Shown piece by piece: positions 1 through 48,496 of a stretch of DNA of 48,496 nt. Made by a program: the position numbers and the translations under genes. The DNA comes from Bacteroidales bacterium. GTDB taxonomy: Bacteria; Bacteroidota; Bacteroidia; Bacteroidales; UBA1556. Position 1 is the first letter of the stretch. Each line of letters opens with the position of its first letter. The notes under the pieces were generated by a model. The model did no database searches and was not told the origin of the DNA. It saw only the letters and a list, made by a program, of their open reading frames with translations. The DNA lies in assembly GCA_016937295.1 (NCBI GenBank), contig JAFGWF010000022.1:1-48496 (forward strand). Reading direction: 5' to 3'.

Positions 1-1
1 A

Positions 2-124
2 GGCCAGGAGCTTTGCATCGAAGGCAGCCTCAGCACCCGCGTTTGGGAAGACAAAGAAGGCAAAAAGCACTACTTCACCGAAATTATCGTGGAAGATTTA
101 CTGATGTTAGGCGGAAAGAAGTAA
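2..124 (+). CDS. ssb: single-stranded DNA-binding protein, C-terminal fragment (truncated by window start)
   Basis: Frame 2 reads GQELCIEGSLSTRVWEDKEGKKHYFTEIIVEDLLMLGGKK*, typical of the OB-fold C-terminal half of SSB. Confidence 0.85.
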   Translation, partial: GQELCIEGSLSTRVWEDKEGKKHYFTEIIVEDLLMLGGKK

Positions 125-138
125 TCACAATGTGCACG

Positions 139-187
139 TTGCCACGCAATTAGGCTAAGGCCTGAAAGCGTGGCACCTTTTTTTAAT
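139..187 (+). terminator. Rho-independent terminator after ssb
   Basis: GCCACGC (141-147) / GCGTGGC (168-174) inverted repeat followed by ACCTTTTTTT. Confidence 0.7.
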
Positions 188-291
188 ACTATTGCCTTTC
201 TATCTTCAGAAACATCCACTTTTTCGATATAAGGGACTGAAATATACAATTGCGGATTAAAATCTTACGTCAGAAATCTGAATTTTAATAG

Positions 292-299
292 TACCTTTG
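292..299 (+). promoter_or_regulatory. Bacteroidota -7 box (TAnnTTTG) candidate
   Basis: TACCTTTG 30 bp upstream of the ATG at 329. Confidence 0.5.
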
Positions 300-328
300 T
301 GCTTATATTCAATCAATTATACAATCTT

Positions 329-1711
329 ATGAAGAAATTCCACACTACAATCGCATTAATAATTCTGTTTTTTGACCTCAATGCTCAAGATATTCAAAAC
401 GGGAGTTTTGAAAACTGGGCCAATATTACACTTTACGAGGAGCCACAGGGCTACAGTACTTCCAATTTTATGAGTGTGCTAACCACTTATCTTCCAAATG
501 TCACTAAAATCCCGAATGCTCCATCGGGAAATTTTGCAGCACATTTAGAAACAAAAATTTCTAATGGTGACACAGCTTTTGGGATGCTAACCAACGCAAG
601 TTTTGGTCAAAGCAATCTATCCGGCGGTATTCCATTCACAACCAAACCATTGACGATGACTGCTTGGGTAAAATACGATATCAAGACTGGTGACACCGCA
701 ATAATTGCTACGTTTTTCAAGCTGAATGGATCCATCTTAGGAATTGCTTTTCAGGAAATTACAGGCACTGACACCACTTTCCACAAAATTACCGTACCTG
801 TTCAATGGCCTCTTCCAGCCGTTCAGCCCGACTCCATGATTTTTGCAGTGGTGAGCTCCGACCCCGACCGAAACCCTGTGGACGGAAGTTGGATTACGGT
901 GGATGATGTCAGGTTAGATAATGTTTCATTCCCGAATAGCGACTTTGAAACATGGATTACCTATAGCTACGACGACCCATTGTACTGGGGTACTTATAAT
1001 TTTGCTTCGGTAATGTTTCCGCCACCTTATGTTCAAAAAAGCACGGATGCTCATCACGGCTCTTTTGCCTTGAAAATCACAACCCAGTTTATCAATAATA
1101 ATCAAGATACCTTGGCACATGTAACCAACGGAAATATCATGTCGGACGATTTTTCAGGCGGAATGCCAACCTTTGCAAGTCCCAGAAAAATAACAGGTTA
1201 CTACAAATACACACCCGTTGGAAATGACTCAGCGCTTATCGCTATTCGATGTTATGCTTCACCATCAGGAATTAATGATTATAACGATTTAATCAAATTA
1301 CCTGCTGCATCAAATTATACCTATTTCGAGATAAATATTCCATTTTTTAATCCGATTATCGACACCATAGGAATTGGATTTGCTTCGTCAAATATCTATG
1401 ATGGCCATATTCATGCACGCGAAGGCAGCACCCTGCTCATCGATTCCCTTAACATTCTCTATCATCCGGTTGGAATAGAAGAAACTTCACCAACAAATGC
1501 GGTGGTTTTGTTCCCAAATCCGGCATCAGACTACATTTATGTAAAAAATTACGGCATAGAGAAAGAAGGAGAGTTGTACCTTTTCAACAATCTGGGAAAA
1601 CTTATACTTCGTGAAAAACTAACCGACATGATAGATATAAGTCATTTACCTACAGGAGTTTATTTTTATCGAATCGGGAAAAATGGAGGAAAAATCCATA
1701 TTGTAAAATAG
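329..1711 (+). CDS. secreted T9SS type A sorting domain-containing protein
   Basis: Signal peptide from internal Met (MKKFHTTIALIILFFDLNAQ); C-terminal sorting domain VVLFPNPASDYIYV...LPTGVYFYRI..GGKIHIVK. The ORF extends to 299 but the start at 329 fits the signal peptide and promoter. Confidence 0.85.
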   Translation: MKKFHTTIALIILFFDLNAQDIQNGSFENWANITLYEEPQGYSTSNFMSVLTTYLPNVTKIPNAPSGNFAAHLETKISNGDTAFGMLTNASFGQSNLSGGIPFTTKPLTMTAWVKYDIKTGDTAIIATFFKLNGSILGIAFQEITGTDTTFHKITVPVQWPLPAVQPDSMIFAVVSSDPDRNPVDGSWITVDDVRLDNVSFPNSDFETWITYSYDDPLYWGTYNFASVMFPPPYVQKSTDAHHGSFALKITTQFINNNQDTLAHVTNGNIMSDDFSGGMPTFASPRKITGYYKYTPVGNDSALIAIRCYASPSGINDYNDLIKLPAASNYTYFEINIPFFNPIIDTIGIGFASSNIYDGHIHAREGSTLLIDSLNILYHPVGIEETSPTNAVVLFPNPASDYIYVKNYGIEKEGELYLFNNLGKLILREKLTDMIDISHLPTGVYFYRIGKNGGKIHIVK

Positions 1712-1738
1712 TTTGTTTTTAAACAAATAATTTTTTTG
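1712..1738 (+). terminator. weak intrinsic terminator candidate
   Basis: TTTGTTT/AAACAAA repeat followed by TAATTTTTTT just after the stop codon. Confidence 0.4.
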
Positions 1739-1780
1739 AAAACATAACTACCATTTAACAGTTTCAAAGAATGCTTTTTC

Positions 1781-1788
1781 TATTTTTG
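1781..1788 (+). promoter_or_regulatory. Bacteroidota -7 box candidate
   Basis: TATTTTTG 35 bp upstream of the ATG at 1823. Confidence 0.45.
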
Positions 1789-1822
1789 GAAACCAATTTT
1801 TTACAGATTTATCAAAATTAGC

Positions 1823-2896
1823 ATGAAGATTCCACTGTTTTTAATTCTCATTTTCATTTCAACTTTTGTTAACGGACAAACCGACACTTCAGCTCTTTTC
1901 CCGGGATTTGACGATAGACCACGAGGTGCTGAAGGTGTTAGAATTGCCTTTTACAACGTTGAAAATCTATTTGATACAGAACACGATAGTTTAAAGTTTG
2001 ATCAAGATTTTTTACCTGATGGAAATCATAACTGGAATAACTACCGTTACTGGCAAAAACAAAACAAACTTGCCAAAGTGATTTCGGCCATTGGGGGTTG
2101 GGAGCCGCCGGCAATTGTTGGCCTTTGCGAAGTTGAAAACAAACATGTGCTTATTAATCTAGTTCACAACACCTCCTTAAATCCGACTAAATATCGCATT
2201 ATTCACCACGAATCACCAGATCGAAGAGGAATTGATGTGGCAATGATTTACAGGCCTGAGAAGGTGGAAATTATTGAAGAATATCCCATTACCTTAAAAT
2301 TTCCGTTCGACACAGCCGGCCGCACCCGCGACATCCTCTATGTAAAGGCGCGAATTTTATATTCCGACACATTAATTCTGTTTTTTAACCATTGGCCATC
2401 CCGTTACGGTGGGCAATTCAACACCGAGCCTAAGCGCATCTATGTTGCCAAATTGTTGAAAAAAATGACTGATTCGATTTACAAAGCCAACCCTTGTGCT
2501 AAAGTTCTCATTATGGGAGATTTAAACGACCATCCTTCCGATAAAAGTTTGGTAGAAGGAATGCAAATAAAATCACCCGAGGCATATACCCGTAAAGGCT
2601 TGATTGACTTAATGATACCTTACGAAAAGGCCGGTGAAGGAACCCACTATTACAAAGGAGAAACCGGTGGCTCCTGGAATACGTTAGACCATATAATCGT
2701 CTCACAATCGTTACTTTGGGATTGCTCAGGAGCTTATGTAAAAGACCGAAAAGCCTGGATTTTTAAGCCTGAGTTTTTGTTGGAAACCAATAAGGATCAG
2801 ATTAAAGTTCCATACCGAACCTATATCGGCATGAAATATAATGGCGGATATGCCGATCACCTTCCGGTCTATGTCGATATTTTTCTAAAAAAATAG
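1823..2896 (+). CDS. endonuclease/exonuclease/phosphatase family protein (secreted)
   Basis: Signal peptide; FYNVENLFDT, VGLCEVEN, FFNHWPSR, IMGDLNDHPSD, LDHIIVS motifs of the EEP fold. Confidence 0.88.
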   Translation: MKIPLFLILIFISTFVNGQTDTSALFPGFDDRPRGAEGVRIAFYNVENLFDTEHDSLKFDQDFLPDGNHNWNNYRYWQKQNKLAKVISAIGGWEPPAIVGLCEVENKHVLINLVHNTSLNPTKYRIIHHESPDRRGIDVAMIYRPEKVEIIEEYPITLKFPFDTAGRTRDILYVKARILYSDTLILFFNHWPSRYGGQFNTEPKRIYVAKLLKKMTDSIYKANPCAKVLIMGDLNDHPSDKSLVEGMQIKSPEAYTRKGLIDLMIPYEKAGEGTHYYKGETGGSWNTLDHIIVSQSLLWDCSGAYVKDRKAWIFKPEFLLETNKDQIKVPYRTYIGMKYNGGYADHLPVYVDIFLKK

Positions 2897-2919
2897 CATC
2901 CATATTTCGGTAAATACAC

Positions 2920-2927
2920 TAATTTTG
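2920..2927 (+). promoter_or_regulatory. Bacteroidota -7 box candidate
   Basis: TAATTTTG upstream of the MerR gene. Confidence 0.4.
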
Positions 2928-3001
2928 TGTGTTTTCAATAACCTTATCTAAAGTAATTCTTTGGTAGAATTATTAACGATTTAGTTCAAATCAGAAATAC
3001 T

Positions 3002-3343
3002 ATGAATAATAAAACCAATTTGCCGGATAAAGTATATTATTCGATTGGCGAAATCGCCGAATATTTTAATGTAAATGCTTCTTTGTTAAGATTTTGGGAG
3101 AAAGAATTTGACATTCTTAAACCGGTGAAAAACAAAAAAGGGAATCGGTTATTCACCAAAAAAGACGTAGAAAATCTTAAAATTATCTACCATCTTGTGA
3201 AAGAAAAGGGCTACACCTTGTCAGGAGCAAAGGAGCTTTTAAAAACCGAAAAAATTGAAGAAACACAAAAGAAATACGAGATTATACAGTCGCTCGAACG
3301 GGTTAAAGGATTTTTATTGGAACTGAAAAGAGAATTATCATGA
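3002..3343 (+). CDS. MerR family transcriptional regulator
   Basis: YYSIGEIAEYFNVNASLLRFWEKEFDILKPVKNKKGNRLFTKKDVENLK winged-helix signature. Confidence 0.9.
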   Translation: MNNKTNLPDKVYYSIGEIAEYFNVNASLLRFWEKEFDILKPVKNKKGNRLFTKKDVENLKIIYHLVKEKGYTLSGAKELLKTEKIEETQKKYEIIQSLERVKGFLLELKRELS

Positions 3344-3372
3344 GGTAATTAATAATCTATAAATCACTATTA

Positions 3373-4089
3373 ATGAATCGGTTATTTGTTTTTATTGAGC
3401 AGGAATTTCGATATTTAACGGAGCTATTTTATCCAAGAGTATGTATGGCTTGCGGCAAGTCGCTTATTAAAAGTGAAGAAATATTGTGTACCCATTGTGA
3501 GCTAAAGCTGCCAAAAACAAACTATCATCTTTGGCACGAAAACCCTGTAAAAAAGGTATTTGACGGAAGAGTGGACATTTTTTCTGCAACGGCGAGATAT
3601 CATTATAAAAAAGGAGGCAATGTTCAAAACCTATTGCACAATTTCAAGTATCGCGGAAACAGTTCCATCGGCGTAAAAATTGGGGCTGACTTTGGCCACG
3701 AACTAATGTTAAGCCCTGATTTTAAAACAGTTGATTATATTATTCCGGTTCCTTTACATTTTAAAAAACTTAAACTTAGGGGATTTAATCAAAGTGAACG
3801 ATTTGCTTATGGACTAAGCCAAACTATGGACGGAAATTTAGAGAACAACAATTTAGTTCGCAATGTTTTCACGGAGACTCAAACTCGAAAATCAAGATGG
3901 GATCGATATAAAAATGTGAGCAATATTTTTGAAGTAAAACAACCCGACAAACTCCGTGGAAAACATATCCTGTTGGTTGATGACGTGATAACCACCGGAT
4001 CGACTATTGAAGCCTGTTTAAACGCTTTAAAGGACATTGAAAAAATTAAGATGAGCGTTGCAGCAATTGCAAGTCCGGTAGGGACTTAA
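3373..4089 (+). CDS. comF: ComF family protein (phosphoribosyltransferase-like)
   Basis: N-terminal CMACGKS...CTHC zinc motif; PRTase motif ILLVDDVITTGSTIEAC. Confidence 0.9.
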   Translation: MNRLFVFIEQEFRYLTELFYPRVCMACGKSLIKSEEILCTHCELKLPKTNYHLWHENPVKKVFDGRVDIFSATARYHYKKGGNVQNLLHNFKYRGNSSIGVKIGADFGHELMLSPDFKTVDYIIPVPLHFKKLKLRGFNQSERFAYGLSQTMDGNLENNNLVRNVFTETQTRKSRWDRYKNVSNIFEVKQPDKLRGKHILLVDDVITTGSTIEACLNALKDIEKIKMSVAAIASPVGT

Positions 4090-4093
4090 AAAA

Positions 4094-6520
4094 TCACGAA
4101 GATTTTCGAGCAATTTTTCGCAAATCCCGTAACCGAAAGTTTGAAGCCAAAGTAACGAAAGCCACAACCGTAACGCTGCTTGCCGGCATTAGGATAGCGG
4201 CCACAATAGGTGACAAATTTCCGCTTACCGCAAAGAAAAGTCCAATCACGTTGTACAAAAAGGAGATACCAAAACTGGCATAAACCACACCCAACGACTT
4301 TTTCGAGCTATGAAGCAATTGAGGCAAAAGTTTAAAATTATCTGCTTCGAGAATGGCATCACAGGCAGGAGAAAAACTGAAAACATCGTCAGCAATAGAA
4401 ATGGCCAAATCACTCTCTGTCAGCGCTCCGGCATCATTCAATCCATCACCAATCATTGCCACACGTTTACCTTGCTGCCGCAATTTTTTGATATACTCCA
4501 ACTTGTCAGATGGCGATTGATTGAAGTTCAAATTTGCAGAATTGCCAAAAAGCGTTGACAAATAAGGCCTCTCCGCATCATTATCGCCCGAAATCAGATG
4601 AAGCTCAAATTCTTGACCCAACTGCCGAATTACTTCTTCTGAGCCTTCTCGATATTTATTTTTAATGGTAAAATACCCAAGATAATGATTATCAAAACTC
4701 AAGTAAACATGACTTTCAGTCGGATCGTCGCTAACTTTTTCGCAACCAATAAAAGCAGCCGAACCCATTCGAATTGTTTTTCCGTCCAAGATTCCAATAA
4801 TTCCTGAGGCAGGAATCTCGCGATAATCCTCGACATCTTTGGCGTAACTACTATCAAGATGCTCAAAAATGGCAGAAGACAGAGGATGTTTCGATTGGCG
4901 ACTTAAGGATTTCGCTGCAAATAAAACTTGTTCTGAAAGATTTTCACCCGAGTATTGAACCGACATGGTGTCGGCCACAGTGATGGTACCTGTCTTATCA
5001 AAAACTATTGCGTCAATTTTGGTCATTTTTTCAACCACGGTCGATTTTTTCAAATAAAACTTAAGGCGACCAAAAATCCGCATCGTATTGCCGTAAGTAA
5101 ATGGAATAGAAAGAGCTAAAGCACACGGACAAGCTACAATCAAAACGGAAGTGAAAGCAAAGATTACCACAGTCGGGTCGTTAAACCACCAATAAAGTCC
5201 AGCAATGGTGGCAACGGAAAGAATAACCGCAGTGAATCTTTTGCTTATGTCGTCAATCAGAGTAGATAAATCGCGCCGTGCTTCACCACTTTGCCCATGA
5301 ATATCCTGGTTCCAAAGCTGAGTTAATTTACTCTGCATCACTTCTTTAACCACTTCAACTTCGATGGTACTTCCCACTTGCTTCCCCCCTGCATACACAT
5401 CATCACCGGTGCGTTTGTAAACAGGTTTAGACTCTCCGGTCACAAAACTATAGTTGATATTTGCTTCACCCTCTCTTAGAATCGAATCGGCCGGAATAAG
5501 TTCTTGATTATGAACAATCAAACGGTCGCCTACTTTGATTTCGTTCAGCATCACAAATTCTTCACCAGCATCTGTTACCCTTGTGACGGCAACCGGAAAA
5601 TAGGATTTATAATCGCGCTCAAAAGATAACGCTTGATAGGTTCGACTTTGATACCATTTGCCGATAAGCAAGAAAAAAACTAATCCGCAAAGCGAATCCA
5701 TATAACCGGTTCCCATGCCGCTGAGAATTTCATAAGCCGACTCAAAAAAAATGGTAAAGATGCCGATAGTTATGGGAAAATCAATGTTTACTATCTTGTG
5801 CTTCAGATTTTTATATGCCGACAAAATATAGTCGGAAGCAGAATAGATAAGCACCGGAATGGCTAAAATCAGATTTAAATAGCCAAAAAAACTTCTAAAC
5901 TCCGGGCTAACTTCACCGGGAATATACTCGGGCATCGAGAGCAACATGGTGTTTCCAAATGCAAAACCAGCAATTCCAAGCTTATAAATCAGTTTTTTGT
6001 TTTGTTGTTTATGAGCCTCTTTAGTTACCGATTCCAAATTAATCATCGGAATATAATGGATGCTTGCTAAAAGTTCCACAATTTGGCGCAACGAAATTGC
6101 CGTGTTTTTAAAGGTAATATCCACTTCTTTTTTCACAAAATTCACCATCGACTGAGTGATATTCGGATTGAGTTGATATAGATTTTCCAATAGCCAAATA
6201 CAAGAACTGCAGTGAATATCAGGGATATACAACTTTACTTTTGAATAATCGCCTTCGGTAAAGTAAACCAACTTTTCGATTACTTCTTCCTTGTCGAGCC
6301 AAGCGTATTTGCTACCATAGTCAGGCACCTCAACTCGGATTCCCGGATTTTGATAAATAGTGTAATACTGTTCTAATTTGTTTTCATTCAGAAGCTGATA
6401 TACCGTTTTACAACCTTCACAACAAAAAGGTTTATCCTGCCACATTACAGGGTGCTTTCCACAGTCTTCTCCACAATGAATACATTTTATTCCACTCATA
6501 AGCTGAAAAAATTTGAGCAA
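4094..6520 (-). CDS. ccoI: heavy-metal translocating P-type ATPase, CcoI/FixI-like
   Basis: N-terminal Cys-rich domain CIHCGEDC..CCEGCKTVY, HMA motif IHCSSCIW, CPC (VACPCALALS), DKTGT, MIGDGLND. Confidence 0.88.
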   Translation of the reverse strand: MLKFFQLMSGIKCIHCGEDCGKHPVMWQDKPFCCEGCKTVYQLLNENKLEQYYTIYQNPGIRVEVPDYGSKYAWLDKEEVIEKLVYFTEGDYSKVKLYIPDIHCSSCIWLLENLYQLNPNITQSMVNFVKKEVDITFKNTAISLRQIVELLASIHYIPMINLESVTKEAHKQQNKKLIYKLGIAGFAFGNTMLLSMPEYIPGEVSPEFRSFFGYLNLILAIPVLIYSASDYILSAYKNLKHKIVNIDFPITIGIFTIFFESAYEILSGMGTGYMDSLCGLVFFLLIGKWYQSRTYQALSFERDYKSYFPVAVTRVTDAGEEFVMLNEIKVGDRLIVHNQELIPADSILREGEANINYSFVTGESKPVYKRTGDDVYAGGKQVGSTIEVEVVKEVMQSKLTQLWNQDIHGQSGEARRDLSTLIDDISKRFTAVILSVATIAGLYWWFNDPTVVIFAFTSVLIVACPCALALSIPFTYGNTMRIFGRLKFYLKKSTVVEKMTKIDAIVFDKTGTITVADTMSVQYSGENLSEQVLFAAKSLSRQSKHPLSSAIFEHLDSSYAKDVEDYREIPASGIIGILDGKTIRMGSAAFIGCEKVSDDPTESHVYLSFDNHYLGYFTIKNKYREGSEEVIRQLGQEFELHLISGDNDAERPYLSTLFGNSANLNFNQSPSDKLEYIKKLRQQGKRVAMIGDGLNDAGALTESDLAISIADDVFSFSPACDAILEADNFKLLPQLLHSSKKSLGVVYASFGISFLYNVIGLFFAVSGNLSPIVAAILMPASSVTVVAFVTLASNFRLRDLRKIARKSS

Positions 6521-6615
6521 AAGTAAGTTAAAAGCTGTAAAACAGGAGCGAAAACCAATATTTGAATTAATAATACAAAAAGCGTTAAGAAAAGTGATAA
6601 AAAAGAAAATCCAAT

Positions 6616-6623
6616 TACCTTTG
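6616..6623 (+). promoter_or_regulatory. Bacteroidota -7 box candidate, 4 nt before the ATG
   Basis: TACCTTTG immediately upstream of the ATG at 6628. Confidence 0.45.
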
Positions 6624-6627
6624 CCTT

Positions 6628-7863
6628 ATGAATCCACTGCTTCGAGAAAATATCAAAATTGCCTTAACCAATATTAAGAGCCATAAACTAAGAGCTATTC
6701 TAACTATGCTAATAATTGCATTCGGCATCATGGCTTTGGTTGGAATTCTGACTGCTATTGAAAGCATAAAAGGCTCAATCAGCGAGAACTTCCAGATGAT
6801 GGGAGCCAATACTTTTACTATTACGAACCGACAGAATTTTGTGGTTGGTCCGGGTGGGCATCGAGCAAAACATTACAAATCTATCTCTTATAAAGAGGCG
6901 ATGACTTTTATGGATCGGTACAGTTTTCCGGCAATTAGTTCAGTAAATGCTTGGGCAACCGGAGCTGCTACAATCAAATATCAGGATAAAAAAACCAATC
7001 CAAATATCGGCGTTTTGGGAATCGACAACAACTATCTTAAAACCAGCGGCTTAGAAATTGAAAAGGGAAGAGATTTCACCATTCACGAAATGCACAATGG
7101 TAGCCATTCTATTATAATTGGTTCGGAAATCGCTTCAAAACTGTTTGGGAAAGAAGACCCAATTGGAAAAATAATTTCACTAAGAGCAAACAAATATCGA
7201 GTAGTGGGCGTTTTGAAATCGAAAGGTTCGTCCATGGGTTTTGGGGGAGATCGAAACTGCTTTATCACCTTAAGCCATTTGCGACAAAAATATTATCGCC
7301 CAAATATCAATTTCACTATTTCGGTGATGGTAAACCGGCAGGAATTGATGGATGCGGCTGTTGATGAGGCCACCGGACTCTTCACCGTTATTCGGAGATT
7401 GAAGCCAAGCGAAGAAGAGAATTTCACTATTACAAAAAGCGACAGCATTTCGGAAATGCTCATCGAAAATCTTCGTTACGTTACTTATGCGGCCATAATT
7501 ATTGCGCTGATTACTTTATTAGGAGCCTCGGTTGGATTGATGAATATTATGTTGGTAGCAGTCAGTGAGCGAACGCGGGAAATTGGCGTTAGAAAAGCCA
7601 TGGGAGCAACTAATAAAGTAATTCAAAATCAATTTCTTGTAGAATCTGTTGTGATAACCGAATTAGGAGGTTTTTTGGGAATCTTGCTCGGCATCACTCT
7701 TGGAAATATCGTCAGTAGTTTCACCGGTGGCGCTTTCACCATTCCGTGGCTTTGGATCGTTATTTCAATGATAGTCAGTCTTGTAGTAGGATTAGTAAGT
7801 GGACTCTATCCGGCAATTAAAGCATCCAAACTCAACCCCATTGAGTCGCTTAGGTTTGAGTGA
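6628..7863 (+). CDS. ABC transporter permease (MacB/FtsX family)
   Basis: N-terminal TM, MacB-like periplasmic core, SERTREIGVRKAMGAT motif, LYPAIKASKLNPIESLR C-terminus. Confidence 0.92.
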   Translation: MNPLLRENIKIALTNIKSHKLRAILTMLIIAFGIMALVGILTAIESIKGSISENFQMMGANTFTITNRQNFVVGPGGHRAKHYKSISYKEAMTFMDRYSFPAISSVNAWATGAATIKYQDKKTNPNIGVLGIDNNYLKTSGLEIEKGRDFTIHEMHNGSHSIIIGSEIASKLFGKEDPIGKIISLRANKYRVVGVLKSKGSSMGFGGDRNCFITLSHLRQKYYRPNINFTISVMVNRQELMDAAVDEATGLFTVIRRLKPSEEENFTITKSDSISEMLIENLRYVTYAAIIIALITLLGASVGLMNIMLVAVSERTREIGVRKAMGATNKVIQNQFLVESVVITELGGFLGILLGITLGNIVSSFTGGAFTIPWLWIVISMIVSLVVGLVSGLYPAIKASKLNPIESLRFE

Positions 7864-7871
7864 TTATTGAT

Positions 7872-7897
7872 AACGACATTTATTAATCGTTTTTTTT
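7872..7897 (+). terminator. intrinsic terminator candidate between convergent genes
   Basis: AACGA / TCGTT stem followed by a T-run. Confidence 0.45.
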
Positions 7898-7915
7898 AAC
7901 GCTTACTAAATCAAA

Positions 7916-8728
7916 TCACAATTTCACAAGCAAATCTCCAGGAACTAAAAACTGTTTTCCTGTTTTTGGTTCTGAACATAGATATCTGGTTCTCTTTTTT
8001 TCACCTTTGATTAAAACCATGCCGTTAGAAAGTCTAAATTTTGTTCCAATAGTCAAATCTTTTACTAAAGTCTCATCTTTCGCTTTGGTCTGAATATTCA
8101 AAAATTTTTCTTTATCTAAGAGTTTCACCACAGCTAAACCGGAGATTAAGAAGTTTTTCCCGGTCGATAATTCATAACATTTGTACCTTGTTCTCTGCTT
8201 ACCAATCATTCGGAAAACACCACCGTTCTCCAAACTAAAAACATCGTTTAATTGTAAATCGTCGAGGGTAAGAGAATTGTCTTGATATGTATTATACTGA
8301 CGTAAAGCCTTTTCCAAGTCAAAGTCGGCATTCGCAGAAGCTCTTGGGTTTTTCAGATGATTTGCAATTACAGATTCCAATTCCTTCGGGAAAATTCGTG
8401 CGGTCAAAAAGTTTAACATCCTATCCCGATATTCTTTTTTCCATTCAAGGCCATGGGGTTGCACTTTTCGCTGAAACTTTCGATAAACCGCAGCATGAGC
8501 TATTTCGTGAACTATTGTGATTAAAAAAGCATATTTATTCAAGCTTTTGTTCACTGAAATTTGAGCCGGTTTTCCTTGTCTTGCCGGCCTGAAATCACCC
8601 AATTTGGTTTGCCGATTCTCCCACAAAACCACCTTCAATTGTAAATCCAGAAGCCAATCAGCTATTAATTCCTCAGCCCTTGGGGGAAGAAAAGGCTTAA
8701 GGCCATCAACAAATATTTGACGATTCAT
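7916..8728 (-). CDS. SprT-like zinc metalloprotease family protein with duplicated C-terminal module
   Basis: HEIAHAAVYRK (HExxH), followed by two copies of an NGxxxxxxxxxRTRYxCxExxTGKxFL module. Confidence 0.82.
   Translation of the reverse strand: MNRQIFVDGLKPFLPPRAEELIADWLLDLQLKVVLWENRQTKLGDFRPARQGKPAQISVNKSLNKYAFLITIVHEIAHAAVYRKFQRKVQPHGLEWKKEYRDRMLNFLTARIFPKELESVIANHLKNPRASANADFDLEKALRQYNTYQDNSLTLDDLQLNDVFSLENGGVFRMIGKQRTRYKCYELSTGKNFLISGLAVVKLLDKEKFLNIQTKAKDETLVKDLTIGTKFRLSNGMVLIKGEKKRTRYLCSEPKTGKQFLVPGDLLVKL
7919..8257 (-). repeat. intragenic protein-level duplication (two ~46-aa units, 7919-8056 and 8117-8257)
   Basis: LTIGTKFRLSNGMVLIKGEKKRTRYLCSEPKTGKQFLVPGDLLVKL versus LQLNDVFSLENGGVFRMIGKQRTRYKCYELSTGKNFLISGLAVVKLL. 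Confidence 0.8.
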
Positions 8729-8894
8729 ATTGGAATTTATCTATCTGATTTTGTGGCAATACATGACTAAAACCGCCACAACCACATTTACCTCGCGGAC
8801 GTTGCTTTTTAGGATAATAGCGCTTTTGAGCACAAGAACAAATCAAGCTAAACAGTACTAAAATAAAAAAACCAATTAAAAATTTCTTCACCAT
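8706..8894 (-). CDS. small Cys-rich lipoprotein, uncharacterised
   Basis: MVKKFLIGFFILVLFSLICSCAQKRYYPKKQRPRGKCGCGGFSH...; hydrophobic signal plus lipobox-like ICSC; overlaps the start of the SprT-like gene by 23 bp. Confidence 0.65.
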   Translation of the reverse strand: MVKKFLIGFFILVLFSLICSCAQKRYYPKKQRPRGKCGCGGFSHVLPQNQIDKFQYESSNIC

Positions 8895-8947
8895 CTTGCA
8901 TTTGGTTTAAAGTGCAAAAATACAATTTATAACCACTTATTAAAGTC

Positions 8948-8976
8948 AAAAACCCCCGGAGGGCTCCGAAGGTTTT
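8948..8976 (-). terminator. imperfect hairpin, minus-strand terminator-like
   Basis: AAAACC..GGTTTT outer and CGGA/TCCG inner stems; minus strand ends GGGGGTTTTTG. Confidence 0.4.
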
Positions 8977-9288
8977 CGCGCAAATGACAAACAAATTAAC
9001 CTATGTATTGGAAGGACTTTAAAATTTCCCTTTAGGAAAGGGACATATTTTGATAATAAAGGGGAAAACGTTTCTATATTTTGCCGCCTTTGGTAATATT
9101 GTTCTCCAAAATTATGCTCAAATTATCTCAATATCAATGATTTGTAATAAATAAAATATGGATATTAGCTATCTTATTGATTAGATGTGTTTTACGATAA
9201 AGAAAAAATTATTACTGATGGAAATTAGGGAATTTAGTAAAAGGATAAAACGGCTAAATTCCAATTTTGGGAAAAATGTGTTCCATAA

Positions 9289-9759
9289 CTATCTGCGACA
9301 TATTGCTTTAGGAAGTGCTTTGTTGACTAAATCAGAAGAATGATAAACCATCTTAAAATGCTGAATACCGGCTTCAAAAAATGCCTCTCCCTCTTTAATA
9401 AAACCCCATTTAGCATAATAATCGACCACCTGAATTTGAGCGTTTAAATAAATTGGACGTTTTATTTCGCGTGCTTTTGTCAATACAAATCGAATCAAAT
9501 CGTTTCCAAGACCAATTTTTCGGAACTCCTTTAAAATTGCAAAACGCTCAAGCTTAACACCGTTTTCCGTTTCGCGAAATCGAGCTGTACCAATAGGTTT
9601 TCTACGATAATAAAGTAAAAAATGGATTGAATCCTCCTCATGCTCTAATTCCAAATCTGCCGGAACACCTTGCTCTTCGACGAAGACTTTGGTGCGAATT
9701 GCCATTGCAATTTCATGCAATTCACTATTCTGAACCTCAAAACTTATAACTCTACTCAT
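9289..9759 (-). CDS. GNAT family N-acetyltransferase
   Basis: AIRTKVFVEEQGVPADLELE..., GTARFRETENGVKLERFAILKEFRKIGLGNDLIRFV. Confidence 0.9.
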   Translation of the reverse strand: MSRVISFEVQNSELHEIAMAIRTKVFVEEQGVPADLELEHEEDSIHFLLYYRRKPIGTARFRETENGVKLERFAILKEFRKIGLGNDLIRFVLTKAREIKRPIYLNAQIQVVDYYAKWGFIKEGEAFFEAGIQHFKMVYHSSDLVNKALPKAICRR

Positions 9760-12700
9760 GATTTACTAAATTCAAATAAAAGTAAAAAGTGGTACCCTTG
9801 TTAGATTCAGAAATAAAATCGATTGTACCACCATGCTGAAGAATAATATTTCGAACCATCGCAAGACCTAAACCCATGCCTCCGGATTTTGTCGTAAAAT
9901 CAGGTTGAAAAATCCTTGATTTCAGTTCCTCTGAAATGCCACATCCATTATCTGTAACGCTAACCTTACATTGCTCATCCTCAGATTGAACAGAAATACT
10001 AATTAATCCTTTATCTTGATAATCAATTGATTGAATCGAGTTTTTGATAAGATTATTAAAAACACGTAGCAAGTTTTTACGATCACCTAAAACCCAAATC
10101 TCAGTAGCAGAAAAATCAAAAGAAAATGTAATATGGTCATAATCCTTAAAAATTTCCACTGAAGCATTAATAACAGAAATTAGATCCATTTTTTCCATTT
10201 CACCTACCGGCATTTTGGCAAAATCAGAAAAAGCAGTAGCAATCGAAGCTAAGGTATCAATTTGCTCTACCAAATTAGAACTCAAGTTTTTTAATCGTTC
10301 CTTCCAGCCGGGCTCGTTATCCTCCAAAGCTTTCTGTAAGTATTGAACACTTAACTTCATGGGAGTCAATGGGTTCTTAATTTCATGAGCGACCTGACGC
10401 GCCATTTGTTGCCAGGCACTTTCCCGTTCCGCACGAGCAAGTAAAACAGCACTCTGTCCAATTTGATCCACCATTCGGTTATATTCAGCAACAAGATCAC
10501 CAAATTCATCCTTCCTATTCCATTCAATCTTTTCATTCTTCCCTCCAAAACTTATACGCTTCATTTTTTCGGAAATCATACGCAATGGCCTAATTATATA
10601 GTTTGAAAATAGAAGAATCATCAAAGTTGAAATAACGATTATTAGCATGTAAACATTAACTACGGTCATAACAAAACCACTGATTTCTTTACTCAATAGG
10701 TCTTGCTGTGCAATATAAGGCAAATGTAAAAATGCTACAACTTCGCCATCAGCATCATGAAACGGCATATAAGCTGAAAGAAAATTCAATCTTCCAATTT
10801 TTTCATTCTTACTAATAAACGTCTGTTTATTAGAACGTATTTCCTTTAACGCATCGGGATTCATATAGTCCGACAAAAGTCGGTTGGAAAATAATTCGGG
10901 GCGTGTTGTTACGATGAGTTGACCATTCAAATCATACAAATTGATATCTGTGCTAAAAACACCTGAAAACTTTAATGAAAGCTCGTATAAGTAATCTTTG
11001 AATTTACTTTTTTCAACTTGAGACTTACTAAGTTTCTGTTCAAACTCAGTCCTTAAACTATAAGCAGTTTTTGTGTGAGATTTTGTATCCTTTTCTAAGC
11101 TTAATTGCCGAATATAATAAGCAGATACAAAGGCCACTAAAAGCAAGGAAGTCGATAAAATCAAAATTATATTCGTTTGCAGGCGAAAGGAAAATGTTTG
11201 TGGAATCCTATTTTTTATTAAATAATTGTCAAAAAAGATATACAAAAAAAGGAAAATTAGAAAAATGAAAATGAAAATACTGGCAAAGCCGCTAACAGAT
11301 TGTAACTCTTTAGGGATAGGACGACTTAAAACGTAGGCAGAAGAAATAGTTGGTCGATAAAGCAGATGACTATAATTATTGAAATTAAGGTTAACCATTG
11401 TACCCACAGCCATACTATCTTGAATTTCGGAAGGATAGGCAAAATCTCCATAGTTTTCGAGCAAAGTTCCATAGTTGTATCGAGCCAGACTATAATCTCG
11501 TATGCGTTCAAATGGGTCTAGGCCTGATGGGCTCAACAGCTTTGTAAAACCCTTCCGTTTGATTTTCGAATTGATTTCTGTATATACAGTTACGGCTTCC
11601 GATATGGAATCACTGTCTGGCGTAAGCATAAAGCGAAAAATGCCAAGATAATTGATCTGACCGGAACCATACTCCATTCGATACAAATTTTTTGACGAAG
11701 TAAGAGTTCCTTTTGAAATTAAATTATTATAAAAAAACTTATAACAACTAATTTCTTCATTTTGAGGTTTCAAAATAAGATTCGTAACTTCATTACAAGT
11801 AGTAAATTGAAAGTCATATCGTTTCCAATGGGAGCTTTTTGAAAAGTATGTATCATTCAAGTAGCTTTGAACCGCTTCATTATTATACCAATTTGAGTCT
11901 AAAAGTTGCACAAAAACGGAATCATTATAGATTTTGTTTTCAATTACAGAAAATAAATATTCGACTTCCGGATCTTGATTTAGAGCTAAAGTCTGAATTA
12001 AGATTTTCCTTTTATCTAATTCCTTTTCCGCAAGATTCCGATTTATTGAACTATTTACAGCCAAGGAAAAGATAAGAATGGAAGTAATAGTAAAGCTAAT
12101 AGTTTTAAACCAAAATTGTCGAATATAAGCGTAAGTAACCGCATAGAACAGAGCTAATAAAAGCACCAAAAACAAGGAATCTGTGGCCAAAAGTAAGAAC
12201 AAAGTTAGAAAGACTCCTGAAAACAATATATAATAGCGGCTTTTATATCCAACAGTGTTTACAGAATGATTAGTCAATATGACTAATAGAATTATGAGTA
12301 AGGAGATGATTGAATACATCAATAAACTTGTGAGATTTATTGTGGAAAAGTCGTTCCATTGAATAAAAGAGGCTGAATTAACGACTAAAGAAGGAATGAT
12401 TAACAGTAAACCCACAGGTAAAAATGCCACAATTAATGCCCAAAATACACGTGAAAATCGTGAATACGATTGGGGGGTTTTGCCAACTTCAAAAAGAACA
12501 AAAGTTATTAAAACGATTAAAAAAGTTAGAAAACTATTTACAGAAGGAAAAAAATTGGTTAAGACAAAAGAGGTCGGCTGAAATACTTGATGATACTTTA
12601 TTGACGAAAAACTAAAATTAGAAACAAATAAAAGGTAAAGTATCGACATGAACGCTAATAGATAGATTCTTTGATAGCGCTTAAAAAACTTTGTTTTAAG

Positions 12701-13321
12701 AAGTCGAAGCAGAACAGAAAGAATAGAAACAAAAAGAGTGAGGTAGAGAATATAAAGAATCGTAAATTGAGAATTTGAATAGAAGTTTTTTCCAAAATGT
12801 AAATATCCTAAGACTCTGCTTTTAGAATCTTTAATAGGATAATTCGACTTAGTAGATTTAATTTGGCAACCTTTCATCAAATCCGGTTTCCACGTGAAAC
12901 TTCGCTTAAGAAATTCATTTTCATAAGGATACTGACTTAAAAGCTTTGATAAATAAATAACACTAAAAGAATCATATTGGATTAGCTTCGATAAAAATAT
13001 ACCTGTAGTATCATATACCAATGTTATATTTGTATCCTTAATCAGGCGATTTACATTCTTAGGAAACTGATTATAAGTCCATGAGATTAGACTATCATTT
13101 CTAAAATTAAGCGCAACGATTTCATCGCTAAAGTGAGGGGGTGAGTTCTTTTGAAATGAAACTATCTGATTCTCGATATTAGTAATATGCCTTGAAAATC
13201 CATAATGCAGAATCCCTTTACTTATACTATAATTTATAAAGGACGTATAGACCATATAAGTAACAAGTAAAAAAAATACAATTGCGAATCGAATTCTAAA
13301 AGATTCTTTAAGAATATTCAT
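9752..13321 (-). CDS. large multi-TM sensor histidine kinase (NtrY-like, HAMP)
   Basis: Many TM segments, HAMP region, H-box QVAHEIKNPLTPMKLSVQYLQ, N/G boxes NLIKNSIQSI, VTDNGCGI, GGMGLGLAMVRNI. Confidence 0.9.
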   Translation of the reverse strand: MNILKESFRIRFAIVFFLLVTYMVYTSFINYSISKGILHYGFSRHITNIENQIVSFQKNSPPHFSDEIVALNFRNDSLISWTYNQFPKNVNRLIKDTNITLVYDTTGIFLSKLIQYDSFSVIYLSKLLSQYPYENEFLKRSFTWKPDLMKGCQIKSTKSNYPIKDSKSRVLGYLHFGKNFYSNSQFTILYILYLTLFVSILSVLLRLLKTKFFKRYQRIYLLAFMSILYLLFVSNFSFSSIKYHQVFQPTSFVLTNFFPSVNSFLTFLIVLITFVLFEVGKTPQSYSRFSRVFWALIVAFLPVGLLLIIPSLVVNSASFIQWNDFSTINLTSLLMYSIISLLIILLVILTNHSVNTVGYKSRYYILFSGVFLTLFLLLATDSLFLVLLLALFYAVTYAYIRQFWFKTISFTITSILIFSLAVNSSINRNLAEKELDKRKILIQTLALNQDPEVEYLFSVIENKIYNDSVFVQLLDSNWYNNEAVQSYLNDTYFSKSSHWKRYDFQFTTCNEVTNLILKPQNEEISCYKFFYNNLISKGTLTSSKNLYRMEYGSGQINYLGIFRFMLTPDSDSISEAVTVYTEINSKIKRKGFTKLLSPSGLDPFERIRDYSLARYNYGTLLENYGDFAYPSEIQDSMAVGTMVNLNFNNYSHLLYRPTISSAYVLSRPIPKELQSVSGFASIFIFIFLIFLFLYIFFDNYLIKNRIPQTFSFRLQTNIILILSTSLLLVAFVSAYYIRQLSLEKDTKSHTKTAYSLRTEFEQKLSKSQVEKSKFKDYLYELSLKFSGVFSTDINLYDLNGQLIVTTRPELFSNRLLSDYMNPDALKEIRSNKQTFISKNEKIGRLNFLSAYMPFHDADGEVVAFLHLPYIAQQDLLSKEISGFVMTVVNVYMLIIVISTLMILLFSNYIIRPLRMISEKMKRISFGGKNEKIEWNRKDEFGDLVAEYNRMVDQIGQSAVLLARAERESAWQQMARQVAHEIKNPLTPMKLSVQYLQKALEDNEPGWKERLKNLSSNLVEQIDTLASIATAFSDFAKMPVGEMEKMDLISVINASVEIFKDYDHITFSFDFSATEIWVLGDRKNLLRVFNNLIKNSIQSIDYQDKGLISISVQSEDEQCKVSVTDNGCGISEELKSRIFQPDFTTKSGGMGLGLAMVRNIILQHGGTIDFISESNKGTTFYFYLNLVNHE

Positions 13322-13467
13322 GGCTAATAATTTTCAACTATTTGAAATTGTATCGACCAAAATTACTTGAGAAGAGATCGAACAATTCGCACAAAAATAA
13401 AACTAAAAAGGTTAGAAAAAAGGATTTCAAGAAAAATTGAAAGAAAAAACGACTTTATATCAAGCGT

Positions 13468-13504
13468 TATAAAAGGTTTTCATCCTTCTTGGCAGCCTTT
13501 TATA
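13468..13504. repeat. 9-bp inverted repeat in the mnmG/histidine kinase intergenic region
   Basis: TATAAAAGG (13468-13476) / CCTTTTATA (13496-13504), flanked by direct repeats TTTATATCAA. Confidence 0.7.
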
Positions 13505-13544
13505 TCAAAAAGACTTCAAATCGCTTAAAACGGCTAAATTTGCT

Positions 13545-15416
13545 TTAAATCTTTCCAAGGTATATTAATAAAACCGAAATATCAGCAGGAGAAATTCCGC
13601 TAATTCTACTTGCCTGACCAATGGTAGTAGGCTTCATTTTATTGAGTTTCTCACGACCCTCATAAGAAATCGCTGAAATACTCATGTAGTCGAAGTCTAA
13701 AGGCAAGGAGATATTTTCAAACTTTGTTATGCGCTCGGCGTGCTGCTGTTCTTTTTCGATATAAGATTGATACTTGACCGTAATCTCCACTTGCTCAATA
13801 ATATCATCGGTTGCCTCATTTTTTAAAATATAATTTTCCAATTTAGGAAGGTACTTGATCAATTGTTTCAAACTCACTTGAGGCCTTGTTAGTACCATTT
13901 CCAATTTTACTTTCTGTTTTAAAGGCGTTGAATCCACAGAATTTAAATAAGGCTCGATATCTGTTGGTTCAACGGATTGCTTTTGAATATGCTTTACAAT
14001 TCGATTAACCTTATCATACTTTTTTTCAACGTTTACCATCTGTAACTCAGCGGCCAAACCAATTTTATAACCCATAGGAGTCAAGCGAATATCAGCATTA
14101 TCCTGTCGGAGTAGGGTTCGAAATTCCGCTCTACTCGTAAACATACGATATGGCTCTTCTGTACCCTTGGTGATTAAATCATCAATTAAAACACCAATAT
14201 AAGCATCTGAACGCGATAGAATAAACGGATCCTTCTCGTGAATCTTTAAATGTGCATTTATACCGGCAACTATTCCTTGAGCTGCAGCTTCCTCGTATCC
14301 TGTAGTTCCATTAATTTGACCAGCAAAATATAAGTTTTCAAAAAGTTTGGTTTCTAATGTATAGCCCAATTGAGTCGGATGGAAAAAATCATATTCAATA
14401 GCATAACCCGGGCGAAAGATTTTCGCTTTCTCAAATCCAGGAATAAGGCGAAGCGCTTTAAACTGCACATCTTCCGGCAAAGAACTGGAAAAGCCATTAA
14501 CATAAATTTCATGAGTATTCCATCCCTCAGGCTCCACAAATAATTGATGTCGATCTTTGTCGCTAAAACGCTCAATTTTATCCTCGATTGATGGACAATA
14601 TCTTGGACCAATACCACTTATACGACCAATAAACAAAGGACTTTTATCAAATCCGGTTCTCAAAATATCATGAACATTTTCACTTGTATAAGTCAAGTAA
14701 CAACTACGCTGATGACTAAGTGGTTTGGTGTCTGTAAAGCTAAATTTTCCCGGATTCTCATCGCCTTTTTGCTCAATCATCTTGGAATAATCTAAGGAAC
14801 GACCATCGACCCTAACAGGAGTACCGGTTTTCATCCGATCTGAAGTAAAGCCAAGTTCTTTTAATTGTTCCGTAATTCCATAGCTCGCCTTCTCCCCTAT
14901 TCTTCCCCCGGAAAAGCTTTTTTCGCCTATAAAAATTTTTCCATTTAAAAATGTTCCATTAGTTAGTATAACCGCTTTGGATCTAATTTCCACCCCCAGA
15001 CCCGTAGAAACACCGCAAATTTGATTATTTTCTACAATTAAACCTGTTACCATATCTTCCCAAAAATCCAAATTAGGAATACTTTCGAGCTGATTTAGCC
15101 ACTCCGCACTAAACAATCGCCTATCGCTTTGCGCACGTGGACTCCACATTGCAGGTCCTTTAGAACGGTTCAGCATTCTAAACTGTATCATTGTTTTATC
15201 TGTGACGATTCCTGAAAGCCCACCTAAAGCATCTATTTCTCTTACAAGCTGACCTTTTGCAATTCCCCCCATTGCGGGATTACAGGACATTTGCGAAATT
15301 GATGTCCTGCTTAAAGTTACAAGAAGCACTTTTGAACCCATCTTTGCGGCAGCAGCGGCAGCTTCACTACCCGCATGACCACCTCCGACTACAATAATAT
15401 CGTATTTTTCAAACAT
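13545..15416 (-). CDS. mnmG: tRNA uridine-5-carboxymethylaminomethyl(34) synthesis enzyme MnmG
   Basis: IIVVGGGHAGSEAAAAAAKMG, MSCNPAMGGIAKGQLVREIDALGG, GTFLNGKIFIGE. Confidence 0.97.
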   Translation of the reverse strand: MFEKYDIIVVGGGHAGSEAAAAAAKMGSKVLLVTLSRTSISQMSCNPAMGGIAKGQLVREIDALGGLSGIVTDKTMIQFRMLNRSKGPAMWSPRAQSDRRLFSAEWLNQLESIPNLDFWEDMVTGLIVENNQICGVSTGLGVEIRSKAVILTNGTFLNGKIFIGEKSFSGGRIGEKASYGITEQLKELGFTSDRMKTGTPVRVDGRSLDYSKMIEQKGDENPGKFSFTDTKPLSHQRSCYLTYTSENVHDILRTGFDKSPLFIGRISGIGPRYCPSIEDKIERFSDKDRHQLFVEPEGWNTHEIYVNGFSSSLPEDVQFKALRLIPGFEKAKIFRPGYAIEYDFFHPTQLGYTLETKLFENLYFAGQINGTTGYEEAAAQGIVAGINAHLKIHEKDPFILSRSDAYIGVLIDDLITKGTEEPYRMFTSRAEFRTLLRQDNADIRLTPMGYKIGLAAELQMVNVEKKYDKVNRIVKHIQKQSVEPTDIEPYLNSVDSTPLKQKVKLEMVLTRPQVSLKQLIKYLPKLENYILKNEATDDIIEQVEITVKYQSYIEKEQQHAERITKFENISLPLDFDYMSISAISYEGREKLNKMKPTTIGQASRISGISPADISVLLIYLGKI

Positions 15417-15475
15417 AATATTTCACGTGAAATTGAATATAAGAATTTAATATTCAATATTTTAAAAAGAAAGAT

Positions 15476-15916
15476 CTAATTTAGTATTGAATTAGGCCGC
15501 AAATTTAAATAATAATCTTCCATCTTACGCATAAGGGTTTTATCTTCATCTGCGTGATCATCAAATCCGATAAGGTGTAGTATTCCATGCACCATGACTC
15601 TGTGTAACTCATCGGTAAAAGAATGGTCGAAATTAGTGGCATTCTCTCTAACCCTATCAATACTCACAAAAATATCTGAAACTAAACCTTTAGGATTAGA
15701 ACTATATGGAAAGGTTATTATATCTGTGTAATAATCGTGATTAAGAAATTGTAGATTAATCTTCAACAAATAAACGTCAGAACAAAAAATATAGTTGATT
15801 TTCGAGGGCTGATACGATTTGGATTCTAAGACATCAAACAACCATTTTTGAACAAAGATAGAATTAAGTATTTCAAAATCAGTATCTTCGTAATAAAAAT
15901 TGATTTTACCGCTCAT
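15476..15916 (-). CDS. ybeY: rRNA maturation RNase YbeY
   Basis: HGILHLIGFDDHADED (H3xH5xH motif). Confidence 0.95.
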   Translation of the reverse strand: MSGKINFYYEDTDFEILNSIFVQKWLFDVLESKSYQPSKINYIFCSDVYLLKINLQFLNHDYYTDIITFPYSSNPKGLVSDIFVSIDRVRENATNFDHSFTDELHRVMVHGILHLIGFDDHADEDKTLMRKMEDYYLNLRPNSILN

Positions 15917-16407
15917 TAATTATTGAAAACTTTGTCGCCTACCAAATAGGATTTTAAAAACATCACTCTAACGTTGGCGAGTTCGGCATTTATAGATTTA
16001 ATATCGTATTGAAGTAATATTCCTTCCTCCAATAACTCAATTCTATCACACAAGCGATCCAGAATGAAAATCCAATCATAGTTGTCATCATCTAGTATCG
16101 AGGCTCGGTCTTCAAGAACAACTTGTAACTCTCTCATTAAAGATTCATTATTTATATAAAACAAAAAATTGAGCCCATTAGAATCGTTATAAAAATCTAT
16201 TTTCAGCGATCCTTTAAATGCAGAATGAGAACAAACTGATTCATATAAATTGACTACACTAGTGATTATATTGCTGAAATATTCATTGTAAATATTCATT
16301 TCATCACACACACTCTCAACAAATGACTCCAGCTTATAGACATCTAAGCCACAAGAATCTAAAAACAAAGTCTGAACATTACTATTCATATCGTTAACAT
16401 TATTCAT
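15916..16407 (-). CDS. putative divergent HATPase/anti-sigma-fold protein
   Basis: Synteny DUF4175-[ATP-binding protein]-ybeY; NEYFSNIITSVVNLYESVCSHSAFKG and DWIFILDRLCDRIELLEEGILLQYDI resemble the N-box and C-terminal strands of HATPase_c_2 proteins without key residues. Confidence 0.55.
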   Translation of the reverse strand: MNNVNDMNSNVQTLFLDSCGLDVYKLESFVESVCDEMNIYNEYFSNIITSVVNLYESVCSHSAFKGSLKIDFYNDSNGLNFLFYINNESLMRELQVVLEDRASILDDDNYDWIFILDRLCDRIELLEEGILLQYDIKSINAELANVRVMFLKSYLVGDKVFNN

Positions 16408-16423
16408 TAAAACTATAAAACTA

Positions 16424-19400
16424 CTAATCCAAATAACTGTTTACTAGTCTTTTATAAAAAGTCTTTAAATTTGGAGGAACAGTTTTTATCATATCGGTAT
16501 CTTCCTTATAAAACTCTTTATACTTCAAAATTAAATTTTTGTTACTATCTTCAGGATTTTTTCCTTCAACAGATTTCCGTTTTTCATCCATTTCTCTTTC
16601 CCGATCCGCTCTTTCACTTTCTAAAAGTCGCGTAATTATTTCTTTCTGGCGTTTCAAACTTTCAGCAGTAATCATTTTGTTTACCAATTCCGTTTCAATT
16701 TGTTCCATCTGACGAGCAGCTTCACCAAGCGAACCCGCTTCTTTCAGCTTGCCTTCTTTAGCCACCTGCTCACGATATTCTTGAAGCATCTTACGTAAAG
16801 CTTCCTGCTGGGCTGCCATTCGTGCCATCTCCTCACTCAGTTTTTCCCCACCTTTACCGGATTGACTTCCTTTATCTTTCGGTCCTTTTCCCTGTTGTTC
16901 CATGCCTTTTTTCATCTGCTCCATCTGCTTCTGTAGTGCTTGTTGCATCTCACGCATACTTTTGATTTTTGCTTGACCACCAGAACCAGGCTTAGGATTT
17001 TTACAACTACCTTTTCCCGACTTCGACTGCATCTGTTGTTGTTGCATTTGATTTAACGCCTCTGATAACATCAAGGCTAAATTATTTACCGAAGTCATTA
17101 TAAATTGCTGATTTGATGTTGATTGATTAATTGAATTACGAGAAGTAGGACCAATGGTATTAAGCTCTTTTAAGGCTAAAAAAGACGCCTCACTATGTTG
17201 TGCAATAGCTTTTAATTCGCGGCTAACGACTGGATCTATTGAGGGATTACGCAAGGCTATTTTTTTCAGTGAATCTTCTACCATCATAATATCGTCCATA
17301 ATACGCTTTTGCTCCTCGATAAAACTTGGAAACTTTGGATCACGATTGGAAGTAAACCTAACTTTATTAATCAAATTTTCCTGATTAAAACTGATTTCTA
17401 ATAAATTATGTAAAATGTTTTTTAGATTTTCTATATCCTCCCCCTCTGAATCTTGCTGCATACTTTCCTGAGCGTTTTCCAATTGTTCTGACAACTTTTG
17501 CATGGATTCCATTGCATTTTGCTGATTTTTCGCCCCTTCTTTCTGCTTACCTTGCTTTAAAGATTGCTCACTTTCATTCAGGTTTTGCTCAATTTCGGCC
17601 TCCTGCTTTTCTGTATTTGGTAACTTATTTGGCTCTTTTAAATCGTTGTTGGCTTTTCGTAACGAGTCCATATTGTTTTGCAACTTCTTGAACTCTTCAC
17701 CTATTGCCTCTTGTTTCTCTAACTCCTCATCTTTCGACATTTTTTCCGAATCCAAGAGCTTTTTTTGCTCCTTTTCCAACTCATTAAGTTTATCAATATT
17801 CTGCTGTAGTAAATTATCAAATTTAAGTTGTTTCATCATTTCAAGCTCTCTTTCGAGTTGTTCTTTTAAATATTCTGAATCAAACTTCATTTGTTCTAAC
17901 CCTTTCTCAATATCTTCCTTTTTGGTATTATTCTCAACCATTTTCTTCATTTCCTCAAGCATAAGTTTCATCTCAGGTGTTAAAACCTCCTCTAACAGCT
18001 TGGCTAATTCTTCTTGCTTTTTTTGAAGTTCCTCTGTTTGCTTTAGCTCATTCTTTACCTTTTCGCTATTCTGATTGAATTGCTCTGTGCTTTTTTCAAT
18101 ATTTTTTTGCAATTCATTAAATTTATCTAACAAATTACTGAGCTGATTTTTATCTTCCCATTCCAACTCTTTTTTACCTCGAATTTTCTGTTGCAATTGC
18201 TCCACTTGTTTAAATAGTTCAGCGGCTTTTTCAACTTGATTCTGCATTGCATCGGTCAACAGTTTCTCGCGATTTTGGGCATCTTGCAACAGCTCCTCAT
18301 TCGATTTTTGATATTTAGAAAAAATAGCTGAACGAGATATCTTAGGTCCATTAACAGCATCATTATCAGCAACTACAAAGGAGTAACTAATAACGGAATT
18401 ATCTTTTGCTTGAACATCGGAGAAATCAAAAAAATGATAAAAATCCTGACCAGAAGTGTAGTTCGATATTTCCATTGAAGAAAAAATAGTTGTGTCTTTA
18501 TCCGATAGAGTTTTAAAGTTTACTTCAAACTTTAAGGAAGAAAAACCATAATCATCCTTAATAAAACCCTTAAAGAACTTGCGATTCTCAAATACCGAAT
18601 CGGTAAACTCAGTAACCCTTACTTCCGGAAATTCATCCTTAATTATTCTTATGGGAAAAAGTATCGTATCTGAAATAGTTTCGAAACCATGCGGTATAAA
18701 TTGTAATTCCGTAGAAGATTTTATTCTATTCAGTTTTAACCTAAAAGGTGAAGGTAGAGTAAAAAAATCCAAACCGGACACAACATAAACCGTGTCTGTA
18801 TTCTTACTTTTTAACTTGAAAATCAAATTAGTTCCTTCAGGCACAGTTAACTCAGAAACGCGATTAAAGATTTCGTTAGTTTTTTGAATATAACTTGGGT
18901 ACTGCGTTTCGACATCAATGTTCAAAATTTTCGGAACCAACACCAAATTCAAGTAGTATTTTTCAGAATAAAAGCCGTCAGCAAAAAATTGGAATTCAAT
19001 ATCTTCTGTAATATTTTCTATTTGATGAAAAAAACGAACCGATGATTCCTTGTTCATCAAATACTCGCTACCGTTGACAAGTAAAAGAACGTCGGATGGA
19101 ACCGTTTTTCCAACAAGTTTCAAACTAACTTTAAAGTTTTCCTTTTCAATAACAGATAAGTCTGAGTTTAATAGCACAAATTTAAATGGAGCAGGGGGAA
19201 TGAATGTGCTGTCATAAAAGATTATGCGCTGGGCTGGAGCTGTTACGATTGTAGGAAAACCTAGGGCTAAACTAATAATTATGGCCAAGGGAGGCAATGC
19301 GTATTTAAGATACTTTTTGTTAAGCCTCAACCGGATAGAATTTTTAAAGCGAATAATACCAAACGTTCTAACTCGTTGTTCTACAGAAGCATTTAGCAGC

Positions 19401-19783
19401 GAAATTTGATCCGACGAAACGAAATTAGCCGACTCAAAAAGCTGAATCGTGTTGAAAATTTTATCTTTAATTTCATCGAACAATGAGCCAATAAGAAGTG
19501 CTGCATCCTTGTGGGACATTGCGGGAATGACGCGATAACGTTTGAAAACGGGCACAATAATCCAATAGATAGCTGCAAATGAACTAATTAAAACAAATGA
19601 AAGTAAAAAAACCAAGCGTATTTTTTCGGAAAAATAAAAAAAATGTTCTAATAAAACAAGGAGCAGGAAGGAGGTAAGGATTAAAGATAGAAAAAACAAA
19701 ACACCACGAATCAAACGATCAAAATAATACCGATTGATAAATTCGTCGAGGTTTGCCAACAAACGAGAGTATTGTTCATTCAT
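16424..19783 (-). CDS. DUF4175 family membrane/coiled-coil protein
   Basis: Three N-terminal TM segments, long Glu/Gln/Lys-rich coiled coil, C-terminal KDTDMIKTVPPNLKTFYKRLVNSYL; ybeY/mnmG-linked context. Confidence 0.8.
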   Translation of the reverse strand: MNEQYSRLLANLDEFINRYYFDRLIRGVLFFLSLILTSFLLLVLLEHFFYFSEKIRLVFLLSFVLISSFAAIYWIIVPVFKRYRVIPAMSHKDAALLIGSLFDEIKDKIFNTIQLFESANFVSSDQISLLNASVEQRVRTFGIIRFKNSIRLRLNKKYLKYALPPLAIIISLALGFPTIVTAPAQRIIFYDSTFIPPAPFKFVLLNSDLSVIEKENFKVSLKLVGKTVPSDVLLLVNGSEYLMNKESSVRFFHQIENITEDIEFQFFADGFYSEKYYLNLVLVPKILNIDVETQYPSYIQKTNEIFNRVSELTVPEGTNLIFKLKSKNTDTVYVVSGLDFFTLPSPFRLKLNRIKSSTELQFIPHGFETISDTILFPIRIIKDEFPEVRVTEFTDSVFENRKFFKGFIKDDYGFSSLKFEVNFKTLSDKDTTIFSSMEISNYTSGQDFYHFFDFSDVQAKDNSVISYSFVVADNDAVNGPKISRSAIFSKYQKSNEELLQDAQNREKLLTDAMQNQVEKAAELFKQVEQLQQKIRGKKELEWEDKNQLSNLLDKFNELQKNIEKSTEQFNQNSEKVKNELKQTEELQKKQEELAKLLEEVLTPEMKLMLEEMKKMVENNTKKEDIEKGLEQMKFDSEYLKEQLERELEMMKQLKFDNLLQQNIDKLNELEKEQKKLLDSEKMSKDEELEKQEAIGEEFKKLQNNMDSLRKANNDLKEPNKLPNTEKQEAEIEQNLNESEQSLKQGKQKEGAKNQQNAMESMQKLSEQLENAQESMQQDSEGEDIENLKNILHNLLEISFNQENLINKVRFTSNRDPKFPSFIEEQKRIMDDIMMVEDSLKKIALRNPSIDPVVSRELKAIAQHSEASFLALKELNTIGPTSRNSINQSTSNQQFIMTSVNNLALMLSEALNQMQQQQMQSKSGKGSCKNPKPGSGGQAKIKSMREMQQALQKQMEQMKKGMEQQGKGPKDKGSQSGKGGEKLSEEMARMAAQQEALRKMLQEYREQVAKEGKLKEAGSLGEAARQMEQIETELVNKMITAESLKRQKEIITRLLESERADREREMDEKRKSVEGKNPEDSNKNLILKYKEFYKEDTDMIKTVPPNLKTFYKRLVNSYLD

Positions 19784-19800
19784 AATGCAAAATTAGCACG

Positions 19801-21045
19801 CTAATCATTGGTTTCAGCGTTAATTCTCCTTAACTGAAAACGAATTGTTATCATATTTATTACTACGAGGAAAACGAAACTAATTAAAGGAAAAAATAGG
19901 AAAATATTGCCCGATGGAACAGACAAATTAAATCCATTTTCCACAATTATTTGTATTACCCAACTGAGACCCAACTGTGATAAAATCCAGCTAAAAAGCA
20001 AAATTATAAAGAGTAAAATAGCAATAAAAAATAAATAAACCGCCAATAATTGATTGTATTGATAGCCCAGCAGTAAAACTTTTTTAATAGATTCTTTGGA
20101 ACGAAGCAAAAGGATTTCGAGACTAAAAACAAACATTAACAAAGCCAACAGAACAATAAAACCGCCAATAGTAGAAACAATTATAAAAACAATTTTCAGA
20201 AAAAAAGCGGTCTTACTATTTTTAATACGCTCATTATTAGTCTCATACCCTTTCATTTTAATAAAAGACACTATGTTAGGATTAGCGGCGTTTTGCGTTT
20301 CGATTAAAACCATCGAAGGAGAGGTGTTTTTCTCTGAAACGCCAAATTTTTCATTTGCCCAAAGCATAAAGTCCAAAGGAACGAGAATGGTATTCACTTT
20401 ATCTGTCACATCTACGATTCGAGCCGAAAAATAATGCACACCATCTTTCCCTGTAATCTTAACTTTAAACGAAACTCTTCCAATAGTTTTTGCCGAAATT
20501 TGAGGCAATCCTTGACTTGTTGCAAAACCAAAATTATACAACTTCAAATAATCACCTGGAAAAACTATAGGTATCTCTTTCTGACCCTCAATCCACTTCC
20601 AACGGCTATCGCTAATGTTTAAATATTGATCAGGGATTGCTTGAAAAAACAACTCCGTATAAAACCCCGGAACTGTTTCCGTAGCTTCGGTGTAAGCACC
20701 AATCTTAAACTGGTTGGAAACAAAAGGTGAAAGATTGAGAACAAAAGGTTGTTTGGAAATTTCGGCCAACTCGTTTTCAGTGAAACCGGAGTTGCTCAAA
20801 CTTAGCGTATTTAGCAAAGAAACCTTTTTATTTATTACAATAAAATCTTTTGCAAACAACTGATCGTCAGACATTTGGATTTGCCGAAAAACCACATATA
20901 AACCAAGGCCAAAAAAAACAATCGTGGAACCTAAAAGTAACCCAAGACCGGAAATAATAAATGCTGTCCGAGGATAATTAGACCACAAAATTTTATAAAG
21001 CAAATTTCTTTTACTACCTTTCAACATACTCCACTCATATAACAA
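19801..21045 (-). CDS. ABC transporter permease (FtsX/LolE-like)
   Basis: One N-terminal TM, large extracytoplasmic domain, three C-terminal TMs, adjacent ATPase gene. Confidence 0.75.
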   Translation of the reverse strand: MLYEWSMLKGSKRNLLYKILWSNYPRTAFIISGLGLLLGSTIVFFGLGLYVVFRQIQMSDDQLFAKDFIVINKKVSLLNTLSLSNSGFTENELAEISKQPFVLNLSPFVSNQFKIGAYTEATETVPGFYTELFFQAIPDQYLNISDSRWKWIEGQKEIPIVFPGDYLKLYNFGFATSQGLPQISAKTIGRVSFKVKITGKDGVHYFSARIVDVTDKVNTILVPLDFMLWANEKFGVSEKNTSPSMVLIETQNAANPNIVSFIKMKGYETNNERIKNSKTAFFLKIVFIIVSTIGGFIVLLALLMFVFSLEILLLRSKESIKKVLLLGYQYNQLLAVYLFFIAILLFIILLFSWILSQLGLSWVIQIIVENGFNLSVPSGNIFLFFPLISFVFLVVINMITIRFQLRRINAETND

Positions 21046-21053
21046 TTCATTTA

Positions 21054-21695
21054 TTAAAGTTTTAAAAGAAAAAAATCATCTGAAATCAGTGTTTCGGATA
21101 AACTTGTAAGAAGAATTGAAGCACGATTAGCATTGGACTCATCCAATATCAGTTGAAGGGCAATTTCGGCTGAATTTTTATCCAGATGACTAAACGGTTC
21201 ATCTAAAAGTAAAAGTTGAAAAGGCTGGCAAAGTGCACGAACTATGGCAACACGTTGTTTTTGACCATACGAAATTTTTCCGGCCGGTTTATCTTTCAAA
21301 TTACTTATACCTAAGATATTTAACCAATCCATAATCTGATTTGGAGACTTTTGTTTGGTGAGCTGATTCTTCAATAAAATGTTTTGAAACACCGTCAAAT
21401 TATTGAAAAGAGATAACCCTTGAAATACCATAGAAACCTGATTTTTGCGTAGGTTCGACCAATCTTTAAAAGAGAGCTGATGGACATTTCTATGGTCTAA
21501 AGAAATAGAACCTTCAAAATCCTTACGACTGCCATATATTAAATTCAGAAAAGTTGTTTTTCCAACTCCGGAAGCTGCACTTATTTGATATAGTTTCTCG
21601 GATTCCAACAAGAGTTTCTTATTCCAAATATTCGATTCTGAGCTAAAAATATCTCTTATTGGATGGGGAATGACATGATCTAAGAAAATTTCCAT
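21054..21695 (-). CDS. ABC transporter ATP-binding protein (LolD-like, atypical motifs)
   Basis: AASGVGKTTFLN Walker A, MVFQGLSLF Q-loop, ISYGQKQR signature, LLLLDEPFSHLDK Walker B. Confidence 0.88.
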   Translation of the reverse strand: MEIFLDHVIPHPIRDIFSSESNIWNKKLLLESEKLYQISAASGVGKTTFLNLIYGSRKDFEGSISLDHRNVHQLSFKDWSNLRKNQVSMVFQGLSLFNNLTVFQNILLKNQLTKQKSPNQIMDWLNILGISNLKDKPAGKISYGQKQRVAIVRALCQPFQLLLLDEPFSHLDKNSAEIALQLILDESNANRASILLTSLSETLISDDFFLLKL

Positions 21696-21703
21696 GGATG
21701 AGG

Positions 21704-21747
21704 TTTATAAAAACCAAACTGCAACCTAACGAAAAGATTGCAGTTTG
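21704..21747 (-). terminator. intrinsic terminator downstream of the DUF4836 gene
   Basis: Perfect 10-bp stem CAAACTGCAA/TTGCAGTTTG; minus strand continues GTTTTTATAA. Confidence 0.7.
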
Positions 21748-21767
21748 ATATAAAAACGATTTATTGT

Positions 21768-23444
21768 TTAATTTGCAATTGCTTCGATGTTGTTATCAAC
21801 ACTTTTAAGCATGATTTCCAAACTGTTACGACTATCATCCTTGAGCCATAAAATCATTTCGGCTTCGTAGGCTGACGATGGTTTAATTTCCAGTTTGTTA
21901 TATTCTTTCATCATGGAAGCAAACACGTCAAAATCATCAGCACCCATCATATCAACCATGGTGGTTTTCAGGCCTTCAGGATAATTATCCATATTGAGGT
22001 CTATGAATCCATAAGCTGGGAATTTCTTCAAATTATCTGCTATTTCCGATTTTGCTAAAGTTTCGCCATCATAAGCGCCATCCGTAACTTGATCTATCAA
22101 ATTTTTGTCGTTGGTGAACACTAATTTTTTACCAAAAAGTCCAAGATAACCCTCCATATTTTCATTTTGTATTGTATAGTAAGATCCTGTTTTTACTAAA
22201 AGATTGCCAGTCTTTTCGATTAAAATATTAAACAACTTGTCGTTGTTCATTTCCATAGCAACCGTAAAATAGGGAACGGGCTGCACGACAACTTTCTTAA
22301 AATCTTCAATATTCCCTTCGCCACCAGCTTGATAATAAGCCATATAATCAACCTTCTCAACCTCTTTCATGTCAATTTTATGCACATTAATAACCAACTC
22401 TCCTCCAAATTCATTGAGCGCTTCTTTTATAGTCATACCCGTTTGATTTTTAAATTCTTGGTCATACATATCCACATTCATTTGATTCTGTTCCAAAGTG
22501 CTCTTCATAATATTGAAATAGGCCAAAAAGTCGAAGGCTATTGCAAAATTTGCATGAGACTGTGAAGGCATTACTTCAAGAAGTTCGATATCAAATTTAT
22601 CCTTAATAATCTGATTATCTGACATATAAGATTTCATTTCTTCATTCAATATCGTTTTGTAACTCAAAACCATTTTACCTTTTTGAAAGTCAATGAAGAA
22701 TTGAAGCAAAACTCCTTTCATATCCACTGGCATTGCCGACTGCATCATTGCCGACTGAACTCCAGGAACGAAGTCATAGAGAACAGCGTAATCCATCCAA
22801 AAACTCAAATCCTTTTTATTGGAAGCAAAATCGCTGAAATCTTTATTGGAAACAATCGACTCCTTTTCCGATTGTTGAAAAAGCGTCATTGCTTGCGTTT
22901 TTGCCACCTCAAAATTTTGTACGCCATCCATAACGGTGAGCATCAACAATTGCTTATCGTTCCATATTAATAGAGGTGCTTCCTGATCTTCAGAAACCAT
23001 AAAACTGTATGAATTTTCACTTCCAATGGTAATCGGCTCTTCATTAGAAGCCGCAATGTCGGAAAGTAATTTCTCCACTTTAGTTTTATCGGTAAGTTGA
23101 AAATGAACTCCTACAAAATTATTTTCTCCATTTTTGAAGGTAAAAGCAACGATATCTTTCTTTAAATCAAGACCACTCTCATTGCTATTGTTCATAATAG
23201 GATCCAAAATTTTGAATGTTTCCGCCTCCTCTTGAGCTAATTCCTCCTTAAAAAGTTTATAAGCATTAGACTCGGCAAAAGTGGTATAACCAGATTTCTC
23301 ACTGATGCTTTTGCCATCAAAAACCATTACCACGGTTGCATTTGATGGGATAAAATTGTAATTACCACTTTGTTTTTTGCATGATGTCAAGCCAATAACT
23401 ACCACTATCAGCACGACACTAAAAATTTTCAATAAGTTTTTCAT
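21768..23444 (-). CDS. DUF4836 family lipoprotein
   Basis: Lipobox VIGLTSCKK; IPSNATVVMVFDGKSISEKSG N-terminus typical of DUF4836. Confidence 0.8.
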   Translation of the reverse strand: MKNLLKIFSVVLIVVVIGLTSCKKQSGNYNFIPSNATVVMVFDGKSISEKSGYTTFAESNAYKLFKEELAQEEAETFKILDPIMNNSNESGLDLKKDIVAFTFKNGENNFVGVHFQLTDKTKVEKLLSDIAASNEEPITIGSENSYSFMVSEDQEAPLLIWNDKQLLMLTVMDGVQNFEVAKTQAMTLFQQSEKESIVSNKDFSDFASNKKDLSFWMDYAVLYDFVPGVQSAMMQSAMPVDMKGVLLQFFIDFQKGKMVLSYKTILNEEMKSYMSDNQIIKDKFDIELLEVMPSQSHANFAIAFDFLAYFNIMKSTLEQNQMNVDMYDQEFKNQTGMTIKEALNEFGGELVINVHKIDMKEVEKVDYMAYYQAGGEGNIEDFKKVVVQPVPYFTVAMEMNNDKLFNILIEKTGNLLVKTGSYYTIQNENMEGYLGLFGKKLVFTNDKNLIDQVTDGAYDGETLAKSEIADNLKKFPAYGFIDLNMDNYPEGLKTTMVDMMGADDFDVFASMMKEYNKLEIKPSSAYEAEMILWLKDDSRNSLEIMLKSVDNNIEAIAN

Positions 23445-23562
23445 ATACGAATAAATTTGGTGATTGTGAATAAATTATAACAAAATAAGCTTTGACGTAA
23501 AAAATATACGGCCACAAATGTACTAAACAATTTTTTATCTAAACATGATATGAGCATTAAAT

Positions 23563-24408
23563 TTAAATTGTTTCCGAAACCCATCCATGCGGATACCATT
23601 TTGAAATTTCGTTAATATTTGAACGTAACAACATTTGAAGACCTAACTCATAAAATTTTGAAATCTCCTCAGGATGATGAGCATCTGTGCTGACAACCAT
23701 TTGAATACGGTGCTTTTTGCAATATGGCAGAAAGAATTCGTCGATAAATGCCGTGTGCCATTTTCCTTTGATTAAGCCACGCATATTAAGCTCTAAGACA
23801 GTTTTACTATCAGAAATAGTTTTCAAAAGGTCTTCCATCTCTGCAATATACCAACTTGGAAAAGGCTGATTATCAGGAAAAAATGGCTTCAAATTCATCA
23901 ACAACTTATCCACATGGCCAATAATGTCAGGCTTTCCGATAAGAATCATCTGCTTGGTTTGTTCAAAATATGATTTGATGACAAATTCAGCATCAGCCTG
24001 AAAGACGCGATGAAAATTTTTGGCAAAACTATCCGCCGAACCGTCAATAAAAAGAATCTCTTTTGATGTCGGATGCAAAACATAATGTATGGATCCGATG
24101 ACATATTGTAAGGAATATTTCTCCCTAAAAAAGTCGAAAGAAGCTATTTTATTTGGTAAGAAATCAATTTCCAAAGACTTTAATATCGTCAATTGATCTT
24201 GATATTTTTGTGTTAAATAATCGATGGTTTTTGAGTATTCATCCAATTTTTCAACAGGAACGCTCCAAGGATTATCAAAAAAAAACGGGGCATGACTTGA
24301 AAATCCAAAATGTGTAAAACCCTGATTTACAGCTTCTAAAATATATTTTTCAGGAGCTTCTTTTCCATCACAGAAAAAATTATGATTGTGGTAACCAAGT
24401 ATTTGCAT
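23563..24408 (-). CDS. histidinol-phosphatase (PHP family)
   Basis: GYHNHNFFCDGKEAPEKYI, GFSSHAPFFF, GSIHYV, IIGHVDKL, STDAHHPEEI PHP metal motifs. Confidence 0.88.
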   Translation of the reverse strand: MQILGYHNHNFFCDGKEAPEKYILEAVNQGFTHFGFSSHAPFFFDNPWSVPVEKLDEYSKTIDYLTQKYQDQLTILKSLEIDFLPNKIASFDFFREKYSLQYVIGSIHYVLHPTSKEILFIDGSADSFAKNFHRVFQADAEFVIKSYFEQTKQMILIGKPDIIGHVDKLLMNLKPFFPDNQPFPSWYIAEMEDLLKTISDSKTVLELNMRGLIKGKWHTAFIDEFFLPYCKKHRIQMVVSTDAHHPEEISKFYELGLQMLLRSNINEISKWYPHGWVSETI

Positions 24409-24484
24409 AAGATTATCGTCTTAAAAACATAGCTCATTAAATTAAACTAAAATTCATCTATTATTAACTTAAATATTTAAAGCC

Positions 24485-24577
24485 ATGGTACAAAAGATTA
24501 AACAATACTACCTGTACATCATCTACGGGATTGCTATGGCTGCAATTGCAGTAATTTCGGTAATAGCAAGCCAGTAA
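24485..24577 (+). CDS. 30-aa putative membrane microprotein
   Basis: ATG..TAA reads MVQKIKQYYLYIIYGIAMAAIAVISVIASQ; own terminator 28 bp downstream. Confidence 0.55.
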   Translation: MVQKIKQYYLYIIYGIAMAAIAVISVIASQ

Positions 24578-24605
24578 ACGAGTAGTAACAAGCAAACAAA
24601 GAAAC

Positions 24606-24636
24606 AAAAAAGGGAGCATGAAAAGCTCCCTTTTTT
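24606..24636. terminator. bidirectional intrinsic terminator
   Basis: AAAAAAGGGAGC-ATGAAAA-GCTCCCTTTTTT, 12-bp perfect stem with a T6 tail on both strands. Confidence 0.92.
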
Positions 24637-24653
24637 GATTTTAAATATCCATT

Positions 24654-27600
24654 TTATTCTTGCTCAATAATCTTGTCATAAGTAGGTTTCTTTGTGAAAG
24701 CTAATTTTATCTTATTTCCAACTACATACATAACCGGAACAAGAACAAGAGTCATGAAAGTTGCGAAAACTAATCCGAAAATTACCGTCCAACTCATAGC
24801 ACCCCAAAAGTCGGCATTTTCGCCACCGATATAGAAATTAGGATCAAAATTAGTCAGCAAAGTTCCAAAGCTTATATTGAGTCCAATTGCCATAGGTATT
24901 AGACCCATGACGGTTGTAATGGCAGTAAGCAGAACTGGTCTTAATCGAGTTTTTCCGGCTTCTTCAACACATTTAATCGTGTCTTCTATCGTCAAATTAT
25001 CTTCGGGTTCGAGTCCTAAATCCTTTCTCCGACGATTTTTTAACAAGTCGATATAATCTATCAAAACAATAGCATTATTGACCACAATTCCGGCAAGCGA
25101 TATGATTCCAATACCGGTCATAATGATAATAAAATCCATGTGAAACGTTGCTAAACCACCAAAAACACCAATTGTGCTAAATAATACCGATATCATTATA
25201 ATAAAAGGTTTTGCAAAACTGTTGAATTGAGTCACTAAGATTAGGAAAATAAATGAAATAGCAATTCCAAGTGCTTTAATTAAGAAATTCATAGCCTCGG
25301 CTTGATCTTCCTGTTCTCCGGTAAAACTGACAGAATAACCCTCCGGCATCTCAAAAGACTTAAGCATTCGTTTCAGTTGCTGATTGATGTTGTTCGCGTT
25401 ATAACCTTCAATGACATTCGAGTAAATTGTGACTGCACGATCCATATCTTTACGATTAACAGAACCATAAGTATTGCTATAGGAGATAGTGGCAACTGCC
25501 GAAACCGGTACTTTAAGCAATTTTCCACTATTATTTCTAAAGCTAATTATTTGGTTCATAAGGCTATTGATGTCTGTTCGATAAGATTCAGAATATCGAA
25601 GCCGAATGGGATATTTATCTTCACCTTCCTTAAAGTCGCTAACTTCTTTTCCGAAAAGAGAGGTTCGTATAGCTCCTGCAATCTGTCCGGTTGATAATCC
25701 AAATCGGCGAGCTTTATCTCTATCGATATCAATTATCAATTCGGGTTTTCCGGTATTTAAATCACGTTTTAATGCTTCTATTCCCGGTATTGCGGCGTTT
25801 TCGATAAACGCCATCATCGAATCCGAAATGGCAATAAGTTGTGGATACTTTGGCCCCACAATTTCTAGATTAATCGGTTTTCCTGTTGGAGGACCCATTG
25901 CGCTTTTCTCAATTGAAATTTGTACTCCTGGATAATTTCCAATCAAAGAATCACCTATTTCCTTCAATATTTCGTTGGTGTTTCGATGATCACGCCGAAG
26001 CTCATAGTCGATGAATGTGACCGTGATAATAGCTTTTTCAGGAGTATTTCCAAAGGCTTGTTCATTTTCTCCAACAGCACCTTTACCAACGGTAGTTAAA
26101 ACCGATTTTATGATTGATGAGTCTTTAACTAACACTCTATTAATCTTATTTTCAATATGATAAGCAAATTTATTCGTGCTGTCAATATCAGTTCCTATGG
26201 GCAATTCCATTGAAATGTTGATAAATCTGGGTTCACTATTCGGGAAAAACAATACATTAGTTCCGATGGAAAAATAAAAAATAATGGTAGCAATAAGCAA
26301 TAAAATACCTCCAACAAGCAGATAACGAGGTCGTTTTTTATCTAAGGCCCAATGTAAAACGATTAAATACCATCCTTCCAGCCAATCAAGAAAATTTGCC
26401 TGAAATTTTTGACTCCAACGATATAAGAACAAATAGTTTGCGACTATCAATAAAAACATGAAAAGCACAAAATTAGCTAACCAGTATATGCCTGAGATGT
26501 AGCCTAAAGTCAGTATTACTAACATAATAATGGAACTACGCACAACTTTCTTTCTAATGGGAGGATGTTCTTCATTTCCCGGTTTAATGAAAATCACAAT
26601 GAAAGTAGGAACAATAACTAAGGCCACAAAAAGTGAAGCGGAAAGAACAACGATTAGGGTTATGGGCAAAAGACTCATAAAATTACCCACGATTCCCGGC
26701 CAAAAAATTAGAGGAAAAAAGGCAGCAAGAGTGGTAGCCGTAGAAGCAATAATAGGCCAAGCCACTTCACCAACCGCCTGACGGGCAGCCTCTTTTACGT
26801 TTAAACCTTTGTCAATAAACCGGTGAACATTTTCCACAACAACTATGGCATTATCGACAAGCATACCGAGAGCTAATACCAATCCAAACAAAATCATCAT
26901 ATTGATAGTATAGCCCATAAAGCCAAGAATGATGAACGAAATAAGCATCGACATTGGAATGGCAAGTCCGACAAAAAGTGCATTTCTGAAACCTAAAAAG
27001 AAGAATAATACACTGATGACGAAAATCATACCCATGATTATGGAATTCTCCAAATTACTCACTTGCTTTTTTACAAAATCGGACATGTCGTTAGTAATCA
27101 CTAAGTTAACATTGTCAGGTAGAATTCCATTATTGCGCGATTCTTCTAATATTTTATTAATCTTTTCCGTTGCAATGAGCAAGTTTTCTCCTGATTTTTT
27201 TACTACTTGAAGCGAAACTACGGATTGTTTGTCGAGACGGGCAAAAGTTAGAGGATCGACGTAACCATCAACCACAACATTATCTTTCAAAATATCGCGC
27301 AGATAAACAATATTACCATCTTCATATTTAACGATGATGTCGGCCATTTCAGCCACATGCTTAAATTCGCCATCAATACGAACTGCGCGGCTGGTATTAT
27401 CCGTTACTAAATCACCACCCGAAACAGCCATATTTTCAAAGTTTATCGCATCATCAATATTCTGAAAGCTAATATTATTTGCCAGCATTTTATCCTGATC
27501 GACATAAACATTTATTTGTCTGTCGTTTAAGCCTTTAATTTCAACTTTGGAGATTTCCGATACCGATTCAATTTCATCTTTTAACTCTTCGGAAAGCTTG

Positions 27601-28112
27601 CGTAATTCTTCAATACTGAAATCTCCTGACATATTAATACTTAATATTGGAAATTCACTGGCATCAAGTTCTAAGGCAATTGGATCCACCGGAAGGTCGT
27701 CAGGAAGTTCACTTTTGGACCGATCCAAAGCATCTTTAACGTCCTGTAGAGCGGTTTTAATATCATAATCACTCTTAAACTCTACAATAATATCGCTATT
27801 ATCTTGCGAGGAAGTAGAACTTAGCTTTTTTACTCCTTTAATAGTATGTAGCTCATTTTCAAGAGGACGAGTAACCAAATTTTCCATATCTACCGGAGGG
27901 TTTCCGGGGTAAATGGTTTTGATAAAAATCTGAGGTACTTTAATGTCCGGAAACGATTCTTTTGGCATCTGAATGTAGGTCAATATGCCAAAAACAGCAA
28001 ATATTAAGGTTAGAAATATGATTGTATTTCGGTTATTAATGGATGCTGTTGTAAGCTTAAAATCCCGGATAACGGAATCCTGCTTATGTTGTTTTTTTTC
28101 TTTTTTACTCAT
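24654..28112 (-). CDS. efflux RND transporter permease subunit
   Basis: 1152 aa, AcrB-like: FPDIKVPQIFIKTIYPGNPPVDMENLVTRPLE, ALGMLVDNAIVVVENV, GIVVNNAIVLIDYID. Confidence 0.95.
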   Translation of the reverse strand: MSKKEKKQHKQDSVIRDFKLTTASINNRNTIIFLTLIFAVFGILTYIQMPKESFPDIKVPQIFIKTIYPGNPPVDMENLVTRPLENELHTIKGVKKLSSTSSQDNSDIIVEFKSDYDIKTALQDVKDALDRSKSELPDDLPVDPIALELDASEFPILSINMSGDFSIEELRKLSEELKDEIESVSEISKVEIKGLNDRQINVYVDQDKMLANNISFQNIDDAINFENMAVSGGDLVTDNTSRAVRIDGEFKHVAEMADIIVKYEDGNIVYLRDILKDNVVVDGYVDPLTFARLDKQSVVSLQVVKKSGENLLIATEKINKILEESRNNGILPDNVNLVITNDMSDFVKKQVSNLENSIIMGMIFVISVLFFFLGFRNALFVGLAIPMSMLISFIILGFMGYTINMMILFGLVLALGMLVDNAIVVVENVHRFIDKGLNVKEAARQAVGEVAWPIIASTATTLAAFFPLIFWPGIVGNFMSLLPITLIVVLSASLFVALVIVPTFIVIFIKPGNEEHPPIRKKVVRSSIIMLVILTLGYISGIYWLANFVLFMFLLIVANYLFLYRWSQKFQANFLDWLEGWYLIVLHWALDKKRPRYLLVGGILLLIATIIFYFSIGTNVLFFPNSEPRFINISMELPIGTDIDSTNKFAYHIENKINRVLVKDSSIIKSVLTTVGKGAVGENEQAFGNTPEKAIITVTFIDYELRRDHRNTNEILKEIGDSLIGNYPGVQISIEKSAMGPPTGKPINLEIVGPKYPQLIAISDSMMAFIENAAIPGIEALKRDLNTGKPELIIDIDRDKARRFGLSTGQIAGAIRTSLFGKEVSDFKEGEDKYPIRLRYSESYRTDINSLMNQIISFRNNSGKLLKVPVSAVATISYSNTYGSVNRKDMDRAVTIYSNVIEGYNANNINQQLKRMLKSFEMPEGYSVSFTGEQEDQAEAMNFLIKALGIAISFIFLILVTQFNSFAKPFIIMISVLFSTIGVFGGLATFHMDFIIIMTGIGIISLAGIVVNNAIVLIDYIDLLKNRRRKDLGLEPEDNLTIEDTIKCVEEAGKTRLRPVLLTAITTVMGLIPMAIGLNISFGTLLTNFDPNFYIGGENADFWGAMSWTVIFGLVFATFMTLVLVPVMYVVGNKIKLAFTKKPTYDKIIEQE

Positions 28113-28120
28113 CTTAAAAG

Positions 28121-29260
28121 TTATTTAAAACGAATTTGACTTCCGTTTTTAACTAAGTTATACCCTTGACTAATTATTTGTTCGTCAGAATTTAATCCGC
28201 TAACAACCAATGTTTTATTTCCATAACTGGCTCCAGTGGAAATATATCTCTTGGTGGCAATATACTTCGATTCATTCTCAGACAGAACATAAATATATTT
28301 TCGTCCTGAAGCATCATTTTTGATAATAATGGAAGGAATAACAATAGAATTTTGGAAGTCCGATTCCGTTAATTTAATATTAGTTATCAAATTTGGTTTC
28401 AATAATTTTTCCTTATTAGGAATGTCGATTTGGATTCGAAAAGTCCGATTATTTGGATTAATGACGGAACCAACAAAACTGATTGGCGCTTTTATAATCA
28501 AATTAGGGAAGGAGGAAAAGGTCACTATGGCGCTATCACCAACATGGATATTAGCCACATAAGATTCTGAAACATCAGCAGTTACCTTTAACGAATTAAG
28601 GTTGACCAATTCAATAACCTGACGTCCTGGAGCGGCAATTTCGCCTTCCTTCTGAAAAATAGTTTCCACATATCCATCAAAAGGGGCTTTTATTTGTGCC
28701 ATTGCAAGTTGTGCTTTCAAAGTAGCTAAACGGTTTTGCATAGACTCGTAGTTGTTTTTTGCTTGAAGATATTGAATCTCCGAACCTATCTTTTGATCCC
28801 AAAGCTGTTTTTGTTTATTGTAAACCGTTTTTGCAAGATCCAACGAAGTTTCTACCTCATTGATGGATTTATCGGTTACGTCTGTTTTGAGGCTAACCAT
28901 CAATTGACCTGACGACACGTAATCTCCCTCACGTACATAAACCTTTTCAATCTGTCCATTGGATTCCGGACTTACTAAGGATTGCAAATCAGACTCAACA
29001 TTACCGACAACATCGATATAATTTACAAAATGTTGCGGTTTAATTGTTTCGATACCAACTAAAATAGCACCACCCACATCTTTAGTTTCCATAGTATCGA
29101 GTTGGTGCTGCAAATCGGCAATTTTGCTTCTAATTTCAATAATTTCAGACTCGTAAGCCTCAATTTGTTTTTTGATTTTTTCAGAATCGTTTCCTCCGTT
29201 TTTACAGGATACAGCAAAAACTATAATTGTTATTATGCTGATAATGATTGTTTTATTCAT
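28121..29260 (-). CDS. efflux RND transporter periplasmic adaptor subunit
   Basis: Lipobox VFAVSCKN; GNVESDLQSLVSPESNGQIEKVYVREGDYVSSGQLM, AQIKAPFDGYVETIFQKEGE. Confidence 0.94.
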   Translation of the reverse strand: MNKTIIISIITIIVFAVSCKNGGNDSEKIKKQIEAYESEIIEIRSKIADLQHQLDTMETKDVGGAILVGIETIKPQHFVNYIDVVGNVESDLQSLVSPESNGQIEKVYVREGDYVSSGQLMVSLKTDVTDKSINEVETSLDLAKTVYNKQKQLWDQKIGSEIQYLQAKNNYESMQNRLATLKAQLAMAQIKAPFDGYVETIFQKEGEIAAPGRQVIELVNLNSLKVTADVSESYVANIHVGDSAIVTFSSFPNLIIKAPISFVGSVINPNNRTFRIQIDIPNKEKLLKPNLITNIKLTESDFQNSIVIPSIIIKNDASGRKYIYVLSENESKYIATKRYISTGASYGNKTLVVSGLNSDEQIISQGYNLVKNGSQIRFK

Positions 29261-29282
29261 TGTTTAATGGTATTATTTATTG

Positions 29283-30635
29283 TTATTGATTTCCTAAAAT
29301 TGATTGTAATTCGATTTGTGCATTGAGCACATTGAGCATGGCAGCAAACATAGCCGATTGATTATTAAAATACTGAGTATTAAGTTGAGTAAGTTCGGTG
29401 CTTGAAAGCATACCTTCCTTAAATTCAACCAAGGCTCGTTTATAAATACGCTCGGCCAATTCATAATTCTGCAATGAAATTTTGTACGTTTCATATTCGT
29501 TAAGTAGCTTATTTTTAGCAGATTGAGCACTCATTGTCAAGTTTTGCTCCAACAAAAAGCGACTATTCTTAGTTTTTTGTAATTCTAATTCCGCCTGTTT
29601 TATTCTTGAAATTGTTCCTCCTGAAGTAGTGATAGGAATCGAAATTGACGCACCAACAACATTACTTGGAAACCATTTTTGGTCTTTTTCCAAGAAGGTA
29701 AATTCATCGCTTTGGCCACTCTGACTATGCGAAAAATAAGCGTTTACACTTGGTAGCAAAGTGGATTTTTGTAATCTAACTTGCTGATAATTAATTTCCT
29801 CTTGAGTAGTTAACAATTTTAAATCTGGATTTTGACTTATGTCGAGCGGGCTTAGAAGAAGGTGCTCCTTTGCTTGACCGGAAAACACCATATCCAAACT
29901 GTCGGTGATAACAATGGAATCAGAAAGGTTGATTCCGGTTTGAATTTTTATCAAATCCAACTGAACCTCTATTTGACGTTTGGCATTTCTAACTGCGTTA
30001 ACTAAGGTTAGTTTGTTTAGCAATAACTGGTCAGCAGCGGTTTCTTCGGCTAAACCGGCTTCATAGGTTTTTTTAATTTCCAAATAATTCTTCTCCATAT
30101 CATCATGCGTTTTTTGCAAAATCTGTAGATTCTTCATGGAAAATAATAGGGTGAAGTAGCTTTGTTGAACGTTCTTAACCACTTCTGATTCTGTACGTTG
30201 CAAGTTCTGCTCACTTAGCAGTTTAAACGTTTTGGCTGTTTGTAATCCAACGATATAAGAGCCATTGAAAACCAACTGACTAATCTGAAAATTAAATTGG
30301 GCATTGTGTTGCACCCCAAATTTCATTTCAACAAAATCATCGGGACCAGCAGCCGGATTGAAAAGCAGAGCTGGTACAAGAGTCACCGGAAGATCCAGAT
30401 TATTGTTGTAAGATAGAGTAGAGGAAACCTGAGGTAAACCTTGAGCCGTGGTCTCCCACACTTGTTTTCGAGCAATATCCACATCGTAGAGAGCATTTCG
30501 AACATTTATATTCTGCTGCTTGGCCAAACTAATTATCGTCTTGTAATCGACTCGATGCGTTTGCTGCGCATTAACATCTAATAAATTGAATATTAGCAAT
30601 ATAACACTAATTACACTCGTTAATTTTTTCATCAC
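29283..30635 (-). CDS. TolC family outer membrane protein
   Basis: Signal peptide, TolC repeat architecture (ETTAQGLPQVSSTLSYNN..., LLPSVNAYFSHSQ...). Confidence 0.92.
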   Translation of the reverse strand: MMKKLTSVISVILLIFNLLDVNAQQTHRVDYKTIISLAKQQNINVRNALYDVDIARKQVWETTAQGLPQVSSTLSYNNNLDLPVTLVPALLFNPAAGPDDFVEMKFGVQHNAQFNFQISQLVFNGSYIVGLQTAKTFKLLSEQNLQRTESEVVKNVQQSYFTLLFSMKNLQILQKTHDDMEKNYLEIKKTYEAGLAEETAADQLLLNKLTLVNAVRNAKRQIEVQLDLIKIQTGINLSDSIVITDSLDMVFSGQAKEHLLLSPLDISQNPDLKLLTTQEEINYQQVRLQKSTLLPSVNAYFSHSQSGQSDEFTFLEKDQKWFPSNVVGASISIPITTSGGTISRIKQAELELQKTKNSRFLLEQNLTMSAQSAKNKLLNEYETYKISLQNYELAERIYKRALVEFKEGMLSSTELTQLNTQYFNNQSAMFAAMLNVLNAQIELQSILGNQ

Positions 30636-30636
30636 T

Positions 30637-31254
30637 TTAAAATAAATTTTTATTTCGTTTTAATATTTCTAAATAAACCTGTAAACCCTTTTCGGTAACA
30701 ATTGCATGAATATGATAGTCGAAATTGACTTGTAAAATATGAATCAAACGGTCTTTATTATCTTCTAAAAAATCATAATCGTGCATCGACTCGCTTAATA
30801 GAACATTCAATTTGGTGATAGTTTCCACATCCAAATCTTCACGATATAAACCCTCACGAATTCCACGTTTAAGATTTTCTGTAATACCGGATTTCATTTT
30901 TTCGTGACGTAATTCCCGCATTTTCAGATAAAGTTTTGGATAATATTTTTGCAAATCATATTCTACTGCAAAATTTGCTTGACGAATCATATCCGTCAGA
31001 TTTTTATAAACCATATAAAAAGATTCGATGGCATTCGCACCTTTTTCACAATCCTTTTGTTGCAAACGTTGTCGAGCAATTGCATTTTCGAGAGTTAGAT
31101 TAACCAATCGGTTTTTATCGGAAACATGCTTATATAAGGTTTTCTTGGAAACACCCAAAGCATTAGAGATATCATCCATCGAAACGCTGCGGATGCCATT
31201 TCGTCGAAAGAGCTGCTCGGAGACTTCAAGTATTTCTTCTAATTTACTTTCCAT
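30637..31254 (-). CDS. TetR/AcrR family transcriptional regulator
   Basis: MESKLEEILEVSEQLFRRNGIRSVSMDDISNALGVSKKTLYKHVSDKNRLV HTH; ORF extends to 31347 but Met at 31254 fits the family. Confidence 0.92.
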   Translation of the reverse strand: MESKLEEILEVSEQLFRRNGIRSVSMDDISNALGVSKKTLYKHVSDKNRLVNLTLENAIARQRLQQKDCEKGANAIESFYMVYKNLTDMIRQANFAVEYDLQKYYPKLYLKMRELRHEKMKSGITENLKRGIREGLYREDLDVETITKLNVLLSESMHDYDFLEDNKDRLIHILQVNFDYHIHAIVTEKGLQVYLEILKRNKNLF

Positions 31255-31298
31255 AAAATCATAATTTTGGGCGGCAAAGATATTCCTTTTTGAACGTT

Positions 31299-31326
31299 GG
31301 AAACTTAAAATGTATATTAAGTTTCC
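31299..31326. promoter_or_regulatory. candidate TetR operator
   Basis: GGAAACTTAA-AATGTATA-TTAAGTTTCC perfect 10-bp inverted repeat upstream of the TetR gene. Confidence 0.65.
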
Positions 31327-31423
31327 ATTATTAGATTTATTTAACAAAACTGTCTAAATCTCTATTCGTAAAACGTTCAAGACTTTTAGTAATTATCTGT
31401 GCTTTAACTATTTAAAATTGTAA

Positions 31424-31987
31424 ATGAAACGACTCTTTATTGCAATCGACCTCTCAGACGTGCCTGAAATAGTATTGTTACAAAATTCACTAAAAAATAA
31501 ACTTGGTGGAAGTACTATTTATTGGACTAAGCCGGAAAATCAACATATTACATTAAAATTTTTAGGTAATACCGCATTGGAAACAATTCCTTCAATTGAA
31601 CAAATTTTGAACAACATAACGCAAGATGTGATTGAGTTTACCCTTCATTCAAATAGCTTAGGAATTTTTGGAAGCAGCTACAAACCCAGAATTATTTGGT
31701 TAAGTTTCGAGGATAATAAAACCTTGGGACAGTTGGCTCAAGCAATTCATCAAGAATTAATTCCATTAGGATATGAAGTTGACAGACAGAATTTTGTACC
31801 ACATCTAACCTTAGGTCGTATTCGAAAAATAGATTCTAAAAGATATTTTCAGCAGGTAATAGAGGACTTACGATTTCCGAAAATTCAAGAAATAACCATA
31901 GATAAAATCTATCTTTATGAGAGTATTTTGAAAAAATCAGGAGCTGAATACCAAATAATTGAGGAGTTTTCGCTTAGGAAACGATAA
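31424..31987 (+). CDS. thpR: RNA 2',3'-cyclic phosphodiesterase
   Basis: MKRLFIAIDLSD, ENQHITLKFLGNT and FVPHLTLGRI (two HxTL motifs). Confidence 0.92.
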   Translation: MKRLFIAIDLSDVPEIVLLQNSLKNKLGGSTIYWTKPENQHITLKFLGNTALETIPSIEQILNNITQDVIEFTLHSNSLGIFGSSYKPRIIWLSFEDNKTLGQLAQAIHQELIPLGYEVDRQNFVPHLTLGRIRKIDSKRYFQQVIEDLRFPKIQEITIDKIYLYESILKKSGAEYQIIEEFSLRKR

Positions 31988-32816
31988 TTTGATGGAGAGG
32001 AGGAATAATAGAAATCTTTTTTAATTGAGCAGCAACATCAAACAGTTGAATAATAGCACTTCGTCCGGCCTCACCAAAGTTTATACTGAACTCATTGACA
32101 TAAAGTTGGATATGCTTAAACATCACTTCATCACTCATTTCAAAAGCATGTTGCCTAATAAAATCCAAGCCTGAGGTCGGGTTAGCAAAAGCAAATCGAA
32201 CCGATTTTTCTAAGACGCGGTTTACTTTACGTTGAGTTTCAATATCCAAACTGTTTTTGATTATAATTCCACCAAGCGGGGTAGGGGTTCCGGTTTTCTT
32301 TTCCCACACTTCACCCACATCGGCAATTTTAACCAGACCTTTCGATTCGTAGGTAAAACGACTTTCGTGGATTATCAAACCAAGATCGACATGACCGTCA
32401 ATAACTGCCTGCTCGATAGAAGAAAAGAGCAATTCGGATTTTGCAGTCAAATCAGGAAAAAGATAAGAGGTCAACAGGTTAGCAGTAGTGTTGAATCCGG
32501 GAATGGCAAGAGAACAAGACGCAAATTGACTTTCACTAATCGGACGTTTTGCCACGAGCAAAGGGCCACAGTTTTCGCCAAGAGCAGCTCCGGAAGTCAA
32601 GAGTTTGTATGTATCGGTAAGTTGTGTGAAGGCGTTGAAACTAATTTTTGTGATGTCCAGTTCAGAAGCAAAAGCTTTTCGGTTAAGCTCTTCGATATCG
32701 CCAATAAACAACTCAAAGTCAAGTCCTTCGGTATCAATTTTATGATGAATCATGGCATCGAACATAAAAGTGTCGTTGGGGCATGATGAAAAACCGAGAG
32801 TCAATTTAGTATTCAT
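31974..32816 (-). CDS. mqnD: 1,4-dihydroxy-6-naphthoate synthase (futalosine menaquinone pathway)
   Basis: LGFSSCPNDTFMFDAMIHHKIDTEGLDFELFIGDIEELNRKAF. Confidence 0.9.
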   Translation of the reverse strand: MNTKLTLGFSSCPNDTFMFDAMIHHKIDTEGLDFELFIGDIEELNRKAFASELDITKISFNAFTQLTDTYKLLTSGAALGENCGPLLVAKRPISESQFASCSLAIPGFNTTANLLTSYLFPDLTAKSELLFSSIEQAVIDGHVDLGLIIHESRFTYESKGLVKIADVGEVWEKKTGTPTPLGGIIIKNSLDIETQRKVNRVLEKSVRFAFANPTSGLDFIRQHAFEMSDEVMFKHIQLYVNEFSINFGEAGRSAIIQLFDVAAQLKKISIIPPLHQIIVS

Positions 32817-32836
32817 CCAAAAAGATTTTCGACAAA

Positions 32837-34681
32837 CTATTTAGTAATAGGAATTTTAATAAAAGACGGAATAATATGGTTATCCAACTCTTTAGATGAC
32901 ATAAAAGTCAAAATTTCATTTCGCAAATTCTCAACAATAATTTCCGCTTTTTCCAATTCGATAAGCGATTTTGATTTAATGCTATCGACAGTTACTTTGA
33001 CTTGATTAAACATTTCGATATAAAAACTAATTCCTTTTAAGAGGTTGTCGGCGAATGAAACCATAGAAATATCAGGAACAGCAGCGGCTGAAATTCTATT
33101 TTTCAAAAAATCAACATAGAGTTGCATTTCCTTAATAAACACATGAGGGCGATTTTTTGTTGATAGAACATTAGTTTTACCATAAATGTGGCCAATCATA
33201 TCTTTCAAAGAAATTTGTTTATCAAAATAGGCCATATTTGGACCCGGACATACGGAAACGCCAGGACCTACATCTGAGAAATCTGCACCATTTACCTTTA
33301 AAGCAGAGGTTCCCAAGCCGGCACAAATACAATCCTTTTCAACAATGGCATTGTACTGTTTTTGATATTCTTGCTTGGACAAGTCTTGCTTATCTAATTC
33401 TTTAATTTTTAAGTTTTGATATGCTCTTGAAGCTGTACAAATTCCGCGTTTAGTGAGTTCGGTATTCAATTTAACAAACTTACGAGGACAATCACTTCCG
33501 GGACGTCCTTCGGCTATATACGCTTGTTTTTCAGCATCTTTAGTATTTCCACGCAACGTATTGAAAGGCACACCAAGTGGAGAAATATTACTCAAATACA
33601 AGTCATTTTCTTCGGCTTTAATCAAACGATTTCTGGTTTCTTGATCGACAGCCGTAACACCTTCTACTAACAGGAATGGCGTTCCCCAACCAACGGAATC
33701 GAGTTGATAGTATTCCTTCAAAAACTCATGCTCTTCGTTAGTACCCACACCGCCTTGGTACGTTAAAACCAATTTAGGTTCAAAGTTTTCCAAATTGTAG
33801 TTCTTTGATTCAAGAGATTTTTTTAAAAGTTCAAAGACTTGATGGTATAAATCAGCGCGTTTTTGTTTAAATTCATTTAAGATTGGCCCAATCAGCAAAC
33901 CATCGGAAGCAAACGCATGACCACCACAATTTAGCCCTGATTCGATACGATACTCCGAAACCCACAAACCTCTTTTGGCCAAATATTTACCCTGAATTAA
34001 TGCCGATTTAAAATCACTAACTTTCAAAACAATTTTCTTTTTTAGGATTCCATTTTTATCGGGGTAGAAATCGGGAAAAGACTCCATATAAGCATATAAG
34101 CGAGGGTTCATTCCGGCAGAAAGAATTACAGAAGAATTTAAGTTACTGTTGGCAAATCCACGCAACGCCGCATGAGCATCGTTAAATTCTTGTGGCAATT
34201 CTTTACCGTTTTTATAATTAATCTTATCAACCTTAGTCATAATGTTGACATCAATACTTCCTTTAACCAACTGATTTTTAAATGTTTCAATAAGATGACT
34301 AATATTTGAATTGCGATTTTGATACGCTAAAAACTCTTTTTTCAGGGGTGTTTGATCCGACAAATAATCGAAATAATCTAAGAAATCAGAATACTTTCCT
34401 TTCACGGAACTTTTCATTTCGTCAATTCGCTTATCGACTAAACTATTAAGCAAATTGAGATAGGACGTAATTCGTTTAGCTCTATAATCCTCCATTTTCT
34501 CTGAAATTTCAAAATAAGGAATTTTAAATTTTTGAGAGAAAACTTTACGAAGTTTTTCCAATAAAACATCATCAACCAATGAAATTACAGAGTCGATACC
34601 TAAATGAGAAACTTTGAGAGGTGTATCTATTGTGAAACCAATACCCATTACAGGTATGTGGAAGGAATGGGCATTTGACAT
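32837..34681 (-). CDS. conserved uncharacterised 614-aa protein with TIM-barrel-like N-terminus and Cys cluster
   Basis: IPVMGIGFTIDTPLKVSHLGIDSVISLVDD; NCGGHAFASDGLLIGPIL; C-terminal DCPRK..GICTASR..DCICAGLG..VSVCPGPNM. Confidence 0.7.
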   Translation of the reverse strand: MSNAHSFHIPVMGIGFTIDTPLKVSHLGIDSVISLVDDVLLEKLRKVFSQKFKIPYFEISEKMEDYRAKRITSYLNLLNSLVDKRIDEMKSSVKGKYSDFLDYFDYLSDQTPLKKEFLAYQNRNSNISHLIETFKNQLVKGSIDVNIMTKVDKINYKNGKELPQEFNDAHAALRGFANSNLNSSVILSAGMNPRLYAYMESFPDFYPDKNGILKKKIVLKVSDFKSALIQGKYLAKRGLWVSEYRIESGLNCGGHAFASDGLLIGPILNEFKQKRADLYHQVFELLKKSLESKNYNLENFEPKLVLTYQGGVGTNEEHEFLKEYYQLDSVGWGTPFLLVEGVTAVDQETRNRLIKAEENDLYLSNISPLGVPFNTLRGNTKDAEKQAYIAEGRPGSDCPRKFVKLNTELTKRGICTASRAYQNLKIKELDKQDLSKQEYQKQYNAIVEKDCICAGLGTSALKVNGADFSDVGPGVSVCPGPNMAYFDKQISLKDMIGHIYGKTNVLSTKNRPHVFIKEMQLYVDFLKNRISAAAVPDISMVSFADNLLKGISFYIEMFNQVKVTVDSIKSKSLIELEKAEIIVENLRNEILTFMSSKELDNHIIPSFIKIPITK

Positions 34682-34789
34682 AAAAAACTATTAAGGTATT
34701 TAAAAGTAATAAACATTTTGCGAAGATAGTCTAAAACGGATACCGAACTTGTTAATAAAGCCAAACATAAATTAGCAAATAAGGAGAGA

Positions 34790-36325
34790 TTATTCCGTAA
34801 GTTCCTCCGGAGAAATTTCAGGTTCGATTTTTCTTGTATCATATTGAATTTCAATGCCTGACTTATAAATGACGACTATTATTAAGTTACCTTCTTCACT
34901 ATAATACTTCCATTCACCATCCTTGAGTCCCATAGTATAATTACCTTTTTCTCGAATATTTCCATTATCATAATACCAAATATGCACGCCATCCTGAAAA
35001 TCATCAATATAATTTCCTTCAGAATAAACTGTACCATTTGGATAAAAAGATTTCCAATAACCTTCGCGAACATCATCCAAATAATCCCCTTCTGTTCTGT
35101 ATCCATTGACATTTTGAACCCAGAAACCCTCCTTGGAACCATCAACAAAATTACCTTTTACCAAAATGCTGCTATCCATAGCGTACTCAATCATTTCACC
35201 CTGATGAATATCTTCAAAAAGTCGTTCGACCCTCCGCAATGATTTATTGGGATAATACCAACGCCATTCTCCCTTTGCAAGTCCATTTTGGTCATAATCA
35301 CCTGATTGTTCCAGATTTCCGTTTTCAAAATAAAATTTCCAAAGGCCGGTTCGTACATTATTTGTATAGCTTCCCTCCGCCTGCAGCCGTCCACTCAAAA
35401 AATACTCTTGCCACGAGCCTTGTTTTTGGCCATTTTCGTCGATGATACCTTTTCCTACAATTCGTCCCTGGTGAAGAATATAAGCCGAAACAATGCTGCC
35501 ATCCGGTGCATAATCGCGCCTAACTCCTTGCGCTACTCCGTCTTTATAACTACCGATTGTTTTTACAGAACCATCCGCATAATAATCAAAACGCAGCTCA
35601 TATTCAGCAAGTTCAGGAGGATCCACCACTAAAACACCATTGACAAATTTTTGAATATTATCCAAATTACCTGCTTCATCATAGTACTTTACATATCCAT
35701 CAATTTCACCATTTCGATAGGGAATTTCGTTCTTAGTCCTATAATCTTCCCCGCTGTAAAATTCTTTCCAAATTCCGGTTTTTTTTCCTTCTTTGTTAAA
35801 TCGGTTTACTTTTTCAGAGTTAATCAAATAACCCTTTTTATACTTCGTAAGTTCCAAAATTCTACCATCATCTTCGGCATAAGAAACGGAATATCCATCC
35901 TCTAATCCCTCAGAATAAGGTATGGTGCGGAGAATTTTTCCTGACTTAAAATATTCCGTTGCGACACCGGTTTTAACATTGCTGTCAAAAAACTCCACAA
36001 TCTTTTTATCAGGCAAATACGTTGTTCGAGGTCCGGTTTGTTTGCCATTTTTGTAGGAAATACTTACCGAAATATTTCCTTCTTTATCATAAAATTTCCA
36101 CAAACTATCCAATTCATAGTTTTTTCTATTGCCTTCCGATTTAATAATGCCATTTTCGTAATACGTTTTCCAATAACCATCCGGCTGACCATTTCGCATT
36201 GTGCCTTCACTACTGATGATGCCATTAGGATATCGAAAAACTTGATAGCCATTTTGAACAACCGTATCTTGGGATATTCCAAAAAAATAAGTAAAAACTA
36301 AAACCAATAGAATAAAAATTCTCAT
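34790..36325 (-). CDS. MORN/YwqK-repeat protein, secreted
   Basis: Signal peptide; many repeats of the form YxNGxxxxEGxYxxxxxxGxWKxYYExG. Confidence 0.88.
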   Translation of the reverse strand: MRIFILLVLVFTYFFGISQDTVVQNGYQVFRYPNGIISSEGTMRNGQPDGYWKTYYENGIIKSEGNRKNYELDSLWKFYDKEGNISVSISYKNGKQTGPRTTYLPDKKIVEFFDSNVKTGVATEYFKSGKILRTIPYSEGLEDGYSVSYAEDDGRILELTKYKKGYLINSEKVNRFNKEGKKTGIWKEFYSGEDYRTKNEIPYRNGEIDGYVKYYDEAGNLDNIQKFVNGVLVVDPPELAEYELRFDYYADGSVKTIGSYKDGVAQGVRRDYAPDGSIVSAYILHQGRIVGKGIIDENGQKQGSWQEYFLSGRLQAEGSYTNNVRTGLWKFYFENGNLEQSGDYDQNGLAKGEWRWYYPNKSLRRVERLFEDIHQGEMIEYAMDSSILVKGNFVDGSKEGFWVQNVNGYRTEGDYLDDVREGYWKSFYPNGTVYSEGNYIDDFQDGVHIWYYDNGNIREKGNYTMGLKDGEWKYYSEEGNLIIVVIYKSGIEIQYDTRKIEPEISPEELTE

Positions 36326-36337
36326 AAGGAATTGAAT

Positions 36338-37261
36338 TTAAGATATATCTAACATTCGTTGAATTGGTTTTATTGCCTTTTGCATTACATCATCAGGCAA
36401 AATAATTTCATTAGTTTCATTTTCAAGAACATACAGAATTTTTTCTAAGGTAATTTTTTTCATATAAGGGCAATCATTGCAATTACAAATTTCATCAGAA
36501 GGAACGATAATAAATTCTTTTTCAGGATTTTGCTTATACATCTGATGCAAAATTCCGGATTCCGTTGCAACAATATATTTCGTTGCAGAATCGCGATTCG
36601 TAAAATCCAAAAGAGCCGAAGTAGAACCTACAAAATCAGCTAATTCCAAAACAGCACCCTGACATTCAGGATGAGCAATCAATTTTGCATCCGGATTTTC
36701 AATTTTGAGCTGAACGATTTTTTCTGCTTCCAAGATGTCGTGTACTTCACAAGAGCCATCCCATAAAACCATATTTCGTCCGGTTAGTTTGTTGATATAT
36801 CCTCCAAGATTTCGGTCGGGAGCAAAAATGATTTTTTCATCTTTGGGCAGCGAATTCACAATCTTAACCGCATTGCTCGAGGTACAGACGATGTCGGTCA
36901 TCGTTTTCAAATCGGCAGTGCAATTGATATAACTAATGACCGTATGATTCGGGTAACGTTCTTTGAAAGTTTTAAAATTCTCTGCAGGGCAACTATCGGC
37001 CAAACTGCATCCGGCATCCAAATCAGGAAGCAACACTTTAGCCTTTGGGTTAATAATTTTTGCCGTTTCGGCCATAAAATGTACACCGGCGAAAACAATA
37101 ATGTCGCTGTTGATAACTTGAGCTTTTTGAGCCAGCGCCAAACTATCGCCCACAAAATCTGCTATATCTTGAATATCAGCCGTTTGATAGTAATGTGCTA
37201 AAATTATGGCGTTTTTTTCGCTTTTTAACTGTTCGATTTTTGAAATAATTTCTGAAGTCAT
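36338..37261 (-). CDS. nadA: quinolinate synthase NadA
   Basis: AIILAHYYQTADIQDIADFVGDSLALAQKA, YINCTADLKTMTDIVCTSSNA, HPECQGAVL, CNCNDCPYM. Confidence 0.95.
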   Translation of the reverse strand: MTSEIISKIEQLKSEKNAIILAHYYQTADIQDIADFVGDSLALAQKAQVINSDIIVFAGVHFMAETAKIINPKAKVLLPDLDAGCSLADSCPAENFKTFKERYPNHTVISYINCTADLKTMTDIVCTSSNAVKIVNSLPKDEKIIFAPDRNLGGYINKLTGRNMVLWDGSCEVHDILEAEKIVQLKIENPDAKLIAHPECQGAVLELADFVGSTSALLDFTNRDSATKYIVATESGILHQMYKQNPEKEFIIVPSDEICNCNDCPYMKKITLEKILYVLENETNEIILPDDVMQKAIKPIQRMLDIS

Positions 37262-37282
37262 AGTTATAAATTTGAACTGCAA

Positions 37283-37838
37283 AAATACAGATTAAAAAAT
37301 TTATAGATTAGCAATTGAATGCGAAGCATATTAAAAATAATTAATTTTTTAAAAGAAAGTATTAGTAGTAGTAGTGATGTTAATATGTGTATAAGTTTCT
37401 TGGTAAGGGCTGTTTTTAATGTTTTCAGGAAAATATCAGCATTTTTATTCACTATCGAATCATATCATTTTTAATATTTTAATGAATTATTAACATGCGG
37501 TTAATATTAATATCTGTTGAAAAATTGTCGATATCAACAAGGTCAAAAAATGTTGATTAACTGTCAGAAAATTCCAAAAAGTTTTTGATAAAAAAAGAGA
37601 TAATGTGATGAAAAAAAACAGTTGAAAGGTTATTAGTAATTATGAACGTTCGAAACACGATATTAACCATTCTTATGTTAATAAATACGACACTATTAGT
37701 TTACAATGACTTAAGATAAAAATTATTATGTTAATTAATTATTAACATCTTCAATTAAAGTAAATTAGAAAAATCGGGTAAGTTTTTGTTAATTTGCAGT
37801 TATTAACAATGATGTGTTCAACCATAAATTTTACAGAT
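37283..37838. other. candidate replication origin / DnaA-box-like repeat cluster
   Basis: Four exact TTATTAACA 9-mers (37487-37495 +, 37676-37684 -, 37739-37747 +, 37800-37808 +) plus near copies, AT-rich tracts, (TAG)4; sits at the gene-strand switch. Confidence 0.4.
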
Positions 37839-38273
37839 ATGAATGTTGCAATTGCCTGTGATCATGCAGCTTATGATTTAAAAGAGTTTTTAAAATCGGA
37901 GTTATCAACAAGAGGTTATTCACTTAAAGACTTTGGAGCCTATAGCTCAGAATCGGTAGATTATCCCGATAATATTCATCCTTTGTCAGAAGCTATTGAA
38001 AGAGGAGAATTTTTGCTTGGTATAATTGCATGTGGCAGTGGAAATGGCGCAGCAATAACAGCAAACAAACATCAAGGTGTGAGAGCTTGCATGGCCTGGA
38101 ATACGGAATTGGCTGCATTGGGCCGGCAGCATAACGATGCAAATGTGTTGAGTTTATCGGCTCGTTTTATTGCAAAAGAATATGCTTTAGAGATTGCATT
38201 GGCTTTTTTGACAGCTCAGTTTGAAGGTGGACGTCATGCAAATAGAGTAAACAAAATTCCAGTGAACAAATAG
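37839..38273 (+). CDS. rpiB: RpiB/LacA/LacB family sugar-phosphate isomerase
   Basis: MNVAIACDHAAYDLKEFL..., GIIACGSGNGAAITANKHQGVRACMAWN; internal Met start preferred over 37794. Confidence 0.92.
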   Translation: MNVAIACDHAAYDLKEFLKSELSTRGYSLKDFGAYSSESVDYPDNIHPLSEAIERGEFLLGIIACGSGNGAAITANKHQGVRACMAWNTELAALGRQHNDANVLSLSARFIAKEYALEIALAFLTAQFEGGRHANRVNKIPVNK

Positions 38274-39430
38274 TGAGTACGAATACCTTTTATATAGATT
38301 CTGCAACAAAAGCTGCTAAAGTTTACCACTTATTGTCTGGCTCCAAAGAAATATCAGTGGATTTGGAATTTGACAACAATTTGCATCATTACGGTTTTAA
38401 ACTTTGCCTTATGCAGATAGGCTTGAAAAACGATGCGTATGTTTTAGATCCGTATTATATTGATATTCAGCAATTTTTTGGAATTCTTGAAAATGAATCT
38501 ATCCGAAAAACAGTATTTAGTTTTGGAGAAGACTTGCGTTTGTTGCATTCGATGGGATGTTTTCCCAGAAATCTATTTGATATTTCGATGGCTGCGAAAT
38601 TTTTGAATTATGAGAAAATTTCATTAGCTGATGTGGTTTTTAGTCATCTGGGAATTACGATTGAAAAAAACCAGCAAATTAGCGATTGGTGCAGTCGTCC
38701 TCTAAAAACCCAACAAATTGACTATGCAGCCGGAGATGTTATTTGGTTAGATGATTTGAGAAACGGTTTTATGGAATTGCTCCGGTCGAAAAACATGTTA
38801 TCTTGGATGGAGGAGGAAAATATTAAGATGTCTGAATCAGATTTTAGTCAATTGATTTATAATAAATTATCGACCAAACTGTTACGTAATTTGAATCAAA
38901 TAGAAGGTCATTATTTAGAAGGTTTTTGGAATTTTAGGGAGGAAATAGCCGCAGAATATGACAAACCGGCATATCAAATTATTTCAAATAATGTTTTGAC
39001 GGAGATGGCTCAAAATCCACAAATGTTAAAGTCATTTTCTCAGTTAAAAGGAGTATTTCATGGCTTGAAAAATGAGTTTTATCAACAGAAATTCAATGAG
39101 TTATACCAAAAACTGAACAATGAAATTCGATTATTAAAATTATCAAGTCAACTTCCGGCCATTAAAAAATTAGGTGCAGACGAATATAAACAAATGCGAT
39201 TAAAAAAAATGGAGGCCGAAAAAACTAAGGAAATACTTTTAAAACCCATTCAAAATTTAATACGACGAGATTTTGGGGAATTTGCTGTTAATTATATTTT
39301 TAGCAATAGAATTATGGATGAGATTGCCTTAAATGATAGAACCAATTGGCGTAACTATCGTAAAGAGTTGATAATAAAGTATTCAGCAGAACTGAATTTA
39401 GAAACAGAATTGTACCAAATCCAGCTATAA
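38273..39430 (+). CDS. ribonuclease D-like 3'-5' exonuclease with HRDC-like C-terminus
   Basis: VDLEFDNNLHHYG, LCLMQIG, FSFGEDLRLLH, DYAAGDVIWL DEDD motifs; GTG start overlapping the rpiB stop (TAGTG). Confidence 0.88.
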   Translation: MSTNTFYIDSATKAAKVYHLLSGSKEISVDLEFDNNLHHYGFKLCLMQIGLKNDAYVLDPYYIDIQQFFGILENESIRKTVFSFGEDLRLLHSMGCFPRNLFDISMAAKFLNYEKISLADVVFSHLGITIEKNQQISDWCSRPLKTQQIDYAAGDVIWLDDLRNGFMELLRSKNMLSWMEEENIKMSESDFSQLIYNKLSTKLLRNLNQIEGHYLEGFWNFREEIAAEYDKPAYQIISNNVLTEMAQNPQMLKSFSQLKGVFHGLKNEFYQQKFNELYQKLNNEIRLLKLSSQLPAIKKLGADEYKQMRLKKMEAEKTKEILLKPIQNLIRRDFGEFAVNYIFSNRIMDEIALNDRTNWRNYRKELIIKYSAELNLETELYQIQL

Positions 39431-39440
39431 ATTTCTGAAA

Positions 39441-40904
39441 ATGATTAAAGAGAATAATTTGGATCGATATTCAGTGAAAAAATTTTCGTCGGTAATTTGG
39501 GTTTCGATTATTTTATTTCTTTTTCCTCTATTTCTTTTACCTTTTTTCAATTATCCATCAACGGATGATTTCTATATTCCTGATTTGATAAGGTCTATGG
39601 GCTTTTGGGAAGTGCAGAATCATGTTTATCAGAATTGGGGGGCTCGTTATTCCTTTAATTTTATTTCAGCTTTTGGAAATTGGAATCATTTTGTTTTAAA
39701 CCATTATTATTTCCATTCAATGGCTTTAATAATTGGACAACTAATTGCTTCTGTTTTTTTTATTCATAATTTCCTGAAGTATGGTTTAAGCCTAACTATA
39801 TCCAAATCGGAAAAGTGGTTTTTAGGCTTAGTTTTTTATTTGGTTCAGTTGGTTAGTTTGCCTGAGATGAGCACATGGTATTTTTGGTTTAGCAGCGCCA
39901 TAACTTATTCATTACCAACAATATTATTATTTTTTCAGTTAGGATTGCTCTTTCGTTATTATCAAAAAAGGGATCTTTGGTCTATTTTTGTAATTCTCAT
40001 TTTAACCGTGATTTTGGTCGGATCGAATGAAGTTTTTGTGGTGATTCAGGGAGTAACCTTATTTGTTTTTGCAATGCTAACATATCGAAACAAGGTCATT
40101 TTTCGGGTTGTACTTCTCATGGTTTTGGTTTTAAGTTTGTCTGCCGGTTTTTATCTTTTATCTTCCGGTAATCAATATCGTTTCGGAATTATCCCTTCAA
40201 AAAGTCCGGTTTTCTATGTTCTCTCTACCCTTGTTCAGTTTCCAATTATTTTTTGGTCTATTTTTAAAAATCCTCTTTTTTGGTTTTTTGGATTCACGGT
40301 TTTTATGGTTTTAAAGCCTTACCAAGAGCTTATTTTAAGTCGTTTTGGAAATAGTTTAAGGTATATCCTTTTCGTTTTTTTTGGATTACTTATTCTTACT
40401 ATTGTAATTCCCGTAATAGGTCTGAAAGGCAGCATGTTACCTTTAAGATTAGTCAATGTTTTAGTGGTATTTTCTGTGATGTCTTGCATGGCGGTTTTTG
40501 CTTTATTGGCGCTGAAACGTTTTCAAAAACGAGAAACATTGCTATTAAATTTTTCAAGTAAATACTTTTTAATTGTATTTGTGGTAGTATTGTTTGCAAA
40601 TCATTTTACAGCAGATAGTTATCAAAGTTTGATAAGTGCTTTTTATCGAAGCAAAATACATTCGAAACAATTGGAAGCCATGAAAAGGGCAGGGGAGGAG
40701 AAAGGAGTTTTGAGGATTAAAAATTTTAACTGCGAGTTGGATGAATTAACCGAAAATCAGAATGTTACCTTGGCAAAGATTGTTAAGGAGAATCCCCCAT
40801 TTTTTATGAGTTTTGATTTTTTTTCTGACGAAAACTCATTGGAATTTTTAATAAAGCACTACGGATTGGAAAAGGTAATTATAGAAGACTGTAAGAATGA
40901 TTAG
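39441..40904 (+). CDS. multi-TM membrane protein, DUF6056/GT-C glycosyltransferase-like
   Basis: Many TM helices; FNYPSTDDFYIPDLIR...NWGARYSFNFISAF after the first TM. Confidence 0.65.
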   Translation: MIKENNLDRYSVKKFSSVIWVSIILFLFPLFLLPFFNYPSTDDFYIPDLIRSMGFWEVQNHVYQNWGARYSFNFISAFGNWNHFVLNHYYFHSMALIIGQLIASVFFIHNFLKYGLSLTISKSEKWFLGLVFYLVQLVSLPEMSTWYFWFSSAITYSLPTILLFFQLGLLFRYYQKRDLWSIFVILILTVILVGSNEVFVVIQGVTLFVFAMLTYRNKVIFRVVLLMVLVLSLSAGFYLLSSGNQYRFGIIPSKSPVFYVLSTLVQFPIIFWSIFKNPLFWFFGFTVFMVLKPYQELILSRFGNSLRYILFVFFGLLILTIVIPVIGLKGSMLPLRLVNVLVVFSVMSCMAVFALLALKRFQKRETLLLNFSSKYFLIVFVVVLFANHFTADSYQSLISAFYRSKIHSKQLEAMKRAGEEKGVLRIKNFNCELDELTENQNVTLAKIVKENPPFFMSFDFFSDENSLEFLIKHYGLEKVIIEDCKND

Positions 40905-40946
40905 CTATCTATTAGAATAATAATTGGTTACATAAAATCGGTATGT

Positions 40947-42425
40947 ATGTCATGGTTTAAAAGAAATATAAAAGTTGATAACCTTATTACTTTGGGGATG
41001 ATTTTATTATTATCTCCTTTTTTGGCCTTGATTTTTTATACGCATCCTTTTGCTGATGATGTTCTTTTTGCTAACAGTGTAAGTAATTTTGGAGTGATTG
41101 GCGGAATTATCGATTTTTATTTCAATTGGTCGGGTCGATATGTGGTTATGGGTTTGGGTTTATTAAATAAGTGGATTTCCCCTTTTCCGCCATATTATCA
41201 TGTTTCATTGCTTCTTTATTTATGTTTGTTTTCTTTTTCTATTTATTTGTTTTACAAAGTATTATATGGTTTTTTGAATGTTCGGATTCCATTATTATTT
41301 TCAACTTTACTAACCTTGTTTCTTATTTTTCAAACAAGCCCCGACTTATACAGTTTGATTTATTGGCATCCGGGAGTGAGCGCATATACGTTCACAATTT
41401 CCATTTTCTTACTTTTTGTAGTCAATTTATTTTCCTTCCTGACAGGTTTAATTAAAAAGGCTACCTTCTTAGTTTTCAGTTTGTTATTATCCTTTATTCT
41501 CGGAGGAAGTATCGAACTTATCCTTCCCTTCATTTTGTTAATATTTTTTATTATAGTTTTGAGAATAAAAAATATAGAAAAAAATAAGCGATTCTCCATT
41601 CTTTTAGTTTTGGTTTTTTATCTGATTTTTCTCACTGTATTCTTGATTAGCCCCGGCAATTATAATCGACTTGAGGTTTCAGAAATGTTGTTGGTTGAGA
41701 ATTTTTTTCAAAAAAGCATTCTAAACTTTGCCATGATAAATGTGAATTATTTACAGAATCCGGTTTATTTGATTTCATTATTAGTTATAGGTATTTATTT
41801 GATAAATAATAAATTACAAATACCAAAATTGAGTTGGATAAAAATTAAACCCTTATGGCTTTTTGTACTAATTCAAGTTTTTTTGTTTTTCTATATTTTG
41901 GCCCTGACAAAGATTATGGGAATTTTACCTGGTAGGGTAGCCAATTTCGTTGGAATATTTTATATTTTTTCACACCTGTTTTTGTTGTTATACTTTGTAA
42001 CTTATTATCAATCCAAAATATTTCAATTTCAACTATCCCTGAAACCTATCAACAAGATTTTGGTAACTTTAATCCTGTTGTTTACATTTCTTGGCGTTTA
42101 TCCTACTTCTGTTTACAAATTGGTTCAAGCCGAAAGAATTGATAAGTCGAGATATCTGGTGTTTAGCTCCAATTTTCTTCACGCCACTTATACGTTATTT
42201 TTCGAAGCCGGCTATTTCAAAAGGCATTATCAAACCCAAGATAAAATATTAGAAAATGCTCAATTGAAAAAATCAAAAAGTGCGATTATAGCACCATATC
42301 CTGATAATGTAAAATTATTGTTTAGGCTCAAAAAGCTTGCTCCAGAAAATACTGAAATTATCACAAAAGATCCTTTAGTGGAGTTTTATCAATTGGATAC
42401 TTTGATTGTGAAAGGAATGAACTAA
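40947..42425 (+). CDS. multi-TM membrane protein, DUF6056/GT-C glycosyltransferase-like (paralogue)
   Basis: Many TM helices; YTHPFADDVLFANSV...NWSGRYVVMGLGLL parallels the preceding gene. Confidence 0.65.
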   Translation: MSWFKRNIKVDNLITLGMILLLSPFLALIFYTHPFADDVLFANSVSNFGVIGGIIDFYFNWSGRYVVMGLGLLNKWISPFPPYYHVSLLLYLCLFSFSIYLFYKVLYGFLNVRIPLLFSTLLTLFLIFQTSPDLYSLIYWHPGVSAYTFTISIFLLFVVNLFSFLTGLIKKATFLVFSLLLSFILGGSIELILPFILLIFFIIVLRIKNIEKNKRFSILLVLVFYLIFLTVFLISPGNYNRLEVSEMLLVENFFQKSILNFAMINVNYLQNPVYLISLLVIGIYLINNKLQIPKLSWIKIKPLWLFVLIQVFLFFYILALTKIMGILPGRVANFVGIFYIFSHLFLLLYFVTYYQSKIFQFQLSLKPINKILVTLILLFTFLGVYPTSVYKLVQAERIDKSRYLVFSSNFLHATYTLFFEAGYFKRHYQTQDKILENAQLKKSKSAIIAPYPDNVKLLFRLKKLAPENTEIITKDPLVEFYQLDTLIVKGMN

Positions 42426-42510
42426 CGAGGCCTGTATTGTAATAGTTGACCAAAGCTTTTAACGTATTCCGAATGGAAAAACCCGCTACTTTTGACCCTC
42501 ATTTTTAACT

Positions 42511-43275
42511 ATGGATTTAAAAGAATTTCAGCATAGTAGTTTTACAAGTCGTCATCCGTGGGAGCTCGCTCGATTTGAGGTGATGAAAGATATTCTTTCG
42601 CGGCGAATCGATTTTGATTCTGTGAGAATGGTAGCCGATATTGGCTGTGGTGATGCTTTTGTGGTCGATAATTTGGCGGCTTTTATGCCAAAGGCAAATC
42701 TTGCGGCAGTGGATAAAAATTTTACAGCGGTTGAAAAAGAGCAAATTTTGGCTTCAATACGCCATTCCAATATCACTCTTTTTGAGGATGTATTAGAATT
42801 AGAATCATTACAGCAAAACATTGATATTGTGCTACTTATGGATGTAATTGAACATGTTGAAAAGGATGTCGATTTTATCCGCCAAGTTAAAACACTTCCA
42901 AATGTAACTTCTAATACCTTGTTTTTCGTTACGGTTCCTGCTTTTCAATCGTTGTTTTCTGAACACGATGTTTTTCTCAATCATTTTCGCCGATATAATC
43001 AATCGCAACTGCAAGAGGTCTTAATGCAGGCCGGTTTAAAAGTGAATCAAACCGGCTATTTTTTCTTGTCGCTGTTATTTGTTCGATCTCTTCAAAAGAT
43101 GCTTCGTAAGGACAACACAAATGGCCTGAATCAGAGTAAATCTTCTGCCTTTGCGAATAGAATCGTAAAGATGGTTTTGCTTATCGACTACAATATTTCT
43201 TCATTTCTTAACAAAATTGGGATTCGGTTACCGGGTCTTTCCCTTTATGCCTTATGTCAAAAATCTGCATCATAA
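42511..43275 (+). CDS. class I SAM-dependent methyltransferase
   Basis: VADIGCGDAFVVDNLA, IDIVLLMDVIEHVEKDVDFI, HDVFLNHFRRYNQSQL. Confidence 0.88.
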   Translation: MDLKEFQHSSFTSRHPWELARFEVMKDILSRRIDFDSVRMVADIGCGDAFVVDNLAAFMPKANLAAVDKNFTAVEKEQILASIRHSNITLFEDVLELESLQQNIDIVLLMDVIEHVEKDVDFIRQVKTLPNVTSNTLFFVTVPAFQSLFSEHDVFLNHFRRYNQSQLQEVLMQAGLKVNQTGYFFLSLLFVRSLQKMLRKDNTNGLNQSKSSAFANRIVKMVLLIDYNISSFLNKIGIRLPGLSLYALCQKSAS

Positions 43276-43994
43276 TACCTGTTTACAATGAGGAGTTTCG
43301 GTGGATGGCTTCGGATTTTACTCAGCATCTGCAAGCTCATCCTAATCACACCCTGCTTTTTGTAAATGATTGTAGTACAGATAATACCGAGATAAAAATA
43401 AAGGAACTTCAGCAAAAATTTCCCGAGCAGGTGAAGTCTATTTCTTTGAATAAAAACCAAGGAAAAGCTGAAGCAGTTAGGATCGGTTTTATGGAAGCTT
43501 TTAAGTCAGATTATCAAGTTGTTGGCTTTTTGGATGCCGATTTAGCCACACCATTATCAGAAGTGGATTCATTGGTGGAGAAATTGTCAGATAATCCTAA
43601 ATATTTCATGGTTTTTGGAAGCCGAATCAAGCTGCTCAATCTGGATTTGCAGCGCAACCTAAAGAGGCATTATCTCGGGCGAATTTTTGCTACTTACGTG
43701 AGTTTGCTTTTCGATTGGCAGATTTACGATACCCAATGTGGTGCAAAATTTTTCACAAATAACGAAAAAACCAATTCTATTTTTTCTCGGCCTTTCATCA
43801 GTAAGTGGTTTTTCGATGTGGAAATATTCCTTCGTTTACAACAGATTTCAGGTCGGCCTTTGGAACAAATAGCACTGGAATCTCCACTAAATCAGTGGAT
43901 TGAACGGGGTAAGTCGAAATTGAAATTTTCAGATTTCTTTTCTGCTCCATTCCAACTTTTACGCATCAAGTCAGCATATAAATCCAGAGTTTAA
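43254..43994 (+). CDS. GT2 glycosyltransferase (polyprenyl-phosphate sugar synthase-like)
   Basis: CIIIPVYNEEFR, LLFVNDCSTDNTE, NQGKAEAVRIGF, VGFLDADLATPLSEV, YDTQCGAKFF. Confidence 0.9.
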   Translation: MSKICIIIPVYNEEFRWMASDFTQHLQAHPNHTLLFVNDCSTDNTEIKIKELQQKFPEQVKSISLNKNQGKAEAVRIGFMEAFKSDYQVVGFLDADLATPLSEVDSLVEKLSDNPKYFMVFGSRIKLLNLDLQRNLKRHYLGRIFATYVSLLFDWQIYDTQCGAKFFTNNEKTNSIFSRPFISKWFFDVEIFLRLQQISGRPLEQIALESPLNQWIERGKSKLKFSDFFSAPFQLLRIKSAYKSRV

Positions 43995-44032
43995 TCCGTT
44001 TAGTTAAATGCTGTTTTAGTTGCCTTATTTTC

Positions 44033-44040
44033 TATTTTTG
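44033..44040 (+). promoter_or_regulatory. Bacteroidota -7 box candidate
   Basis: TATTTTTG 34 bp upstream of the ATG at 44074. Confidence 0.45.
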
Positions 44041-44073
44041 TACAACGAAATCTGTGAAATGTTTTCATAATTT

Positions 44074-45453
44074 ATGAATCAGACCCATCAAAAATTTCTT
44101 AACGATTCTGAAGTCAAGGCTTTCGATCTCGAGCATAGACGTAAGCTTTTATATAATATCGGAAAATACGATGTTGCGGTTGCCAAAGGAAAAACGCAAT
44201 ATAGCGATTTGGAATTGGCAAAGGCTCGTGCAGCACGAATCAAGCGAAATATTGTCAATAATTTTGAGACTTACCTTTCTGAATTTGAGGGTAATTTTTT
44301 GGCCAATGGTGGTAAATTGATTTTTGCCGAAACCGGTGCCGATGCCGTGCAAGCTGTTCTGAAAATTGCCAAAAAATTTGATGCTCGTAAAGTGGTCAAA
44401 AGTAAGTCGATGGTTACTGAAGAAATTGAGCTGAATCATCATTTAATTGCAAACGGCATTGAGACTTTAGAAACCGATCTTGGGGAGTATATCGTTCAGT
44501 TAGACGATGATAAGCCCTATCATATCGTAACTCCGGCCATGCACAAGAGCAAAGAAGATATTGCCGAGTTGTTTCATCGAAAATTCAGTACTAAGCCGGA
44601 CGCTACTCCCGAGGAAATCACCTATTTTGTTCGTAAACTCCTGAAAGAAAAGTTCTTATCGGCAGATATTGGAATTACTGGCGCAAATTTCTTAATTGCA
44701 GATGTGGGTGGAATTGCCTTAACCGAAAATGAAGGCAACGGCGTTTTGTCGATGTCGGCTCCTAAAGTGCATATTGCCATTGCCGGATTTGACAAGCTTC
44801 TACCATCTATCAAAGACCTTGACCTTTTTTGGAGTCTATTATCTACTCATGGCACGGGTCAGAAAATCACGGTTTATAATAGTGTTATTACCGGTCCGGC
44901 TAAGGCCGACGAGCCGGATGGTCCATCCGAGATGTATTTGATTATTCTTGATAATGGCCGCACCAAAGTATTAGAAGCCGACCCTCAAAAAGAGGCTTTG
45001 AGTTGCATTCGTTGCGGTGCGTGCTTGAACGTATGTCCGGTTTATAAAAATATTGGCGGTCACACTTATGGCTCCGTATATTCTGGTCCAATTGGCTCCA
45101 TCCTGACTCCATTTATGAATGGCTTCGAGGAATATAACCACCTGAGTTTTGCTTGTACGCTTTGTGGAAAATGCACATGGGAGTGCCCTGTTAATATTCC
45201 CTTGCACAAACTTTTATTGTATAACCGCCGTGATGCTGTGTCAGGTGGGTTTACGGATAAATCGTTTTCAAAAGTGATGAAGGCATATAAAAAAGTGATG
45301 CTTAATCGCTGGATGATCGAAACCGTTCCCACGTCGATTAAGAACGTTGGAATAAAAATGGTTTTTAGCAAAGCTTGGGGAAAACGCCGTCAAGTGCCTC
45401 ATTTTCAAGAGTCTTTTCATAGTCTTTGGAAGAAAGAAGAAAAAGGAAAATAG
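44074..45453 (+). CDS. lutB: LutB/LldF-like lactate utilisation iron-sulfur protein
   Basis: LUD domain; CIRCGACLNVCPVYKNIGGH and CTLCGKCTWECPVNIPL [4Fe-4S] motifs. Confidence 0.9.
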   Translation: MNQTHQKFLNDSEVKAFDLEHRRKLLYNIGKYDVAVAKGKTQYSDLELAKARAARIKRNIVNNFETYLSEFEGNFLANGGKLIFAETGADAVQAVLKIAKKFDARKVVKSKSMVTEEIELNHHLIANGIETLETDLGEYIVQLDDDKPYHIVTPAMHKSKEDIAELFHRKFSTKPDATPEEITYFVRKLLKEKFLSADIGITGANFLIADVGGIALTENEGNGVLSMSAPKVHIAIAGFDKLLPSIKDLDLFWSLLSTHGTGQKITVYNSVITGPAKADEPDGPSEMYLIILDNGRTKVLEADPQKEALSCIRCGACLNVCPVYKNIGGHTYGSVYSGPIGSILTPFMNGFEEYNHLSFACTLCGKCTWECPVNIPLHKLLLYNRRDAVSGGFTDKSFSKVMKAYKKVMLNRWMIETVPTSIKNVGIKMVFSKAWGKRRQVPHFQESFHSLWKKEEKGK

Positions 45454-45559
45454 AGTTTTTGAATAGTTTTGTTTTTTAAAATTTTTTAAAAATTTCATTA
45501 AATAAATTATTGTTCAATACGTTATATGTTTTCTGTTTTAAAACTTTTTTGCATCAAAT

Positions 45560-47902
45560 ATGAAGAATCCCTTTTTATGGTTATTACTTTTTTGGAGTAT
45601 GGCCACCTTTTCCCAATCAAAACACACAATTTCAGGGTATGTTCGTGAATCCGGCACCGGAGAGTTGTTGTTGGGAGTGAATATTTACATCAAAGGAACT
45701 CAAACCGGAACGGTATCAAACAGTTATGGTTTTTACAGTATCACTTTACCCGAAGGAAAAGTGAGTCTCACCTACAGTTATGTTGGTTTTCAGCCCAATA
45801 TAGTTGCTGTAAATTTAAAAAAGGATACCTTAATTACCGTTTCATTAGTTCCGAATAATACGCTAAAAGAGGTAGAAATTATTGCGGATCGGTCGGAACG
45901 GATTTCGGATGACGTGCAAATGAGTGTGGTTAAAGTGCCGATTAAGCAGGTGAAAGAGATACCGGCTTTATTGGGTGAGCGCGATGTTTTTAAAGTGTTG
46001 CAACTTATGCCCGGCGTAAGGTCGGGAAGCGAAGGCAGCTCGGGACTTTATGTTCGCGGCGGCGGTGCAGACCAAAATTTGATTATTCTTGACGATGCTC
46101 CGGTTTACAACGCTTATCATCTGTTTGGGTTCTTTTCGGTTTTCAATGGCGATGCGCTGAAAAGTGTTGAGTTGCTTAAAGGAGGTTTTCCGGCTCGATA
46201 TGGCGGAAGGCTCAGCTCTGTGCTCGATATCAATATGAAAGATGGTAATAAACAGGAGTTTGGCGGTGAAGGCAGCATCGGAATTTTGTCTTCTCGGTTA
46301 CTTTTAGAAGGTCCAATTGTGAAAAATAAATCTTCTTTTATCATTTCCGGACGCCGAACCTACATTGATTTGCTCACCCTTCCTTTTCAGAAATTTTTTA
46401 ACCAAGGTGAAATAGCTGGTTACTATTTCTATGATTTGAATGCAAAGTTGAATTACGAAGTTGACGACAAAAACAAGTTTTATTTGAGCTCTTATTTTGG
46501 TAAAGACCGCTTTTATGGAAAATATGAAGACACTTTTGCTGAAGATCAGTTTCAACTTTATTGGCAAAATTTCACCATTACCGGACGATGGAATCATCTG
46601 TTTAACAATAAGTTATTTTCAAATACCTCGGTAATTGTAAGTAAATATTTATTCAATGTTGGCGAGGAGTATAAGGAGAAATACGGGGACGACTTCAGTT
46701 TAGATTATTTCAGCGGAATTCGAGATATAGGTCTCAAAACAGATTTCACCTATATCCCGAAAAACAACCATTTTGTGCGATTTGGAGTGGCTTCAACGCA
46801 CCATCTTTTCACCCCAAATGCCATCGTTGTGAAAGGTTCTGCCTTACAAGAAGATATTGAATCGCGAGCTAAGGAGATTAAAGCTTTAGAGTCGGCAGTT
46901 TATGTGGAGGATGAAATTAAAATGAAACGGAGTAAAATCAATGTCGGTTTGCGTTTTACACATTTCTATGTAAATAAAAAGAATTATAACAGTTTGGAAC
47001 CTCGGCTGATGTATGCTTTTATGATTAATGAGAATCTGTCGTTGAAGGGTTCTTACACTTATATGAATCAATATATTCATTTGCTTTCAAACACCGGAAT
47101 AAGCTTGCCCATCGATTTGTGGGTTCCATCAACAGATGTAGTGTCTCCAAAAAAATCGCATCAAGTGGCAGTTGGAATTGCCAAGGATTTCAATAAGCCG
47201 GCATTTTCTATTTCTTTGGAAGGTTATTATAAGACCATGGATAATATTGTGGCTTATAAACCAGGGAGTAGTTTTTTAGAATTGGGAGTGATTGATGGCA
47301 ATGAAGAATTTGATTATGAAGATGTTGTCACTGTTGGGCAAGGTCGTTCTTATGGTGCTGAGCTACTCTTTCAGAAGAAATTCGGCTCCTTGACCGGTTG
47401 GGTAGGCTATACCCTCAGTTGGACTCTTTTTCAGTTCGATGAGTTGAATTTTGGGAAAGAGTATTTTGCACGTCACGACCGCCGACACGATGTTTCGGTA
47501 GTGGCTATCTACGAATTAAATGAGAAGGTAACATTGAGCAGCACTTGGGTTTATGGAACTGGAGATGCTCTTACTTTGCAATTGGCTGAATTTGATGCAA
47601 TTGTAAATTCTCCTAATCCTAATTTTGGTTCAGATTCTTGGAGTGTTTATGATTATGGCGAAATGAATGGCTTTCGCATGGCGGCTTATCATAGATTAGA
47701 TTTAGGTGTCCAGTTTCATAAAAAGTTGAAAAAGGGTCGAAAAAGGGTGTTAGAGGTCAGTATCTATAATGTTTATAACCGCGCAAATCCCTATTTCTAC
47801 TATGCAGCAACAGAACCAAAGGGTAGTGGTTATGTGACTGTTTTAAAACAGGTTTCTCTCTTCCCAATAATTCCAAGTGTTTCTTACTATTTAAAATTTT
47901 AG
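45560..47902 (+). CDS. TonB-dependent receptor with carboxypeptidase-regulatory-like domain
   Basis: ISGYVRESGTGELLLGVNIYIKGTQTGTVSNSYGFYSI; plug LLGERDVFKVLQLMPGVRSGSEGSSGLYVRGGGADQNLIILDDAPVYN. Confidence 0.93.
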   Translation: MKNPFLWLLLFWSMATFSQSKHTISGYVRESGTGELLLGVNIYIKGTQTGTVSNSYGFYSITLPEGKVSLTYSYVGFQPNIVAVNLKKDTLITVSLVPNNTLKEVEIIADRSERISDDVQMSVVKVPIKQVKEIPALLGERDVFKVLQLMPGVRSGSEGSSGLYVRGGGADQNLIILDDAPVYNAYHLFGFFSVFNGDALKSVELLKGGFPARYGGRLSSVLDINMKDGNKQEFGGEGSIGILSSRLLLEGPIVKNKSSFIISGRRTYIDLLTLPFQKFFNQGEIAGYYFYDLNAKLNYEVDDKNKFYLSSYFGKDRFYGKYEDTFAEDQFQLYWQNFTITGRWNHLFNNKLFSNTSVIVSKYLFNVGEEYKEKYGDDFSLDYFSGIRDIGLKTDFTYIPKNNHFVRFGVASTHHLFTPNAIVVKGSALQEDIESRAKEIKALESAVYVEDEIKMKRSKINVGLRFTHFYVNKKNYNSLEPRLMYAFMINENLSLKGSYTYMNQYIHLLSNTGISLPIDLWVPSTDVVSPKKSHQVAVGIAKDFNKPAFSISLEGYYKTMDNIVAYKPGSSFLELGVIDGNEEFDYEDVVTVGQGRSYGAELLFQKKFGSLTGWVGYTLSWTLFQFDELNFGKEYFARHDRRHDVSVVAIYELNEKVTLSSTWVYGTGDALTLQLAEFDAIVNSPNPNFGSDSWSVYDYGEMNGFRMAAYHRLDLGVQFHKKLKKGRKRVLEVSIYNVYNRANPYFYYAATEPKGSGYVTVLKQVSLFPIIPSVSYYLKF

Positions 47903-47905
47903 AAA

Positions 47906-48496
47906 ATGAAATTGTTATTAAACAGTAAAATAGTTTTTGGGTTTCTTTGGTCAGTATCGTTAATTGTCGTTTCGGTTTCTTGTGAAAAAACGGCTGATAA
48001 TGTCGAAATACCCTATAATGAGCCAAAACCGGTGGTGCAATCTTTCCTCGAAACCGGAAAGGATTCAGTGAAACTCTTTTTGAGTTGGTCCAAGCCAATT
48101 TTCTACACGACAACGAATCCAAATGAGGAAATAAAAGATGCCATTGTTTCCTTATCAGATGGCACTAATTCGGTTGACCTTGTGTATCATCCCGATGCAA
48201 GTGGCTTTTATAGAGGCTCTTATGATGCCGTTGCGTCTGCGCTTTCCTTTAATTCAGGCAATCAAATCAATTTGAATATAACCCTTTCTGATGGAAAAAC
48301 CCTAACTTCGAGTTGTGTTCTGCCGGCAAAACCAAGTTTTAAAATTGAATTTCTTGAAGCGATTCAGAACAATAATTATGGCGACCAAATTCTTAAATTT
48401 AAAATCACTAATTTAAGTCAGAATCCTGAAAATTATTTTCACATTTCGGCATTAATTTATGAGAAACAGGGTAATTTTATTGAGGAAAGACAATTA
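47906..48496 (+). CDS. DUF4249 family lipoprotein (truncated by window end)
   Basis: MKLLLNSKIVFGFLWSVSLIVVSVSCEKTADNVEIPYNEPKPVVQSFLETGKDSVKLFLSWSKP; directly follows the TonB receptor. Confidence 0.75.
   Translation, partial: MKLLLNSKIVFGFLWSVSLIVVSVSCEKTADNVEIPYNEPKPVVQSFLETGKDSVKLFLSWSKPIFYTTTNPNEEIKDAIVSLSDGTNSVDLVYHPDASGFYRGSYDAVASALSFNSGNQINLNITLSDGKTLTSSCVLPAKPSFKIEFLEAIQNNNYGDQILKFKITNLSQNPENYFHISALIYEKQGNFIEERQL

Follow-up and report, generated by a model that had tools for sequence, protein, structure and literature searches.

Does the divergent gap between nadA and rpiB, in a stretch of 48,496 nucleotides from a Bacteroidales genome (hereafter the window), hold the origin of chromosome replication? 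The window is contig 290 in a 333-contig draft assembly that is about 92% complete. The initial annotation had proposed that an origin lies here, and that a 9-mer repeated in the gap is a lineage-specific variant of the DnaA box. We conclude that the gap very probably is the chromosomal replication origin (oriC) and that related bacteria appear to hold theirs at the same locus, with the same unusual predicted DnaA-binding sequence. The origin is placed here because several observations agree: (i) conserved synteny; (ii) unbiased 9-mer enrichment; (iii) a skew minimum in complete relatives; (iv) the direction of rRNA genes. It would belong to a known kind, the DnaA-dependent oriC; what is new is a well-supported further case with a predicted lineage-specific box. 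Table 1 lists its parts.

Table 1. Candidate origin, flanking genes and putative DnaA-binding elements (positions in the window).
Feature	Position	Strand	Basis
Candidate oriC, nadA/rpiB divergent intergenic gap, 577 bp, 22.7% G+C	37262..37838	.	composition, local GC-skew switch, synteny
nadA, quinolinate synthase, left flank of origin	36338..37261	-	NCBIfam equivalog, E 2e-134
rpiB, ribose-5-phosphate isomerase B, right flank of origin	37839..38273	+	NCBIfam, E 3.8e-48
DnaA-trio run TAGTAGTAGTAG, 3'-GAT-5' read towards unwinding region	37363..37374	+	sole occurrence in window
Trio-proximal candidate DnaA box ATATTAACA, after 3-bp TGA spacer	37378..37386	-	
Trio-distal candidate DnaA box TTATACACA, 1 mismatch to TTATCCACA, co-oriented, 11 bp from trios	37386..37394	-	
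Putative DnaA-box variant TTATTAACA, conserved in L004	37487..37495	+	exact match
Weak box ATATCAACA	37531..37539	+	
Weak box TAATCAACA	37551..37559	-	
Putative DnaA-box variant TTATTAACA, conserved in L004	37676..37684	-	exact match
Weak box TAATTAACA	37729..37737	-	
Putative DnaA-box variant TTATTAACA	37739..37747	+	exact match
Putative DnaA-box variant TTATTAACA, just downstream of rpiB TTTGC promoter-like element	37800..37808	+	kept in 7/7 same-genus gaps examined
TTATCAACA within rpiB, possible outlying box	37902..37910	+	

Four exact copies of TTATTAACA lie inside 322 bp of the gap; these, the near copies and the TTATCAACA within rpiB are all present as first listed. The gap is non-coding and AT-rich, and the four variant boxes with their near copies give it the clustered candidate DnaA boxes expected of an oriC. 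The canonical high-affinity box is absent, as a scan of the window's gap found no exact TTATCCACA, and we count this against an origin. Canonical TTATCCACA is common at oriC and not strictly defining, species-specific boxes being accepted. A genome-wide density check, suggested by the initial annotation, gave 80 copies of TTATTAACA in the 3,166,573 bp of the draft genome, and outside the nadA/rpiB gap copies never lie nearer each other than about 0.88 kb; equal density elsewhere, which the initial annotation had named as refuting an origin, is thereby answered. Might the cluster be a chance product of AT-rich sequence, combined with local gene orientation? The 77% A+T content of the gap would favour this, but at least four copies were found in none of 20,000 composition-preserving dinucleotide shuffles of the 577-bp gap (shuffle mean 0.08).

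Strand composition bears on the second half of that explanation. Over the window, cumulative GC skew is lowest at 36-38 kb. At third codon positions the skew of plus-strand genes moves from -0.135 left of the gap to +0.152 right of it, and minus-strand genes left of the gap give -0.119. Since plus genes flip sign and the left-hand minus genes are also negative, gene direction alone does not account for the switch, as the initial annotation had argued; persistence in both gene orientations speaks against chance as well. The strand bias among genes also stood, with slightly different counts: 20 of 22 minus and 9 plus genes had been claimed, and the ORF list gives 19 of 20 minus over 7.9-37.3 kb and 8 plus genes beyond 37.8 kb. 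Because the assembly is a 333-contig draft, its own skew is read locally, in the window, and the global position is read from relatives.

About 15 families of the order have the divergent nadA/rpiB pair, as do the same-genus genomes where an rpiB was located; the first eleven gaps examined measure 394-751 bp, with 13-32% G+C. In a survey of 20-kb stretches the skew passed from negative to positive across the gap in 12/12 loci having the pair, against 1/8 rpiB loci without a nadA neighbour; the one exception (G158) carries three TTATCAACA copies upstream of its rpiB. An unbiased count over 37 distinct gaps identified TTATTAACA as the most enriched 9-mer, with 59 observed and 3.25 expected (about 18-fold). 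Enrichment extended to TTATCAACA (17, with 0.75 expected) and to canonical-class TTATNCACA (16, with 2.0 expected). A reversed control pattern showed no enrichment (13 against 9.7) and a shifted control at most a slight one (15 against 9.8). Such conservation already refutes a chance origin of the box cluster, to which we assign next to no probability. Exact TTATCCACA occurs at the matching offset in two same-genus gaps (L005, L009) and is also found in the L162 gap. With TTATTAACA, TTATCAACA and TTATNCACA all enriched and exact TTATCCACA at the same offset in relatives, the motif family is best read as DnaA boxes.

Changes in the predicted recognition domain of the initiator would accompany the change of box. 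In domain IV of the organism's own DnaA, KDHATVLHAC stands in place of the RDHTTVLHAC of E. coli, and SLATIG in place of its SLPEIG. In Helicobacter pylori and other epsilonproteobacterial origins box position 6 is C, unlike the A of the window's box. Those origins resemble the window's in having a box peculiar to their lineage, with T at position 5, accompanied by changes in domain IV of DnaA (PMC5043019). The same source places the base-specific contacts of E. coli DnaA at residues 399, 423, 432-435 and 438-439 (PMC5043019), and the changes at 423, 432 and 435 would fit an altered preference at box position 6. Support for the suggestion that TTATTAACA is a lineage-specific DnaA-box variant comes from its enrichment over the 37 gaps, from the TTATCCACA copies at corresponding sites in L005 and L009, and from DnaA changes at contact-homologous residues.

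Box clusters with a skew flip also occur at rpiB loci lacking an adjacent nadA (L110, L072, L052, L053, L077, L074, L050, L044), Flavobacteriales included. Among those with at least two boxes and a flip are the loci of a Crocinitomicaceae bacterium and of Weeksella sp. FF8 (pgk-gap-rpiB-rnr). In Bacteroidota the origin may long have had rpiB beside it, with nadA as the usual partner of rpiB in many Bacteroidales families. These loci bear on a different account of the motif, in which TTATTAACA is the operator of a transcription factor controlling nadA and rpiB and the skew switch is incidental. The gap is indeed a divergent promoter region, and the genus as a whole keeps a box at the promoter of rpiB. 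An operator would not explain why the skew flips too where box clusters stand at rpiB without nadA (L110 and L072 among them), why the motif family takes in canonical TTATCCACA and TTATTCACA, or why complete chromosomes have their skew minimum at nadA/rpiB, and we regard it as very improbable. A DnaA box at this promoter may regulate rpiB as well as serve the origin. In all seven same-genus gaps examined a TTATTAACA copy directly follows the TTTGC promoter-like element (37789-37808 in the window), and DnaA bound at 37800 may also damp rpiB expression.

A candidate unwinding element lies on the nadA side of the gap. The plus strand at 37363-37394 reads TAGTAGTAGTAG-TGA-TGTTAATAT-GTGTATAA, that is, four trios, a 3-bp spacer and two boxes in the same orientation. 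With the trio motif defined as in PMC8287927 and PMC6669920, the four TAG trios lie 3 bp from ATATTAACA and 11 bp from TTATACACA, where at least three trios no more than 16 bp from a box are looked for. Both boxes are on the minus strand and point at the trios on the plus-strand side; they share one overlapping base, and in the relative L004 the trio-distal position reads TTATTCACA. In several families a similar block (TA-rich trios, a short GC-containing spacer and TGTTAATAN) stands 83-116 bp from nadA, and a trio-plus-box element at or above the score threshold is present in 10 of the 37 gaps against 0.7 expected. The initial annotation had overlooked the trios and the paired boxes, TTATACACA at 37386 (-) included.

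In B. subtilis the basal unwinding system comprises a co-oriented box pair and 3'-GAT-5' DnaA-trios, and the published distance from the better box to the trios peaks at 10-13 bp (PMC8287927, PMC6669920, PMC10721633). The window's candidate element resembles it in the two co-oriented boxes, the short spacer, the trios and the further boxes at a distance, and its better box, at 11 bp, falls inside that peak. It differs in that its boxes are TTATTAACA-like and not TTATCCACA, that they overlap by one base, and that the locus is not beside dnaA.

Near-complete relatives place the gap on the chromosome as a whole. In G165, a complete chromosome on a single contig of 4,812,386 bp from which forty 20-kb stretches were sampled, mean skew is -0.051 (se 0.009) in the left half and +0.047 (se 0.007) in the right, being negative in 19/20 left-half stretches and positive in nearly all right-half ones. 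Its cumulative minimum is at nadA/rpiB (2.483 Mb), and the skew switches back near position 0. Genes of either orientation, taken separately, show the difference: plus genes give -0.149 left versus -0.005 right, minus genes -0.039 versus +0.152. The minimum also lies at nadA/rpiB in G384 (4.11 Mb, sampled over 0-2.8 Mb) and G300 (5.93 Mb); G136 is noisier and agrees more weakly.

A skew extreme could also mark a terminus if the sign were inverted, with the origin near dnaA. In bacteria dnaA is often near oriC, an adjacency that is common and not defining. The window's genome carries its dnaA on a separate contig (C231), in agreement with the initial annotation that the gene lies outside the window, and no DnaA boxes were seen in the 345 bp upstream of it. 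In 3/3 relatives measured, from three families, dnaA is near the pole opposite the gap, at 76 kb (G165), 301 kb (G300) and 139 kb (G136). We count against an origin at the gap both that dnaA is not adjacent and that it sits near the opposite pole in relatives, as a terminus would have it. As a test of polarity that does not depend on the sign of the skew, the direction of rRNA genes was used. G165, G300, G384 and G136 have 12 such genes between them, every one directed away from the gap, so the gap is an origin and not a terminus; were it a terminus, 12/12 would run head-on to replication. On this ground the terminus reading is rejected, and its probability is exceedingly small. The window's genes diverge from the gap, DnaA-box-like motifs and the trio element cluster in it, and according to published work the oriC of Bacteroidetes commonly sits well away from dnaA (PMC4755523). 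With nadA/rpiB as the origin, the closeness of dnaA to the terminus is an extra regularity, seen in three genomes from three families.

The clustered boxes, the anatomy of the unwinding element, the synteny, and the skew minimum and rRNA direction of relatives all emerge from sequence comparison, and we propose a mechanism that would fit them. DnaA, encoded elsewhere, would bind the clustered TTAT(T/C)AACA-type boxes, use the co-oriented pair at 37378-37394 to load onto the DnaA-trios at 37363-37374 and melt the AT-rich DNA towards nadA. Helicases would then be loaded, and on firing forks would leave both ways.

A further proposition concerns much of the order. DnaA preference may have moved to TTAT(T/C)AACA through domain IV changes (Pro423 to Ala, Arg432 to Lys and Thr435 to Ala, E. 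coli numbering), with dnaA kept near the terminus, lowering initiator gene dosage after firing. Initiation control would then be differently wired lineage-wide, which we consider unlikely.

A close published counterpart is the predicted oriC of Prevotella intermedia OMA14, from the same phylum, which has a GC-skew transition and multiple DnaA boxes and is far from dnaA (PMC4755523). Unlike the present locus it was found by Ori-Finder with E. coli-type boxes, and nadA and rpiB are not named as its neighbours in the passages covered (PMC4755523). Within the partial literature covered, nothing was found linking oriC to rpiB or to quinolinate synthase, matches for nadA with oriC looked unrelated, and a full-text search for the TTATTAACA 9-mer gave only unrelated papers among the matches listed.

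This offers a sequence rule for finding origins in draft Bacteroidales genomes: look between divergent nadA and rpiB for TTAT(T/C)AACA boxes accompanied by a trio element. The window's origin, without exact TTATCCACA, could escape standard E. coli-box searches. With the origin known, metagenome coverage can be turned into growth rates for the order's uncultured members, and the box specificity of Bacteroidota DnaA becomes directly testable.

No parS-like site within 2 mismatches of TGTTYCACGTGRAACA was found in the draft genome (about 92% complete), and this too counts against an origin; the window has one 3-mismatch site at 15.4 kb, a number expected by chance. Several large predicted proteins without a Pfam match are encoded near or beside the origin (39441-40904, 40947-42425, 32837-34681 and 16424-19783). 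At 13545-15416 (-), 22 kb from the candidate origin, is mnmG/gidA, a gene classically found beside oriC in other bacteria.
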